A stretch of 64,000 bases of DNA from Lachnospiraceae bacterium (GTDB lineage Bacteria > Bacillota > Clostridia > Lachnospirales > Lachnospiraceae). Position 1 is the stretch's first letter; every line of letters begins with the position of its first letter. This document shows positions 1 to 64,000 of this stretch, in pieces. A program made the translations under genes and the position numbers. Location: contig JAILEM010000084.1 in the NCBI GenBank assembly GCA_024687745.1, forward strand, positions 1 through 64,000. Direction: 5' to 3'. The notes beneath the pieces are model-generated. The model saw nothing but the letters and a program-made list of their open reading frames with translations, made no database searches and was not told the origin of the DNA.

Positions 1-20
1 GGACAGTCATTACCCGCTCG

Positions 21-1634
21 TTATACATACTTCTTTAAGGTCGATCTTACTGCACCCTCTCCACTTATAAGCTCTGCAAAATAGGACTTAACAAGATCGG
101 AAAGGCCTGCCTTCTTAAGATCCGTACCAAAGAGCTTCTCATCGGAAAGAAGCAGATCTATGGCATCTCCCGCTTCCTTTTCGTCTGTCTCTCCTATTTT
201 TATACACGAAAGCTTTGGTTTTAAGGTATCTATCATGGGATCGGGGCTGAGCTCATACTCATTACCCTTATCATCTATGCCGAGAAGATATCTGAGCCAT
301 CCTGCAAATACGAGGGGTATAAGCTTTAACTCCTTTACATCCTTTCCCGATGCCATATAATTCTTTATCGTCTCACCGTAACGGATAGGAATCTTCTGGG
401 ATGTATCGGTTGCTATCCTCTGCGGGGTATCCGGCATGAAGGGATTGGGGATACGTACATTTACGACAGTATCGATGAACTCACCCGGATCTATGACCTT
501 GGGATCCGTAACAACGGGAAGTCCCTCCTTATAGCCTATTCCCATAACCAGCTTTTTAAGTTCTTCATCCTTCATCTCATCAGATATCTTTGTATATCCC
601 AGGAGACAACCGTAAACCGCAAGTGCGGTATGTAAAGGATTGAGACAGGTGCAGACCTTCATCCTCTCTACCTTGTCAACTGTCTCCTTATCGGTAAATA
701 TCAGACCGCCCTCTTCAAGCTTCGGCCTTTTGTTTGGAAAGAGATCCTCGATGACAAGATACTCACATTCCTCCGCATTGACAAAGGGAGCAACATAGGT
801 ATTCTTTGAGGTGATAACATTTTCAAGCCCCTCTATATCATCCTTCTTAAGAAGCTCTTCAACCGTGGGATCCGGCCTTGGTGTTATCTTGTCGATCATA
901 CTCCAGGGGAAGGAAACCTTACTGTTGTCATTGATATAATCAAGGAACCCTTTCTCTGCTTTACCGTTTTCTGTCCACTCCTTTGCAAAGGCATTAACGG
1001 CATTATAGAGCTTGTCACCGTTATGTGAACAGTTATCGGTACTTACCATTGCGATAGGCTTCTTCCCTGCCATATATCTTTCATAAAGAAGGGCAGCTAC
1101 CTTTCCTATATAGCTTGAGGGCTTTCCCGGTCCGTTCTTAAAATCCTCCGATACTGCCTTTAAGAGCTCTCCCTTACCGTCATGGAGACTATAGCCCTTT
1201 TCCGTTATGGTAAAGGTGGAAAGCATAAGGGAATCGCTTCTGAATATTTCCTTAAGCCTGTCAAATTCCGCTTCATTGGCAGAATCGAGTATACAGGATT
1301 CCGCTATACTTCCTATGACTGTCTTCTCAACATTACCGTCCGCTTTAAGGGTCACTAAGATAGAAAGGTCGTCATGAGGGCGGTACATCTTTTCGACTAT
1401 CTCATAATCAAATCCCTCAACAACTGTGATACCCTTATCTATTACGCCCTTATTAAGAAGGTCCTGTGCCACTGCGGCCTGGAAGGCACGGAAGATATTA
1501 CCTGCCCCAAAATGAACCCACATCGGCTCGGCCTTTGTTTTCCTTATCATTTCATCTCTGTCATATTCCGGCAGCCTGTAGTTCCTTTTCTTCCACTCTT
1601 CTGCATTTTTTAAGCCTTCATTATCCAGTTTCAT
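21..1634 (-). CDS. uxuB: Fructuronate reductase / mannitol dehydrogenase family protein
   Basis: Long-chain mannitol dehydrogenase-like sequence (VHFGAGNIFRAFQA, CTCLNPLHTALAVYG); adjacent to uxuA. ATG at 1634 (MKLDNEG) preferred over the track start at 1676, which would overlap uxuA. Confidence 0.88.
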   Translation of the reverse strand: MKLDNEGLKNAEEWKKRNYRLPEYDRDEMIRKTKAEPMWVHFGAGNIFRAFQAAVAQDLLNKGVIDKGITVVEGFDYEIVEKMYRPHDDLSILVTLKADGNVEKTVIGSIAESCILDSANEAEFDRLKEIFRSDSLMLSTFTITEKGYSLHDGKGELLKAVSEDFKNGPGKPSSYIGKVAALLYERYMAGKKPIAMVSTDNCSHNGDKLYNAVNAFAKEWTENGKAEKGFLDYINDNSKVSFPWSMIDKITPRPDPTVEELLKKDDIEGLENVITSKNTYVAPFVNAEECEYLVIEDLFPNKRPKLEEGGLIFTDKETVDKVERMKVCTCLNPLHTALAVYGCLLGYTKISDEMKDEELKKLVMGIGYKEGLPVVTDPKVIDPGEFIDTVVNVRIPNPFMPDTPQRIATDTSQKIPIRYGETIKNYMASGKDVKELKLIPLVFAGWLRYLLGIDDKGNEYELSPDPMIDTLKPKLSCIKIGETDEKEAGDAIDLLLSDEKLFGTDLKKAGLSDLVKSYFAELISGEGAVRSTLKKYV

Positions 1635-1636
1635 CT

Positions 1637-2713
1637 TTAAACACCTCTTTCCGAAGCCTTTACTATGGCTTCCCAAAGTCCGTTCAGATAGGTCGCTCCG
1701 AGAGCCCTGTCATAGAGACCGTATCCGGGCATTGCCTTCTCTCCCCATATCATCCTTCCGTGGTCGGGCCTTATTGGGCCGTCAAAGCCTATATCGTAAA
1801 GAGCCTTCATTATCTCATACATATCGAAGGTTCCGTCGGATGAAAGATGAGCCGACTCTTCAAAATCGGTAGGAGAATTGAACTTGAGATTGCGCACGTG
1901 GGCAAAGTGTATCCTTCCCTTTAAGGACCTGATCATATCGGGCAGATCATTCTGAAGGTTCGTACCGTATGACCCTGAGCAGAAGGTAACTCCGTTATGT
2001 GGATCATCCACCATCTTCATCATCCTTAATATGTTTTCCTTATTTATGATGATCCTCGGAAGTCCGAAAACACTCCATGCGGGGTCATCGGGATGAATTG
2101 CCATATTGATGTCATACTTTCCGCAGACGGGCATTATCCTCTCAAGAAAATACTTAAGATTTTCAAAAAGCTTTTCATCATCTATATCCTTATACATCTC
2201 AAAGAGTTCTTTGACCTTAGCCATACGCTCGGGCTCCCATCCGGGCATTACCGTACCGTTTGTGTCTCCTGCAAGGGTCTCGAACATCTTCTCGGGATCT
2301 ATGGCATCTACCGCCTCCTGGGTGTAGGCAAGAACAGTCGAACCGTCAGGACGCTTTCTTGCAAGCTCGGTCCTCGTCCAGTCAAAAACAGGCATGAAAT
2401 TGTAGCAGACCATATGGATATCTTCCTCACCGAGGTTCTTTAAGGTTTCGATATAATTATCTATATACTTATCCCTGTCCTTATCACCTGTCTTTATCGA
2501 ATCACATACGTTTACACTTTCAATACCGGAAATATGGAGTCCGGCCTTTGCGACCTCATCCTTAAGAGCACGTATCCTCTCCCTTTCCCATACTTCCCCG
2601 GGCATCGTATCATAAAGTGTCGTTATAACACCCTTTACACCCGGTATCTGTCTGATCTGTTCAAGTGTTACGGTATCAAACTCAGATCCGTACCATCTTA
2701 ATGTCATTTCCAT
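1637..2713 (-). CDS. uxuA: Mannonate dehydratase
   Basis: MEMTLRWYGSEFDTVTLEQIRQIPGVKGVITTLYD, IRPDHGRMIWGE and GYGLYDRALGATYLNGLWEA are typical of UxuA. Confidence 0.95.
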   Translation of the reverse strand: MEMTLRWYGSEFDTVTLEQIRQIPGVKGVITTLYDTMPGEVWERERIRALKDEVAKAGLHISGIESVNVCDSIKTGDKDRDKYIDNYIETLKNLGEEDIHMVCYNFMPVFDWTRTELARKRPDGSTVLAYTQEAVDAIDPEKMFETLAGDTNGTVMPGWEPERMAKVKELFEMYKDIDDEKLFENLKYFLERIMPVCGKYDINMAIHPDDPAWSVFGLPRIIINKENILRMMKMVDDPHNGVTFCSGSYGTNLQNDLPDMIRSLKGRIHFAHVRNLKFNSPTDFEESAHLSSDGTFDMYEIMKALYDIGFDGPIRPDHGRMIWGEKAMPGYGLYDRALGATYLNGLWEAIVKASERGV

Positions 2714-2755
2714 TATGTGTATCCTCCATGGTTTTCTTTTGACCGTTTACTTTAG

Positions 2756-3226
2756 TCATCTTGAACGCATTTTTTTAACGAATTCCACAAAGCTCTTACG
2801 GGTATCCTTTAATACACGATTCGTAAGGATATATCCGTGGCTGGCATCCGTATACACTATCACGAGGGTAGGACGGATGGTAACGCTTATGACATCCTTC
2901 CAGGGATGTCTTTCATGCTTACCCGAAACCGTTATCTCCATTCCCCGTTCATTAAAGGTAAGCTCTATGTCATCCTTCATTTCCGCTACCTGTTTTACTG
3001 AGCTGTAATATATGAACAGGGGCTGGATCACTGTAAAAAGTGAAAGAAAGACAAGCATGAGAAGCCTGAACCAAAGTGCTGAGGTTCTCCACAGTGCCAC
3101 AATGAGCGCTATGGAGGCAAAAATACATACTATGTTGACAACGGCCGTGTAGGAGGCGTATGCATAATACATCCTGACCTGCCACACGTCCGAAGCCTTT
3201 ATTTTGTAACGATATTTAAATTCCAT
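2756..3226 (-). CDS. YcxB-like small membrane protein
   Basis: 156 aa; two hydrophobic segments, then a soluble segment (MEITVSGKHERHPWKDVISVTIRPTLVIVYTDASHGYILTNRVL) like the YcxB C-terminal domain. Directly follows uxaC (1-bp gap). Confidence 0.6.
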   Translation of the reverse strand: MEFKYRYKIKASDVWQVRMYYAYASYTAVVNIVCIFASIALIVALWRTSALWFRLLMLVFLSLFTVIQPLFIYYSSVKQVAEMKDDIELTFNERGMEITVSGKHERHPWKDVISVTIRPTLVIVYTDASHGYILTNRVLKDTRKSFVEFVKKMRSR

Positions 3227-4651
3227 TTAAACCTTCTCCAGATCAAACCCAAAATAATCAACGGCATTGTTGAAGGATATACCTCTGATTATTCCTCCAA
3301 GGAGCTTGTCATCCATAGGATATTCCCCGTTCTCGACCCATTCTCCGATAAGCCTGCAGAGTATCCTTCTGAAGTAATCATGCCTTGTATAGGAAAGGAA
3401 CGACCTTGAATCGGTGAGCATTCCGACAAAGTTTCCAAGTACCGAAAGGTTGGCAAGAGACTTTAGCTGGTTTGTCATTCCCACAAAATGATCGTTGAAC
3501 CACCATGCGGATCCCTGCTGTATCCTGTTTTTCACTCCGTTCTTTCCCTGGAAGCAGCCAATGACCGTACCTATGGCCTGATCGTCATTGGGATTTAAAG
3601 AATAGACTATGGTCTTTGGTATCTCATCGGTCTTTGAGAGTGCATTTAAAAAGTCAGCAAGCTCGCTTGAAGGAGCATAGTTATTGATACAGTCAAATCC
3701 GGTGTCAGGACCTAATCTGTCATACATATACCCGTTATTGTCTCTCTTGCAGCCGTAATGAAGCTGCATTACCCAGTCACGCTTATTGTATTCCTTAGCA
3801 AGGTAGAGCATCATCGAGGTTTTGAATTTAAGAGAGTCCTCTCTTGATATGGGCTCTTTGTTAAGACCCTTCTTAAGGATCGCATCGATCTCATTGTCAT
3901 CTGCCGGTACATACATCACATACTCAAGGGCATGATCGCTCACTACACAGCCATGCTTTGCAAAATGGTCAAGACGCTTTGTTATTGCAGCCTTAAGTGA
4001 AGAAAGATCCTTAACCTCTGTTCCCGAAACCGCTGAAAGCTTTGCGATATATTCCTTAAATTCGGGCTTTTCTATGTTGTTGATCTTATCAGGCCTCCAT
4101 GCGGGAAGAACCTTTACCTCAAAGCTCTCATCAGCCTTTATTTTCTCATGCCATTCCAGAGAATCTATAGGATCATCCGTTGTGCATATAAGCTTTACAT
4201 TGGATTTTCTTATGATATTTCTGACCGTAAAATCATCGCTGTTGAGCTTTTCATTACAGAGATTCCACACTTCTTCCGCAGTATCTGCGTTAAGGTTACC
4301 CTGATATCCGAAGTAGTATCTTAGCTCTAAGTGTGACCAGTGATAGAGGGGATTACCGATGAGTCTTGGCATGGTTTCAGCCCATTTCTGAAATTTCTCG
4401 CGGTCTGATGCATCCCCTGTTATATACTTTTCGTCAATGCCGTTGGTACGCATCTGACGCCATTTATAATGATCGCCTCCAAGCCATACCTGGGCTATGT
4501 TTTCAAACTTTCTGTCTTCATATATTTCCTGAGGATTGATATGGCAGTGATAATCAAGGACAGGTATCTTTGTCATATCCGCATGATCCCCATAAAGCTT
4601 CTTAGCCGTATCGGTATCCAGCAGGAAATCTTTATCCATAAATGCTTTCAT
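3227..4651 (-). CDS. uxaC: Glucuronate (uronate) isomerase
   Basis: MKAFMDKDFLLDTDTAKKLYGDHADMTKIPVLDYHCHINPQEIYEDRKFENIAQVWLGGDHYKWRQMRTNGI is diagnostic of UxaC. Confidence 0.96.
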   Translation of the reverse strand: MKAFMDKDFLLDTDTAKKLYGDHADMTKIPVLDYHCHINPQEIYEDRKFENIAQVWLGGDHYKWRQMRTNGIDEKYITGDASDREKFQKWAETMPRLIGNPLYHWSHLELRYYFGYQGNLNADTAEEVWNLCNEKLNSDDFTVRNIIRKSNVKLICTTDDPIDSLEWHEKIKADESFEVKVLPAWRPDKINNIEKPEFKEYIAKLSAVSGTEVKDLSSLKAAITKRLDHFAKHGCVVSDHALEYVMYVPADDNEIDAILKKGLNKEPISREDSLKFKTSMMLYLAKEYNKRDWVMQLHYGCKRDNNGYMYDRLGPDTGFDCINNYAPSSELADFLNALSKTDEIPKTIVYSLNPNDDQAIGTVIGCFQGKNGVKNRIQQGSAWWFNDHFVGMTNQLKSLANLSVLGNFVGMLTDSRSFLSYTRHDYFRRILCRLIGEWVENGEYPMDDKLLGGIIRGISFNNAVDYFGFDLEKV

Positions 4652-4679
4652 ATATTTCTAACACTCCTTTTTTATATGA

Positions 4680-5972
4680 TCAGTTCATAAGGTTCGGAAG
4701 GAACATGCTGATTCCCGGAATAAAGGTTATCAAAAGCAGGGCTACTATCATGCAGAGATAGAACGGAAGCGTTGCCTTTACAACCTTTTCCATCGGAAGC
4801 TTTGCAACGGCCGAGCCGATAAAGAGAACCGCACCAACAGGAGGTGTCAGTAATCCGATACCGCAGTTGAGTATCATGATGATACCAAACTGTATCGGAT
4901 CTATACCTATCGACGTTGCAACAGGAAGGAGGATCGGCGTAGCGATAAGGATTATCGGTGCCATATCCATGATACATCCAAGAACAAGAAGGATGAGGTC
5001 AAGAAGAAGGGCGATCACATACGGATTGTCGCTGACTCCTACTATAGCCTTTGTTGCAAGATCGGGAACATGAAGTCTTGTCAGACAGTTTCCGAATACT
5101 GCTGATGTTGCGATAAGTATAAGAACTATCGAGAGTGTGTTGACACATTCATCAAGAGCCTTCCATACACCCTTCCAGTCGATACCCTTATATATAAATA
5201 CCGATACTATAAGACTGTATACAACAGCTATGGCTGCGGATTCGGTAGCCGTGAACACACCGCCTACAACTCCGACAACAACGATTATGATGGCGGCAAG
5301 TGCCCAGATCGAAATACTCAGCTGTTTGATCAAAACCTTTAAGGAGAACTTATCTCCCTTGGGATAATGCCTCTTCTTGGAGATGATATAGGACCCTATC
5401 ATAAGTGAACCGGCAAGGATAGCACCGGGAATATAACCTGCAAGGAAAAGAGCTCCGACCGAAACACCACCTGCCGACATTGCATAAATGACCATGTTAT
5501 GGGACGGCGGAACAAGAAGTCCCTCACACGATGAGGTAATTGTAACAGCGGTTGAAAAATCCTTATCATAACCCTGATCTGCCATCATGGGGATAAGTAT
5601 GGATCCGAGAGATGCCGTATCTGCCGATGCGGATCCTGATATTCCTCCGAAGAAGTATGATGCAACTATATTAACCATTGCCATTCCGCCGGTCATCCAT
5701 CCTACACAGGCATTTGCCAGAGCGATGAGTTTTTCGGATATACCTCCCTTACCCATCAGAACACCCATTGTTATAAAGAACGGAACTGCCATCAGTGAAA
5801 ATGAGCTTATACCCTTTACCATGAACTGACACAGAGAAGTCAGAGGATTTCCTTCAACAAGAAGGCAGAGTACTGAAGATAACGCAACTGCGTAGGCGAT
5901 CGGGAATCTCAGTATTATCATTATAAAAAAGCTGGCGAGTAAGACTGTGATAGCCAGTGTATTTGCTGTCAT
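4680..5972 (-). CDS. TRAP transporter large permease (DctM-like)
   Basis: 430 aa multi-pass protein: FPIAYAVALSS, FGGISGSASADTASLGSILIPMM, TPPVGAVLFIGSAVAK; overlaps the DctQ gene. Confidence 0.92.
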   Translation of the reverse strand: MTANTLAITVLLASFFIMIILRFPIAYAVALSSVLCLLVEGNPLTSLCQFMVKGISSFSLMAVPFFITMGVLMGKGGISEKLIALANACVGWMTGGMAMVNIVASYFFGGISGSASADTASLGSILIPMMADQGYDKDFSTAVTITSSCEGLLVPPSHNMVIYAMSAGGVSVGALFLAGYIPGAILAGSLMIGSYIISKKRHYPKGDKFSLKVLIKQLSISIWALAAIIIVVVGVVGGVFTATESAAIAVVYSLIVSVFIYKGIDWKGVWKALDECVNTLSIVLILIATSAVFGNCLTRLHVPDLATKAIVGVSDNPYVIALLLDLILLVLGCIMDMAPIILIATPILLPVATSIGIDPIQFGIIMILNCGIGLLTPPVGAVLFIGSAVAKLPMEKVVKATLPFYLCMIVALLLITFIPGISMFLPNLMN

Positions 5973-6511
5973 TATTCCTCTCCCCCTTTCTCAATATCCT
6001 GCTTTAAAACTATTGACTTGATGTGATTATAAATAGCCTCGATCTCAAATACCAACATTGCGATCCCTGCCAAAGCTATAGGGAAATACATCCAGAAACG
6101 CGATAACCAGGGCATACTTTCGTAAACACCCTTACTTCCTATCTTTATGGCATAATTCCATCCTTCAACTATCATTATCACTGCAAGTATCAGAACAGCC
6201 AGATCAGCGATTATATCAAGTGCCTTTATAACTCCTTTGGGAAGATAACGGTCAAAGGCCGTCATCCTTATATGTGCGCCTCTTCGTATAGCGAGTGCGG
6301 CAGACAGAACTGCCATGTATGACATAAGTGTCAGCACCACCTGCTCCGTCCATGAGGGATCAGGTATAAAGGGAATATAACGTCCTGCGACCTGAAATAC
6401 AACAACAAGAATGTCTCCTATCAGAAGCAGCTTACAGATCACTTCAACCACATTATATACAGCATCATATATCGGTTTCAGCTTATCGATTTTTTCAAAA
6501 ACAGCCGGCAT
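5972..6511 (-). CDS. TRAP transporter small permease (DctQ-like)
   Basis: 179 aa, four hydrophobic segments, RYIPFIPDPSWTEQV and LAIRRGAHIRMTAF motifs; between DctM and DctP. Confidence 0.88.
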   Translation of the reverse strand: MPAVFEKIDKLKPIYDAVYNVVEVICKLLLIGDILVVVFQVAGRYIPFIPDPSWTEQVVLTLMSYMAVLSAALAIRRGAHIRMTAFDRYLPKGVIKALDIIADLAVLILAVIMIVEGWNYAIKIGSKGVYESMPWLSRFWMYFPIALAGIAMLVFEIEAIYNHIKSIVLKQDIEKGGEE

Positions 6512-6544
6512 AAGGGTTATGCTCCTTTCCTTTTTATAGAATTA

Positions 6545-6575
6545 GGGCACAGAGCCCATGTATGGCACTGTGCCC
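6545..6575 (-). other. Stem-loop between dctP and dctQ genes, no T-tract
   Basis: gggcacag-agcccatgtatggca-ctgtgccc: 8-bp perfect outer stem with inner ccat/atgg pairing. Confidence 0.65.
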
Positions 6576-6632
6576 ATAATCAGATCTTATTTATTTTCGA
6601 TCCTTATTATTTCATTGATGATATGTGCAAAA

Positions 6633-7772
6633 TTACTTTGCAAGATCAAGGATCTGCTGATAAAGCTCAGCCTGGTCAGCTGTATTCTCTTCTATAACTG
6701 CCTTACAGGCTTCCTGCCAGGGAGTCTTATCTGTTACGTCAACAACATTGCATCCGCCGGCCTTGAGCTCTTCAAGAACCTTGTTCTCAGCTTCCTCTGA
6801 GATCTCACGACAGTAATCTGATGCTGTCTTAGCTGCAGCCATCATAGCTTCCTGCTGAGCCTCTGTAAGAGAATCCCAGGCTTCGTCTGTGATGATGACC
6901 TGAACTGCACCAAGTGTATGTCCGTCAAGGATAAGATTGTTTGCAACTTCATCAAATGCATTTGACTTATAGTTGGCTATAGGCTGCTCAGCTGCATCAA
7001 CAACGCCTGTCTGAAGTGCTGAATAAAGCTCTCCGAAGTCAACAACTGTAGGTGATGATCCAAGTCCTTCTACCATTCCGTTCATAACAGGGTCATTTGA
7101 AACTCTGATCTTAAGTCCTGCAAGATCTTCGATACCTGCAACGGGTTTAACTGAAAAGAAATGACGGAAACCTTCTTCTCCATAGAAGAGACCTCTGATT
7201 CCTGAACCTTTCTCTGAAGGCTCATTTAAGAATTCCTGTGCAAGATCTGAATTTGCAAATGCCCAGAAATGATCTCTGTCCTTAAATGTATAAGGAATGG
7301 AAAGGAGCTTACTCTTCTCTCCGCCATAGCTTGTAAGAGCGAAAGCTGAGATTCTTGACATCTGGATCGTACCTGCTCCACCGAGCATTGTATCAAGTAC
7401 ATCATTCTCTGATCCGAGAACACCTGACGCCTGAAGATCTATTGTGATGGATCCGCCTGAATTCTTCTCAACTTCTTCTTTGAATTTGCTATCCATCTGA
7501 CCTACTATTGTATCAAGCGGATTAACTTCTGCCATAACAAGGGTTACTGCAGGATCACCTGCTGCTGCTGCATCTGATGATGCTTCTTCTGCTGCTGCTT
7601 CCTCAGCGGGTGCTTCCTCTTCTGCTGCTGCTTCTTCCTCTGCAGGAGCTTCTTCCTTTGTTGCTTCCTCTGCGGGTGCCTCTGCTGCCGGAGGTGCGCT
7701 AAGTCCGCATGCTGACAGCGAAAGTGCTAATGTTCCTGCTAAAAGGATTGAAACGATCTTTCTCATTTTCAT
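6633..7772 (-). CDS. TRAP transporter substrate-binding lipoprotein (DctP-like)
   Basis: Lipobox LSLSAC, Ala/Glu-rich linker, then DctP fold (GLKIRVSNDPVMNGMVEGLGSSPTVVDFGELYSALQTGVVDAAEQP). Confidence 0.92.
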   Translation of the reverse strand: MKMRKIVSILLAGTLALSLSACGLSAPPAAEAPAEEATKEEAPAEEEAAAEEEAPAEEAAAEEASSDAAAAGDPAVTLVMAEVNPLDTIVGQMDSKFKEEVEKNSGGSITIDLQASGVLGSENDVLDTMLGGAGTIQMSRISAFALTSYGGEKSKLLSIPYTFKDRDHFWAFANSDLAQEFLNEPSEKGSGIRGLFYGEEGFRHFFSVKPVAGIEDLAGLKIRVSNDPVMNGMVEGLGSSPTVVDFGELYSALQTGVVDAAEQPIANYKSNAFDEVANNLILDGHTLGAVQVIITDEAWDSLTEAQQEAMMAAAKTASDYCREISEEAENKVLEELKAGGCNVVDVTDKTPWQEACKAVIEENTADQAELYQQILDLAK

Positions 7773-7862
7773 CTGGTTTGTTCCTCCCTGTATAAAAGTT
7801 TGTTTTTTTCAGAATCACTCCGTAGAAATTCACCGTTCTGAGATTTTATTCTGCCGGGCGTT

Positions 7863-7910
7863 CTGACATGTTAGTTGATAGCATTATATTATCACGCTGA
7901 CATGTTAGTG
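7863..7910. promoter_or_regulatory. Two direct operator-like sites upstream of dctP
   Basis: CTGACATGTTAGTT (7863-7876) and CTGACATGTTAGTG (7897-7910), offset 34 bp; related site at 9132-9146. Confidence 0.6.
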
Positions 7911-8001
7911 TAAATTGTGAGATTAAGATAAAATACGCGTTCCTTTTTGTGCATATTGCACAAGGAACGCGTATCTATCAGCTTTATATTGTATGATTTA
8001 A

Positions 8002-8688
8002 TTAAAAACCGTATCCGTTCTCCTCAAAAATCTGAGGCATCTTCTCCTTCAGATATTCCATATCATCTATGATATGTCCCAGATGTTCACTGAGAAGGGT
8101 CCTGTATTCCTCCTTCCGGTTTTCCTCCACAAGCTTTATCAGCCTCATGTGGTCGGTCACGGTTCTTTTCTTGTAAACATCGTCCATATCGACAAGAAGC
8201 CTTACCCTGCGGTAATTTGGAAGCATATCGGCGATTATCCTCGCGGCCAGCTTCTTACCGGCCGCCCTGTAGATAACCTGATGAAACTCATCATCCTTCT
8301 GAAGATATATGTAGGAATTCTCATGGTCTCTTGGTTCTTTCCCGACCTTTTCCTGCTCATTTACACATACCCTCATAAGATCAAGATCTTCCTTTGTGAC
8401 ACCCTTAAAGAAATCATCCACCATACCGGTTTCTAAGGATTTCCTGACAAACCATTCCTGCATTATGAGCTTCTGCTTGATCCTTGAGATCATGGATTTT
8501 GACTGGGGATATATATCAACAAGCCCCTCAGCCTGAAGCCTTACCAGTGCCTCTCTTGCAGGAGTCCTGCTCACACCGTATCTTGATGCGATCTTACTTG
8601 CCGAAACCTGTTCGCCCGGTTTTAAGGAAAACGTCATAATATCTTTTTTTAACCGGTCATACGTTTGCTGATTCAAAGAAACATCCAT
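8002..8688 (-). CDS. GntR family transcriptional regulator (FCD subfamily)
   Basis: N-terminal wHTH (GEQVSASKIASRYGVSRTPAREALVRLQAEGLVDIYPQ) and FCD-type C-terminus. Confidence 0.92.
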   Translation of the reverse strand: MDVSLNQQTYDRLKKDIMTFSLKPGEQVSASKIASRYGVSRTPAREALVRLQAEGLVDIYPQSKSMISRIKQKLIMQEWFVRKSLETGMVDDFFKGVTKEDLDLMRVCVNEQEKVGKEPRDHENSYIYLQKDDEFHQVIYRAAGKKLAARIIADMLPNYRRVRLLVDMDDVYKKRTVTDHMRLIKLVEENRKEEYRTLLSEHLGHIIDDMEYLKEKMPQIFEENGYGF

Positions 8689-8699
8689 ATGACCTCCTG

Positions 8700-9026
8700 T
8701 TATTTAAGAAAATCCTCTCTCTTTGGTGTAAATATGTCTAAAAGCTTTACCCTGGTGAGACAGTCTATACCGTGGGAAACATTCGGAGCGACTATATATG
8801 TGTCTCCGGTGTTTAAGGTAACATCCTCCTTACCCTCCTCATGAAAGACAAGGCTTCCCTCTATAACATAGCCTATCTGCTCATGCGGATGGGAATGCAT
8901 CTCACCCTTTGCACCCTTTTCAAACAAAAGCTCCACATTCATTATGTTGTCGCTGTATGCAAGGACCTTACGCAAAACGCCCCCACCAAGATCCCTGTAT
9001 TCCTTCTCGCTGTTTATTACAAACAT
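8700..9026 (-). CDS. Cupin-domain protein
   Basis: GAKGEMHSHPHEQIGYVIEGSLVFHEEGKEDVTLNTGDTYIVAPNVSHGIDC; start at MFVINSEKEY (9026) preferred to track start 9083. Confidence 0.85.
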   Translation of the reverse strand: MFVINSEKEYRDLGGGVLRKVLAYSDNIMNVELLFEKGAKGEMHSHPHEQIGYVIEGSLVFHEEGKEDVTLNTGDTYIVAPNVSHGIDCLTRVKLLDIFTPKREDFLK

Positions 9027-9131
9027 GATAAATTCTCCTTTATCTGACGATACTGACCGATCACAGAAAGCAATTCTCTGCATTTCTGAAGATCATTTTT
9101 ATATATCCGTAAAGCATTAGTCAAGAGCACC

Positions 9132-9146
9132 AACTAACATGTTATT
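9132..9146. promoter_or_regulatory. Third copy of the operator-like site, upstream of the cupin-GntR pair
   Basis: AACTAACATGTTATT; its reverse complement shares ACATGTTAGTT with the dctP sites. Confidence 0.5.
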
Positions 9147-9273
9147 TTGAATCATATCACGGTTTTTTAAAATTTGCTATAGGGTTTAGAAGATTTTATC
9201 AATATTTAACAGTTTTGAGTCGGAAATATTATCAAAATGCACAAAGAGCCTGCCCGGAGCATGACCCTTGCGA

Positions 9274-10599
9274 TCATACCCTAAGCCTTGTCCTAATGAG
9301 ATATATCCCAAGGATCGCAGAGAGTATTTCCGTGGCACTCATGGCTATCCACATACCATCTCCCCCGAAGATCTTTGAGAGAATAAGGATCATCAGCGCA
9401 TAGATGACAAGGCTTCTCATCAGCGAAAAGAATCCCGATACCCTTCCGTTGGAATATGCGGTAAAAAGACCTGAGACAAACATGTTAAATCCGGTAAAGG
9501 CATAAACTCCGGCGGCAAGTAAAAAGCCCTTAACCGCGATACTGTAATATTTAGAATCAACCTCGAAGAAGGAAGCTGATATATTTTTTCTGAAAGCTGT
9601 CACGGACAACGTTATGATGATGCTGCTGCATCCGACTATCTTAAGGCTTTTGCTTATAAGGCTTTTTAATTCCTTTCTGTTTTTCTGACCGTAAAAATAA
9701 GCGATCAAAGGCTCGAGCGCAACTAAAAAGCCCATGAATACAAAAGAGACCATGTATATGATATTGGTGATAACGCAGACAACACTCATGCCTACGGCTC
9801 CCCAGTATTTTCCCGAAACATTGTTTAAGATTACTGTGACCACTGCAGTTGATATGCTTGATAAAAATTCCGATATCCCGTTAAAAAAAACCGCTGACAT
9901 CTCCTTTATATCTATCCTGACAGGCTTTAGATCATAGACACTTGTCTTTTTGACCATTACAAAAGCTGTCAGTGTCTGAAGAAGGTATCCCAGCCCCGTT
10001 GCAAGTGCAGCACCGGCTATACCTGTATTTAAAAATCCCATGAATATGATATCCAGAATACAGTTTGTCAGCCCTCCCGCCAGCTCAAGAACCGCCACAA
10101 GACCTAACCTTCCCTCTCCTATGAGCATGAGATTTATCACACAGGAAAACAAGAGAACCGGCATAAAGCAGACGCTTACCCTGTAGTAGCCGGTGACATA
10201 AACGGCATTATCTCCCGTCATACCAAGCAGCTTCATAACAGGGTTTTGAAGGATAAAAAATATGAGAGGTATCGATATCCCCAGAAAAATGGCACAGGTC
10301 ATTAACTGACTGTGCAGATCCTGTGCCTTTTTGTGATCATTTTCACCCTGCGCCTTCATAATGGCAGCATTGCCGCCGGTACCTGCCATATAACCAAGAC
10401 CGACAAAAAGAGACACGACCGGAAGAAATACACTCGTCGCCGCTATAGCCGTCTCATTGATAAAGATATCTATAAGCAGAGAATCGATCACAGCATACAG
10501 TGCTATCACAAGATATATGATTGCACCCGGGGCAACTGTCTTTATCAGCTCCTTAAGAGACATATTTTCCGATATTAATACCGATGCATCCTTACTCAT
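9274..10599 (-). CDS. MATE family efflux transporter
   Basis: 441 aa, about 12 hydrophobic segments; LFVGLGYMAGTGGNAAIMKAQGENDHKKA typical of the family; 8-bp overlap with the NRPS-like gene. Confidence 0.9.
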   Translation of the reverse strand: MSKDASVLISENMSLKELIKTVAPGAIIYLVIALYAVIDSLLIDIFINETAIAATSVFLPVVSLFVGLGYMAGTGGNAAIMKAQGENDHKKAQDLHSQLMTCAIFLGISIPLIFFILQNPVMKLLGMTGDNAVYVTGYYRVSVCFMPVLLFSCVINLMLIGEGRLGLVAVLELAGGLTNCILDIIFMGFLNTGIAGAALATGLGYLLQTLTAFVMVKKTSVYDLKPVRIDIKEMSAVFFNGISEFLSSISTAVVTVILNNVSGKYWGAVGMSVVCVITNIIYMVSFVFMGFLVALEPLIAYFYGQKNRKELKSLISKSLKIVGCSSIIITLSVTAFRKNISASFFEVDSKYYSIAVKGFLLAAGVYAFTGFNMFVSGLFTAYSNGRVSGFFSLMRSLVIYALMILILSKIFGGDGMWIAMSATEILSAILGIYLIRTRLRV

Positions 10600-13522
10600 A
10601 TATCACTTCTTCCCTGATCTTATCTGTTTTATATAAGGGCTCTTCAATATGTGAGACAAGAAGGCAGGCGGTTTTTATAAAAATATCCCTGAACCTGTTT
10701 ATGCTCTCAGGCTTATAACATTCCGGTATATAATCCATATACAGTAAACATCCTTCCTTTATTTCCTGTATCTCGATATCAAGAAGATTATCGGCGACCG
10801 GATCCTTTTGGGGTATCTCGATAAGTGAAAAATCAAGGGCTCCCTCACTTGCTATATCTCTCAGGTTCTGCTGGTAAAGAAAACCGGCATCGATCCCTTC
10901 ATTATCAAGTCTTTCAGGTCCCGGATACGGATAACAGGCATAGATCATATTATTTCTTATCTGTCTGTTGACATCCAGATAGAGCTCCTCCACGGTCAGA
11001 TCCTTCTTAAAATGTATTCCCACATAGAATTCCCTTATCAGGGTGCCTATTATACTCTGATCCTCTTCCTTTTCCCTTCCGTTAAATATCCAGCTGATCT
11101 TTATATCCCTCTTATCATTATAGATACTGATAGCAAGAAGTGTTACGGTTAAGAAAAAAGCATTCTTTGTGACTCCCGATTTTTCCTGAAGCTCTTCATA
11201 TTTCCCGGTATCTATCGGTATCACCGCCTTAAGATTACCATATCCATTCACAACTAATTCCGCATCGGGCTTTGGATAACAATCCCATTCGTTCTGATCG
11301 AGAAGCTCAGAATAATACCGTTTGCCTTCCTCATAAAGGGAAGACTTTGCCTCAAGCCTTCTCTCCGTAAGCTTTAAATAATAATGGTCCTCCATAAGCT
11401 CCTTACCCTCATATGCATAACAAAGATCACGGATAAGTATCTGCAATGAGGTTCCGTCGGCAATGCTGTGATGAAGATCCATAAAGAGATACCCTCCCTT
11501 TTCGGTCTGAAAAAGCCTTACCCTGTACATTTTACTGTTTAAAAGCTTATAGGGTTTAACAAGGTTTTCCATCTCAATGACAAACTCATCCTCGCTAAGC
11601 TTTTCTGTCTCTACGTTCAGATCCATATCCTCAATATATCTCTGAACCAGCTCCGTATCGTCGTTGAAGCAATAGATCGTTGAGAAAACAGGATGGGTTC
11701 TCAGAACCTTCCCGACCGCATTTTTTACACCCTCGATATCCGTATCCTTTGAGAACTTAAGAAGGATATTAAGATTCCAGGTGGTGGATTTTGGAACATA
11801 ACACTGATAATCAAACATATATTGCTGCGACAGCAAAAGCGGCTGATCCTGTCTCAGAGCTTCCTTATTTTTACTGTCTCTCTCCTTTTGACCGACTGAC
11901 AATAACCTTTTATATCTTTCCGCTATCTTCTTAGGCGTCCCCTCACTCAATACAGTCTTATAATCAAGCAAAGGCCAGTCAAGCTCTGTCAGAAGGCTCA
12001 TTATCGAAACAGAATCTCCTCCCATATCACAGAAATTGTCGTAAACACCGACCTTCTCTATATGAAGTACCTTTTCCATTGCCCTGCAAAGCTTCTTCTC
12101 CTCCTCATTTTCAGGAGCAGAATATTTATGCATATAGCTTGAGATATCGGGTTTTGGAAGATTCTTTCTTGAGAACTTACCGTTATTGTTAAGCGGTACT
12201 GCATCCAGTTTCACAAAAAAAGAAGGGAGCATATAAGAAGAAAGATGATCCTTCAGCTCTTCCCTGGCCTGTTCTGTGGAAACCTTCGGATCATCGATAT
12301 AATAGGCACAGATATAGGTGGTCTCTTTCTCGGCAAAGGCTCTGACAGCCGTCCATTCAACCCCAAGTATCCTGCTTAGGACCTTTTCTATCTCTGCCGG
12401 CTCAACGCGGTTCCCTCTTATCTTGATCATATCATCATTTCTGCCGTTAAGGACAATATTACCATCAGGAAGCCTGTGACCGATATCGCCTGTGCTTATA
12501 TATTCACCAAGTCTTATCTTTTCTGTCATCTCGGGAAGATTAATATATCCTCCAAAATACGGATCCTTATAGCATATAAGTCCTGCCTCCCCGTCTTTTA
12601 CGGGCTCTCCCTTCTCATCAAGGATGCATACACAGGCCTCTTTGACACAGGGTTTTCCTACAGGTGTAGTGCTGTATTTCTTATCGATCCTAAAGGATGT
12701 GATATTGAAACAGGATTCTGATTGCGCATAAAGACAATAGACATCTATATTTTCATAATAAATATCATCAGCCCTTTCACCTCCTGTTATGAGCTTCTTT
12801 ATTGTATCCGGGAAGGAGGGGATACGCCTTAACATGGAAGGAGTGACAAAGGTTATCGTGATATTGTACTCCTTTAAATATTTCATGAAATCATCCGGAT
12901 TCCTTACTGTCTCCATCGGAAATATAACAAGAGTGGCTCCGTTATATAATATGGGCAGTATCATCAGAAGAGTGGCCGCAAAATTAAGAGGGGAGGTAAG
13001 AGCGAGTCTGTCTCCCTTATCCATTACCCTGATGCCATCACAGTAATTTCCCTTTATGCACAGATCCTGCATTCCGAACTGGTGCATGACACCCTTCGGA
13101 TTACCCGTTGTTCCGGAGGTATATACAATATAACAGGGATCAAACGGAGATACCTTTTCATACCCTTTTCTTTCCTCACAGTCCATCATCTCATTGAAAA
13201 GCTCACTGTCGATCATAAGAGAGCATCCTGCATCCCTGTATATATAATCCCTGCGCTCTCTGGCAAATTCCGTAGCGACCATGGTGGCACAGGCTCCTGC
13301 ACGCCATATTCCGACCAGTGCGATAACCGGCTGTACTTCCCTCGGAAGATATATCATCACCACAGACCCTTTTCCAATACCTTTTGCCTTAAGATACTCA
13401 TACACCTTTCCCGAGAGCTGATAAAGTGAATCATAAGTTATCTTTCGTCCGGTTTTTGCGCTTATCAGCGCAATATCCTTACCTTTGTTTTTACATATCT
13501 CTTCAAACCGTTCTGTAAACAT
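10592..13522 (-). CDS. NRPS-like enzyme, adenylation - carrier protein - condensation (A-PCP-C)
   Basis: A domain: YTSGTTGNPKGV, STGDIG, GRNDDMIKIRGNRVEPAEIE, NGKFSRKNLP. Carrier: DMGGDSVSIMSL. C domain: LHHSIADG (HHxxxDG). Confidence 0.9.
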   Translation of the reverse strand: MFTERFEEICKNKGKDIALISAKTGRKITYDSLYQLSGKVYEYLKAKGIGKGSVVMIYLPREVQPVIALVGIWRAGACATMVATEFARERRDYIYRDAGCSLMIDSELFNEMMDCEERKGYEKVSPFDPCYIVYTSGTTGNPKGVMHQFGMQDLCIKGNYCDGIRVMDKGDRLALTSPLNFAATLLMILPILYNGATLVIFPMETVRNPDDFMKYLKEYNITITFVTPSMLRRIPSFPDTIKKLITGGERADDIYYENIDVYCLYAQSESCFNITSFRIDKKYSTTPVGKPCVKEACVCILDEKGEPVKDGEAGLICYKDPYFGGYINLPEMTEKIRLGEYISTGDIGHRLPDGNIVLNGRNDDMIKIRGNRVEPAEIEKVLSRILGVEWTAVRAFAEKETTYICAYYIDDPKVSTEQAREELKDHLSSYMLPSFFVKLDAVPLNNNGKFSRKNLPKPDISSYMHKYSAPENEEEKKLCRAMEKVLHIEKVGVYDNFCDMGGDSVSIMSLLTELDWPLLDYKTVLSEGTPKKIAERYKRLLSVGQKERDSKNKEALRQDQPLLLSQQYMFDYQCYVPKSTTWNLNILLKFSKDTDIEGVKNAVGKVLRTHPVFSTIYCFNDDTELVQRYIEDMDLNVETEKLSEDEFVIEMENLVKPYKLLNSKMYRVRLFQTEKGGYLFMDLHHSIADGTSLQILIRDLCYAYEGKELMEDHYYLKLTERRLEAKSSLYEEGKRYYSELLDQNEWDCYPKPDAELVVNGYGNLKAVIPIDTGKYEELQEKSGVTKNAFFLTVTLLAISIYNDKRDIKISWIFNGREKEEDQSIIGTLIREFYVGIHFKKDLTVEELYLDVNRQIRNNMIYACYPYPGPERLDNEGIDAGFLYQQNLRDIASEGALDFSLIEIPQKDPVADNLLDIEIQEIKEGCLLYMDYIPECYKPESINRFRDIFIKTACLLVSHIEEPLYKTDKIREEVIYE

Positions 13523-13553
13523 AGTCCCCCTAAATCCTTCAGATCCATTATCA

Positions 13554-15035
13554 TTATAAAGTTACACCGTCCTTAAAAATTGATATCTCTCTGTAACCGT
13601 TCTCCTCACATCTTGTCAGCTTTCCGGATGCAGTCTCAAGGACAAGATCAAGCAGTCTTTCCCCTGCCTCATCAAGAGTTTCCTTCCCCTGCGCAACGCC
13701 TCCCGCATTAAAGTCTATCCAGTTGCCCTTTTTCTCATAAAGAGCTGTATTTGTCGATATCTTAAGTGTGGGTGCGGGAGCTCCGAAGGGTGTACCTCTT
13801 CCGGTTGTAAAAAGGATCATATGTACTCCTGCAGCTGTAAGATCCGTAGTACTTACCATGTCATTTCCGGGTCCTGACAGAAGGGAAAGCCCCTTCTTTG
13901 TAACCTCTCCGGCATATTCGAGAACATCGGTGATCTCTGCGGAACCGCCCTTCTGTACGCAGCCACAGGACTTATCCTCAAGCGTTGTTATCCCACCCGC
14001 CTTATTCCCGGGTGAGGGATTCTCATATACCACCTGCCCGTGTGATACAAAATACTGTTTAAAATCATTGACCATCTTAACGGCCTTTTCGAATATATCA
14101 GCATTTTTACATCTGTTGAAAAGTATGGATTCGGCTCCGAACATTTCGGGCACCTCTGTGAGGACCGTCGAACCGCCGAGCGCTATCAATCTGTCCGAAA
14201 AACGTCCCACTACAGGATTTGCCGTCACACCCGAAAGACCGTCGGACCCTCCGCATTTCATTCCCACTATAAGCTCGGATGCGGATATCCTTTCTCTCTT
14301 AAAGGTACCTACATAGTCTGCTATCTCCTTAAGAAGCCTGCTGCCCTCCTCTATCTCATCCTCTACATCCTGACAGGTAAGGAATTTGACTCTTTTCTCA
14401 TTCCATTCCCCAAGCTCTGCCTTAAACTGTTCCGTTGTCAGATTTTCACATCCAAGGGACAGTACAAGGACTCCTCCTGCATTGGGATGACGGACAAGCG
14501 CCGCTAAAAGCTTTCTTGTTGTCGCATGGTCATCACCCATCTGCGAACAGCCAAAGGGATGAGTAAAGGTATAAAGTCCCTCTACGCTACCCTTTACAAG
14601 CTCCTTATTGGAATTCACAAGGTTTTCGGCTATCCTGTTCACACATCCGACGGTAGGGATTATCCATATCTCATTTCTTATCCCCGTTTTTCCATCGGGC
14701 CGTTTATAACCCATAAAGAATCTCTCCTCTGCTTTGGGAAGATCATAAAATACAGGTTCATAAACATATTCGGCATCCTCTGACAGGGAGGTCCTTACAT
14801 TATGGGTATGAACCCACTGCCCCGATCCTATGTCAGACTTTGCGATACCTATCTCATTACCGTATTTTATAACGGGACTACCCTCTTTGATGTTTACAAG
14901 GGCAATCTTGTGACCTCTTGCCACATCCTCTAAGACCTCTATACTGCCATCTTCAGTGGTGATCCTTTCACCCTTTGCAATATCCGAAAGGGCAACTGCA
15001 ACATTATCCCTTTGATGTATCTTAATATATTTCAT
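13554..15035 (-). CDS. uxaA: Altronate dehydratase
   Basis: N-terminal SAF-like region and GYKRPDGKTGIRNEIWIIPTVGCVNRIAENL, GLSLLSGPGNDMVSTTDLTAAGVHMILFTTGRGTPFG. Confidence 0.94.
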   Translation of the reverse strand: MKYIKIHQRDNVAVALSDIAKGERITTEDGSIEVLEDVARGHKIALVNIKEGSPVIKYGNEIGIAKSDIGSGQWVHTHNVRTSLSEDAEYVYEPVFYDLPKAEERFFMGYKRPDGKTGIRNEIWIIPTVGCVNRIAENLVNSNKELVKGSVEGLYTFTHPFGCSQMGDDHATTRKLLAALVRHPNAGGVLVLSLGCENLTTEQFKAELGEWNEKRVKFLTCQDVEDEIEEGSRLLKEIADYVGTFKRERISASELIVGMKCGGSDGLSGVTANPVVGRFSDRLIALGGSTVLTEVPEMFGAESILFNRCKNADIFEKAVKMVNDFKQYFVSHGQVVYENPSPGNKAGGITTLEDKSCGCVQKGGSAEITDVLEYAGEVTKKGLSLLSGPGNDMVSTTDLTAAGVHMILFTTGRGTPFGAPAPTLKISTNTALYEKKGNWIDFNAGGVAQGKETLDEAGERLLDLVLETASGKLTRCEENGYREISIFKDGVTL

Positions 15036-15064
15036 ATCTGTCCGGTCTCTCCTAAATTTCTTCT

Positions 15065-16549
15065 TCAGGCAATAACTGCCTTCATAGCTTCATACATTCC
15101 CTTTTCTTCTATCAGCTTAAGACTGTCATCGACAGCAGCTTCAAATCCGGGAAGGTTCTTTAAGGTATCCTCCCACATTCTTTCATTGTTTACAACAGCT
15201 TTTGCAAGCTCTGTGAGTGATGCATCCTTTAATTCATAAAAGGCATCGAGTACCCACTCATCATCCTTTATCTCAAAGGTATCGTTTCCTCTCTTACCTA
15301 TAAGGCACTTATCACCCTTCTCTGTTCCTAAATGATAGAAGCAGAGGAAGGCTGCAAATGAGAAGGTAAGAACACGGGGAAGCTTCTTATTCTGCTCATA
15401 ATACTCAACAACTGTGGGCATTACCCTTGCCTTCCACTTGGACTGGGAATTAAGGGATATGGAAAGAAGCTGATGATCTATGAAGGGATTTGCGAACCTG
15501 TCAGAAACTGCCTTTGCAAACTCAAGCAGATCATCCTCTGAAAGGGAAGCCTTGAGAACAGGGATTATCTCCTCATAAAGAGCCTTGTTCATAAATCCTT
15601 TGATGACCTCATCCTTCATGCAGTCTCTTACGATATCCTGACCGGAAATGTAAGCAGCCATTATCATTGATGTATGTGCACCGTTTAATATACGTACCTT
15701 ACGCTTCTTATAAGGATCAACGTTATCAACGACCATAATCGGAAGGCCTGCCTTTTCGATGGGGAGCTCATCCTTTATGGACTGAGGCCCTTCTATAACC
15801 CATGCGCCGAACACCTCCGCTGTGTCCAATATATTGTCCTGATAACCAAGCTCCTCACAGATGGAAGCAGCCTCGTTCCTCGGATAACCGGGAACTATAC
15901 GGTCAACTAAGGTAGAGCAGAAAACATTCTCCTCTTCCACCCACTTCTTGAAATCATCTCCAAGACCCCACTGCTCTATATATTTTCCCACACATCTCTT
16001 AAGCTCATCACCGTTTCTGTCTATGAGCTCGCAGGAAAGGATGATAAAGCCCTTTAATTTATTGTTATATCTTTTATACAAAAACTGGGTAAGCTTTCCG
16101 GGAAAGCTCGAAGCGGGCCTGTCCTCTTCTTTACAGGAGGGATCATAGGCGATACCAGCCTCGGTCGTATTACTGACTATGAACCTTAACTCGGGATTTG
16201 ATGCGCACTCCATCAGTGCATCATAATCCCTGTATGGATTAAGGCATCTCGAAACACAGGAAATTACCCTCTTTCTGTTGACCTTCTCTCCGTTCTCCTG
16301 CCCTCTCAAAAACAGGGTATAGAGTCCTTCCTGCTCATTGATCATATCCGCAAGTCCCTGTTCTATAGGCTGTGTTACCACAACCTTTCCGTTAAAGCCG
16401 GCCTTTTCGTTCATCATATCGAAGAAATAATCAACAAAGGCTCTTAAGAAATTTCCCTCTCCGAACTGAAGAACCTTTTCCGGTGCACTTTTAAGTGTAT
16501 ATCCGTCATAACCGGTTTTAGCTAATGTTTCATAATTTAATCTGTCCAT
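15065..16549 (-). CDS. uxaB: Tagaturonate reductase
   Basis: VLQFGEGNFLRAFVDYFFDMMNEKAGFNGKVVVTQP and VRILNGAHTSMIMAAYISG typical of UxaB. Confidence 0.93.
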   Translation of the reverse strand: MDRLNYETLAKTGYDGYTLKSAPEKVLQFGEGNFLRAFVDYFFDMMNEKAGFNGKVVVTQPIEQGLADMINEQEGLYTLFLRGQENGEKVNRKRVISCVSRCLNPYRDYDALMECASNPELRFIVSNTTEAGIAYDPSCKEEDRPASSFPGKLTQFLYKRYNNKLKGFIILSCELIDRNGDELKRCVGKYIEQWGLGDDFKKWVEEENVFCSTLVDRIVPGYPRNEAASICEELGYQDNILDTAEVFGAWVIEGPQSIKDELPIEKAGLPIMVVDNVDPYKKRKVRILNGAHTSMIMAAYISGQDIVRDCMKDEVIKGFMNKALYEEIIPVLKASLSEDDLLEFAKAVSDRFANPFIDHQLLSISLNSQSKWKARVMPTVVEYYEQNKKLPRVLTFSFAAFLCFYHLGTEKGDKCLIGKRGNDTFEIKDDEWVLDAFYELKDASLTELAKAVVNNERMWEDTLKNLPGFEAAVDDSLKLIEEKGMYEAMKAVIA

Positions 16550-16671
16550 TTTATATCTCCTTTTATTTTATTCATGGATTTCATCCATGTGTCTTATATA
16601 TATCCTTTTATACATTTTCTTTAATGACACGGTCATATAGCTGTATGATCCATATGATCTCACGATCAGGT

Positions 16672-17535
16672 TTACATAAGATCCTGATTTGCCACATCAT
16701 CCATATCATCAAAATCCTGATTCTCTCCTACCATTCCCCAGATAAAGGTATAAGCCTGAGAACCTGCACCCATATGTATCGACCAGCTCGGGCTTATGAC
16801 CGCCTGTTCATTTCTCATGACTATATGCCTTGTTTCCTGAGGTTCTCCCATGAAGTGCATTACAAATGCATCCTCGGGGATATCAAAGTAAAGATATACT
16901 TCCATCCTTCTGTCATGTGTATGACAGGGCATCGTATTCCAGATGCTTCCCGGCTTTAACTCTGTCATTCCCATCTCAAGCTGGCAGGTCTCAACCTGTC
17001 CCGGAAGTATATATTTGTTTATTACCCTGTGGTTTGCACCCTCTAAGGATCCAAGCTCCTTCTTATTCTCATCCTTTATTATGACTACATCCTCAGCAGG
17101 TTCACCCTCTCTCTTAATAAGGACCGTTTTATAGGTTTTATGTGCGGGTGCTGAATTTATATAAAACTTTGCGGGTGTTTTAATATCCTTTGAAGCAAAG
17201 GTTATATCCCTGCTGCCCATTCCTATATACATTGCCTGCTTATAATCAACCTCGTATTTCTTTCCGTCGATCGTTATAACCCCGGCGCCTCCTATGTTGA
17301 TGACACCCATTTCCCTTCTCTCAAGAAAGTACTCAGCCCTCAGCTCATCTCCTGCCGTAAGCTTAAGCTCCTCCTTCACAGGAGTTGCCGATCCGGTTAT
17401 TATCCTGTCGATATGGCTGTATACAAGCTTGATCTCATCCGGCTTAAAAAGATCGTCTATAAGGAATTCCTTCCTTAATCTTTCGGTATCATAATACTTT
17501 TCATCCTTAGGTGAACATGCTGTCCTTAATTCCAT
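16672..17535 (-). CDS. kduI: 5-dehydro-4-deoxy-D-glucuronate isomerase
   Basis: NTMPCHTHDRRMEVYLYFD, FMGEPQETRHIVMRNEQAVISPSWSIHMGAGSQAYTFIWGMVGENQDFDDMD typical of KduI. Confidence 0.96.
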   Translation of the reverse strand: MELRTACSPKDEKYYDTERLRKEFLIDDLFKPDEIKLVYSHIDRIITGSATPVKEELKLTAGDELRAEYFLERREMGVINIGGAGVITIDGKKYEVDYKQAMYIGMGSRDITFASKDIKTPAKFYINSAPAHKTYKTVLIKREGEPAEDVVIIKDENKKELGSLEGANHRVINKYILPGQVETCQLEMGMTELKPGSIWNTMPCHTHDRRMEVYLYFDIPEDAFVMHFMGEPQETRHIVMRNEQAVISPSWSIHMGAGSQAYTFIWGMVGENQDFDDMDDVANQDLM

Positions 17536-17546
17536 TTTTATCCTCC

Positions 17547-18428
17547 TTATTCTGCTTTGACTTCTTCATATACCCTCTCAACAAATTCCCTGGCCCTTAT
17601 GGCATTTTCGGGAACTGTATCCTCGAGTGTACATTGAACATATGGCTTATATTTCTTTATCTTTCCCATCAGAAGCTTATGATCAAGCTCTCCTTCTCCT
17701 GATGCTACCGACCTTATATCATCTCCCTCCACCTTAAAATCCTTAAGATGGACAACGGCTATATCATCCTTTAGAAGCTCAAAGGTTTCATTTATGATAT
17801 CATCCTGTCTGTCTATGTTCTCTCTGCACAGAAGATTTACCGGATCAAAAATTATCTGAAGATTCGGGGAATTTATGGCATCAAGCACCTCCCTTGCCCT
17901 TTCGGGCGTATAAACTATATGTCTGTAAACGGGCTCTATCGCAAGGATCACACCAAACTGCTCACAGGCACTTATCACGGGCTTTAACCTTTCGATAAAG
18001 ATATCCCTTGCCTCCACGGTATGATTATGGGGATCATATCTGTATTCCTCATTGCAGGCCCCTGTCTCTGTACCTACCACTCCGCATCCCAATACGGAAG
18101 CAAATCTTAAATGGGCAATATATTTATTCAGAGTTTCCTTATAAACCTCCTTATCCGGATGACAGAGATTCAAATAATTACCCAAAACAGCGATATCAAT
18201 ATCATTTTTATCGCATATCCTTTTCATGTACATCGCAAGTCCGGGTGTCATTGAGCTTAACCCGGGTTCAAATTCCTTAATAGATTTTGAAAGGGCAACG
18301 TGAATACACTTAAAGCCCTGATCCTTTATGGCAGGGATCAGTTCATCAAAGGGAGCGTATCTCACATCATGAGCCCGTATTCCTATCTGCATCGGTATCC
18401 TCCTCTGATCCTTTATAGCACTGTCCAT
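17547..18428 (-). CDS. Sugar phosphate isomerase/epimerase-like TIM-barrel protein
   Basis: LAIEPVYRHIVYTPERAREVLDAINSPNLQIIFDPVNLL and VHLKDFKVEG; AP-endonuclease 2/xylose isomerase-like. Internal ATG at 18392 (MQIGIRAHD) is a possible start. Confidence 0.8.
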   Translation of the reverse strand: MDSAIKDQRRIPMQIGIRAHDVRYAPFDELIPAIKDQGFKCIHVALSKSIKEFEPGLSSMTPGLAMYMKRICDKNDIDIAVLGNYLNLCHPDKEVYKETLNKYIAHLRFASVLGCGVVGTETGACNEEYRYDPHNHTVEARDIFIERLKPVISACEQFGVILAIEPVYRHIVYTPERAREVLDAINSPNLQIIFDPVNLLCRENIDRQDDIINETFELLKDDIAVVHLKDFKVEGDDIRSVASGEGELDHKLLMGKIKKYKPYVQCTLEDTVPENAIRAREFVERVYEEVKAE

Positions 18429-18673
18429 GTCTTCCCTTAAGCATATCTGAAGATCATGGGGTATAAAAAATATATAAATCCTCTCAGGTTCTAACTAAAA
18501 TAATATAAAAATCTCCGGGATCAAACAATGATAAAATTGTTGTTTATATTGTAAAAGTTGCTTAAATGGTAAAAATAATTTGATTTTTTATCATTTCAAA
18601 CTATTATATTATTGAAAGTATCATTTGATATAAAATCAATAAAAATCAAAAAGCTGAAAACGGAGGTATTATT

Positions 18674-19540
18674 ATGGCAGGTATTATGGACAAATTCAGG
18701 CTTGACGGCAAGGTTGCCTGGATAACCGGTGCTTCTTACGGATTGGGGCTTGCATATGCCGCTGCATATGCCGAGGCAGGCGCAAAGATAGTCTTCAACG
18801 ATATCAATGAAGAGCTTGTTGAGCGCGGAAAGAACGAATACAAAAAGCTTGGGATAGATGTATACGGTGCTGTATGCGACGTCACAAAGGAGGATCAGGT
18901 AAATGCCTTTGTAAAGGATGTCAGGGAAAAGGTAGGTGCAATAGATATCCTTGTCAACAATGCAGGTATCATCAAGCGTATCCCCATGACAGAGATGACT
19001 GTTGATCAGTGGAACCAGGTAATAGATGTTGACCTTACAGGTCCCTTCATCTGCTCAAAGGCAGTATTACCCGATATGATAAAGAAGGGAGCGGGAAAGA
19101 TCATAAATGCCTGCTCAATGATGAGTGAGCTCGGAAGAGAAACAGTATCCGCTTATGCAGCCGCAAAGGGCGGACTTAAGATGCTCACAAAGAACATCTG
19201 CTCAGAATACGGTCAGTATAATATACAGTGTAATGCGATAGGACCAGGCTACATAGCAACACCCCAGACTGCTCCTCTTCGTGAAAAGAAAGCCGACGGC
19301 TCCATGCATCCCTTCGACCGCTTCATCCGTTCAAAGACACCGGCACAGCGTTGGGGAAAGACAGAAGACCTTCAGGGACTTGCTATCTTCCTTGCTTCAC
19401 CGGCTTCTGACTTTATCAACGGTCAGGTTGTTTATATCGACGGCGGTATCTTAGCCTACATCGGACAGGATCCCGGAAATCTTGACGAGAGCAAGTTCGC
19501 TGCAGAGGAAGAAGACGATTCCATCAAGGTAAATGACTGA
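18674..19540 (+). CDS. kduD: SDR oxidoreductase, KduD / gluconate 5-dehydrogenase type
   Basis: SDR motifs TGASYGLG, NNAG, YAAAKGG; divergent from the kduI operon; GQVVYIDGGILAYIGQ C-terminus. Confidence 0.82.
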   Translation: MAGIMDKFRLDGKVAWITGASYGLGLAYAAAYAEAGAKIVFNDINEELVERGKNEYKKLGIDVYGAVCDVTKEDQVNAFVKDVREKVGAIDILVNNAGIIKRIPMTEMTVDQWNQVIDVDLTGPFICSKAVLPDMIKKGAGKIINACSMMSELGRETVSAYAAAKGGLKMLTKNICSEYGQYNIQCNAIGPGYIATPQTAPLREKKADGSMHPFDRFIRSKTPAQRWGKTEDLQGLAIFLASPASDFINGQVVYIDGGILAYIGQDPGNLDESKFAAEEEDDSIKVND

Positions 19541-19620
19541 TCAGTAAGGAAAACTATCCGATCAGGATACAGGACTGATCTGTAAAAAAAGATCCGAACA
19601 GGAATATATTACTCAGTCGG

Positions 19621-19660
19621 AAAAAGGGCCCGGTTTACATAATGTAGACCCGGCCCTTTG
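19621..19660. terminator. Hairpin downstream of kduD
   Basis: aaagggcccggtttacataatgtagacccggcccttt strong stem; T-run present on the minus-strand reading. Confidence 0.65.
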
Positions 19661-19732
19661 CTGTGGTTTTAGTTTACATAACTCATTCGACCCTTTATTG
19701 CAAATCTTGTCCATATATTGTAATATCTAAGT

Positions 19733-20608
19733 ATGAAAAATGACCTTATAACATATTACGATGACAGACAATATATGCAGTCTAAGAACTATGAGCTTTA
19801 TTATTACTGCGATACAAAGCCTCATAACAGGACTCTCATACATACTCATCCCTATTATGAATTCTATTTTTTTCTTGAAGGGCATGCGGAGATGATAGTC
19901 GAACAGACTCATTACATTCTTTCCTACGGAGATATCATCGTCGTTCCACCCGGGACCCCTCACGGTGTAAAGGTAAATGATTTCGATATCCCCTACAGAC
20001 GTTTCGATCTCTGGATAACTCCGGATTCCTATAAGGGACTTAGCGATATGTCCTCCGATTATTATTATGTTATCGAGAGAGCCCTTAAATACAGCAAAAA
20101 CAGGATACATACGGACCGGATCAACTACAATTCAATATTGTCAAAGCTCTTTTCCGTAGTTGAGGAACAGAAGGGGAACCGTTTCGGAAAGGATACAAGA
20201 CTTTTTTTAAACATCTGTGATCTTCTGCACACCATAAACAGGATCTCCCATGAGCAGACAGAGGACATCCCCGTATCAAGGGACGCACTCTATCAGAATA
20301 TCTGCACATATATAGAACAGCATATAGATGAGGACTTATCTCTTGATAATATAGCAAAGCACTTTTTCCTCAGTAAGTTCTATATATCCCATGTATTCAA
20401 GGATAATATCGGTATATCGATACACCAGTATATAAAGAAAAAAAGGCTCAGTCTCTGTCACGATGCCATAATAGGGAGCCGTTCCATAAGCGATACCTAC
20501 CAGAACTACGGCTTCGATGATTATTCAAGCTTCTACAGGGCCTTCAAAAAAGAATATGCCATCTCACCTAGCGAGTTCTTAAAAAGATCGGTAAGAGCTC
20601 CGGAGTGA
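19733..20608 (+). CDS. AraC family regulator with N-terminal cupin
   Basis: N-terminal HTHPYYEFYFFLEGHAEM; C-terminal double HTH (SLDNIAKHFFLSKFYISHVFKDNIGISIHQYIKKKRLSLC, YSSFYRAFKKEYAISPSEFLK). Confidence 0.93.
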   Translation: MKNDLITYYDDRQYMQSKNYELYYYCDTKPHNRTLIHTHPYYEFYFFLEGHAEMIVEQTHYILSYGDIIVVPPGTPHGVKVNDFDIPYRRFDLWITPDSYKGLSDMSSDYYYVIERALKYSKNRIHTDRINYNSILSKLFSVVEEQKGNRFGKDTRLFLNICDLLHTINRISHEQTEDIPVSRDALYQNICTYIEQHIDEDLSLDNIAKHFFLSKFYISHVFKDNIGISIHQYIKKKRLSLCHDAIIGSRSISDTYQNYGFDDYSSFYRAFKKEYAISPSEFLKRSVRAPE

Positions 20609-20662
20609 CCATAAAAAACACTTTTTTCCTTTTAAAATAACTATTGTTTTCTTAAAATCAAA

Positions 20663-20702
20663 ATAAGCTCCGAAGCTGTTATCTTTAAGCTACGGAGCTT
20701 AT
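20663..20702 (-). terminator. Rho-independent terminator downstream of tRNA-Thr
   Basis: ataagctccg...cggagcttat stem; minus-strand 3' side followed by TTTTGATTTT. Confidence 0.7.
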
Positions 20703-20705
20703 AAA

Positions 20706-20778
20706 TGCTGATGACCAGAATCGAACTGGTGACCCCCGCACTACCAATGCGGTGCACTACCGACTGTGCTACATCAGC
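20706..20778 (-). tRNA. tRNA-Thr (GGT anticodon)
   Basis: Minus strand GCTGATGTAGCACAGTCGGTAGTGCACCGCATTGGTAGTGCGGGGGTCACCAGTTCGATTCTGGTCATCAGCA folds as a cloverleaf; loop TTGGTAG. Confidence 0.95.
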
Positions 20779-20827
20779 TTATAAGGTGTTCAAACGACCG
20801 TAAGTATAGCATATATTTTTTTGTTTT

Positions 20828-21460
20828 TCAAGCCTCATCGCTCATCATCTTATCAAGAATATGTCTTATCTTTTCCCTCATCCTTCTGGTGGCGTTATCG
20901 ACAGTCTTTTTATCCTTTCCCAAAGCTTCTGCTATCTGTGTATACTTCATCCCCTTAAGATGCATTTCATATACATCCCTTTCAAGGCGGCTCAGATTCG
21001 ACCTTATGACCTCATCCAGCTCCTTCATGTTGTCATTAAAGATGACCGTATCCTCCAAACTGTTCATCTGACGGATATTCTCTATATTGTCAAGCTCTCC
21101 TTCCCCGGATTCCAAGATCTGTTCATCTAAGGAGATAGCTGTATTAAGCACTGTATTCTTTTTGGCGCCGTACCTTCGTATGGCATCCACGATCTGGTTT
21201 TTTATACATCTGGAGGCATGTGTCACAAATTTAACGCCCTTTGCGGACTCATAAGTCTTTATGGCAAAAACAAGCCCTATCATGCCCTCCTGGAGGATGT
21301 CATCCGAATCCCCCCCAAGTACAAAAAAATTATTGGTCGCTATTATCTTTCGTACCGTCACCTTATGGCGTTCAAGCAGGATTCCGAGGACCTCGTTAAC
21401 ACCCTCTGAATATAAGCTGATAAGCTCTTCATCGGTTTTTACTGAATAATCATTTTGCAT
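20828..21460 (-). CDS. sigH: RNA polymerase sigma-H-like factor
   Basis: GDSDDILQEGMIGLVFAIKTYESAKGVKFVTHASRCIKNQIVDAIR (region 2) and region 4 HTH; conserved gene order with rlmB/mrnC/cysS. Confidence 0.85.
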   Translation of the reverse strand: MQNDYSVKTDEELISLYSEGVNEVLGILLERHKVTVRKIIATNNFFVLGGDSDDILQEGMIGLVFAIKTYESAKGVKFVTHASRCIKNQIVDAIRRYGAKKNTVLNTAISLDEQILESGEGELDNIENIRQMNSLEDTVIFNDNMKELDEVIRSNLSRLERDVYEMHLKGMKYTQIAEALGKDKKTVDNATRRMREKIRHILDKMMSDEA

Positions 21461-22187
21461 ATGATCTCTGCCTTACTATTTCATATGACATAACTGCTGC
21501 GGCAACCGAAGCATTAAGGGAATTGATCTCACCCTTCATGGGTATGGAACAGACAAGATCGCATTTACTCTTAACAAGTCTTCCAACTCCCTCTCCCTCA
21601 GAGCCTATAACAAGGCCTATGGGACCTGTAAGATCGGTATCATACATGATATCTCCGTCCATGTCCGCACACACAAACCAGAGACCCCTGTCCTTAAGCT
21701 CCTCAATGGTCTTTGAAAGATTGGTGACTTTAACTACGGGAACATAATTAAGAGCGCCTGCAGAAGCCCTTGCGACAGCAGCCGTAAGACCTACCGCCCT
21801 GTTCTTTGGAATTATCACACCGTGTGCGCCGCATATATTGGCAGTCCTTATTATAGCGCCTAAATTATGGGGATCCATGATATTATCAAGTAAGAGGATG
21901 AAGGGATCCTCTCCCTTATCCATGGCTTTTTTGAAAATATCTTCCATATCCGCATATTCGTAAGCTGCAGCGATGGCTATGACTCCCTGATGATGGCCCG
22001 TTTCGCTCATACTGTCGAGACGGTCCTTATCCACATATTTTATTATGCAGTCGGTTTTTCTTGCTTCTCTTTTGATGGTAAGGATAGGTCCGTCCTGACA
22101 GCCGTCTAAGATAAAAAGCTTATCTATGGGCTTTCCCGCCCTGAATGCTTCTATGACGGAATTTCTTCCTTCGATGGTATATTCCAT
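21450..22187 (-). CDS. rlmB: 23S rRNA (guanosine-2'-O-)-methyltransferase RlmB / TrmH family
   Basis: LLLDNIMDPHNLGAIIRTANICGAHGVIIPK, GLVIGSEGEGVGRLV, PMKGEINSLNASVAAAVMSYE. ATG at 22187 (MEYTIEGRNSV); the track's N-terminal extension is read through an intergenic hairpin element. Confidence 0.93.
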   Translation of the reverse strand: MEYTIEGRNSVIEAFRAGKPIDKLFILDGCQDGPILTIKREARKTDCIIKYVDKDRLDSMSETGHHQGVIAIAAAYEYADMEDIFKKAMDKGEDPFILLLDNIMDPHNLGAIIRTANICGAHGVIIPKNRAVGLTAAVARASAGALNYVPVVKVTNLSKTIEELKDRGLWFVCADMDGDIMYDTDLTGPIGLVIGSEGEGVGRLVKSKCDLVCSIPMKGEINSLNASVAAAVMSYEIVRQRSYAK

Positions 22188-22216
22188 GATCACTCTGCCT
22201 TTTATGTTTTTCGTTT

Positions 22217-22230
22217 GAGTTATGTAAACT
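22217..22230 (-). repeat. Copy of 14-mer AGTTTACATAACTC
   Basis: + strand reads gagttatgtaaact; other copies at 19671, 48291 and 49542. Confidence 0.9.
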
Positions 22231-22253
22231 ACTTTCCTTCTCCTCTGTATCAA

Positions 22254-22440
22254 GACTCGCTCGCGAGTCCCCGGCGCCGGATTCGGGTCTGCTTTGCAGA
22301 CATATTTCCTATCCGAATCCGTGCGCATCCTCGCGGAGCATTTTAACTCAGTCGGAGCTTGTACACCGAATGAGTATAGTTTGTCATAGCCTCAACCTTC
22401 ACGGAAACTTAGAGGTGGGAGATTTCTCCGACTGAGTTAA
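22254..22440. repeat. Hairpin-rich intergenic element between mrnC and rlmB
   Basis: GACTCGCTCGCGAGTC (22254-22269), CCGGCGCCGG (22271-22280), GTCTGCTTTGCAGAC (22287-22301), ggattcgg/ccgaatcc (22279-22286/22313-22320), 14-bp perfect inverted repeat ttaactcagtcgga/tccgactgagttaa (22343-22356/22427-22440). Confidence 0.7.
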
Positions 22441-22872
22441 GGCATCTATACCGGCTTTGATAAGCTCAGTAAGCCTCTCTGTTCTTCCGCACAGATAAAG
22501 ATAACCCGTCAGTGCCTCAAGTCCTGTTGCCTTACAGTAGACAGCATAGGTCACGTTTTTGGCCTTGGTATAAGGCTTTGCATTCTTTCCCCTTCTGTAG
22601 ATGCTCTTCTCCTCATCGGAGAGAGATTCAAATATCTCATCGAGCATCCTTGCCTGTGAAGCCGCCTTTACTATGGAGCTTGCCCTTCTGTGAAGGACAT
22701 TGACGGGACAGTTTCCTTTTAAAACTATCATCGTCTTGACCACCGCATCAAATACACTGTCGCCGATAAAAGCAAGTGTGAGCGGTGAATACTGTCCGGG
22801 CGCACCTCCCTTAAGTTCAAACTGATCTTTTACCTCTTCAAGTATATCTTTACCTTCTATGCCCTGTGCCAC
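22399..22872 (-). CDS. mrnC: Mini-ribonuclease III
   Basis: YSPLTLAFIGDSVFDAVVKTMIVLKGNCPVNVLHRRASSIVKAASQARMLDEI and RRGKNAKPYTKAKNVTYAVYCKATGLEALTGYLYL. Confidence 0.93.
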   Translation of the reverse strand: MAQGIEGKDILEEVKDQFELKGGAPGQYSPLTLAFIGDSVFDAVVKTMIVLKGNCPVNVLHRRASSIVKAASQARMLDEIFESLSDEEKSIYRRGKNAKPYTKAKNVTYAVYCKATGLEALTGYLYLCGRTERLTELIKAGIDALTQSEKSPTSKFP

Positions 22873-24266
22873 TTTACACCCTCTCGGGTATCCTCAAGAA
22901 CTATACCCTTATTTAACAGTTCGTCCCTGATCTCATCGGAGCGTTTATAATCCTTTGCCTTCCTTGCTGCGGTTCTCTCTTCGATAAGCTTCTCGATATC
23001 GGCATCAAGAAGCTCTTCCTTTTTATCGACTATAAGTCCCAAAATGTCGCAAAGTCCTGACAGCTCGGTAAGAAGTCCTTTTAAATAACTCTTGCTATTA
23101 TTAACATCCGAATTCAAATTGATGTGTTTTACTAAATTAAATATAGCTGTGATCGCATCAGCCGTATTAAAATCATCATCCATTGCGGCATCAAATTCTT
23201 CCTTAAAATCCGCCGTTTTATTAAGAAGCACCTGTTCTTCTTCCGTTATATCCTCTCTCTTGCTGTTATTTATAAGATATTTCAGATTATCTGCGGCATT
23301 TACTATCCTCTCAAGGGAATTCTTCGCTGCTTCCATGAGCTCTGCACTGAAATTAAGAGGCATCCTGTAATGGGCAGAAAGCATGAAAAATCTCAGTACC
23401 TGCAGATCGTATTTTTCGGATATATCCCTTACCGTAAAGAAATTTCCGAGGGACTTGCTCATCTTCTTATTATCTATGTTTAAGAAGGCATTATGCAGCC
23501 AGTATTTTGCAAACATTTTTCCGTTGCAGGCCTCGCTTTGCGCTATCTCATTCTCATGATGGGGAAAGACAAGATCCTCTCCTCCGGCATGGATATCTAT
23601 TGATTCCCCCAGATACTTCTTACTCATGACCGAACACTCGATATGCCATCCCGGTCTTCCCTCACACCATGGAGATTCCCAGTAGGGTTCCCCCTCCTTC
23701 TTTGGCTTCCAGAGAACAAAATCAAGCGGATCCTCCTTCTGATCCTCTCCCGTAACCTTTAAGGATCTGTTACCTGCTCTAAGATCATCGAGATTCTTAT
23801 GGGAAAGCTTTCCGTATTCATCAAATCTCCTGGTTCTGAAATAAACTGTACCATCCTTTGCGGCATAGGCAAAGTCCTTATCGATAAGGGTCTGTATCAT
23901 CTCGATCATACCGTCTATCTCTTCTGTTGCCTTGGGATGGATGGTGGCAGGTCTTACATTCATCCCTTCCATATCCTTCTTACATTCCTTTATATAACGC
24001 TCGGATATGACCGAAGCATCCACGCCCTCCTCAATGGCGGCCTTGATTATCTTATCATCAACATCCGTAAAATTTGAGACATAATTGACTTCATATCCCT
24101 TATGCTCCATATATCTGCGTACAGTATCAAAAATGATCATAGGCCTTGCATTTCCGATATGGATGAGATTGTAGACCGTCGGTCCGCATACATACATGCT
24201 TACCTTTCCCTCTTCTATGGGGACAAATTCTTCCTTTTTTCCTGATAATGTGTTATAAACCTTCAT
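22857..24266 (-). CDS. cysS: Cysteinyl-tRNA synthetase
   Basis: MYVCGPTVYNLIHIGNARPMIIFDTVRRYMEHKGYEVNYVSNFTDVDDKII, GRPGWHIECSVMSKKYLG, KMSKSLGNFFTV. Confidence 0.97.
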   Translation of the reverse strand: MKVYNTLSGKKEEFVPIEEGKVSMYVCGPTVYNLIHIGNARPMIIFDTVRRYMEHKGYEVNYVSNFTDVDDKIIKAAIEEGVDASVISERYIKECKKDMEGMNVRPATIHPKATEEIDGMIEMIQTLIDKDFAYAAKDGTVYFRTRRFDEYGKLSHKNLDDLRAGNRSLKVTGEDQKEDPLDFVLWKPKKEGEPYWESPWCEGRPGWHIECSVMSKKYLGESIDIHAGGEDLVFPHHENEIAQSEACNGKMFAKYWLHNAFLNIDNKKMSKSLGNFFTVRDISEKYDLQVLRFFMLSAHYRMPLNFSAELMEAAKNSLERIVNAADNLKYLINNSKREDITEEEQVLLNKTADFKEEFDAAMDDDFNTADAITAIFNLVKHINLNSDVNNSKSYLKGLLTELSGLCDILGLIVDKKEELLDADIEKLIEERTAARKAKDYKRSDEIRDELLNKGIVLEDTREGVKWHRA

Positions 24267-24291
24267 TCTTAGCTCCCTTTTTGTTTCTTAC

Positions 24292-24855
24292 TCACATATT
24301 CTGCTTAACCGGACAGCCGCTGCATTCCTCACAGCTGCCTCCGTAGACTATATTACTTCCCTCGATAAGATCAACAGGCTCCTGCAAAAGGCATATGGCC
24401 TGAGAGGATATTCCCTCACCGTTTCCGGTAAAACCAAGTCCCTCCTCTGTTGTTGCCTTCACATTGACTCTGGATACCTCTATATTTAAGGCGTTTGCGA
24501 TATTCTCCCTCATCTTATCTATAAACGGGCGCATCTTCGGCCTCTGGGCGATTATCGTCGCATCGATATTTCCTATTATATATCTGTTCTCAAGAAGCAT
24601 CTCTCCCACGTGCTCTAAAAGAACGATACTGGATATACCCCTGTATTTTTCGTCAGTATCCGGAAAATGCTTCCCGATATCCCCTAAGGAGGCCGCTCCA
24701 AGCAGTGCATCCGATATCGCATGCAAAAGAACATCCGCATCGGAATGTCCCAAAAGCCCCTTTTCATACGGTATGTTAACACCACCTATGATAAGCTCTC
24801 TTCCTTCGACAAGGCGGTGAACATCATAGCCCATTCCAATCCTCATACCGGTCAT
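24292..24855 (-). CDS. ispF: 2-C-methyl-D-erythritol 2,4-cyclodiphosphate synthase
   Basis: [52 protein letters not shown]-terminal Cys-rich extension [13 protein letters not shown]. Confidence 0.95.
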
Positions 24856-24966
24856 CCTTTCATATTATGTAAACCAGATTAATAATTTCGCCTCCAAAAC
24901 CCGGATATGTCAGCTAAATCCCAAACTAAAACCCAAACTAAATCTAAAAATCAGACTCAAACTAAA

Positions 24967-25020
24967 ACTAATACTAATACTAATACTAATACTAATACCA
25001 ATACTAATACTAATACTAAA
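24967..25020. repeat. Hexanucleotide microsatellite (ACTAAT)9
   Basis: Nine 6-bp units, one accaat and a terminal actaaa variant, preceded by degenerate aaactaaaa-type units. Confidence 0.95.
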
Positions 25021-25137
25021 CATTACCCTTCTGAGGGTTTGGAGACTTCAATAAGTTATGATATACTACAACATCGGTTATGACAAGAAAAACATCTTGA
25101 CAAAACCATTGTATGTAAGTAAAATAATTATTGCTGT

Positions 25138-25211
25138 GGCGAGATGGCTCAACTGGCTAGAGCGTCCGGTTCATACCCGGGAGGTTGAGAGTTCAAGTCT
25201 CTCTCTCGCTA
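25138..25211 (+). tRNA. tRNA-Met (CAT anticodon, probably elongator)
   Basis: GGCGAGATGGCTCAACTGGCTAGAGCGTCCGGTTCATACCCGGGAGGTTGAGAGTTCAAGTCTCTCTCTCGCTA cloverleaf; loop TTCATAC. Confidence 0.94.
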
Positions 25212-25213
25212 CT

Positions 25214-25255
25214 ACCCTCAAGACCTTGATATTACAGGCTTGAGGGTCTTTTTTT
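25214..25255 (+). terminator. Rho-independent terminator after tRNA-Met
   Basis: accctcaag...cttgagggt followed by ctttttttat. Confidence 0.9.
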
Positions 25256-25296
25256 ATCTGAGTATCAATCCTTCGCTTTACAACAGATCACGTAAC

Positions 25297-26157
25297 TCAC
25301 CTCGGAGCCATAAAATACGGTGCGAATACATCATTATAAAACCTGCTGCCGTCATGATAGGTATAGATTATGGCACAGACACAGAAGAGTAAGCTTGCAC
25401 AGATCATCAGAATATCCTCTTTAAGAAGCTTCCTTTCAGAATACCAGGTCCTTTTTTTATGCTTTCCAAAGCCCCTTAGCTCCATGGCATTGGATATCGT
25501 TTCTATCCTGTCCATGCTCGAAAAAACAAGAGGAAAGATTATCCCCGTTGTCTCCTTTATCCGGTTTATAAGACTTGCCTTCTTACTCATCTCGATTCCC
25601 CTGGCCTGCCCGGAATTCTTTATATTCCTGAAGTTATCCTGGACGTCGGGAATATATCTTAAGGCAAGGGCTAAGGAATAACAGATATTGTAACTGACCC
25701 CTATCCTGTTAAGGGAAGCGGCAAGCTCACTCGGATCAGTCGTGACAAGGAATATAAATACCGCAGGTACAAAGGTAAAATACTTAAGTATTATGTTAAA
25801 TTCATAAAAAAGCTGCTCAACCGTCAGGTAATAGGATCCAAACAGATGGCAGATCACAGTCTTCTGTCCGTAAATATCACAGCCCTGATAGGGAGAAAAG
25901 AAAAATATCGCCAGGATATTTATGCTAAGAAACAGCAATATGAACTTAAAGACCGTTGCAACCTGACTCCATTTTGTCCTTGAGACGGCATACATGACAG
26001 TGCTTAAAACTATCATGATTATAAGCACTATGGTATCATAGGTCAGCATGCTCGTCACTGACCATGAAAGAAAGAACACAAGCTTTGTAAAGCCTGAGAG
26101 CCTGTGGATGGGACTGTCTTTTTTTTCATATGATAATAATCTTGAATGATCAGCCAT
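25297..26157 (-). CDS. ECF transporter transmembrane T component
   Basis: CbiQ/EcfT-like (RYIPDVQDNFRNIKNSGQARGIEMSKKASLINRIKET; FSSMDRIETISNAMELRGFGKHKKRTWY). Start at MADHSRLL (26157) preferred. Confidence 0.88.
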   Translation of the reverse strand: MADHSRLLSYEKKDSPIHRLSGFTKLVFFLSWSVTSMLTYDTIVLIIMIVLSTVMYAVSRTKWSQVATVFKFILLFLSINILAIFFFSPYQGCDIYGQKTVICHLFGSYYLTVEQLFYEFNIILKYFTFVPAVFIFLVTTDPSELAASLNRIGVSYNICYSLALALRYIPDVQDNFRNIKNSGQARGIEMSKKASLINRIKETTGIIFPLVFSSMDRIETISNAMELRGFGKHKKRTWYSERKLLKEDILMICASLLFCVCAIIYTYHDGSRFYNDVFAPYFMAPR

Positions 26158-27871
26158 AAAGATCACCTCTTGCTCTCTCAGATCTTTCAAAATATATAAA
26201 TTTCTCGACAAAATCCGAAGGATCCTTCATATCACACTTAAGAGCCAGATCATACAGGGAGGTCTTTTTAAGATATGCCCTCTCTGCAATCTCTTCATCG
26301 GTGAGAACCCTTGAGGGAGCAGCATCCATAAGCACCCTTCCATCGGCAAGCACTATCGCCCTGTCGGTATATTCAAGCATGAGATGCATGTCATGGGTTA
26401 TCATGATGATGGTTATACCGGACTCCTCATGAAGTCCTTTAAGAAACTCCATGATCTCCGTATAATGCCTGTAATCCTGACCGGCCGTTGGCTCATCAAG
26501 GATTATTATCTCAGGATCCATAACAAGGATAGAGGCTATCGTGACCCTTTTCTTCTGCCCGTAGCTTAAGGCAGATACCGGCCAGTTTCTAAACGGATAC
26601 AGGCCGCAGATCTTCAGTGTCTTATTGACCCTCTCCTTTATCTCCTCCTCCGAAACTCCCCTTGTCCTTAAACCGAGAGCTGTCTCGTCAAATATCATGG
26701 GCTTTGACATCATGTGGTTTGGATTCTGCATGACAAGCCCTATCTTCTCACCCCTCTCCTTGATGCTAAGAGGGGAGATATCACTTCCGTTTAACAAAAT
26801 ACTTCCTTTGTCGGGAGAATTAAATCCGCATATAAGGCTTGCAAGTGTCGATTTGCCTGCACCGTTTTTGCCGACTATGGCTATCATCTCACCCTTCCTT
26901 ACAGCGATATTTATATCCTTAAGGACAGGTTTTTCATTATCATAGGAAAAACTGAGATCCTTAACCTCAAGTATCGTCTCTGTGGATATGTTGTCATTTT
27001 TTCTCCCGATCGTCTTATAAAAATCCCTTACCTTATGAGCATGATCAGAAAGATCCATTGTTTCTATATGTTCGGGATGGTCTTCTTCCGTGATCACACA
27101 GCCCGCATGCTTAAGAGCCGTTATATATAAGGGCTCACGGATACCGTTCCTTATAAGCATGTCCGAGCACAAAAGCTCTGCGGGAGCAGTATCTGAGACT
27201 ATCCTTCCCTCGGATATGAGTATTATCCTGTCAACATCCTTATACAGCGCATCCTCAAGTCTGTGCTCGATTATTATGACCGTCTTATCCTCCTGTTTTT
27301 TCAGGTCATCTATAAGGGCTATGGCCCTCTTTCCCGTGGAGGGATCCAGATTAGCCAGAGGCTCGTCAAAAAGCAGTACCTCTACATCGTCTATCATGAC
27401 GCCTGCCATGGATACCCTCTGCTTTTGTCCGCCGGATAATTCTGTCGGGGACTGAGAGAGAAAATCCTCTATCTCAACCTGTCCTGCTACCTTTTTTACC
27501 CTCTCCCTCATCTCAGACTGTACGACTATGTCATTTTCCAGGGCAAAGGCTATATCCTCCGCAACGGTGAGCGCCACAAACTGTCCGTCGGAATCCTGAA
27601 GAACGGTTCCCACTACCTTTGATATATCAAAGATCCCAAGCTTCTTATGGTCTTTTCCCTTTATCTTAAGATCTCCCTTAGTCTCTCCGCTATACGAAAA
27701 AGGCACCAGCCCATTTATACAATGAGCCAGTGTCGATTTTCCTGAACCTGACGGTCCTATTATGAGTATCTTCTCTCCTCTGTTTATCTTAAGATTAATA
27801 TCATATAGCGTCGGTTCGGTCTGTGATCTGTATTTAAAAGTAAAATCACTGAATTCGATCAAAGATTCCAT
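26150..27871 (-). CDS. ECF transporter ATPase with two fused ABC domains
   Basis: Two Walker A (GPSGSGKST, GKNGAGKST) and two LSxGQ signatures (LSGGQKQRV, LSYGQKKRV) in 573 aa. Confidence 0.92.
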   Translation of the reverse strand: MESLIEFSDFTFKYRSQTEPTLYDINLKINRGEKILIIGPSGSGKSTLAHCINGLVPFSYSGETKGDLKIKGKDHKKLGIFDISKVVGTVLQDSDGQFVALTVAEDIAFALENDIVVQSEMRERVKKVAGQVEIEDFLSQSPTELSGGQKQRVSMAGVMIDDVEVLLFDEPLANLDPSTGKRAIALIDDLKKQEDKTVIIIEHRLEDALYKDVDRIILISEGRIVSDTAPAELLCSDMLIRNGIREPLYITALKHAGCVITEEDHPEHIETMDLSDHAHKVRDFYKTIGRKNDNISTETILEVKDLSFSYDNEKPVLKDINIAVRKGEMIAIVGKNGAGKSTLASLICGFNSPDKGSILLNGSDISPLSIKERGEKIGLVMQNPNHMMSKPMIFDETALGLRTRGVSEEEIKERVNKTLKICGLYPFRNWPVSALSYGQKKRVTIASILVMDPEIIILDEPTAGQDYRHYTEIMEFLKGLHEESGITIIMITHDMHLMLEYTDRAIVLADGRVLMDAAPSRVLTDEEIAERAYLKKTSLYDLALKCDMKDPSDFVEKFIYFERSERARGDLYG

Positions 27872-27877
27872 ATGACC

Positions 27878-28486
27878 TTAATCTTCCTTTTTAAGGCTGT
27901 TCGATCTTGCTCCTATCATAGAGTAACCATAGCAGAGAAGCGACCCTAAGATACCTGTTATTATGATGTTTCCAAGGAAAGCAAAAAATCCCTGTACAAA
28001 TACCTTGTCGGCAGGCTCTGCGTAAATAAGGATGTCAAGTACGGGTGCCACAACTATCCATGCTGCAGCATGTGCGATAACCTGAACAACATTAAAGGTT
28101 ATTATCGCCTTTTTATTAAAATCACCCTCCTTAATGGCAAATTTCTTTGCAAAGATTCCTATCACTATACCTACAACTGCCTCGGGTATGACCCAGCTCC
28201 ACCATACACCTCCGTAAAAGAGTGCATCGCCAAGCGCATGACCTATGAATCCTACTATTCCTCCGACTACAGGTCCGAATACCGCAGCCATAAATCCAAG
28301 TAAAGCTACCCTTGGCTGCAAAGCCGTATTGGGTACAAATCCGAGAGGGATCTGTATCTCCGTGAGTGCAACAAACAGCGCTGTCCCTATTCCTGCCGCA
28401 ACAACCTCTCTTATCCCAAATCTGTTCTTCACCTTACTACCTCCTTCACTCATAAACTCCGTACATTTATATATACGGGAAATCAT
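27878..28486 (-). CDS. ECF transporter substrate-specific (S) component, UPF0397-like
   Basis: FGIREVVAAGIGTALFVALTEIQIP...AAVFGPVVGGIVGFIGHALGDALFYGGVWWSWVIPE; adjacent to A and T genes. Confidence 0.82.
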   Translation of the reverse strand: MISRIYKCTEFMSEGGSKVKNRFGIREVVAAGIGTALFVALTEIQIPLGFVPNTALQPRVALLGFMAAVFGPVVGGIVGFIGHALGDALFYGGVWWSWVIPEAVVGIVIGIFAKKFAIKEGDFNKKAIITFNVVQVIAHAAAWIVVAPVLDILIYAEPADKVFVQGFFAFLGNIIITGILGSLLCYGYSMIGARSNSLKKED

Positions 28487-28547
28487 CCTTATTAAAGATC
28501 ATCTCCCTTAAGTATATGCTTTGATCATAAAAAATACAATTGATTAT

Positions 28548-30008
28548 TCACTCCCACCGCTCTCCCCAGATTTCATCACACATATTTACAAGATATTCGT
28601 AGGAAAATTTACTGTCCTGTCTCAATATCTCGTTTTTCATGGCCATTTCCTCGTTATATTCGGAAAGCGGATATACAACCACTCCGTCCATGTCCCTGTG
28701 AAGGTCACATATAAGAGCCTTTGCCTTATAATCCTTTACCGATACCCTTCCTTCCTCATCATAACCTATCTTTACCTTTGCCATACCTCCGAGAAGCCGG
28801 TCCGTTATATGATTTCCGGTCCCCGATGTCCAGCTTACAAAATTTCCTATGGAGTAAAAGATGGGCATTATCTCACCGTTTTCCCTTCTTAACTCCTCTA
28901 TGGGTTCTATTACGTGAGGATGTGTTCCTATCACAAGGTCTGCCCCGTTTTCAAGGAAAAGCTGTGCCCATTTTTCCTGCTCGGGATTCTTGTCAAGGTT
29001 ATATTCCCATCCCCAGTGCGGACAGATTATGGTAAGATCAGCCTCTTTTTCGGCCCTTTTTATATCGCTTATGACTCTTTCCTCCTCAAGCATATTAACC
29101 GCATAGGGCATATCCTCAGGGAAGGGTATTCCGTTTGTGCCATACGTATAGTTTAATATCGCAAGCCTGTAGCCACCTGATTCATAAATACATATGTCTT
29201 TTGAGTCCTCCTCCCTTGCTGCTATTCCCGTATAAACGATATCCGGATAGTTTTCCTCCCAGTAGGTCGTGCAGTTGATTATTCCCTGCTTTCCCCTGTC
29301 AAGGGCATGGTTTGTCGCATGAAGGATCACATCAAACCCGGTATCATGCAGGGCATCGGCTATCTCAAAGGGAGCGTTAAAGGTCGGATACCCGGTTATC
29401 CCAAGCTCACTCCCGCCTATCATCACCTCTTCATTTACAAGAGCTACATCGGCCTTACTTATCTCATCCTTTGTCCTTGAAAATATGGCACTGAAATCAT
29501 ATGTGCCATCCTCTCTTTTTGCTGTATTTACGACAGGAATATGCAAAAGGATGTCTCCCACCATCACAAGCTCGATATCGGGTGGAACCGCCGGTTCTTC
29601 CTCTGCTTCCTCTTCTTCTGTTTCCCCTTCCTCTTTTTCCTCTACTTCATTTTTCTCTTTCTCTGCTTCCTCTTCCTTTACGTCATTTTGTTTCCCTGAG
29701 TCTTCCTGATCTGAAGCCTCAGCTTCTGTATCCTCAGTATCCTCATTTTCCGGGCCCTCCGAAGCTATGGCCTCAGCTTCAGTATCCTCATTTTCCAAAT
29801 CCTCCGGATCTAAGGCCTCAGCCTCTGTATCCTCATTATCTGCGGAATCCGAAGCAGACTCTTTCTCACCGTCCAAAGCCTCTGAATTCATATAAGCATA
29901 ATTAAAGAAGCCGTTGAACATACCATAGTTGGCCATTAAAACAAGGGTTCCTGTTACCAGTACGATAAATATAAGTACGGAAAGTAAGATTTTGGTTTTT
30001 TTCTGCAT
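28548..30008 (-). CDS. CapA family (poly-gamma-glutamate capsule-like) metallophosphatase with acidic repeat linker
   Basis: VMVGDILLHIPV, DVILHATNHALDRGKQGI, ICPHWGWEY, LVIGTHPHVIEPIEEL, YSIGNFVSW; N-terminal TM then acidic repeats. Confidence 0.9.
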   Translation of the reverse strand: MQKKTKILLSVLIFIVLVTGTLVLMANYGMFNGFFNYAYMNSEALDGEKESASDSADNEDTEAEALDPEDLENEDTEAEAIASEGPENEDTEDTEAEASDQEDSGKQNDVKEEEAEKEKNEVEEKEEGETEEEEAEEEPAVPPDIELVMVGDILLHIPVVNTAKREDGTYDFSAIFSRTKDEISKADVALVNEEVMIGGSELGITGYPTFNAPFEIADALHDTGFDVILHATNHALDRGKQGIINCTTYWEENYPDIVYTGIAAREEDSKDICIYESGGYRLAILNYTYGTNGIPFPEDMPYAVNMLEEERVISDIKRAEKEADLTIICPHWGWEYNLDKNPEQEKWAQLFLENGADLVIGTHPHVIEPIEELRRENGEIMPIFYSIGNFVSWTSGTGNHITDRLLGGMAKVKIGYDEEGRVSVKDYKAKALICDLHRDMDGVVVYPLSEYNEEMAMKNEILRQDSKFSYEYLVNMCDEIWGERWE

Positions 30009-30021
30009 TTCCTGATGGTTC

Positions 30022-31836
30022 CTACATTCTCTCGGGAGCAGAGAATCCTAAAAGCTCTATACACTGTTCCAGTATCCTTAAGGTAAGCCTTATAAGGGCT
30101 ATCCAGCCTGACCTTTTCTCCTTATCCTCCTCGGAGAGTATCTTATTCTCATGATAAAAATGATTAAAGGCATCGGCCGTATCATATATATATCCGCAGA
30201 TTTTGTGGGGAGCAAGCTCCTCGAACGAAGCCTCTATGACCGCAGAGTATTTTGAAAGCTCTAACATCAGCTTTTTCTCCGCATCATTGTCGCAGACATT
30301 CAATCCATAGCCTGAAAGTACTGCTTTCTCATCCTCCTTTATGCCCTCATCGGCAATATACCTTGAAAGTATGGACTTTATACGTACCATCGTATATAGG
30401 ATGTATGGTCCCGTATTCCCCTCAAAGGAAGTAAATTTATCTATATCAAAGATATAATCCTTGGTCGCCTGATTGGAAAGATCACCGTATTTTAGTGCCG
30501 CAAGTCCCACCGTCTTTGCGGTGGCCACGGCAGTTTCGGGATCTTCTTCATGATTTTCCATTATCTTTTTATACATTTCATCATTGATATCGGATATCAG
30601 ATTTTCAAGACGCATAACTCCGCCCTCCCTTGTTTTAAAGGGCTTACCGTCTTTTCCGTTCATGGTGCCAAATCCCAGGAAATCAAGTTTTATATCTTTG
30701 TCGACTATCCCTGTCTTTCTCGCACACCGAAATACCTGCACAAAATGCATCTCCTGTCTTTTATCGACAACATAGATCACCTGGTCGGGATCGAAGGATT
30801 CCCTTCTTTCCTTAAGGGTGGCAAGATCAGTCGTCGTATAGAGCGAAGCGCCGTCTGATTTAAGGATCATGCAGGGAGGTATCTCCTTGGTGTCCGAATC
30901 TTCCTTTACATCCACAACTATCGCTCCTTCGCTTTCATATGCGTATCCGTCATCCTTCATCTTCTGAACCATATCCGGGATGTACTTCTGGACATCCGAC
31001 TCTCCCTTCCACCATTCAAAGTGGACATCGAGATTGTCGTAATTCTTCTTAAGATCCTCCCTGGATATCCTCATTATATGATCCCATATAGCCCTGTATC
31101 CCCTGTTCCCGTTCTGAAGCTCAAAGGTCGCTTTTAAGGCCTCCTCCCTGAAGGTCTCGTCTTCCTTTGACTTTGCGGAAGCACATGGATATATCTCTTC
31201 AAGCTCGGAGATAGTAAAAGGAGCCTCCTTGGGATATTCCCCGTCAAAGCTTTCATCAAAATATGGAAGGGATGGCTCCCGGTGCTTTAACTCTGTAATG
31301 ATAAGTCCCATCTGAAGACCCCAGTCTCCCATATGGATGTCACCTATCACCTCATTCCCCATATATTTTGCAAGCCGTTTGATGCTCTCACCTATTATGG
31401 CAGCCCTTAAATGCCCAACATGAAGAGGCTTTGCAACATTTGGTCCGCCATAATCCACAAGTATCCTCTTAGGTTTTTCCATGGTCTCAAGACCGAAGTT
31501 TTCAGATCTGTTCATTTCATCGAGATAATCCTTTAAAAAGGTCCCTGAAAGCTTAAGATTTATAAAGCCCGGTCTTACCGCACTTATATCACTGAAAACA
31601 GGCCCTTTTGAGGAGATTGATTCATCCTGAGAGCTTTTTAGGATATCGGCTATCTGCTCTGCGATCTCCATTGGAGGCTTTTTGGCTGCCTTTGCAAGAG
31701 CCATCGCCCCGTTGCACTGATATTCACACAGATCCGGTCTGTTTGACAAAGTTACCCTCGCATATTTACTTTCATATCCTGCTTTTTCAAATGCAGCCTC
31801 CATTGTCTCTGTTATAAGATCGATGATCTTCTTCAT
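30022..31836 (-). CDS. argS: Arginyl-tRNA synthetase
   Basis: VDYGGPNVAKPLHVGHLRAAIIGESIKRLAKYMGNEVIGDIHMGDWGLQMG typical of ArgS. Confidence 0.95.
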   Translation of the reverse strand: MKKIIDLITETMEAAFEKAGYESKYARVTLSNRPDLCEYQCNGAMALAKAAKKPPMEIAEQIADILKSSQDESISSKGPVFSDISAVRPGFINLKLSGTFLKDYLDEMNRSENFGLETMEKPKRILVDYGGPNVAKPLHVGHLRAAIIGESIKRLAKYMGNEVIGDIHMGDWGLQMGLIITELKHREPSLPYFDESFDGEYPKEAPFTISELEEIYPCASAKSKEDETFREEALKATFELQNGNRGYRAIWDHIMRISREDLKKNYDNLDVHFEWWKGESDVQKYIPDMVQKMKDDGYAYESEGAIVVDVKEDSDTKEIPPCMILKSDGASLYTTTDLATLKERRESFDPDQVIYVVDKRQEMHFVQVFRCARKTGIVDKDIKLDFLGFGTMNGKDGKPFKTREGGVMRLENLISDINDEMYKKIMENHEEDPETAVATAKTVGLAALKYGDLSNQATKDYIFDIDKFTSFEGNTGPYILYTMVRIKSILSRYIADEGIKEDEKAVLSGYGLNVCDNDAEKKLMLELSKYSAVIEASFEELAPHKICGYIYDTADAFNHFYHENKILSEEDKEKRSGWIALIRLTLRILEQCIELLGFSAPERM

Positions 31837-32474
31837 TATTTACGTCCTCCTTTTACAGGGTAGTCCCTTCTTTTGGAATATTCACATCCGCAGTAATCCT
31901 GCCTGTATAATCCGTATTTTCTTGAAAGCTCAATGGATCTTAAATATCCGTTTTTCTTTTTAAAATCCGAAGGAAGATGCTTTATCCCATATTCTTCTCC
32001 AAGCCTCTCTCCTATCTCATTTATCCAGGATACATTCTTAAGGGGGGAAATAGAAAGCGTTGTGGTAAAATAATCAAATCCGTTTTCTTTGGCATATTCA
32101 CAGGCCTTTCTCATCCTTAACTCATAACACCTATAGCACCTTTTTCCGCCCTCGGGTTCATTTTCAAGACCCTTTGCCATCTCATTAAAGATCTCAGGTT
32201 CATATTCTCCCCTGACGAATCTAATATTATTTTGATCCTTATTGTAAATGCCTATCAGCCTTTCAAGCTCCCCGATCCTTTTATAATATTCCTCTTCAAT
32301 TGTTATGTTGGGATTGTAATAATAGTCGGTAATATCAAAAAATTCCGCCAGATACATAAGGCAGTAGCTTGAGCAGGGTGCACAGCAGCTGTGAAGCAGA
32401 AGACTCGGCTTTTTTTCCGTATTGATCGATGCGGTCAGTGCATCAAGCTCTTTTTGATAATTTCTCTTATTCAT
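31836..32474 (-). CDS. queH: Epoxyqueuosine reductase QueH
   Basis: LLLHSCCAPCSSYCLMYLAEFFDITDYYYNPNI, RCYRCYELRMRKACEYAKENGFDYFTTTLSISPLKN, YRQDYCGCEYS. Confidence 0.9.
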   Translation of the reverse strand: MNKRNYQKELDALTASINTEKKPSLLLHSCCAPCSSYCLMYLAEFFDITDYYYNPNITIEEEYYKRIGELERLIGIYNKDQNNIRFVRGEYEPEIFNEMAKGLENEPEGGKRCYRCYELRMRKACEYAKENGFDYFTTTLSISPLKNVSWINEIGERLGEEYGIKHLPSDFKKKNGYLRSIELSRKYGLYRQDYCGCEYSKRRDYPVKGGRK

Positions 32475-32483
32475 GGCTTTTCC

Positions 32484-33428
32484 TCAGACTCCCGTTATCA
32501 TCGATATAAGAGGCATCGTTAATACGGAAAGCAGGGTCGTAAGCACTACTCCTCTCGAGGATAGCTCCACATTGCCGTCATACTGCTGTGCGAGCATTAC
32601 GGGCATGGATGCGACAGGAGTCGATATCATTACCATACATACCCCGGTAAGCATCGGATCAAGGTGCAGTGCCTTTATCATAAAGGTCCAGATCACGGGG
32701 ATGATGATGAGCTTTATCAGTGAAAAAAGGAGAAGTTTTCTGTTCGTAAACAGTCCCTTTATATCAACCCTTGCAAAGGAATCCCCGATGACAAGCATAC
32801 TGAGCGGTACGGTCAGATCTGCGAGATAACCGATAGTATCACAGAGTATAGAAGGAACCTTAATATCACACAGATATATGACCACAGCAGTCAATGCCGC
32901 TATTATCCCAATATTGATAACCTTGGAAAGAGTTGCCTTAAGTCCCCCGGAACTCCTCATGCTCTCCCCTTCACTGCCGGCCTTTCCCCGTATCTGGCTG
33001 ATCCCCCAGGTATATATAAGAATACTGAAGGGGATCTGGAATACGGCAGTATAAAGCATCGCTTCCTCTCCGTAAACGGCACTTATCAGCGGAAAGCCCA
33101 TAAATCCGACATTTGAGAAAACCGTGATCACTCTCCACATTCCGACATCCTCAGGTTTTGAACGAAGGAGCTTTGGTACTGCATAGGATACTGCCAAAAG
33201 AACAGCATACATCGCGATACTTATTCCGGCGGTCATCAGAAGATCTCTGCCGGAGAGTGATTTGTCCGCATTTATCGCCGAATTTATTATAAGCATGGGA
33301 TTTGCGATATTTACCACGATGACAGATATCGCCTTTGTGGAAACATCATTCAGGATTCCCTTCCTTCTGCATAAATAGCCCGCTATCATTATAATGAAGA
33401 GGACCGTCATCTGTTTTAAGATTATCAT
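32484..33428 (-). CDS. AEC (auxin efflux carrier-like) family transporter
   Basis: 314 aa, about 10 hydrophobic segments; GFMGFPLISAVYGEEAMLYTAVFQIPFSILIYTWG. Confidence 0.88.
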   Translation of the reverse strand: MIILKQMTVLFIIMIAGYLCRRKGILNDVSTKAISVIVVNIANPMLIINSAINADKSLSGRDLLMTAGISIAMYAVLLAVSYAVPKLLRSKPEDVGMWRVITVFSNVGFMGFPLISAVYGEEAMLYTAVFQIPFSILIYTWGISQIRGKAGSEGESMRSSGGLKATLSKVINIGIIAALTAVVIYLCDIKVPSILCDTIGYLADLTVPLSMLVIGDSFARVDIKGLFTNRKLLLFSLIKLIIIPVIWTFMIKALHLDPMLTGVCMVMISTPVASMPVMLAQQYDGNVELSSRGVVLTTLLSVLTMPLISMITGV

Positions 33429-36400
33429 GAAAAGTACCTTACTCCCGATTCAAACAGCTTCATATCGCTCTCACCGTATATGTTAAGGGCAACTCCCTCA
33501 CCCCTTCTCTCAGCATGTCCCATCTTTCCGAATATCCTTCCATCGGGACTTAATATACCTTCGATCGCCATATATGAACCGTTGACATTCCATTCTTCAT
33601 CCATCGATACGCTGCCCTTAAGATCACAGTAGCAGGTAGCGACCTGGCCGTTTTTGAAAAGCTTCTTAAGCCATTCATCGTCACAGACAAACCTTCCTTC
33701 TCCGTGAGATGCAGGTACGACATATACCCCTCCAAGCTCAGTATTCATAAGCCAGGGTGACTTATCCGAAACAACCTTTGTATATACCATCCTTGATACA
33801 TGGCGGTTGATCGTATTGTATGTAAGTGTGGGTGAATTCTCATTCTGTCCCACTATCCTTCCCTCAGGAAGCAGACCAAGCTTTATAAGTGCCTGGAAGC
33901 CGTTACAGATACCAAGGATCAGACCGTCTCTTTCATCCATCAGCTTTGTTACAGCATTTTTAATAAACTCATTCTGAAAGGCGGTTGCAAAAAACTTCGC
34001 GGAACCGTCCGGCTCATCTCCTGCCGAAAAGCCTCCCGGGAACATTATAATCTGCGCATTGTTTATCTCTTTTTCAAATTCCTTCACGGAATCCCTTATA
34101 TCCTGGGGATCCTGATTCTTAAATATCCTTATGGACACATCGGCTCCTGCCCTCTCAAAGGCCTTTGCCGAATCGTACTCACAGTTGGTACCCGGAAATA
34201 CAGGGATAAAGACAGTGGGTCTTGCAACCTTATTTTTGCATACATACACCGAATCGCTCTTATAAAGCCCCGGCTCCAGGATCCTTTCATCATTACCGGA
34301 TACCGTGGGGAATACCTTTTCAAGGGGCGCCTTCCATTCCTTAAGGGCCTCCTCGATACTTATGGAGGTATCTCTGTATTCGATCTCTCCATCGTCCTTT
34401 ACCTCTCCTATAAGAGTATAGGTTATTGAAAGCCTGCTCACATCCTGAGGACTGACTTCCGCTATTATGGCTCCAAACAGCGGTCTGAACAGATCTCTCT
34501 CATCCACATTATGCTCGATCCTAAAGCCCTTCTTATTACCAAAGGACATCTTTGCAAGTGCTGCAAAGATCCCGCTTCCGTCAGGTACATAGGCTGACTT
34601 TATAAGACCTTCATTTACATCATTTTTAAACTTTGAATACTGTGAATCTATCTCGTCAAAATCGGGAAGCTCATCGGAATCTCTGTCAAACTTAAGGATG
34701 ACAAGCTTATTTGCGGCCTTTTTAAGCTCAGGAGTAACAACATCCTTTATCGAGGCCACATCCACCGCAAAGGAAACAAGTGTGGGCGGAACATCTATAT
34801 CATTAAAGGTACCCGACATCGAATCCTTACCGCCGATAGAGGGAAGGCCGAAACGAAGCTGTGCCTCAAAGGCTCCCAAAAGGCTCAGGAAAGGCTGGCT
34901 CCAGCGCTTTGGATCCTCTGTCATCCTTCTGAAATATTCCTGGAAGGTAAATCTTATCTTCTTATGATCTCCTCCTGCTGCCACTATCTTTGCCATGGAC
35001 TGTATAACGGCATATATAGCACCGTGATACGGGCTCCAGCTTGAAAGATAGGGATCAAAGCCGTAGCTCATCATGGTCACTGTATCACATTTTCCCTTCA
35101 GTACGGGAAGCTTTGCTATCATGATCTGCGTCTCTGTCAGCTGGTAAGCACCGCCGTATGGCATCAGCACGCTTCCTGCTCCTATGGAGGAGTCAAACAT
35201 CTCAACAAGACCCTTCTGTGAGCATACATTGAGATCCTTAAGAGTATTGATCATGGCTCCCCTTATATCGGATGCTTCCATGGACTTTGCAACACCCTTT
35301 GATTCATATCTGCCAAAGAAATCGTCATTTCTGACCGGAAGGGTCACTCTGACCTTAGTCTCCTGATGAGCACCGTTTGTATTTAAGAATTCCCTTTTTA
35401 GATCGACTATCTTTTTTCCTCTCCAGTTAAGTATAAGCCTTGGTTCTTCGGTGACCTTCGCAACAGCTACCGCTTCAAGGTTTTCTTCATCCGCATAGCG
35501 CATAAAGCTGTCAACGTCCTCCTTTGCAACCACAACAGCCATCCTCTCCTGTGATTCCGAGATCGCAAGCTCTGTTCCGTCAAGGCCTGCATACTTCTTG
35601 GGCACCTTATCAAGATCTATGTTAAGGCCGTCAGCTAACTCACCGATCGCAACTGATACTCCGCCCGCGCCAAAATCATTACATTTTCTGATAAGCCTTG
35701 ATACCTCAGGACGCCTGAACAGTCTCTGAAGCTTTCTTTCCGTCGGAGCATTTCCCTTCTGTACCTCCGCACCACAGGTCTCTATGGAGCTTTCCGTATG
35801 GACCTTTGAAGAGCCTGTAGCACCGCCGCAGCCGTCTCTTCCCGTACGTCCGCCCAAAAGTATTATGATATTTCCGGGATCGGAGGTCTTTCTCATGACA
35901 TCCTTTCTGGGTGCCGCTCCCATTACGGCACCTATCTCCATCCTCTTTGCAACGTAATCGGGATGATATATCTCCTTAACATAGCCTGTGGCAAGACCTA
36001 TCTGGTTTCCGTAGGAGGAATAACCCTGTGCCGCTCCCCTTACAAGCTTCTTCTGCGGAAGCTTTCCTTTTAAGGTAGCCTCTATGGGAACAGTGGGATC
36101 TGCAGCTCCCGTTATCCTCATCGCCTGATATACATAGCTTCTTCCGGAAAGGGGATCTCTGATCGCTCCTCCAAGACAGGTTGCCGCTCCTCCGAAGGGT
36201 TCTATCTCCGTCGGATGATTATGTGTCTCATTTTTAAAGCTTACAAGCCACTCCTCTGTGACTCCGTCTATCTCAACAGGCACCACGATGGAGCAGGCGT
36301 TGATCTCATCCGACTCCTCCATGTCTTTCAGCTTTCCGTCTTTTTTAAGCTTTCTCATGGCTAAGAGAGCTATATCCATAAGACAGACAAATTTATCCTT

Positions 36401-37198
36401 TCTCTCTCCGAATATCTCCTTCCTTGTTTCAAGATACCTGTTATAGCTGTCCAGGATAACCTCCTTATAATCCCCGTCATCGAAGGTTATATCGGTAAGC
36501 TCTGTGGAGAAGGTGGTATGACGGCAGTGATCTGACCAGTATGTGTCAAGGACTCTTATCTCTGTCATTGTCGGATCCCTGTCCTCATCCTCTTTAAAGT
36601 ATTTTCTTATATGTTTAAAATCATTAAAGGTCATGGCAAGGGAAAGGGAATCATAGAGCTTTTTAAGCTCCGTATCATCCATATCCTTAAATCCGTCAAA
36701 TACCCTGATATCCTCCGGCTCATCGTATTCTGTTATGAGAGTCTCGGGCTTTTGCATTCCGCTCTCTCTCGAATCCACAGGATTTATACAGTAATCCTTT
36801 ATCGATTCAAACTCCTCATCGGTCATTGACCCGGTCAGACAATATGTTACAGCCGTCTTTATCACGGGATCTTCATCCTCATTTAAGAATTTAACGCACT
36901 GTTCTGCGGAGTCAGCCCTCTGGTCAAACTGTCCCGGCAAAAACTCGATAGAAAATACCCTGTCGTTATCCTCCCTGTCAAAATCCTCCTCATAGAGAAG
37001 GTCGACCGGCGGCTCCGAAAATACAGTTGATTTAGCCTTTTCATATGTATCCTCGGATAGATTCTCTATATCATATCTTATAAGCATCCTTACCTTAGAG
37101 AGTCCCACGACCGAAAGATAATTCAGGATATCCGCTTTAAGCTCCCTGCCCTTTACCGCATAAGGCTCCTTTTTTTCCACATAGATTCGTCTGACCAT
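33425..37198 (-). CDS. purL: Phosphoribosylformylglycinamidine synthase, single chain with C-terminal glutaminase domain
   Basis: 1257 aa; LDTYWSDHCRHTTFSTEL, FKNETHNHPTEIEPFGGAATCLGGAIRDPLSGR; C-terminal FPGTNCEYDSAKAFERAGA and GICNGFQALIKLGLLP. Confidence 0.96.
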   Translation of the reverse strand: MVRRIYVEKKEPYAVKGRELKADILNYLSVVGLSKVRMLIRYDIENLSEDTYEKAKSTVFSEPPVDLLYEEDFDREDNDRVFSIEFLPGQFDQRADSAEQCVKFLNEDEDPVIKTAVTYCLTGSMTDEEFESIKDYCINPVDSRESGMQKPETLITEYDEPEDIRVFDGFKDMDDTELKKLYDSLSLAMTFNDFKHIRKYFKEDEDRDPTMTEIRVLDTYWSDHCRHTTFSTELTDITFDDGDYKEVILDSYNRYLETRKEIFGERKDKFVCLMDIALLAMRKLKKDGKLKDMEESDEINACSIVVPVEIDGVTEEWLVSFKNETHNHPTEIEPFGGAATCLGGAIRDPLSGRSYVYQAMRITGAADPTVPIEATLKGKLPQKKLVRGAAQGYSSYGNQIGLATGYVKEIYHPDYVAKRMEIGAVMGAAPRKDVMRKTSDPGNIIILLGGRTGRDGCGGATGSSKVHTESSIETCGAEVQKGNAPTERKLQRLFRRPEVSRLIRKCNDFGAGGVSVAIGELADGLNIDLDKVPKKYAGLDGTELAISESQERMAVVVAKEDVDSFMRYADEENLEAVAVAKVTEEPRLILNWRGKKIVDLKREFLNTNGAHQETKVRVTLPVRNDDFFGRYESKGVAKSMEASDIRGAMINTLKDLNVCSQKGLVEMFDSSIGAGSVLMPYGGAYQLTETQIMIAKLPVLKGKCDTVTMMSYGFDPYLSSWSPYHGAIYAVIQSMAKIVAAGGDHKKIRFTFQEYFRRMTEDPKRWSQPFLSLLGAFEAQLRFGLPSIGGKDSMSGTFNDIDVPPTLVSFAVDVASIKDVVTPELKKAANKLVILKFDRDSDELPDFDEIDSQYSKFKNDVNEGLIKSAYVPDGSGIFAALAKMSFGNKKGFRIEHNVDERDLFRPLFGAIIAEVSPQDVSRLSITYTLIGEVKDDGEIEYRDTSISIEEALKEWKAPLEKVFPTVSGNDERILEPGLYKSDSVYVCKNKVARPTVFIPVFPGTNCEYDSAKAFERAGADVSIRIFKNQDPQDIRDSVKEFEKEINNAQIIMFPGGFSAGDEPDGSAKFFATAFQNEFIKNAVTKLMDERDGLILGICNGFQALIKLGLLPEGRIVGQNENSPTLTYNTINRHVSRMVYTKVVSDKSPWLMNTELGGVYVVPASHGEGRFVCDDEWLKKLFKNGQVATCYCDLKGSVSMDEEWNVNGSYMAIEGILSPDGRIFGKMGHAERRGEGVALNIYGESDMKLFESGVRYFS

Positions 37199-37220
37199 TT
37201 TTTTCTCCTCTTTAATATCC

Positions 37221-38591
37221 TTATATATATTTTAGTACCTCGGACAGATTGCTTACGCCGATAAGCTTTATGTCCTTTGTATCTTCAACCTGATCCAGTG
37301 AGCTTTTGGGCAGGATACAGCTTGAAAATCCAAGCTTCTTTGCCTCCTTTACCCTTAGCATGGCACCGCTTACAGATCTTACCTCTCCGCTTAAGCCCAC
37401 CTCTCCGAAGACTATTATGTCCCTTGGTATACTCTTATTTCTGTAGCTTGAGATGACCGCCATGACGATCCCCAGATCCATGGCCGGCTCTACCATCCTC
37501 ATACCGCCTGCGACATTTACATAGGCGTCACATTCGGAGGTCTTAAGAGAAAGCCTTTTCTCAAGTACTGCCATCAGAAGGTTAAACCTGTTTATGTCTG
37601 CTCCGGTTGCCTGTCTTTTGGGGAATCCAAAGCTTGTTCTTGCAACAAGTGCCTGTATCTCCAAAAGTATCGGCCTTGTTCCCTCCATGGCACAGGCCAC
37701 AACGGATCCGGGCGCATCTTCAGGCCTTCCCGAGAGCATGTATTCCGAAGGGTTCATGACCTCACAAAGTCCTGAGGACCTCATCTCAAAAACACCTATC
37801 TCGTTCGTTGAACCAAAACGGTTCTTTACCCCTCTTAATATCCTGTAGGAAGCAAATCTGTCACCCTCAAAGTATAAAACGGTATCAACCATGTGCTCAA
37901 GCACCCTCGGCCCTGCGACCGTTCCCTCCTTTGTGACATGTCCCACTATAAAAACGGCAATATTTAAAGATTTTGCCAATGTAAGGAGGATGGAGGTAGC
38001 CTCCCTTACCTGGGAAACAGATCCGGGTGCCGAAGAGACACTGTCTGAATACATAGTCTGAATGGAATCTATCACTACGATCTCAGGCTTTTCATTTTTG
38101 ATCGATGTGCTTATGATATCAAGGTCTGTTTCACAAAACAATAAAAGATTGTCGTTAAAGCTTCCGATCCTCATCGCCCTCATCTTGATCTGCTTTAAGG
38201 ATTCCTCCCCCGAAACATACAGTATCTTATGTCCGTTATCCGAAAGGTTCTTACATACCTGCAGAAGGATGGTCGATTTACCTATCCCCGGATCTCCGCC
38301 AACAAGGATAAGGGAACCCTCTACAACTCCGCCTCCCAGAACCCTGTCAAACTCGTTTATACCGGTGGTTATCCTTTCATTTTCCGTAAGCTCTATGGAG
38401 GACATTTTTGAGGGCGCATGATCAGAAGATACTGCGCCCTTAATATGTTTACCGCCATTTGAAATTTTGCTGACAGGCTCTTCCACAAAGGTATTCCACT
38501 GCTTGCAGCCGGGACACTGCCCCATCCATTTTGCGGATTCATACCCGCATTCAGAGCAGAAGAATACCGTAGTCCTTTTTGAATTTGCCAT
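37221..38591 (-). CDS. radA: DNA repair protein RadA
   Basis: Zn finger CSECGYESAKWMGQCPGCKQWNTF, Walker A GGDPGIGKST, KNRFG motif, Lon-like C-terminus. Start at MANSKRT (38591). Confidence 0.95.
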   Translation of the reverse strand: MANSKRTTVFFCSECGYESAKWMGQCPGCKQWNTFVEEPVSKISNGGKHIKGAVSSDHAPSKMSSIELTENERITTGINEFDRVLGGGVVEGSLILVGGDPGIGKSTILLQVCKNLSDNGHKILYVSGEESLKQIKMRAMRIGSFNDNLLLFCETDLDIISTSIKNEKPEIVVIDSIQTMYSDSVSSAPGSVSQVREATSILLTLAKSLNIAVFIVGHVTKEGTVAGPRVLEHMVDTVLYFEGDRFASYRILRGVKNRFGSTNEIGVFEMRSSGLCEVMNPSEYMLSGRPEDAPGSVVACAMEGTRPILLEIQALVARTSFGFPKRQATGADINRFNLLMAVLEKRLSLKTSECDAYVNVAGGMRMVEPAMDLGIVMAVISSYRNKSIPRDIIVFGEVGLSGEVRSVSGAMLRVKEAKKLGFSSCILPKSSLDQVEDTKDIKLIGVSNLSEVLKYI

Positions 38592-38660
38592 AAAATCCTG
38601 TCCTTTTTTATTTATAAACATCCAGAGATCCGGCTTTGGATCTCCGGCTAAAGCTTTGGA

Positions 38661-39074
38661 TCAGAGATAGATCTTAACCTCTACATCCTCACCCCGGGTA
38701 AGCTCTACACTGAAACTCAGCTTTCCGCCGAGATTTGTCTTTATCTTCCCGGCACTCTTTCCGCCGACCGATACGTTATATTCCGTATCCTCGGTAAGTC
38801 CGACCGTTATCTGTGCATCCTCGTTACCCGAAACCTTAAACTCTACCCCGTCCTTTGTAGCCCTGAAATCATTTACCGAGGTTCCGGGTTCCGATTCATA
38901 TACAAATAACCCGTCTCTCTCAAGCTTGGTAAGCTCATTGTAGGTCTTTACCTTATAGAGATTACCGCCGCTTTCAAAGTCCTCAAGCTTTGACTTTTTA
39001 TCGAGCTCATAGTCTCCAAAGCTCAAAGTACCGTCCTTCTCGGTTCTGATCAATTCCTTTACAGCTGCCATCAT
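38661..39074 (-). CDS. Small conserved protein of unknown function
   Basis: 137 aa, beta-rich; LIRTEKDGTLSFGDYELDKKSKLEDFESGGNLYKVKTYNELTKLERDGLFVYESEPGTSV; between radA and clpC. Confidence 0.75.
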   Translation of the reverse strand: MMAAVKELIRTEKDGTLSFGDYELDKKSKLEDFESGGNLYKVKTYNELTKLERDGLFVYESEPGTSVNDFRATKDGVEFKVSGNEDAQITVGLTEDTEYNVSVGGKSAGKIKTNLGGKLSFSVELTRGEDVEVKIYL

Positions 39075-39121
39075 TTACCCTCCTCTTAAAAATCGGTTAT
39101 TTATACCTTGTCCCTTTGGTT

Positions 39122-41569
39122 TCAGTTGCCTGATATCTTAAATTCTCCTTTTACAAAGGAGACAGTTGCATTCTTACAGTCCTTAAGCTCTCCTTCAAGA
39201 ACCGCCTCCGCGAGAGGATCCTCTATCAGAGTCTGTACCGCCCTCCTAAGAGGCCTTGCTCCGTATTTTTTGTCCGTACCCTTTTCTATGACTCTCTTTT
39301 TGGCCGAATCCGTAACCTTAAGACTGATACCGAGCTCATCCTTCATTCTTTCGGCAAGCTTATCGGTCATCAGAGTCACTATCCTCTTCATATCATTTTC
39401 ATTGAGTGACCTGAATACTATAGTCTCATCTATCCTGTTTAAAAACTCAGGTCTGAAGAGCTTTTTTACCTCCTCCATAACGGCTTTTTTCATGTCGTCA
39501 TGGCCCTTTTCCTCACTGTTATCGGTTACAAATCCAAGCTTCTTAGGCTCCATAATCCTGCCGGCTCCTGCATTGGACGTCATTATTATAACACAGTTCT
39601 TAAAGCTTACCTTACGTCCGTTTGAGTCGGTTATATGACCGTCATCAAGAACCTGAAGCAGTATATTGAAGACATCCGGATGGGCCTTCTCGATCTCATC
39701 GAACAATACCACTGAATAAGGGTTTCTTCTGACCTTTTCGGATAATTGACCGCCCTCCTCAAAGCCTACATATCCCGGAGGCGAACCGATCATTTTGGAA
39801 ACGGTATGCTTCTCCATATATTCGGACATATCCAGCCTTATCATAGCATCCTCTGTCCCGAAGAGTACCTCTGTTAAAGCCTTTGAAAGCTCTGTCTTAC
39901 CTACACCCGTGGGACCCAGGAACAGAAATGACCCGATCGGTCTGTTCTTTTCCTTAAGGCCTACCCTGCCTCTTTTGATGGCTCTGCTTACGGCACTTAT
40001 CGCCTCTTCCTGACCGATTACCCTCTTCCTTATCTCCTTTTCCATCTTAAGAAGCTTTGAGCTCTCGGCCTCTTCTATCCTCTTAAGAGGGATCTTTGTC
40101 CATTCGGATACCACATCCGAGATATCCTCCTTATTTACTTCCAAAGCCCTGCTCTCAGCTTTTTTCTTTCTCCTTACCTTCTTTTCATGTTCCTTTTCGA
40201 TGACCTTCTGTTCCTTTACAAGCTCTGCATAATCCTCAAGCCTGTCTTCCCTTAATGCCTGTTCCTTTTCTTCGTTAAAGGACTCCATCCTGTTTACAAA
40301 ATCATCATCTATCTCTGTTTTTTTATACAATGCAAGCCTTACCTTGGCTGAGGCTTCATCCATTATATCTATCGCCTTGTCGGGAAGAAATCTGTCATTT
40401 ATATATCTTGCGGAGAGCTTTACGCAGGCTTCTACCGCCTCATCGGAGATCTTTACACCGTGGTGTTTCTCATAGTTGGGCCTGATACCCTTAAGGATCT
40501 TTACTGTATCCTCTTCGGTTGGCTCATTGACGGTTATCTTCTGGAACCTTCTCTCAAGGGCGGCATCCTTCTCTATATACTTTCTGTATTCATCATAGGT
40601 CGTGGCGCCTATAAGCTGTATCTCCCCTCTTGCAAGGGATGGCTTTAAGATATTTGATGCATCGATCTTACCCTCAGACCCTCCGGCACCTATTATGGTA
40701 TGCACTTCATCTATAAAGAGGATGATATTGCCCGCCAGCGTGACCTCTTTTATGACATTTTTGATCCTTTCCTCAAATTCGCCCCTGTATTTACTTCCCG
40801 CAACCATTGCCGAAAGGTCAAGTGTGAGGAGTCTTTTGTTAAGTAAGAGATTCGGTACGTCTCCGGATACTATCTTAAGCGCAAGTCCCTCAACTATAGC
40901 TGTCTTTCCGACTCCCGGCTCTCCTACGAGACAGGGGTTGTTTTTGGTCCTCCTGCTCAGGGTCTGGATTATCCTTCTTATCTCCTCTTCCCTGCCTATA
41001 ACAGGATCGAGCTTTCCTTCCTCCGCAAGCTTTGTTATATCCCTGCTGTAGGAATCAACAGTGGATTCTCCCTCCCCGGCAAAGCGCTTTGATGCCCTTG
41101 CATTCTGGATCTCTTCCTTAAACTTTGTAAGATCCTCGCCCATTGCAACGATCACATCAACATAGAGCTTCTGGATATTTATACCTAAGGTATTGAGTAT
41201 CCTTACCGCAAGGTTATCCACATCCTTTATTATGGCTATCAGGATATGTTCAGTTCCTATCTCCTCTGCCTTAAAAGAATCCGCAACCTCATCTGCTCCT
41301 TCAAGGATCATTTTAAGCTTCGGTGTATAGCCGTCGCGCTCTTTTATATCGGTAAAACTGTCAATTGCTATCTGCTCTCTTATAAGCTTTTCAATATCCT
41401 CGGTCTTTGCACCGTTTTCCGTAAGTATCTTTGATGCGGTGCCCTTCCCCTCCTCTATGAGGCCTATTAAGAGGTGCTCTGTACCTACATAACCATGACC
41501 AAGCTTTTTGGAATATTTTTCGGCTATACTTACAGCCTTCTTTGCTCTTTCATTAAAACTCAACAGCAT
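39122..41569 (-). CDS. clpC: ATP-dependent Clp protease ATP-binding subunit ClpC
   Basis: N-terminal Clp repeats, two AAA modules (GEPGVGKTA, GPTGVGKTEL), UVR-like middle region. Confidence 0.95.
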   Translation of the reverse strand: MLLSFNERAKKAVSIAEKYSKKLGHGYVGTEHLLIGLIEEGKGTASKILTENGAKTEDIEKLIREQIAIDSFTDIKERDGYTPKLKMILEGADEVADSFKAEEIGTEHILIAIIKDVDNLAVRILNTLGINIQKLYVDVIVAMGEDLTKFKEEIQNARASKRFAGEGESTVDSYSRDITKLAEEGKLDPVIGREEEIRRIIQTLSRRTKNNPCLVGEPGVGKTAIVEGLALKIVSGDVPNLLLNKRLLTLDLSAMVAGSKYRGEFEERIKNVIKEVTLAGNIILFIDEVHTIIGAGGSEGKIDASNILKPSLARGEIQLIGATTYDEYRKYIEKDAALERRFQKITVNEPTEEDTVKILKGIRPNYEKHHGVKISDEAVEACVKLSARYINDRFLPDKAIDIMDEASAKVRLALYKKTEIDDDFVNRMESFNEEKEQALREDRLEDYAELVKEQKVIEKEHEKKVRRKKKAESRALEVNKEDISDVVSEWTKIPLKRIEEAESSKLLKMEKEIRKRVIGQEEAISAVSRAIKRGRVGLKEKNRPIGSFLFLGPTGVGKTELSKALTEVLFGTEDAMIRLDMSEYMEKHTVSKMIGSPPGYVGFEEGGQLSEKVRRNPYSVVLFDEIEKAHPDVFNILLQVLDDGHITDSNGRKVSFKNCVIIMTSNAGAGRIMEPKKLGFVTDNSEEKGHDDMKKAVMEEVKKLFRPEFLNRIDETIVFRSLNENDMKRIVTLMTDKLAERMKDELGISLKVTDSAKKRVIEKGTDKKYGARPLRRAVQTLIEDPLAEAVLEGELKDCKNATVSFVKGEFKISGN

Positions 41570-41597
41570 AAAAATGCCTTTCTGTATTCTTTAATAG

Positions 41598-43874
41598 TTA
41601 ATCATCCGTATCCAGAAATTCAAACTCGAAATCATCATCCATCTCAAGGTTTACGGTATCGGGGCTTACAGGCTCCGAGCTTTGGGAAAGTCCGCCTAAG
41701 TATCCCTGGTTCTGCTGATAGCCTGACTGCTGTCTGTTGTCGGAATAGCCGGAATTATAATCATATCCCGAACCGGACATATTGTTATACCGGTTCTCCT
41801 GACCTGAGTACCCGTATGACTGATATCCGCCATTTCCGTACCCCTGTCCCGGGTACTGGCCCATTCCGTAATCAGATCCCATTCCCTGATACTGACCGTT
41901 CATGGGATTAGTGTACTGTGATCCGGGATCTGTGTACTGATCCTGTACATACTGTCCCGAATACGGATCCTGCTGATATGCGGTAGGATTACTGAATAAT
42001 GCACCTGTGTCATATCCGGGATCCCCGTATCCGTTATAGGAAGCAGCCTCGCGTTCTCTCTGTCTCTTTCGCTCCTCCTGCTGCCTTAATATCTCATCCC
42101 TCTTTCTTTCAAGCTCCTTTATCTTTCTTTCCTGCTCCTCCAAAGCCTTCTGTTTCAGACCTTCCTCCTCTGACCTCTGCCTTTGAGTCTCTCTTTCCCT
42201 TGCTTCTTCAGCCTGTCTTCTTGAGATCTCCTCCTGTCTTCTGGCCTCCTCTATGGCTTTTTCTCTTGCTCTCTTTGCCTCCTGCTGTCTGGCACTTGCA
42301 AGCTCTCTTTCCTTAGCCGCCGACTCTTCTCTTTCCTTTGCAATAGTTGCCTCTCTCTCCTGTGCAAGGGCAAATTCGATCTCCTGGGTACTTATCTCAT
42401 CGGTGGAAGACTTAACAGGCTTTTTCTGCCTTATCTTTACATCTTCATCTTCATCCTCATAAGCCTCATCTGACTGTACATTTTGAGGTTTTACTTGCAG
42501 AGGTGCACGCTTTTCTTCAGATTCCGGTTTTTTGATACGGTTTGGCTTTAAGAGTGCTTCATCATCTTCTTCCTCCCCGTCTGTCTCAGGACGGGCTGTG
42601 GCATATTTTTCGGAATACTTGTTCTTCTCATTGCCTCTGGGTCTTCTTTCATCACTCGTATCCTTCATTGCACTTTCCATGGCTGCCCAGTCAAAGGATG
42701 AAGGATCTTCACTGTTTTTTTTCTTTTTTAATCCTTTTTCCTTCTTTTTTAATGTCTTTTCTTCATCTGCAGCCGATGTGACAGGCAGAGGCTTCCTCTC
42801 ATTTACGTCATCATCCATGCTCTCCCTTGCAAGCTGACTTGCAGTAATCTTTCCGGTATTGCCTGCGGATGATGCCTGCTTTTTATGAACGGTTTTTTCC
42901 GTATCCTTTACATCCTCGACTTCTTTTCCCGCATAGTATTCATCTTCATCGATATATTCGTATCCCTGGTACTCTTTTAATTTCACCAGGGAAACTATCA
43001 TTATTATAAGGAAGATGAGCATGAGGAGGAACAGAGCCCCCACAACTATATAAACCCATATGGGAAGATCGGTTAAGCCTAACTCGGATGAATCATCTCC
43101 GCCTATCTTTATTCCACCCGTATCTGCAGCTGTGGTTATAAACCTCTGATACGTTCCTTCGGTCTGGTCATACTGATACCATCCCTTATTTCCGTCAGAG
43201 CTTAGTGCATATAAAAGGAAAAAATCCGCCGCCCCGCCGGATGTAGCCGTACCGTCGGCATTTATATTATCCGATCTCATATATGCTTCAAGGTTTGATC
43301 CGTTCCACTGCAGAGTAGCCTTGGTATATCCCTCCGGTATTATCACATCCTCGGCTGCCTTGAGGATTATAATATACTTACCGTTACCTCCGTCTATGCT
43401 TCTGTAATCAGCAAGATCAGGACTTATACCGTCATATATCTTGAAGCCGCCGTTAGCGCCGGCGGAATCGGTCGTATACAAAAGAGTCAGATCTGCCAGA
43501 TCAAATTTTGCACATTCACAGGCAACTCCCTGATAGGTCGTTGTTTCTTTATGGAAGGAAGCCGGCATAAGATCATCCGCAAATACTGAAGAAACCAAAA
43601 CCTCAGCATTGGGAGTCGGGATGGTTGCCATTTCAACTCCTGTTGATGCCACTGCAGGTGCAGCCATATCACCCTCTGCGGGAGCTTCACCCTCTGCCGG
43701 TATTTCACCCTCTGCGGGAACCTCTCCCTCTGCAGGCGCCTCACCCTCGGGAGCTGCTTCTTCTGTCGCAGCTGCTCCTTCATCTGCTGCATATACAGAA
43801 GCGAGGGGATTGACTGACAGAGTCAAAGTCAATAATCCAATTCCAAGCATTTTAAAAATTCTGTTCTTCATCAC
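41598..43874 (-). CDS. Predicted single-pass membrane protein with cytoplasmic coiled coil and Tyr/Gly/Gln-rich acidic-tipped tail
   Basis: Signal peptide, PAEGEx repeats, extracytoplasmic domain, TM segment (PIWVYIVVGALFLLMLIFLIIMIVSLV), Arg/Glu/Gln coiled coil, low-complexity tail ending DTVNLEMDDDFEFEFLDTDD. Confidence 0.8.
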   Translation of the reverse strand: MMKNRIFKMLGIGLLTLTLSVNPLASVYAADEGAAATEEAAPEGEAPAEGEVPAEGEIPAEGEAPAEGDMAAPAVASTGVEMATIPTPNAEVLVSSVFADDLMPASFHKETTTYQGVACECAKFDLADLTLLYTTDSAGANGGFKIYDGISPDLADYRSIDGGNGKYIIILKAAEDVIIPEGYTKATLQWNGSNLEAYMRSDNINADGTATSGGAADFFLLYALSSDGNKGWYQYDQTEGTYQRFITTAADTGGIKIGGDDSSELGLTDLPIWVYIVVGALFLLMLIFLIIMIVSLVKLKEYQGYEYIDEDEYYAGKEVEDVKDTEKTVHKKQASSAGNTGKITASQLARESMDDDVNERKPLPVTSAADEEKTLKKKEKGLKKKKNSEDPSSFDWAAMESAMKDTSDERRPRGNEKNKYSEKYATARPETDGEEEDDEALLKPNRIKKPESEEKRAPLQVKPQNVQSDEAYEDEDEDVKIRQKKPVKSSTDEISTQEIEFALAQEREATIAKEREESAAKERELASARQQEAKRAREKAIEEARRQEEISRRQAEEARERETQRQRSEEEGLKQKALEEQERKIKELERKRDEILRQQEERKRQREREAASYNGYGDPGYDTGALFSNPTAYQQDPYSGQYVQDQYTDPGSQYTNPMNGQYQGMGSDYGMGQYPGQGYGNGGYQSYGYSGQENRYNNMSGSGYDYNSGYSDNRQQSGYQQNQGYLGGLSQSSEPVSPDTVNLEMDDDFEFEFLDTDD

Positions 43875-43888
43875 CGCTCCTTTCGAAA

Positions 43889-45175
43889 TCAGGCTTCTGT
43901 GCCGATTTCATCAATAGCCTTTCCTATATCGGATCTGCAATATTTATTATCAAAATTGACCCATTCGGTCGCTTCGTATGCATTCGCTCTTGCTTTTTTC
44001 AGGTCATCCCCTATTGCCGTTATACCAAGTACCCTTCCACCGTTTGTGACTAACTTACCATCCTTAAGGGCTGTACCTGCGTGGAAGCAATAATACCCCT
44101 TCCTGTCTTTGAAGCTGTCAAGACCCTTTATCTCATATCCCTTTTCATAGCTTACGGGATATCCTTTGGAAGCAAGAACTACACAGACACAGGCATTGTC
44201 CTCAAAGTCAAGCTCTATCTCGTCAAGCTTTCCGTCTATACAGGCATCGATAACGTCAAGGATATCATTGTTCATCCTGGGCAGTACGACCTGAGCCTCG
44301 GGATCTCCGAATCTTGCATTATACTCAAGGACCTTTGGCCCGTCCTTTGTAAGCATGAGACCGAAGAAGATTATCCCCTTAAACTCACGTCCCTCCTTTG
44401 CCATGGCATCTACGGTGGGCTTAAATATATTTTTCCTGCAATATTCATCTATCTCCTTGGTATAGAAGGGACTCGGTGAAAAGGTTCCCATTCCTCCCGT
44501 ATTAAGACCCTTATCCCCATCAAGGGCTCTCTTATGATCCTGAGCGGATGTCATGGGCTTTACAGTCTTTCCGTCTACGAAGGAAAGCACGGAAACCTCC
44601 CTTCCTGTCATGAACTCTTCTATAACAAGCTTATTGCCGGCATTTCCAAACTTCTTATCAATCATGATCTCCCTGATTCCGTCTTCTGCTTCCCTGAGAT
44701 CATTACATATCAGCACTCCCTTTCCAAGCGCCAGCCCATCAGCCTTTAATACAACCGGAAATTCCGATAGCTTTTCTACATATTCAAGTGCTTTGGCGGG
44801 ATCATCAAAGCTTTCATATGAAGCTGTCGGAATATTGTACTTTTTCATGAGTTCCTTCGAAAAAGCCTTACTTCCCTCCAAAACGGCGGCTGCCCTCTTT
44901 GGTCCGAAAGCACGAAGCCCCCTTTCCTCCAAAACATCAACCAATCCGCCTACCAAAGGATCATCGGGCCCGACTATGACAAGATCTGCATTTTTGGAAA
45001 CAGCATAGGATGCTATCCTTTCAAAATCCATTACCGGAATATTTTCACATTCGGCTAACTCTGCTATCCCTGCATTACCCGGAACGCAGTAAATTTTTTC
45101 TGCCCTTTTACTTTCGCTGACTTTTTTTATGATGGCATGTTCTCTTCCGCCTGATCCCACTACAAGAACTATCAT
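43889..45175 (-). CDS. purD: Phosphoribosylamine-glycine ligase
   Basis: VVGSGGREHAIIKKV, GPDDPLVGGLVDVLEERGLRAFGPKRAAA, YNARFGDPEAQVVLPR. Start at MIVLVVGSGG (45175) preferred. Confidence 0.96.
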   Translation of the reverse strand: MIVLVVGSGGREHAIIKKVSESKRAEKIYCVPGNAGIAELAECENIPVMDFERIASYAVSKNADLVIVGPDDPLVGGLVDVLEERGLRAFGPKRAAAVLEGSKAFSKELMKKYNIPTASYESFDDPAKALEYVEKLSEFPVVLKADGLALGKGVLICNDLREAEDGIREIMIDKKFGNAGNKLVIEEFMTGREVSVLSFVDGKTVKPMTSAQDHKRALDGDKGLNTGGMGTFSPSPFYTKEIDEYCRKNIFKPTVDAMAKEGREFKGIIFFGLMLTKDGPKVLEYNARFGDPEAQVVLPRMNNDILDVIDACIDGKLDEIELDFEDNACVCVVLASKGYPVSYEKGYEIKGLDSFKDRKGYYCFHAGTALKDGKLVTNGGRVLGITAIGDDLKKARANAYEATEWVNFDNKYCRSDIGKAIDEIGTEA

Positions 45176-45272
45176 TTTTTTATATCCTTTCAAATAATAT
45201 GGAGAATCATCTGATATTTATTGTTTTAAATAATATCGCCCGATTCAAAAACGCATCTGTCGTATAAGTCCG

Positions 45273-45899
45273 TTATTCGATAACAGAGGCTTTATTATCC
45301 TTAAGCACAACCCTGCCATGCGCTATTGCGTCTATCACCTTTGGCAGGATAACCCATTCCGCCTCCTCCATGACTCTCTTCTGGAGGATATCCGGAGTAT
45401 CATCATTCTTTATATATACGGCCTTCTGCATTATTATGGGTCCCGTATCCGTGCCCTCGTCAACAAAATGAACCGTTGCCCCGGTGACCTTTACTCCCCT
45501 TTCGAGCACCTTTTCATGCACCTTAAGCCCATAAAAACCGTCTCCGCAAAACGAGGGGATAAGGCTTGGATGAATATTTATTATCCTTCCTTTATATTTC
45601 GAAACGAAATTTCCGGGAAGCACTACCAGAAAACCCGCAAGCACGATAAGCTCTGCTTTGGCATCTTCTATTGCCTCTGTCATGGCCCTTCCGTACTCTT
45701 CCCTGTCAAAGTAGTCCTTAGGCCTTATGCAGGCAGTTTCGATCCCTGCCTTAGCTGCCCTTGTAAGTGCATATGCATCAGTCCTGTTGCTGATTACGAG
45801 TGTTATTTTTGCATCGGTAACCGTCCCTTTGTCAATTGCATCTATCACAGCCTGAAGGTTGGTTCCGCCACCCGATACGAGTACGGCTATATTTAACAT
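45273..45899 (-). CDS. purN: Phosphoribosylglycinamide formyltransferase
   Basis: [50 protein letters not shown]. Confidence 0.95.
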
Positions 45900-46945
45900 A
45901 TTGTCACGCCCTTTTCACCGTTTTCGATATATCCGATGCAATATGCCTTTTCTCCGGCACTTTCTATAGCTTCTACGGTTCTCTCTGCATCCCCTTTATC
46001 GACTGTTAACATCATACCGATGCCCATATTATAGGTATTGTACATTACCCTTTCTTCGATCTTTCCGCTCTCCTGAATTAGCTTAAATATCGGAAGGATC
46101 TCGTAGCTGTCCTTCTTTATCACGGCTCTCTTCCCATCGGGAAGCATCCTTGGGATATTCTCATAAAATCCGCCGCCTGTTATGTGGCTGCATCCCTTTA
46201 TCGTAATACCGCTCTCCCTTACTGAGGAAAGAGCCTTTACATATATCTTTGTAGGTGTTAAAAGTGCCTCTCCGAGTGTGCAGCCAAGACCTGATATCAT
46301 TTCATTCATGCTGCCCTCCCTCATGGGAAATATCTTCCTGACAAGGGAATATCCGTTACTGTGGACTCCGCTGGATGCTATGCCTATTATCACATCTCCT
46401 TCATCTATGTCCTTTCCGGTTATGAGCTCATCCTGATCTACTATGCCTACGGCAAAGCCTGCAAGATCATATTCATCGACAGGATAAAAGCCCGGCATTT
46501 CGGCTGTCTCACCGCCTATAAGTGAGGCTCCTGCCATACTGCATCCTTCAGCGACTCCCTTTACTATGTCAGCGATCTTTTCCGGTTCGTTTTTTCCGCA
46601 GGCTATATAATCGAGGAAGAACAGAGGTTCACCTCCCGCGCATGCTATATCATTAACGCACATTGCAACACAGTCTATTCCGATGGTATCATGCTTATCG
46701 AGCAGAAAAGCCAGCTTCAGCTTTGTACCGACACCGTCGGTGCCCGAAACCAGGGTAGGCTTTTTCATCTTCATATATTTTTCCAATGAAAAAGCACCGG
46801 AAAACCCTCCAAGCCCTCCAAGGACTTCAGGCCTCATGGTCTTACTGACATGCTCCTTCATGAGTTCCACAGCCTTGTAGCCTGCTTCAAGATCAACACC
46901 AGCACTTTTATAATCCATTTTCTTAATGTGCCTTTGTTTTTTCAA
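45893..46945 (-). CDS. purM: Phosphoribosylformylglycinamidine cyclo-ligase
   Basis: [62 protein letters not shown]. Confidence 0.96.
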
Positions 46946-47002
46946 AGGCTTTTCCTTTCAGATATTTTTAAAATTTTTATATTGAACGGCTTAAATGCAT
47001 GA

Positions 47003-47518
47003 TCATTTCATGCCTGAGAGATATTCCTTATAACCCTCTTCCTTAAGCTTTCTGTCCTTCTTTATTACCTTCTCTCCCAAGGATTCCTTATATTCCTTAA
47101 GCTTTTCAAGAAGCTCCCCGTCTGATATCGCAAGCATCCTGAGTGCAAGCAGGGCTGCATTTGCTCCTGCGTTTATCGCAACCGTTGCCACGGGAATGCC
47201 TGAGGGCATCTGAACTATGGAATAAAGCGAATCCCTGCCTCCGAGCGAGGTAGTATGCATGGGGATACCTATGACAGGCAAAGGAAAAATAGCAGCACAC
47301 ATTCCGGGAAGATGAGCAGCCATTCCGGCTCCCGCTATAACAATCTTTATGCCCCTTTTCTCCGCATTCCTTGCATAATCAAAAAATAAATCGGGTTCTC
47401 TGTGGGCAGAGATTATATTCATCTCATAGCTTACACCGAACTCATCAAGTATCTCAGCGGCTTTGGCCATAACCGGCATATCCGAGTCGCTTCCCATAAC
47501 TATAGATATTTCAGCCAT
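47003..47518 (-). CDS. purE: 5-(carboxyamino)imidazole ribonucleotide mutase
   Basis: VMGSDSDMPVMAKAAEIL, SAHREPDLFFDYA, AGAGMAAHLPGM. Start at MAEISIVMGS (47518). Confidence 0.95.
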   Translation of the reverse strand: MAEISIVMGSDSDMPVMAKAAEILDEFGVSYEMNIISAHREPDLFFDYARNAEKRGIKIVIAGAGMAAHLPGMCAAIFPLPVIGIPMHTTSLGGRDSLYSIVQMPSGIPVATVAINAGANAALLALRMLAISDGELLEKLKEYKESLGEKVIKKDRKLKEEGYKEYLSGMK

Positions 47519-47623
47519 TTTAATCCTCACTAAACGATCTTTTTCTGAATTTGCGAATCATAACCCCTGTATAAGGGAAAAATGGTCGCATTTTCTATAG
47601 TATATCCGAAAATATCATTATCT

Positions 47624-49708
47624 TCAACAATTATCGCTCAATAAAGGTTCATTTAATTCAGAAAGTCCTTCGAGAACAAATAACCCGTCCTTAATTATTT
47701 CCGTTATACTCCCGTCAGGATGTATGGCCTCTATCAGACCAAGCTCGCTATATGGTATCGTTATATCCGTATGGCAGTAAAAATATGCCTCTTCAGGCTT
47801 TGTTTTTCTTTTATCCGAACATTCATTGGATCTTGCAATGATCTCTTTTTTGTCAGGATTATATACTCTGACCTCTTCCTCGTGTGAATAACAGGTGTCA
47901 CCTATGGCAAAATGCGGCCCCGTCTTTTCTCCTATGAGGATCGGAAGCCTGCCCCCTATGTCATAATCTCTCGACATCCTGTAGGCTGTGGTATTGGTTC
48001 CGATGGCAAATTCTCCCATCGGCAGACTCTTGTGGTGGAAAAGGAGATTATCTTCTATAAATCTTCTGTTCTCCTCTTCACCCTCAAAATTTTTGCAGGA
48101 ATAGTCCGACACCATCCCGTCCTTAAAATATACATGAAGATCTTTATATTTCAGACCGTTGAGATATACCTCCGTTACGTGAAGGCATCCGTTTGTACCC
48201 TTCAAAACAGGCGATGTAAAGACCTCTCCTACAGGAATGTTGACATCGGCAACACAGTTTTCAAATTTTGTTTCATGCAAAGGATCATTTAGTTTACATA
48301 ACTCTACGGTGAGTTCTGTAACATTACCTGCTTCCCTTTTCCCTGCAACATGAACTCTGTCTGCCCTGTCAAGAACGTCGATCATCTTCTGCTGCATCTT
48401 CTCATATTTACCCTGATCAAGTGTATTGATCTTAACAGTATCCTTAAAGATCGCTTCATAATCTTTTCCTATCTCGGGCAGGGGATAAGCGATGATCGTA
48501 AAGCTCCTCTCCTCACGATTTATATATTCGTTTACAAGCCTTCCCGACTTATCGGAAAGCTCGACCGAAAGCTTTCTCTGCCTGTCCGAAAGCTTCATGG
48601 CATGCTCGCATGCCTTTGGAGCAAAAGGATCCTCGCCAAAGACCTCCATTACGGCCGGTCCTGCATATCCGTAAGCAAGTTCCTTATTCTCTTCATAGAT
48701 ATTCTTCATCAGATCGAGCCTTCGCTGTATATATTCACTGTCTAAGAACAGCGCATTGTCCTCCCTGTGATCATAATCAAACTGACGGTTCGGTATGGCT
48801 CCGTAGCATCCTATCCTGTTAAGGGACTTTTTGACAACGGCCAGGGATGCCGCCCTGTATAATATCGGCTGTAATCCCATTTTTTCAAACTGTTTTACCG
48901 CCTCTCTGACTATGCGTTCAAATCCGAGACAGTACCGTATATCTACAGTAGTCTTCTTATCAAGAGGCTTGGATGCCTTGATGAATCCTATCCTGTACCC
49001 CTCTGTATAAGTAGACGCCATCGCCTCTATCTCCTCAGAGGAAAAAGTGTTCAAAAACTCTGCTGTCTTAAGTTCATTATCTGTTATGTATTCACCGAAA
49101 TCATAAAGATATCTTGTTGACGTAAGATCAGATGACATTATCTTATCCCTGATAAACGACCTTTCCGGTGATAAAGTATCTGTTATCCTGTCCTTCAGGA
49201 TTATTTCAAGATTATCCCTCTCAAACCAGTACAGAACATCCCTTATCTCTTCGGGATCCGGAGTCTCCCCGTCCATAAAGGAATAGGTGATCATATTGTA
49301 TATCTCTATGAACAGCTCCTGATAGATCGTGACTATCTCCTTTTTGCCCTCAAAAGCATAAGGGATAAGTCCCTTTAGTTCAGCACTTAAAAAGCACAGA
49401 TACTGTCCGATCTTTGGATCAACACCGTTATTTATTGCCATCTCATGCATGAATCCGGGATTTAAATATGAGGTGTCATAATTTTCGGGAAGGATATCCT
49501 TATAAAGCTCCTGATTCAGGTTTTTTGCCGCCTTTTCATCAAGTTTACATAACTCGTTGTCTTCGGATAACCCGATGACCATTTTTATCAAAGTCATGAA
49601 GGCTGCCGTGTCCTTAAAATACTCTTTAAAAGGTATTTCCGGCATAAACTCGTCGGCGATCTCGCCTATTCTCTCTGTGGATAATGTGTATCTTTCTTCC
49701 AATATCAT
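47624..49708 (-). CDS. Aminopeptidase, M29-like C-terminal half with long N-terminal region
   Basis: NVPVGEVFTSP-like (DVNIPVGEVFTSPVLKG), GEFAIGTN, LIGEKTGPHFAIGDTCY, CHTDITIPYSE. Confidence 0.78.
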   Translation of the reverse strand: MILEERYTLSTERIGEIADEFMPEIPFKEYFKDTAAFMTLIKMVIGLSEDNELCKLDEKAAKNLNQELYKDILPENYDTSYLNPGFMHEMAINNGVDPKIGQYLCFLSAELKGLIPYAFEGKKEIVTIYQELFIEIYNMITYSFMDGETPDPEEIRDVLYWFERDNLEIILKDRITDTLSPERSFIRDKIMSSDLTSTRYLYDFGEYITDNELKTAEFLNTFSSEEIEAMASTYTEGYRIGFIKASKPLDKKTTVDIRYCLGFERIVREAVKQFEKMGLQPILYRAASLAVVKKSLNRIGCYGAIPNRQFDYDHREDNALFLDSEYIQRRLDLMKNIYEENKELAYGYAGPAVMEVFGEDPFAPKACEHAMKLSDRQRKLSVELSDKSGRLVNEYINREERSFTIIAYPLPEIGKDYEAIFKDTVKINTLDQGKYEKMQQKMIDVLDRADRVHVAGKREAGNVTELTVELCKLNDPLHETKFENCVADVNIPVGEVFTSPVLKGTNGCLHVTEVYLNGLKYKDLHVYFKDGMVSDYSCKNFEGEEENRRFIEDNLLFHHKSLPMGEFAIGTNTTAYRMSRDYDIGGRLPILIGEKTGPHFAIGDTCYSHEEEVRVYNPDKKEIIARSNECSDKRKTKPEEAYFYCHTDITIPYSELGLIEAIHPDGSITEIIKDGLFVLEGLSELNEPLLSDNC
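48291..48304 (+). repeat. 14-mer AGTTTACATAACTC inside the M29-like gene
   Basis: Exact copy; encodes ELCKL on the minus strand. Confidence 0.9.
49542..49555 (+). repeat. 14-mer AGTTTACATAACTC inside the M29-like gene, second copy
   Basis: Exact copy in the same reading frame (ELCKL). Confidence 0.9.
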
Positions 49709-49709
49709 C

Positions 49710-50042
49710 TTAAGCCCCCCAGATTATTAAAAGTATCCATAATATGAAATCAAATATGTTCAAGCCTATCGAAAGGTATGGAACCCAGAGATAGACATCT
49801 CTTTCATTGATATTTATAAAAGCAGCAATGACACTTATGATATTTAATAATATCGCAAAAAAACCGACACCACCTATATGGGTCCCGATATCTCCTCCGG
49901 CGGAATATGCCATTATGACTGCCCCTATAAGCCCTAACAGAGAAAGGGCTGCAAGGGAGATCGACAAAATTCCCGTAAAGGAATGATGCCTTGTAGTGAA
50001 CATAAAGCTCTTTTTCTTTTTGATCTTTTTAGGCTTTGGCAT
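49710..50042 (-). CDS. Small membrane protein of unknown function
   Basis: 110 aa, Lys-rich N-terminus, three hydrophobic segments; 1-bp overlap with the pyrE start. Confidence 0.7.
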   Translation of the reverse strand: MPKPKKIKKKKSFMFTTRHHSFTGILSISLAALSLLGLIGAVIMAYSAGGDIGTHIGGVGFFAILLNIISVIAAFININERDVYLWVPYLSIGLNIFDFILWILLIIWGA

Positions 50043-50716
50043 CAGTTAACACCGTACTTCCCGTAATAATCCGAAAGTGCTGCCATTATATCATCATCAA
50101 TGATCACTCTTCCATTTACATTTTTGTTATGGAGATGCTTTATGACCTCCTCCATTGTTACTATCGCTCCGGTCTTAATACCGTAATCCTCACTTATCTG
50201 CTCTAAGGCACTTATATCTTTACTTCCCTTTTCCATCCTGTTAAGCGAAACCATAAGTCCCAAAACCTCTGCATCAGCCTGGGCTTTTATTATCGGAAAG
50301 GTCTCCTCAATGGATTTTCCGGAGGTGGTAACATCCTCTATTATAACTACCCTGTCACCGTCCTTAAGCTTTGATCCAAGCAGTATACCCGTATCGCCGT
50401 GATCCTTGACTTCTTTCCTGTTAGAGCAGTACCTTATCTCTTTTCCGAAAAGTGAAGAATATGCTATCGCCGTGGTCACCGATAAGGGAATACCCTTATA
50501 AGCAGGTCCGAAAAGCACGTCAAAATCATCCCCGTAGGCTTCGTGTATGGCACGTGCGTAATATTCTCCAAGGACCCTTAACTGCCTTCCCGTTACATAG
50601 GCTCCGGCATTCATAAAAAAAGGAGAGATCCTTCCGCTCTTGAGAGTGAATTCTCCGAATTTCAGAACATCACACTCGATCATAAAATCTATGAATTCCT
50701 CTTTATATGTTTGCAT
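50042..50716 (-). CDS. pyrE: Orotate phosphoribosyltransferase
   Basis: FTLKSGRISPFFMNAGAYVTG, VLFGPAYKGIPLSV, RVVIIEDVTTSGKSI. Confidence 0.95.
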   Translation of the reverse strand: MQTYKEEFIDFMIECDVLKFGEFTLKSGRISPFFMNAGAYVTGRQLRVLGEYYARAIHEAYGDDFDVLFGPAYKGIPLSVTTAIAYSSLFGKEIRYCSNRKEVKDHGDTGILLGSKLKDGDRVVIIEDVTTSGKSIEETFPIIKAQADAEVLGLMVSLNRMEKGSKDISALEQISEDYGIKTGAIVTMEEVIKHLHNKNVNGRVIIDDDIMAALSDYYGKYGVN

Positions 50717-51629
50717 TTATATCCTCCTTCATATCGATGACTGCCCTTCTTGCAGCCTCTTCAAAATTATTTTCGCCGTATTTTGCATATTTTTCCTGTG
50801 TATAGGCCGCAATGATCCCCCTGGAAGAATTGACGATGGCTCCAAGACCATCCTCATTAAAGAAATGCTTAAGATCCTTCCCGCTTCCTCCCTGGGCTCC
50901 GTATCCGGGAACCAGAATATAGGATGATGGCATGATCTTTCTGAGAGCCTTTCCGACCTCAGGATATGTCGCTCCTACAACAGCACCCACATCGCTGTAG
51001 CCCTCATGAATAAGCTCCTTGCCCCATTCATTTACCTTTTCACCGACTATCTCATAAAGAGGTCTGTTGTCTGCATCTGAAAGAAGCCTGTCCTGGAATT
51101 CGCCGCTGCTCCTATTTGAAGTTTTGACCAAAACGAATATCCCCTTATCCTCTTCCTCACATACTTTCACAAACGGATTGACTCCGTCTGAACCAAGGTA
51201 CGGATTTACCGTAGCAAAGTCTTCATCAAAGGCTGATATTCTTGTCAGACCGACCGGAGTCTTCCCCAGATGGCCAATGGCATAAGCCTCTGAAGTAGAG
51301 CCTATATCGCCCCTCTTTATATCTCCGATGACTAAAAGACCCTTTTTTCTGCAGTAGTCAACGGTCTTTTTGAAGGCTATGACTCCGGGCACACCGAACT
51401 GTTCATACATAGCTATCTGGGGCTTAACAGCCGGGATCAGATCATTTATCGCATCCACTATGGCCTTGTTAAACTGCCATATCGCTTCTCCTGCCCCCTC
51501 AAGTGTTTCTCCGAATTCGGAAAAAGCTTTTTTCTGTATATATTCCGGAACAAATTTAAGCATCGGATCAAGCCCCGCTACTATCGGTGCATTTTTCTTC
51601 TTTATCTCACTTATCAATCTTTCTATCAT
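50703..51629 (-). CDS. pyrF: Orotidine 5'-phosphate decarboxylase
   Basis: VAGLDPMLKFVPEYI, VIGDIKRGDIGSTSEAYA, YILVPGYGAQGGSGKDL. Start at MIERLISEI (51629). Confidence 0.94.
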   Translation of the reverse strand: MIERLISEIKKKNAPIVAGLDPMLKFVPEYIQKKAFSEFGETLEGAGEAIWQFNKAIVDAINDLIPAVKPQIAMYEQFGVPGVIAFKKTVDYCRKKGLLVIGDIKRGDIGSTSEAYAIGHLGKTPVGLTRISAFDEDFATVNPYLGSDGVNPFVKVCEEEDKGIFVLVKTSNRSSGEFQDRLLSDADNRPLYEIVGEKVNEWGKELIHEGYSDVGAVVGATYPEVGKALRKIMPSSYILVPGYGAQGGSGKDLKHFFNEDGLGAIVNSSRGIIAAYTQEKYAKYGENNFEEAARRAVIDMKEDINANI

Positions 51630-51659
51630 GAATAGGACTCTCCTTGTTTTTACTGAACG

Positions 51660-51692
51660 AAAAAGAAGGAAATGCATTTTATGCATTTCCTT
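51660..51692 (-). terminator. Terminator downstream of nrdD
   Basis: Perfect stem AAGGAAATGCA/TGCATTTCCTT (51666-51692) followed on the minus strand by CTTTTTC. Confidence 0.7.
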
Positions 51693-51703
51693 CGGGTCTT
51701 TCC

Positions 51704-54094
51704 TTATGCCAAAACCATATCCCTTTGTTCTGCATACCTCTTTATGTTTGAAGCATTGGAATATTTAACGTAATCATCTCCGTCTATCACCACCAGAGTC
51801 GGTGCCTGCATCACCCCGTATTTTCTGGTGAGCTCTATATTTTCTTCGGCGTCGATCATTATAACCTTTTCATCCTTAAGATATTCCTTTGCAAGCTTGC
51901 AGTTCGGACAGGTCTTGGTCGTGAACAGATATTTGATCTTTCCTACAGGCGAAACATCTACCTCGTCATTACTCCCAAGTCCCTTAAAGGTTACCATGGC
52001 AGCTGTGGGCTTCTTTAATGTGGAATTATCTATATCATATACTACCCTGTTCTTATATTCCTGCGCCTTACCGTCATTCCAGTTCTGAACCGGTCTGTAA
52101 TATCCGGTTATCCTGCTGTAAACCTCCGTATTCTTACCACAGTGCGGACAGGTCGTCTGCTCTCCCGCAAGATATCCATGCTCCCTGCATATTGAATATG
52201 TAGGTGAGAGTGTATAATAAGGAAGTCTGTAATTCTCAGCTATCTTCCTTACGAGATTAGCCGCAGCCTTCCAGTCAGGAAGCTTTTCTCCGAGGAAGGC
52301 ATGAAATACCGTTCCGGAAGTGTAGAGTGTCTGCAGATCATCCTGAATATCCAGCGCATCAAAGATATCGGCGGTATATTCAACCGGAAGGTGTGAGCTG
52401 TTGGTGTAATACGGTGTATCTCCGGGCTTGCCCGCCGTCTTTATATTAGGATATTTTTTCCTGTCATGTTTAGCAAGACGATAGGTCGTGCTCTCCGCCG
52501 GTGTGGCTTCAAGATTGTAAAGGTCCCCATACTGTTCCTGATAGTCTGACAGTCTGTTTCTCATATGTGTCAGTACCTCTTTGGTAAATTCCTGGGTCCT
52601 TCTGTCGGTCATATCTGCTCTTAACCAGTTTGCATTTAATCCGACCTCGTTCATTCCTATAAGACCGATGGTTGAAAAATGATTTTCAAAGCTTCCGAGA
52701 TATCTCTTTGTATAAGGATATAAACCTTCTTCAAGAAGCTTAGAGATGACGCCTCTCTTGATCTTTAAGCTTCTTGCCGAGATATCCATCATCCTGTCGA
52801 GCCTTCTGTAGAAATCATTCTTATCCTTGGAGAGATATGCTATCCTTGGCATATTGATGGTGACAACGCCTACCGAACCCGTACTTTCTCCCGATCCGAA
52901 GAAACCACCTGTTTTTTTACGAAGCTCTCTTAAGTCAAGTCTGAGCCTGCAGCACATGGATCTTACGTCGCTGGGCTCCATGTCGGAATTGATATAATTT
53001 GAGAAATACGGTGTTCCGTACTTTGATGTCATTTCAAATAACAGTCTGTTATTTTCGGTATCCGACCAGTCAAAATCCTTCGTTATTGAATAAGTAGGGA
53101 TAGGATACTGGAAGCCTCTTCCGTTGGCATCGCCCTCTATCATGGTTTCAATAAATGCCTTATTGACCATGTCCATTTCCTTCTTGCAATCCTTATAGCA
53201 GAAATCCATTTCCTTTCCGCCGACTATTGCCGGAAGCTCGGCAAGATCTGCCGGAACCGTCCAGTCAAGGGTTATATTGGAAAACGGCGCCTGCGTTCCC
53301 CATCTGCTTGGAGTGTTTACTCCGTAGATGAAAGATTCTATACATTTCTTAACATCATCATATGTAAGGTTATCTACCTTTACAAAGGGAGCAAGATAGG
53401 TATCAAAGGATGAAAAAGCCTGGGCTCCTGCCCATTCATTCTGCATTATCCCAAGGAAATTGACCATCTGGTTGCAGAGCACCGAAAGATGTGAGGCAGG
53501 TGCGGAAGTGATCTTTCCCGTTATTCCTCCAAGTCCTTCCTTGATAAGCTGCTTAAGGCTCCACCCTGCACAATATCCTGTAAGCATCGAAAGATCATGG
53601 ATATGGATATCCGCATTTCGGTGTGCGTCTGCTATCTCCTGGTCATAGATCTCCGATAGCCAGTAGTTTGCCGTTACAGCTCCCGAATTACTTAAGATAA
53701 GTCCGCCAACCGAATATGTTACGGTAGAATTCTCCTTGACTCTCCAGTCCTCTACCTTTACATAGCTGTTTACCACATCCTTATAATCAAGGATGGTGGA
53801 CTTCATATTACGCATTTTCTCTCTCTGCTTACGGTAAAGAATGTAGGCCTTTGCGACCTCTGTGTAACCTGCCTGTTCAAGAACCGTTTCAACACTGTCC
53901 TGAACATCCTCAACATGGATCTTGTCTCCGTCAAGCTTATCCTGGAAATCCGCGGTTACCCTTAACGCAAGAAGATCAATCATATCATTATTATAATTCT
54001 TATCACATGCTGTGAAAGCTTTCATAATGGCATCATTGATCTTTGTGAGATTAAAATCTGTTATTTCTCCGTCTCTTTTTACAACACTGAACAT
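51704..54094 (-). CDS. nrdD: Anaerobic ribonucleoside-triphosphate reductase with C-terminal redoxin-like domain
   Basis: ATP-cone N-terminus, CPHCG Zn motif, glycyl radical RITGYYRP; extra C-terminus KYLFTTKTCPNCKLAKEYLKDEKVIMIDAEEN...VMQAPTLVV. Confidence 0.95.
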   Translation of the reverse strand: MFSVVKRDGEITDFNLTKINDAIMKAFTACDKNYNNDMIDLLALRVTADFQDKLDGDKIHVEDVQDSVETVLEQAGYTEVAKAYILYRKQREKMRNMKSTILDYKDVVNSYVKVEDWRVKENSTVTYSVGGLILSNSGAVTANYWLSEIYDQEIADAHRNADIHIHDLSMLTGYCAGWSLKQLIKEGLGGITGKITSAPASHLSVLCNQMVNFLGIMQNEWAGAQAFSSFDTYLAPFVKVDNLTYDDVKKCIESFIYGVNTPSRWGTQAPFSNITLDWTVPADLAELPAIVGGKEMDFCYKDCKKEMDMVNKAFIETMIEGDANGRGFQYPIPTYSITKDFDWSDTENNRLLFEMTSKYGTPYFSNYINSDMEPSDVRSMCCRLRLDLRELRKKTGGFFGSGESTGSVGVVTINMPRIAYLSKDKNDFYRRLDRMMDISARSLKIKRGVISKLLEEGLYPYTKRYLGSFENHFSTIGLIGMNEVGLNANWLRADMTDRRTQEFTKEVLTHMRNRLSDYQEQYGDLYNLEATPAESTTYRLAKHDRKKYPNIKTAGKPGDTPYYTNSSHLPVEYTADIFDALDIQDDLQTLYTSGTVFHAFLGEKLPDWKAAANLVRKIAENYRLPYYTLSPTYSICREHGYLAGEQTTCPHCGKNTEVYSRITGYYRPVQNWNDGKAQEYKNRVVYDIDNSTLKKPTAAMVTFKGLGSNDEVDVSPVGKIKYLFTTKTCPNCKLAKEYLKDEKVIMIDAEENIELTRKYGVMQAPTLVVIDGDDYVKYSNASNIKRYAEQRDMVLA

Positions 54095-54168
54095 TTGATA
54101 ACAACCCCTTCCTTATTATAACCGGTCCCTTATTAATACTGTTCCCTCATATTTATCCGTCCAACACT

Positions 54169-54185
54169 TTGACTATTTTAGTCAA
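54169..54185. promoter_or_regulatory. Palindrome upstream of nrdD
   Basis: TTGACTATTTTAGTCAA (7-bp arms); related TTGACTATTTGAGTCA at 54386-54401. Confidence 0.45.
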
Positions 54186-54256
54186 CACTTTTTACCTGAC
54201 CTTGTCGAACGAACATATTTAGTATATAAAAAAATTTCAACTCCGTCAATACAAAA

Positions 54257-54304
54257 ACACAATATCTTTTGTGGTTTTTTTTAGATACACACAAGATATT
54301 GTGT
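54257..54304. promoter_or_regulatory. Putative tandem NrdR boxes
   Basis: ACACAATATCTTTTGT (54257-54272) and ACACAAGATATTGTGT (54289-54304), 16-bp linker; second is close to the published NrdR consensus acaCwAtATaTwGtgt. Confidence 0.65.
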
Positions 54305-54436
54305 TTTACAATAATTTATTTATGTAGACCTCGCGTCCCCTAAAGCCCCAATATATAGAGGTTTCGGAAATAGAGCAGCTGTTTTTTGACTATTTGAGTC
54401 ATTATTTGAGGGCACAATCTTTTGTATGAAATTTTT

Positions 54437-55426
54437 TTATCTGGTGCTTAAGAATATATTTTCCCTCTGTGCTTTCTCATCCACCGGATATGTATTAAGA
54501 TATTCCGCCATTTTGGCCTTTGCGGTCTCAAAGTCATTCATATATTCATAGGTCACTATCTCATTATACTTAAGACTCTGCATATATGCCTCGTCATTTG
54601 TTTCCATTCCCCTTGTAAAGGCAGTCAGTGCCCCGCTGTAATCCTTAAGCTGCAGTCTTATTAGCCCCAACTCATTATATATCTCCGCATCATCGGGGTT
54701 TGCTCCGAGATAGGTTTCAAAAAGGGATGCAGCATACCCGCTGTCTCCAAGCTTTGAATAAGTCTTTCCAAGATAAGCCACAAGCTCTGCATTATCATTT
54801 TTTCCTCTGGCCTTCTCAAGATAATTCCTCGCGTCATCATAATTTCCTAAATAATAGGAATAAACACCGTTCTGGTAATCACTGATCTTCTTGTCATTTT
54901 CCATCGCCCTTTTTATATAAGAGACACCGTCATCCTTATATCCGCAGGCTTCAAGATCCTTGTATATCCTTTCATACAGTTTATGATCAGTTTTGGTCAA
55001 TTCTACCGCTTTATTAAAATCCTTATCCGCCTCTTCCTTTTTCCCGTCATAAAGGCTGACCTTTCCCCTTAAATAATATGCATCCGCCCTTTCATCGTCC
55101 ATGCCTATTATTGCAGAATATATATTGTATGCCTCCTCATGATTTCCTGCCTTGTACTCAGCCAGCGCAAGATAGTAGGATATGTCATAATCGATATCCT
55201 TAACTATACCGTTTGACTCCTTAAGGGCAGCTTCAAAGGAGACGACCGCATCCATGTATCTTCCCTGTGCGACGGCTGTAATGCCCTGATTCCTGTATTC
55301 CTCCTTCTTCGAAAGAGGAGAGCCCTTACATCCGCCCAAAAGAACCGAAACGGTCATTGAACAGAATATGATCGACATCAGTCTGATTTTTTTTCCTTTG
55401 GTTCTTTTTAACACAGGCATATCCAA
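54437..55426 (-). CDS. Tetratricopeptide-repeat lipoprotein
   Basis: Lipobox VLLGGC, multiple TPR-like units (ADAYYLRGKVSLYDGKKEEADKDFNKAVEL; AEIYNELGLIRLQLKDYSGALTAFTRG). Confidence 0.85.
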   Translation of the reverse strand: MDMPVLKRTKGKKIRLMSIIFCSMTVSVLLGGCKGSPLSKKEEYRNQGITAVAQGRYMDAVVSFEAALKESNGIVKDIDYDISYYLALAEYKAGNHEEAYNIYSAIIGMDDERADAYYLRGKVSLYDGKKEEADKDFNKAVELTKTDHKLYERIYKDLEACGYKDDGVSYIKRAMENDKKISDYQNGVYSYYLGNYDDARNYLEKARGKNDNAELVAYLGKTYSKLGDSGYAASLFETYLGANPDDAEIYNELGLIRLQLKDYSGALTAFTRGMETNDEAYMQSLKYNEIVTYEYMNDFETAKAKMAEYLNTYPVDEKAQRENIFLSTR

Positions 55427-55505
55427 TCCTTAATGATCATATATAAAACAAGCTTATAAGCAAAAGATTCAAAACCCCGGAAGCGATCCCTTTATCATTT
55501 CAGTC

Positions 55506-55641
55506 AATTGCTGCAGACCTTTAACCATTACAGATAATTAACCGTTGCAGGTCTTTAACCATTGCCGAACCTTAACCGTTACAGACCTTTAGCCGTTGCC
55601 GAACCTTAACCGTTACAAACCTTTAACCGTTGCAGACCTTT
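55506..55641. repeat. 17-bp tandem repeat, 8 units, overlapping the 3' end of the HAD gene
   Basis: Consensus aaccgttgcagaccttt; unit boundaries 55506, 55523, 55540, 55557, 55574, 55591, 55608, 55625. Confidence 0.95.
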
Positions 55642-56258
55642 ATAAGATCAGGGACCTTATCAATAATATGATCCGGAGCTTTAGTATCGCCAAAACCGTA
55701 TGCGGCAAAGCAGAAGGGCACCTTTGCCTTTATACATGCCACATGGTCCATATCCGTATCTCCGACATAAACAGGATTTTTTAGACCGTACCGGTCAATA
55801 ATGATCCTTATGTTATCCGCCTTTAGTTTATCAGTGTCCCCGGGACATATCCCTTCGGTGAAATAATGACCCAATCCTGTCTTTCTCGAAAAAAGATCTA
55901 TATATCCCTGCTGGCAGTTGCTGACTATAAAAAGCGGATGATCAGTACTCAGTTCCTTAAGCGTATCCTCGAGCCCCGGATATACAACTCCTGCCTCTGC
56001 CTCAAGAAATTCAAATTCGTATCCTGAACAGACCTTTAAAAAAGCTTCCCTTTCTTCCATTGCAGATTCCGGAATGATATTTTCTATTATCTCCAACATG
56101 GGAAGACCAAAAAGCCCTTTAAGCGTATCGGCAGTGATCCTATTGGAATAACCCGAATCGTGAAGGGCCTTATTCCATGCCTTCTCAACCACATAAGTCG
56201 AATCCCACAGTGTACCGTCCACATCAAAAATAATACCATCATATCTGTGATCTGACAT
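55623..56258 (-). CDS. HAD superfamily hydrolase (phosphoglycolate phosphatase-like)
   Basis: IIFDVDGTLWDSTYVVEKAW, FIVSNCQQGYIDLF, YVGDTDMDHVACIKAKVPFCFAAYGFG. Start at MSDHRYDG (56258). Confidence 0.9.
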   Translation of the reverse strand: MSDHRYDGIIFDVDGTLWDSTYVVEKAWNKALHDSGYSNRITADTLKGLFGLPMLEIIENIIPESAMEEREAFLKVCSGYEFEFLEAEAGVVYPGLEDTLKELSTDHPLFIVSNCQQGYIDLFSRKTGLGHYFTEGICPGDTDKLKADNIRIIIDRYGLKNPVYVGDTDMDHVACIKAKVPFCFAAYGFGDTKAPDHIIDKVPDLIKVCNG

Positions 56259-56299
56259 ATAAATCTCCTTTATTATCCATGATAGCAAAATCGACACGC

Positions 56300-56367
56300 A
56301 TCATCCTTATACTATCATCTGTATTATCATCCTTATATTATCATCCTTATACTATCATCTTTATACT
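56300..56367. repeat. ~14-bp tandem repeat, 5 units
   Basis: atcatccttatact, atcatctgtatt, atcatccttatatt, atcatccttatact, atcatctttatact. Confidence 0.9.
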
Positions 56368-56388
56368 TATCTATCATAAGGATCCGCT

Positions 56389-57423
56389 CTAAAACATATC
56401 CTTATATCTAAGTGCAAATTCTTCGGAAAACTTTTTTGCTCCTTCATCATTTAAATGGGAAGCATCTCCGAAGTATTTATTATCATATTCGGGAATCTCT
56501 GTCTCATAAATACCCTCAGGATAATATACGGAAAGCCCTTCTATATATTCAAAATATTGACTTAAGTAGTCATCGTTTAACGATTCATACGAGGCGGTAT
56601 TCATTGGAGGTTGACTAACCGTGATATTTACTGCATTTTCCTGACATAGACGGAGGATTTTTATCATATATTCATCCAGTATCGGATGGTCACCGTCCGT
56701 TTTAAACTCCGTATAGTTAGATTCGTAGTTAAGATAGTCGCATCCGTCCATCGTACCGAAGTGATACTGTCCCCTGCTTTCATCAAGCTCCTTAAGCCTT
56801 AAACTGTTATCTTCATATCTTAAGAAAAACCTGGCATTTATAAGTGCGGGCAGATAGCTGTCAGGGAGCCTTAAATACATGCTTAAAAGACTGAAAAGGT
56901 CGTGTTCTCCGTCATTAAAGGTATCAGCTTTAAGTTTTCTTCCCTCTGTATAGGTTTTTATAGCATCCGTTATCGAAAAGTGGTGGAAGTATATACTCCT
57001 CGTCCAGTAGTTATCTATATATGAATAATGGAAGGGAGAAAACATTATCACAACATTTTCCGGGCAGCCGACATTTTCGATATAATCCCTTAACGTATAA
57101 TACATCTCTATGCTCGTCGCCCCGCCTATGGCCAGATTTATACAGTCATCGCTCATACAGGTTGGCTTAAGGTCCGCCATAGCCGCAGAATCGCCTATTA
57201 TTATCGTTTTAAAGTCCTTCTCTCTGTATCCTTCCTCTCCCCCTTTACCTTCTCCATCACCATATATACCGCCCTTTCCTGACTGGATATCCTTTGTATA
57301 TTTCCAGGACGGATAATCCGTATCCTGATAATACATTGGGAAAAAGGCTGTATAGAGGATGATAAAAAGCACAGGCAGCAGAGCTAAAAGGAACTTTAAG
57401 AAAAAGTTCAGGTTTCTGTTCAT
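56389..57423 (-). CDS. SGNH/DltD-like membrane-anchored protein
   Basis: N-terminal TM, KTIIIGDSAAMADLKPT (GDS), INLAIGGATSIEMYYTL, C-terminal YFGDASHLNDEGAKKFSEE (DxxH). Paired with MBOAT. Confidence 0.75.
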   Translation of the reverse strand: MNRNLNFFLKFLLALLPVLFIILYTAFFPMYYQDTDYPSWKYTKDIQSGKGGIYGDGEGKGGEEGYREKDFKTIIIGDSAAMADLKPTCMSDDCINLAIGGATSIEMYYTLRDYIENVGCPENVVIMFSPFHYSYIDNYWTRSIYFHHFSITDAIKTYTEGRKLKADTFNDGEHDLFSLLSMYLRLPDSYLPALINARFFLRYEDNSLRLKELDESRGQYHFGTMDGCDYLNYESNYTEFKTDGDHPILDEYMIKILRLCQENAVNITVSQPPMNTASYESLNDDYLSQYFEYIEGLSVYYPEGIYETEIPEYDNKYFGDASHLNDEGAKKFSEEFALRYKDMF

Positions 57424-57464
57424 GTATTTATCGCTCCATTAATATCATTACCGGAACTCTCCGG

Positions 57465-57533
57465 CAGGTCTTAAGCTTAAGCCCGGTCAAAACTCAAGCT
57501 TAAACCGGGTCAATACTTAAGCATAAGCCTGTT
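57465..57533. repeat. 23-bp tandem repeat, 3 units, abutting the MBOAT stop codon
   Basis: caggtcttaagcttaagcccggt, caaaactcaagcttaaaccgggt, caatacttaagcataagcctgtt. Confidence 0.9.
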
Positions 57534-58978
57534 TAAAAGCTCTGGTACAAAAATTCCTTTGATGACAGGTTCAGGGAGAATATTATCATTATAATAAGAA
57601 GATAATAAAAACTCCACCTGAGCGGAAATCTGACATTTTCAAACAAGCCCGAGATATCACACTGCTTTTTTTCACAGGCAAGCTCCACTATTATCAAAAT
57701 GACAACTGCTCCGATGACAAATACAAGGTTGTCAACGCCAAGTCCCAGACTAAATACCGTCCCGTCTGTCAGGGATGAGATATCAAACCTTTGAACTATG
57801 GCCGAGTATATTCCTGACATATCCTTAACATTTGCGGATAAGAACGGAACCCAGGTAGAGGTTACCAGAAGATAGGTTATGACGATCCTGAAGATATCAT
57901 GGAGCCTTCCGTATCCTGCATCTCCCGGTTTCTTTATCTTTATGCCAAGCTTTCTGAATATATTATCCCTTATATATCCGATGACCTGATATCCTCCATG
58001 GAGTCCTCCCCATACAAGAAAGGTAAGATCTGCTCCATGCCAGAGACCGCTCACGAGAAATACGAGCATTATATTGATATATTTCCTAAACTCTCCCTTT
58101 CTGTTTCCGCCGAGAGGAATATACATATAATCCCGGAACCAGGTGGAGAGGGAAATATGCCATCTTCTCCAGTGCTCCGCTATACTTCTTGCAAGATACG
58201 GCTGTCTGAAATTATTTGTAACCTCGTATCCGAGTATCCCCGCACAGCCAAGGGCTATAAAGGAATACCCGGCAAAATCGCAGTATATCTGGAAGGAATA
58301 AGCGAAAAGCCCAAGCACCAGTATGGAGCCTGCCATTTCCTCATAGGATCCGAATATCGTATCCGTAAGTATCAGCATCCTCGGTACTATCACGAGCTTA
58401 AAAAAATATCCCCAGAGCATATACATAAGACCCTTCTTAATCCTTACGGGGTCAAACTTCTTATTATCATATACATCCGTCTGGCAGAGAAAATTCTTCG
58501 AACGCTCTATAGGTCCCGAAAGAAGGCAGGGGAAAAAGGAAACAAATAACGCATACTTCAGAATGTTCTTTTCCGGTCCGGTCTCATTCCTGTACCTGTC
58601 AATAATATATGTTGTTGATTGAAAAACATAAAATGAAAGTCCCGCAGGTATTATTATATCAAGCTTCAGCGAGGATCCTGCAAGTCCAAGGACAAAGTTG
58701 CTGTACTTTATGATAAGTAAGGATAACAGATTCAACGTAACTCCCGATATCAATATTGCCTTTCTGCTAAGCCATGTTATTTTATCCATCAGATTGCCTG
58801 CGGTCCATGATATAACAGTTGCTATTATTAAATATACGACCACAGAACCGTCCTGACAAAGATAATAAAAGTAACTGCTCAAAAGCAGCCATATATATTT
58901 GATCTTATCGGGAAGAACAAAATACAGGATTATCACTATGGGGAAAAATATTAAGAACTGCAATGAGTTAAATAGCAT
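57533..58978 (-). CDS. MBOAT family O-acyltransferase (AlgI/DltB-like)
   Basis: RYRNETGPEKNILKYALFVSFFPCLLSGPIERSKNFL, HWRRWHISLSTWFRDYMYIPLGGNR, FLVSGLWHGADLTFLVWGGLHG. Start at MLFNSLQFLIFFP. Confidence 0.93.
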   Translation of the reverse strand: MLFNSLQFLIFFPIVIILYFVLPDKIKYIWLLLSSYFYYLCQDGSVVVYLIIATVISWTAGNLMDKITWLSRKAILISGVTLNLLSLLIIKYSNFVLGLAGSSLKLDIIIPAGLSFYVFQSTTYIIDRYRNETGPEKNILKYALFVSFFPCLLSGPIERSKNFLCQTDVYDNKKFDPVRIKKGLMYMLWGYFFKLVIVPRMLILTDTIFGSYEEMAGSILVLGLFAYSFQIYCDFAGYSFIALGCAGILGYEVTNNFRQPYLARSIAEHWRRWHISLSTWFRDYMYIPLGGNRKGEFRKYINIMLVFLVSGLWHGADLTFLVWGGLHGGYQVIGYIRDNIFRKLGIKIKKPGDAGYGRLHDIFRIVITYLLVTSTWVPFLSANVKDMSGIYSAIVQRFDISSLTDGTVFSLGLGVDNLVFVIGAVVILIIVELACEKKQCDISGLFENVRFPLRWSFYYLLIIMIIFSLNLSSKEFLYQSF

Positions 58979-59079
58979 CGGCCACCTCTGGGTACGCTTG
59001 TATTCCAATTTCGATTATATTATAATGATGAAGATGTCCATGCGTCAAGAACAATGAGACAGATCAAAACACACGGGGA

Positions 59080-59682
59080 GTGAGCATGTTTAATAAAGAT
59101 CCTAAGAAAAAAGAAACCGAAAAGGAAAAAGAAGACCCTGAGAAGATAGATATAAAGGAAGAGATCAAGGAATGGGTTATAGCCATAGAGGCAGCCGTAA
59201 TTCTTGCAGTCGTCCTTAATATGTTCATCATAGTCAATGCCGTCATACCTTCGGCATCTATGGAATCCACCATAATGACCGGCGACAGGATCTTCGGAAA
59301 CAGACTCGCCTATATAAACAGCGATCCTCAAAGAGGTGATATCATCATCTTTAAGTTTCCCGATGATGAAAAACAGCTCTTCATAAAAAGAGTCATCGGT
59401 CTTCCGGGAGAGACCGTTGAAATGATAGACGGTAAGATTTATATAGATAACTCCGATACGCCCCTTAATGAACCCTATGTGATGGAAACTCCTCTTGGGA
59501 ATTACGGACCGGTCACGGTTCCTGAGGGAGCATACTTTGTAATGGGTGATAACAGAAACAATTCCGCCGATTCAAGGTACTGGGTCAATACCTTTGTATA
59601 TAAGGAAAAGATACTCGGACGGGCAGTCTTCAGATACTTCCGTCAATTCGGCAAAATAGAGGAAAGTCATCCTACCTACTAA
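59080..59682 (+). CDS. lepB: Signal peptidase I
   Basis: IPSASMESTIMTGDRIFGNRLAY, RGDIIIFKFPDDEKQLFIKRVIGLPGETVEM, FVMGDNRNNSADSRYWG-like motif. Confidence 0.94.
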   Translation: MSMFNKDPKKKETEKEKEDPEKIDIKEEIKEWVIAIEAAVILAVVLNMFIIVNAVIPSASMESTIMTGDRIFGNRLAYINSDPQRGDIIIFKFPDDEKQLFIKRVIGLPGETVEMIDGKIYIDNSDTPLNEPYVMETPLGNYGPVTVPEGAYFVMGDNRNNSADSRYWVNTFVYKEKILGRAVFRYFRQFGKIEESHPTY

Positions 59683-59688
59683 ACTGAA

Positions 59689-60891
59689 ATGCTCAATATA
59701 ACAGCTTACGTAAAAAAATACGGCAACAGAACTCTTAATGAGCTTCCGTTCGGTGAAGTGGATTCACTTATACTTTGCCAGTTAAGCTATCTCAAATTCG
59801 ACGACATACTTCATATCGACGATATGGTCAAACTCGGAGTTTTATCCGGTCACAAAAATATCGCCTCCATTTATCTTGATAAACGTTACAGTAAGAATAA
59901 CCGTGAATTGTTTGAGGCCTGCGCTTCAAGCGAAAGATATAAAGATATCATTTTAAAAAATTATGTAAATATAACAGACAGGGACAAGGAAATTCAGTTT
60001 TCCGCACTGACCTTTATATTTGACGACACCCTCTCCTATATAGCCTTCAGGGGCACGGATGACACCATAACCGGATGGAGGGAGGACTTCAATATGGCCT
60101 ATAAAAGTCCGATCCCCGCACAGATACATGCTCTTTCCTATCTAGAAAACATAATAGATCTGATCCCCGGTAGTATTTATGTCGGAGGCCATTCAAAGGG
60201 CGGGAATCTTGCAGTATATTCCGTGGCAAAATGCTCATATTCACATAAGCAGAGGATCAAAAAGGTCTATTCCCATGACGGACCCGGCTTCAGATCAGGT
60301 ATAATAACCGACTATGAAGCGGCTTATTTAAAAAAACATCTTGAAAAATCGGTACCCTCTTCATCAGTAATAGGAATGCTCTTAGAGGAATCGGGAAGTT
60401 TTGAGATAGTTGACTGCAGGGGCTTTTCCTTTATGCAGCACAATCCCTTCAACTGGGCGATAAGAGGCCACCGGTTCAAAAAGGATAAGTCCATCACAAG
60501 GTCTGCCTATGTCGGAGAGGAATCCATAAACAAATGGGTGATGGATATGTCAGAGGAAGAGCTAAAGACCTTTGTCGAAACCTTATTTGAACTGTTTGAC
60601 ATAGCGGGCATAAGCAATGTAAACACCTTTTACGATAATACTACGGAATCTATCATAAAGATCATAAAAGCCGCCGGTTCCATCGACGAGGACAGAAGAC
60701 AGCTGATGAACCAGTTTTTCAAAAGACTTGTATATCAGACAAGACCCTCTGCCCAGGATATGAACGAATTAAAGCTTTTCGATAATACGGATTATATGAA
60801 GGACGGAAAAGCCAGGCTTAAAAAGGAGTTCAAAAACGGAGTAAGACTCCTAAAGGATTACTTTAACAGATATAAGCCAAAAGACCAGTAA
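59689..60891 (+). CDS. Mbeg1-like (DUF2974) alpha/beta hydrolase-like protein
   Basis: FRGTDDTITGWREDFNMAY and GGHSKGGNLAVYSVAKC (GHSKGG) are typical. Confidence 0.88.
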   Translation: MLNITAYVKKYGNRTLNELPFGEVDSLILCQLSYLKFDDILHIDDMVKLGVLSGHKNIASIYLDKRYSKNNRELFEACASSERYKDIILKNYVNITDRDKEIQFSALTFIFDDTLSYIAFRGTDDTITGWREDFNMAYKSPIPAQIHALSYLENIIDLIPGSIYVGGHSKGGNLAVYSVAKCSYSHKQRIKKVYSHDGPGFRSGIITDYEAAYLKKHLEKSVPSSSVIGMLLEESGSFEIVDCRGFSFMQHNPFNWAIRGHRFKKDKSITRSAYVGEESINKWVMDMSEEELKTFVETLFELFDIAGISNVNTFYDNTTESIIKIIKAAGSIDEDRRQLMNQFFKRLVYQTRPSAQDMNELKLFDNTDYMKDGKARLKKEFKNGVRLLKDYFNRYKPKDQ

Positions 60892-61608
60892 GTGAACCGG
60901 ATAGATAAAGTAAAACAGATACTTTAGCTTTATACCCCTTTTGTTATTGTAGAGCATTATAGGTATGATCGAAAAAAAGGCCGTCGGTTCATATTCAAAG
61001 ATAGCCTCTCCTGCCATCAATGCCACAAGTCTGAACCTTCTGAATGTGTACATCAATACTATGGCGATGATCCCCTTATAGCTGTAATCTGTTTTAAGTA
61101 CATAGGCAAGTCCCATGCCTGCAAGTGCGATCACGGCAAAATTAAGCATTCTTAGATAAACATTATATTTCTCATCATAGGCAAACCTGTCTATCAGGTA
61201 TATGGTAATAAGCCCGAGAAACAGTGTAAAGATAACATTCTGATATGTAGGATCCCACCATTTTTCCCTTATGGCCCTGTCAAATACAGGCTCGCTGACT
61301 ATGGCGGTCAACAGCAGATTCAGTGCGTATTTCCTGACATTCTTAGTATGGATAAAGCCTTCAACTATCAAAAAACAAAAGATCGGAAATGCAGTCCTCC
61401 CGACAGCCCTCATTATCTCGTAGAGCTTACTTAGGGCATCAAACCTCTCATAGGGCATATTTCCTACATTATTTAAAATATACGGATTTAAGATGATAGC
61501 CGCTCCATGATCGATAAACATTCCTATGTAGGCTATTATCTTTAATGTGGAATTGGAGATCCCGTGATCCTTTACGAAGGCTTCAAATTTTGTGACCAAA
61601 CCGTACAT
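60850..61608 (-). CDS. TraX family membrane protein
   Basis: LKIIAYIGMFIDHGAAIIL, AVGRTAFPIFCFLIVEGFIHTKNVRKYALNLLLTAIVSEPVFD. Confidence 0.9.
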   Translation of the reverse strand: MYGLVTKFEAFVKDHGISNSTLKIIAYIGMFIDHGAAIILNPYILNNVGNMPYERFDALSKLYEIMRAVGRTAFPIFCFLIVEGFIHTKNVRKYALNLLLTAIVSEPVFDRAIREKWWDPTYQNVIFTLFLGLITIYLIDRFAYDEKYNVYLRMLNFAVIALAGMGLAYVLKTDYSYKGIIAIVLMYTFRRFRLVALMAGEAIFEYEPTAFFSIIPIMLYNNKRGIKLKYLFYFIYPVHLLVFWLISVKVIL

Positions 61609-61762
61609 GACAAACTTCCTTTATTTTTGTGCATTTTTTCAATGACTTATATATTATTTTATGATATAATGCCTAAGAGATTTTGTAAACAAAGCTGCAC
61701 TATTTTTTCAGATCGATATTCAGACTGATACAGGGCAGCAACATAAACGGAGGATTATAATA

Positions 61763-62881
61763 ATGAGGAAAAGATTATTACTGATTCTTCTTTCTTTGTC
61801 TGTATGCGTGGTTGCAATGGCCGGCTGCAAGGACAAAAAGAAAAAAGAAGAAGCCGAACAGGTTCCTTCAGCGGATCCTGTGATACAGGTAGTAACGGAT
61901 GAGGTAACCCCTGCTCCTGTAGAGGTAACACCCACAGAAGAATCAAGAGAGGGTATGTACAGATCAGAACTTACTAATGAGTGGATCGATGAGGCATTAA
62001 AGGATCAAAGGCCGATAGCCGCCATGGTAGATAACGAGAAAACAGCGTTACCGCACTATGGACTTTCCACAGCTGATGTAATATATGAGATGACAAACTC
62101 AACAGCTAACGAAGGTGTAACAAGACTTATGGTCCTTGTAAAGGATTGGGAAAGTATCACACAGCTTGGATCGATCCGAAGCGTAAGACCGACAAACCTT
62201 CAGATCGCTCCCGAATGGAACGCAGTTGTATGTCACGACGGAGGCCCCTTCTACATAGACGAATACCTTGCAAAAGACTTTGTCGAGAACTTCTCGGGAA
62301 CCTTTTCAAGAGTTGACAACGGTAAATCAAGAGAGTTTACCGAATATATATGTACCGGAGACCTTGATAAGAACTTTGACAGCAAGGGATACAGCAGGAC
62401 ATATAATGACTACTATCCCGGACCGCATTATCAGTTTGCAGACGAAGCCAATAAGGTAGATCTTTCAGCTGATGCAAAGTCAAAGGATGCGAAGACCATA
62501 AATCTTCCTTTCAAGCACAACAAGCCCGTTCTCGAGTATGATGAGGCAAGCGGAACATATAAGTATTCGGAATACGGATCGGCACATGTGGATCCCGGCA
62601 ATAATAATGAACAGCTTGCTTTTACAAATGTCCTTTTACAGGATGCGAGATATGTTAAATTTGATGACAACGGATATATGATGTTCCATTCGATCGACTT
62701 TAACAGAGACGGATACTATATAACAGGCGGAAAGGCAATTCCTGTTACCTGGTCAAAGGAAGACGAGCTTACACCTACCAGATATTATGATATGGACGGT
62801 AACGAGATCAAGCTTAACACAGGAAAGACTTATGTAGCTCTTATTCCCGATGATATATGGGACAATCTTGAAATAAAGTAA
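61763..62881 (+). CDS. DUF3048 (YerB-like) lipoprotein
   Basis: Lipobox AMAGC; RPIAAMVDNEKTALPHYGLSTADVIYEMTNSTANEGVTRLMVLV; LGSIRSVRP. Confidence 0.9.
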   Translation: MRKRLLLILLSLSVCVVAMAGCKDKKKKEEAEQVPSADPVIQVVTDEVTPAPVEVTPTEESREGMYRSELTNEWIDEALKDQRPIAAMVDNEKTALPHYGLSTADVIYEMTNSTANEGVTRLMVLVKDWESITQLGSIRSVRPTNLQIAPEWNAVVCHDGGPFYIDEYLAKDFVENFSGTFSRVDNGKSREFTEYICTGDLDKNFDSKGYSRTYNDYYPGPHYQFADEANKVDLSADAKSKDAKTINLPFKHNKPVLEYDEASGTYKYSEYGSAHVDPGNNNEQLAFTNVLLQDARYVKFDDNGYMMFHSIDFNRDGYYITGGKAIPVTWSKEDELTPTRYYDMDGNEIKLNTGKTYVALIPDDIWDNLEIK

Positions 62882-62900
62882 TACCTTTAATAAAAAGATA

Positions 62901-62944
62901 AAAAAGCAGTGCCGGTAAGTTAAGATAACCGGCACTGCTTTTTT
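62901..62944. terminator. Bidirectional terminator between DUF3048 gene and lgt
   Basis: aaaaagcagtgccggt...accggcactgctttttt perfect stem with A/T flanks. Confidence 0.9.
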
Positions 62945-63038
62945 GTGTATTATATTGTGTTATATTATGTATTTTTTATCTGTATCTGTAATTCCTTTAC
63001 TCTCAAAGGCTTAACCGTCTCAATTAAGCTCTGTTATC

Positions 63039-63845
63039 TTAAGCCTCTGTCGTATCGGAGGTTTCCTCAGCTTCAACATCCTCAGCCTCCCAGGAGGGCT
63101 TTAGGTTTATCTTTGTTGTGATCGCAAAAAAGATGATCGAGAAGATCAGCATAAAGATCGATATGAACTGTGATGTCGATAATCGTCCCACAGCCCCTCT
63201 CTCATCGTTTCTTAAGAATTCCACGAGAAATCTTCCTATTGCGTAGGCTCCAAAGTATGTGGCCGCTATATATCCCCTTCTTTTAAACCTCTTCCCGAAT
63301 ATTATAAGAAGCAATCCAAGTGCAAAATCAAAGACTGCGGATATAAGCTGTGTAGGTATTAAGGGTATACCGGCCGGTGCCAGTGATCCTTCAGGAAAAA
63401 CAACACCGAAGTGCGAATTTGTAGGTCTTCCGTAGCAGCACCCCGCCATAAAGCAGCCGAGTCTTCCGAATCCCTGGTTGATGGCAACACACGGGACAAG
63501 CAGATCGATATAGCTTAGAAAAGACAGCTTTTTTATCCTGCAGTAAATGTATATGCAGAGAACTCCGGTTATGATACCTCCATATACAACAAACCCTGAG
63601 GACCCTATAACACTTAAAGGATCAACGATGAGCCTGTCAAACTCCACTATCATATACATGAGCTTTCCGCCAAGGAAACCGAATATCAGGGTAAATATCG
63701 CAATATTTGTGTAGTGGTCAGCCGAAAGCTTTATCTTTGGAGCTAAGTACGATCCGATAAGGACTGCAGCCATAAATCCGAGACCTATCAGCAGACCGTA
63801 ACTGTGAACCGTAAACTTCCCGATGCTGAACAGATCGATCTTCAT
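63039..63845 (-). CDS. lgt: Prolipoprotein diacylglyceryl transferase
   Basis: VHSYGLLIGLGF, GGIITGVL, VAINQGFGRLGCFMAGCCYGRPT, RGYIAATYFGAYAIGRFLVEFLRND. Confidence 0.94.
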   Translation of the reverse strand: MKIDLFSIGKFTVHSYGLLIGLGFMAAVLIGSYLAPKIKLSADHYTNIAIFTLIFGFLGGKLMYMIVEFDRLIVDPLSVIGSSGFVVYGGIITGVLCIYIYCRIKKLSFLSYIDLLVPCVAINQGFGRLGCFMAGCCYGRPTNSHFGVVFPEGSLAPAGIPLIPTQLISAVFDFALGLLLIIFGKRFKRRGYIAATYFGAYAIGRFLVEFLRNDERGAVGRLSTSQFISIFMLIFSIIFFAITTKINLKPSWEAEDVEAEETSDTTEA

Positions 63846-63887
63846 TATTATCATCCTTCTTTCTATATTACTGTATTACTGTTATGC

Positions 63888-64000
63888 TTACCTTATCAGT
63901 CTGTAGAGATCCCTTATCTCATTTCCGGATGCAAGTCCCTCGGTGAAACAGGTTGCGGAGCCGGCCGCAATACCCATAACAAAAGCATCCTCAAAGTCAT
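63888..64000 (-). CDS. C-terminal fragment of a PfkB-type sugar kinase (possibly 1-phosphofructokinase), truncated by window edge
   Basis: Minus-strand translation ...DFEDAFVMGIAAGSATCFTEGLASGNEIRDLYRLIR*. Confidence 0.5.
   Translation of the reverse strand, partial: DFEDAFVMGIAAGSATCFTEGLASGNEIRDLYRLIR

Follow-up and report, generated by a model that had tools for sequence, protein, structure and literature searches.

A Putative Amide-Forming A-T-C Synthetase and Its MATE Neighbour behind uxaA in a Lachnospiraceae Genome

Overview

Behind uxaA in a rumen-type gut bacterium of the Lachnospiraceae lies a pair of overlapping genes that encode a single-module NRPS-like synthetase, with the domain order A-T-C, and a MATE-family transporter. 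Our main reading, to which we give a probability of about 60%, is that the synthetase is an acyl-loading module that joins a non-amino acid to a free amine, that the MATE protein exports the amide, and that the two genes are a unit inserted behind uxaA. The A domain would activate a single carboxylic acid that has no alpha-amino group, as its pocket residues suggest; the T domain would carry this acid as a thioester on Ser504; the C domain, for which a conserved acceptor module is absent, would pass the acyl group to a freely diffusing amine; and the MATE protein from the overlapping gene would export the resulting amide. The pair, which separates uxaA from the cupin-GntR-TRAP genes, may owe its transcription to read-through from uxaA. 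The window referred to below is the whole stretch of 64,000 nucleotides that was analysed, and its features are collected in Table 1.

Table 1. Features of the uronate locus and of the synthetase-transporter pair in the window, with related genes at four other loci.
Feature	Position	Strand	Basis or remark
uxaC	3227-4651		apart from the run
cupin gene	8700..9083	(-)	far side of the insertion; directly after uxaA in G002
MATE-family transporter, 441 aa	9274..10599	(-)	PF01554; probable product exporter
A-T-C single-module NRPS-like synthetase, 976 aa	10592..13522	(-)	Pfam domains; whole-chain fold match to LgrA A1-T1-C2
condensation domain, residues 558-966	10625..11851	(-)	HHSIADG at 11453-11473
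carrier (T) domain, residues about 465-540	11903..12130	(-)	attachment Ser504 at 12011-12013
A domain, residues 6-456	12155..13507	(-)	Pfam and alignment
catalytic Lys449 of A domain	12176-12178	(-)	
A5 motif YAQSE	12716-12730	(-)	
Asp235 position of A domain (Ala182)	12977-12979	(-)	
uxaA-NRPS gap, 31 bp	13523..13553	(-)	ribosome-binding site, no terminator
uxaA, altronate dehydratase	13554..15035	(-)	upstream neighbour, not a conserved partner
uxaB, tagaturonate reductase	15065..16549	(-)	NF002969 above cut-off
kduI	16672..17535	(-)	NF002091 above cut-off
TIM-barrel epimerase/isomerase-like gene	17547..18428	(-)	PF01261; first of the run
InlB-repeat genes near A-T-C (other loci)	L033:11157-14111, L034:4755-7838, L052:586-3618, L053:1-2259		

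The Synthetase and the Transporter

A reading of the sequence alone had placed A, carrier and condensation domains with intact motifs in one open reading frame, which Pfam and the conservation of the motifs bear out. Pfam recognises an AMP-binding domain (residues 6-322, E 3e-56), a Condensation domain (E 6e-42) and, weakly, an AMP-binding_C domain (residues 377-449, with 20.8 bits against a cut-off of 24.5). The carrier domain (477-514) scores 19.3 in the whole protein, under the Pfam cut-off of 20.8, and 22.7, above it, when excised; despite the weak score, Ser504 is invariant in all 86 of the aligned homologues among the matches listed. The A-domain core motifs A3, A7, A8 and A10 are present, and the protein contains YTSGTTGNPKG, STGD, NGKFSR, GGDS (with S504) and HHSIADG; the second His and the Asp of HHxxxDG are likewise invariant (86/86 among the matches listed). 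This conservation of catalytic residues argues for a family of working enzymes.

The best whole-chain match, in sequence and in fold, is the A1-T1-C2 segment of LgrA, the linear gramicidin synthetase, in which the domain order is identical. The AlphaFold model of the A-T-C protein (mean pLDDT 83.8, pTM 0.52) matches this segment over about 1,020 columns, and its low global TM-scores are due to the placement of the domains, which is poorly reliable in the prediction, as the pTM indicates. The window enzyme differs from LgrA in having neither a formylation domain nor a following module nor Asp235, whereas the A1 domain of LgrA loads valine.

The earlier finding that the window contains no PPTase gene stands, but the genome does not lack one: a 294-aa protein with PF01648 is encoded on another contig (G000:C22, L049:7110-7991), which resolves the worry over a missing PPTase. 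This is the sole PPTase-family gene found in the genome, and it may serve fatty acid synthesis besides NRPS.

The MATE protein is recognised by PF01554 (E 1.6e-23, two stretches, 83.6 bits), and NCBIfam TIGR00797 gives it 124.4 bits, which is under the cut-off of 147.4. The coordinates confirm that its open reading frame shares 8 bp with that of the synthetase. Compared with MATE proteins that partner the synthetase at other loci, its E-values are about 1e-75 to 1e-149, as against about 1e-22 with bystander MATEs. The pump probably exports the product of the enzyme, direction and cargo being properties that cannot be read from a sequence.

The Acyl Substrate

The residues of the A-domain pocket were set by alignment on GrsA numbering. 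The window pocket is A A L F I G L F N K, and 61 of the 86 homologues among the matches listed have VAIFFGIFAK. Asp235, which binds the alpha-amino group, is absent in 86/86 aligned members and the A5 proline in 84/86 (both among the matches listed); where amino-acid modules are marked by Asp235 and YGPTE, the window protein has Ala182 and YAQSE. Asp235 is also missing from the first modules of the multi-module relatives L013, L014, L018, L019 and L021, while the amino-acid modules L022, L027, L029 and L048 keep both the Asp and YGPTE. Judged from its pocket residues, an A domain that has neither Asp235 nor the A5 proline points to a non-amino acid as the substrate.

The loss of Asp235 has been reported for A domains that take alpha-hydroxy and alpha-keto acids (PMC11253843). 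In StsA, engineered TycA and EnSyn, as in the window enzyme, a small or hydrophobic residue replaces the Asp, and the keto-acid StsA resembles it further in having lost the conserved A5 proline (PMC11253843); these three sit in longer synthetases, whereas the window enzyme is single-module. Caution over calls based on the pocket comes from McyG, which has Val at 235 yet activates Phe (PMC11253843). Both marks of a keto-acid module, the replacement of Asp235 by a hydrophobic residue and the lost A5 proline, are present in the window protein. Keto-acid NRPS modules carry a ketoreductase domain, for which the A-T-C protein has no Pfam match.

Another possibility is that the enzyme belongs to the gut fatty acid amide pathway, as a fusion of OaaA, OaaACP and OaaC that makes N-acyl amides from long fatty acids. 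This pathway, from Coprococcus eutactus, follows the same logic of an acyl A domain, a carrier and a C domain that uses a free amine, and occurs in the same bacterial class (PMC13142362). It consists, however, of three separate proteins, and the part of the source text that was searched describes no transporter (PMC13142362), whereas in the window there are one polypeptide and a MATE protein. Moreover, the C-domain motif of the pathway is mostly (D/H)HxxxDS or DA, with Gly in 17%, as against the Gly of HHSIADG (PMC13142362), and the best match of the whole chain is a peptide synthetase module, that of LgrA. Membership of this pathway seems rather unlikely to us.

The Acceptor

In the window genome (G000) and in six sister genomes (G018, G015, G025, G031, G004 and G029), there is exactly one C domain, that of the A-T-C protein. 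The other carriers in these seven genomes are stand-alone proteins of 80-130 aa, with two exceptions, C48 (G000) and a protein of 694 aa (G029), and no conserved NRPS partner of the A-T-C protein was found in the six sister genomes. Since the A-T-C enzyme has the only C domain in each of these genomes and the other carriers are mostly stand-alone, the acceptor would most likely be a free amine; a C domain that uses such an amine is known in OaaC (PMC13142362). The sequence-only reading, which had one loaded acyl group condensed with a free amine, thereby gains inferential support from the absence of Asp235, from the lack of another C domain or conserved partner, and from the MATE genes found next to the synthetase at 19 of 83 loci among the matches listed.

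Could the acceptor instead be a second NRPS protein? The C domain would then acylate the aminoacyl-carrier of the C48 protein to give an N-acyl amino acid, which the thioesterase of C48 would release. This protein (L048:252-3470) is an A-T-thioesterase of 1073 aa, in which about 260 N-terminal residues are without an assigned domain; its gene lies beside a MATE-HATPase fusion and represents a second NRPS-like system in the genome. Such a split synthetase is consistent with the A domain of C48, which has Asp235 and YGPTE, with its T domain, thioesterase and MATE-like neighbour, and with the longer relatives, where A-T-C is the first module of longer lines. However, the A-T-C and C48 genes sit on separate contigs, and the C48 protein was not found in any of the six sister genomes, all of which have A-T-C, so that C48 was rejected as a conserved partner of the family. 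We consider the split arrangement doubtful and prefer the free amine.

A Rumen Family with Alternating Partners

A scan based on one genome per species gave at least 398 confirmed relatives, of which 80, mostly from ruminant-gut MAGs, were kept. The family is made up of A-T-C proteins of one module each, from rumen Lachnospiraceae and Ruminococcus-type MAGs. No description of it was found in the literature covered, mostly non-subscription papers. A survey of rumen NRPS reported 5,346 clusters and shares habitat and bacterial families with the family, of which no description was found in the parts of the survey that were covered (PMC8241843).

Neighbours were counted at 90 non-redundant loci among the matches listed, 83 of which have a readable downstream side. 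Among these, the next downstream gene encodes a carboxylesterase at 49 loci (e.g., L059:10967-12640), a MATE of the window type at 19, an AspT-like permease at two and an SDF symporter at one; most carboxylesterase and MATE partners, again among the matches listed, overlap the A-T-C gene or begin within about 20 bp of it. The two kinds of partner are clustered on the tree of the matches listed and yet have been swapped several times. In a quick tree of these matches, the window protein forms one fully supported group with L033, L034, L052 and L053; the last two have no MATE directly downstream of the A-T-C gene, so that such a partner, though common, is not obligatory.

In the four closest homologues among the matches listed, but not in the window, a large gene for an InlB-repeat protein adjoins the A-T-C gene. 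Among the matches listed, 53 loci have STAS genes, and many have SpoIIE-type phosphatases and a MATE-HATPase fusion. In two such fusions, a MATE is joined to an RsbW-like HATPase_c_2 kinase domain; one (L059:5892-7658) is next to STAS and SpoIIE genes and the other (L048:3535-5346) beside another NRPS-like enzyme.

This rumen-wide family and its alternating partners are of more interest than the uronate placement, which by itself would matter only if expression proved to be induced. The choice between carboxylesterase and exporter would amount to a make-and-remove or a make-and-export logic. Given the size of the family, its near-invariant pocket and the presence of the only C domain in several genomes, an assay of a single protein could show at once what many rumen bacteria make. 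A broader and tentative idea, which we think improbable, is that these enzymes are a widespread undescribed class making acyl-amide signals in rumen Clostridia with one enzyme each: the neighbour would either export the signal (a MATE, AspT-like or SDF transporter) or cleave it (the carboxylesterase), the unit would often have as its neighbour a partner-switching module of the SpoIIE/STAS type that includes a MATE-kinase fusion, and in the present case it would have been captured by a uronate operon. If so, the signal in the window genome would respond to pectin breakdown.

Relation to Uronate Use

The sequence-only reading had linked the product to uronate use and had proposed that a lack of co-occurrence of the pair with uxaA in relatives would count against the link; no such co-occurrence was found. 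Although uxaA is present in 23 of the 37 genomes of the genus, an NRPS gene is within 1.5 kb of it in none of the 22 other uxaA-bearing congeners. The nearest NRPS-MATE pairs, in G018 (56% identity) and G015 (54%), adjoin [FeFe]-hydrogenase, aldo-keto reductase and TrkA genes, and uxaA was not detected at 1e-100 in either genome, an absence that is likely rather than certain at 85% and 94% completeness, respectively. The regions flanking 80 further loci among the matches listed contain no uxa gene. Moreover, uxaA is rarer in the carriers of single-module A-T-C proteins in the genus (3/12) than in non-carriers (20/25; Fisher p 0.003, phylogeny ignored).

Co-occurrence with uronate genes was consequently rejected, and the linkage is lineage-specific and probably incidental. 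That the pair belongs to uronate catabolism, with a uronate-derived keto acid (KDG or tagaturonate) as the acyl substrate or with a product that signals uronate, is quite improbable in the face of these distributions. The position in the operon, the short gap without a terminator, and a pocket compatible with a keto acid speak for it; the hydrophobic pocket AALFIGLFNK, on the other hand, would be unlike what a polyhydroxy sugar acid needs.

The Probable Insertion Site

The closeness of the NRPS gene to uxaA was confirmed, with a gap of 31 bp, and so was the location of the whole run from 18428 to 9274 on the minus strand. The first gene of this run, described earlier as an isomerase, is indeed TIM-barrel epimerase-like but is not uxaC, which sits elsewhere. 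The gap contains a good to strong ribosome-binding site, TTAGGGGGACTATG. As had been claimed, no terminator was found between uxaA and the NRPS gene, either in the window scan, in which promoter and terminator counts were close to what chance gives (34 sites where 31.4 were expected, and 11 where 9.8 were), or by comparison with the genome G002.

In G002, whose UxaA is 81% identical to that of the window, the order is TIM-kduI-uxaC-uxaB-uxaA-cupin-GntR-DctP-DctQ-DctM. The orders of uxaB-uxaA and of cupin-GntR-Dct are thus common to both genomes, with NRPS-MATE lying between them in the window and uxaC situated elsewhere. Directly after uxaA, G002 lacks the pair and has a GC-rich hairpin followed by eight U, a strong terminator; the window lacks this hairpin piece and the NRPS gene starts at once. 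With the terminator missing, read-through is plausible in the window genome only, where it may be how NRPS-MATE is transcribed.

The best reading is that the pair is a unit which occurs at unrelated loci and which here has been inserted behind uxaA, before the cupin-GntR-TRAP genes. Gain in the window genome and loss in G002 both fit; gain is simpler, since the pair is missing at all of the 22 other uxaA loci. An error of assembly that joined the pair to the uronate locus could be suspected in an assembly of 256 contigs whose junction was seen in no second genome, and is nonetheless very improbable: both flanks (uxaB-uxaA and cupin-GntR-DctPQM) keep the order of G002, so two misjoins would be required, and the GC and GC3 of the pair are ordinary for the window.

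Attempts to trace the origin of the inserted pair gave the following. A recent foreign origin was rejected, as the composition carries no signal of it (GC3 0.44-0.47, the same as the neighbours), and an ancestral site within the same genome was rejected too, the aldo-keto reductase orthologue on C225 having no adjoining NRPS. Neither long direct repeats flanking the pair nor a tRNA beside it were found. PADLOC gave no defence match, and in PHROGs the NRPS and MATE proteins match unnamed phage families only.

Beyond the insertion, two copies of TGACATGTTA (window 7864-7873 and 7898-7907) lie upstream of DctP. The number of sites of the TAACATGTTA/TGACATGTTA type in the window is unremarkable, being reached by 5 of 100 shuffles. 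The TAACATGTTA site itself precedes the cupin-GntR genes, at window 9135-9144, and has a conserved counterpart in G002 (L131 about 3202-3211); sites of the two kinds are possible candidates for a GntR operator.
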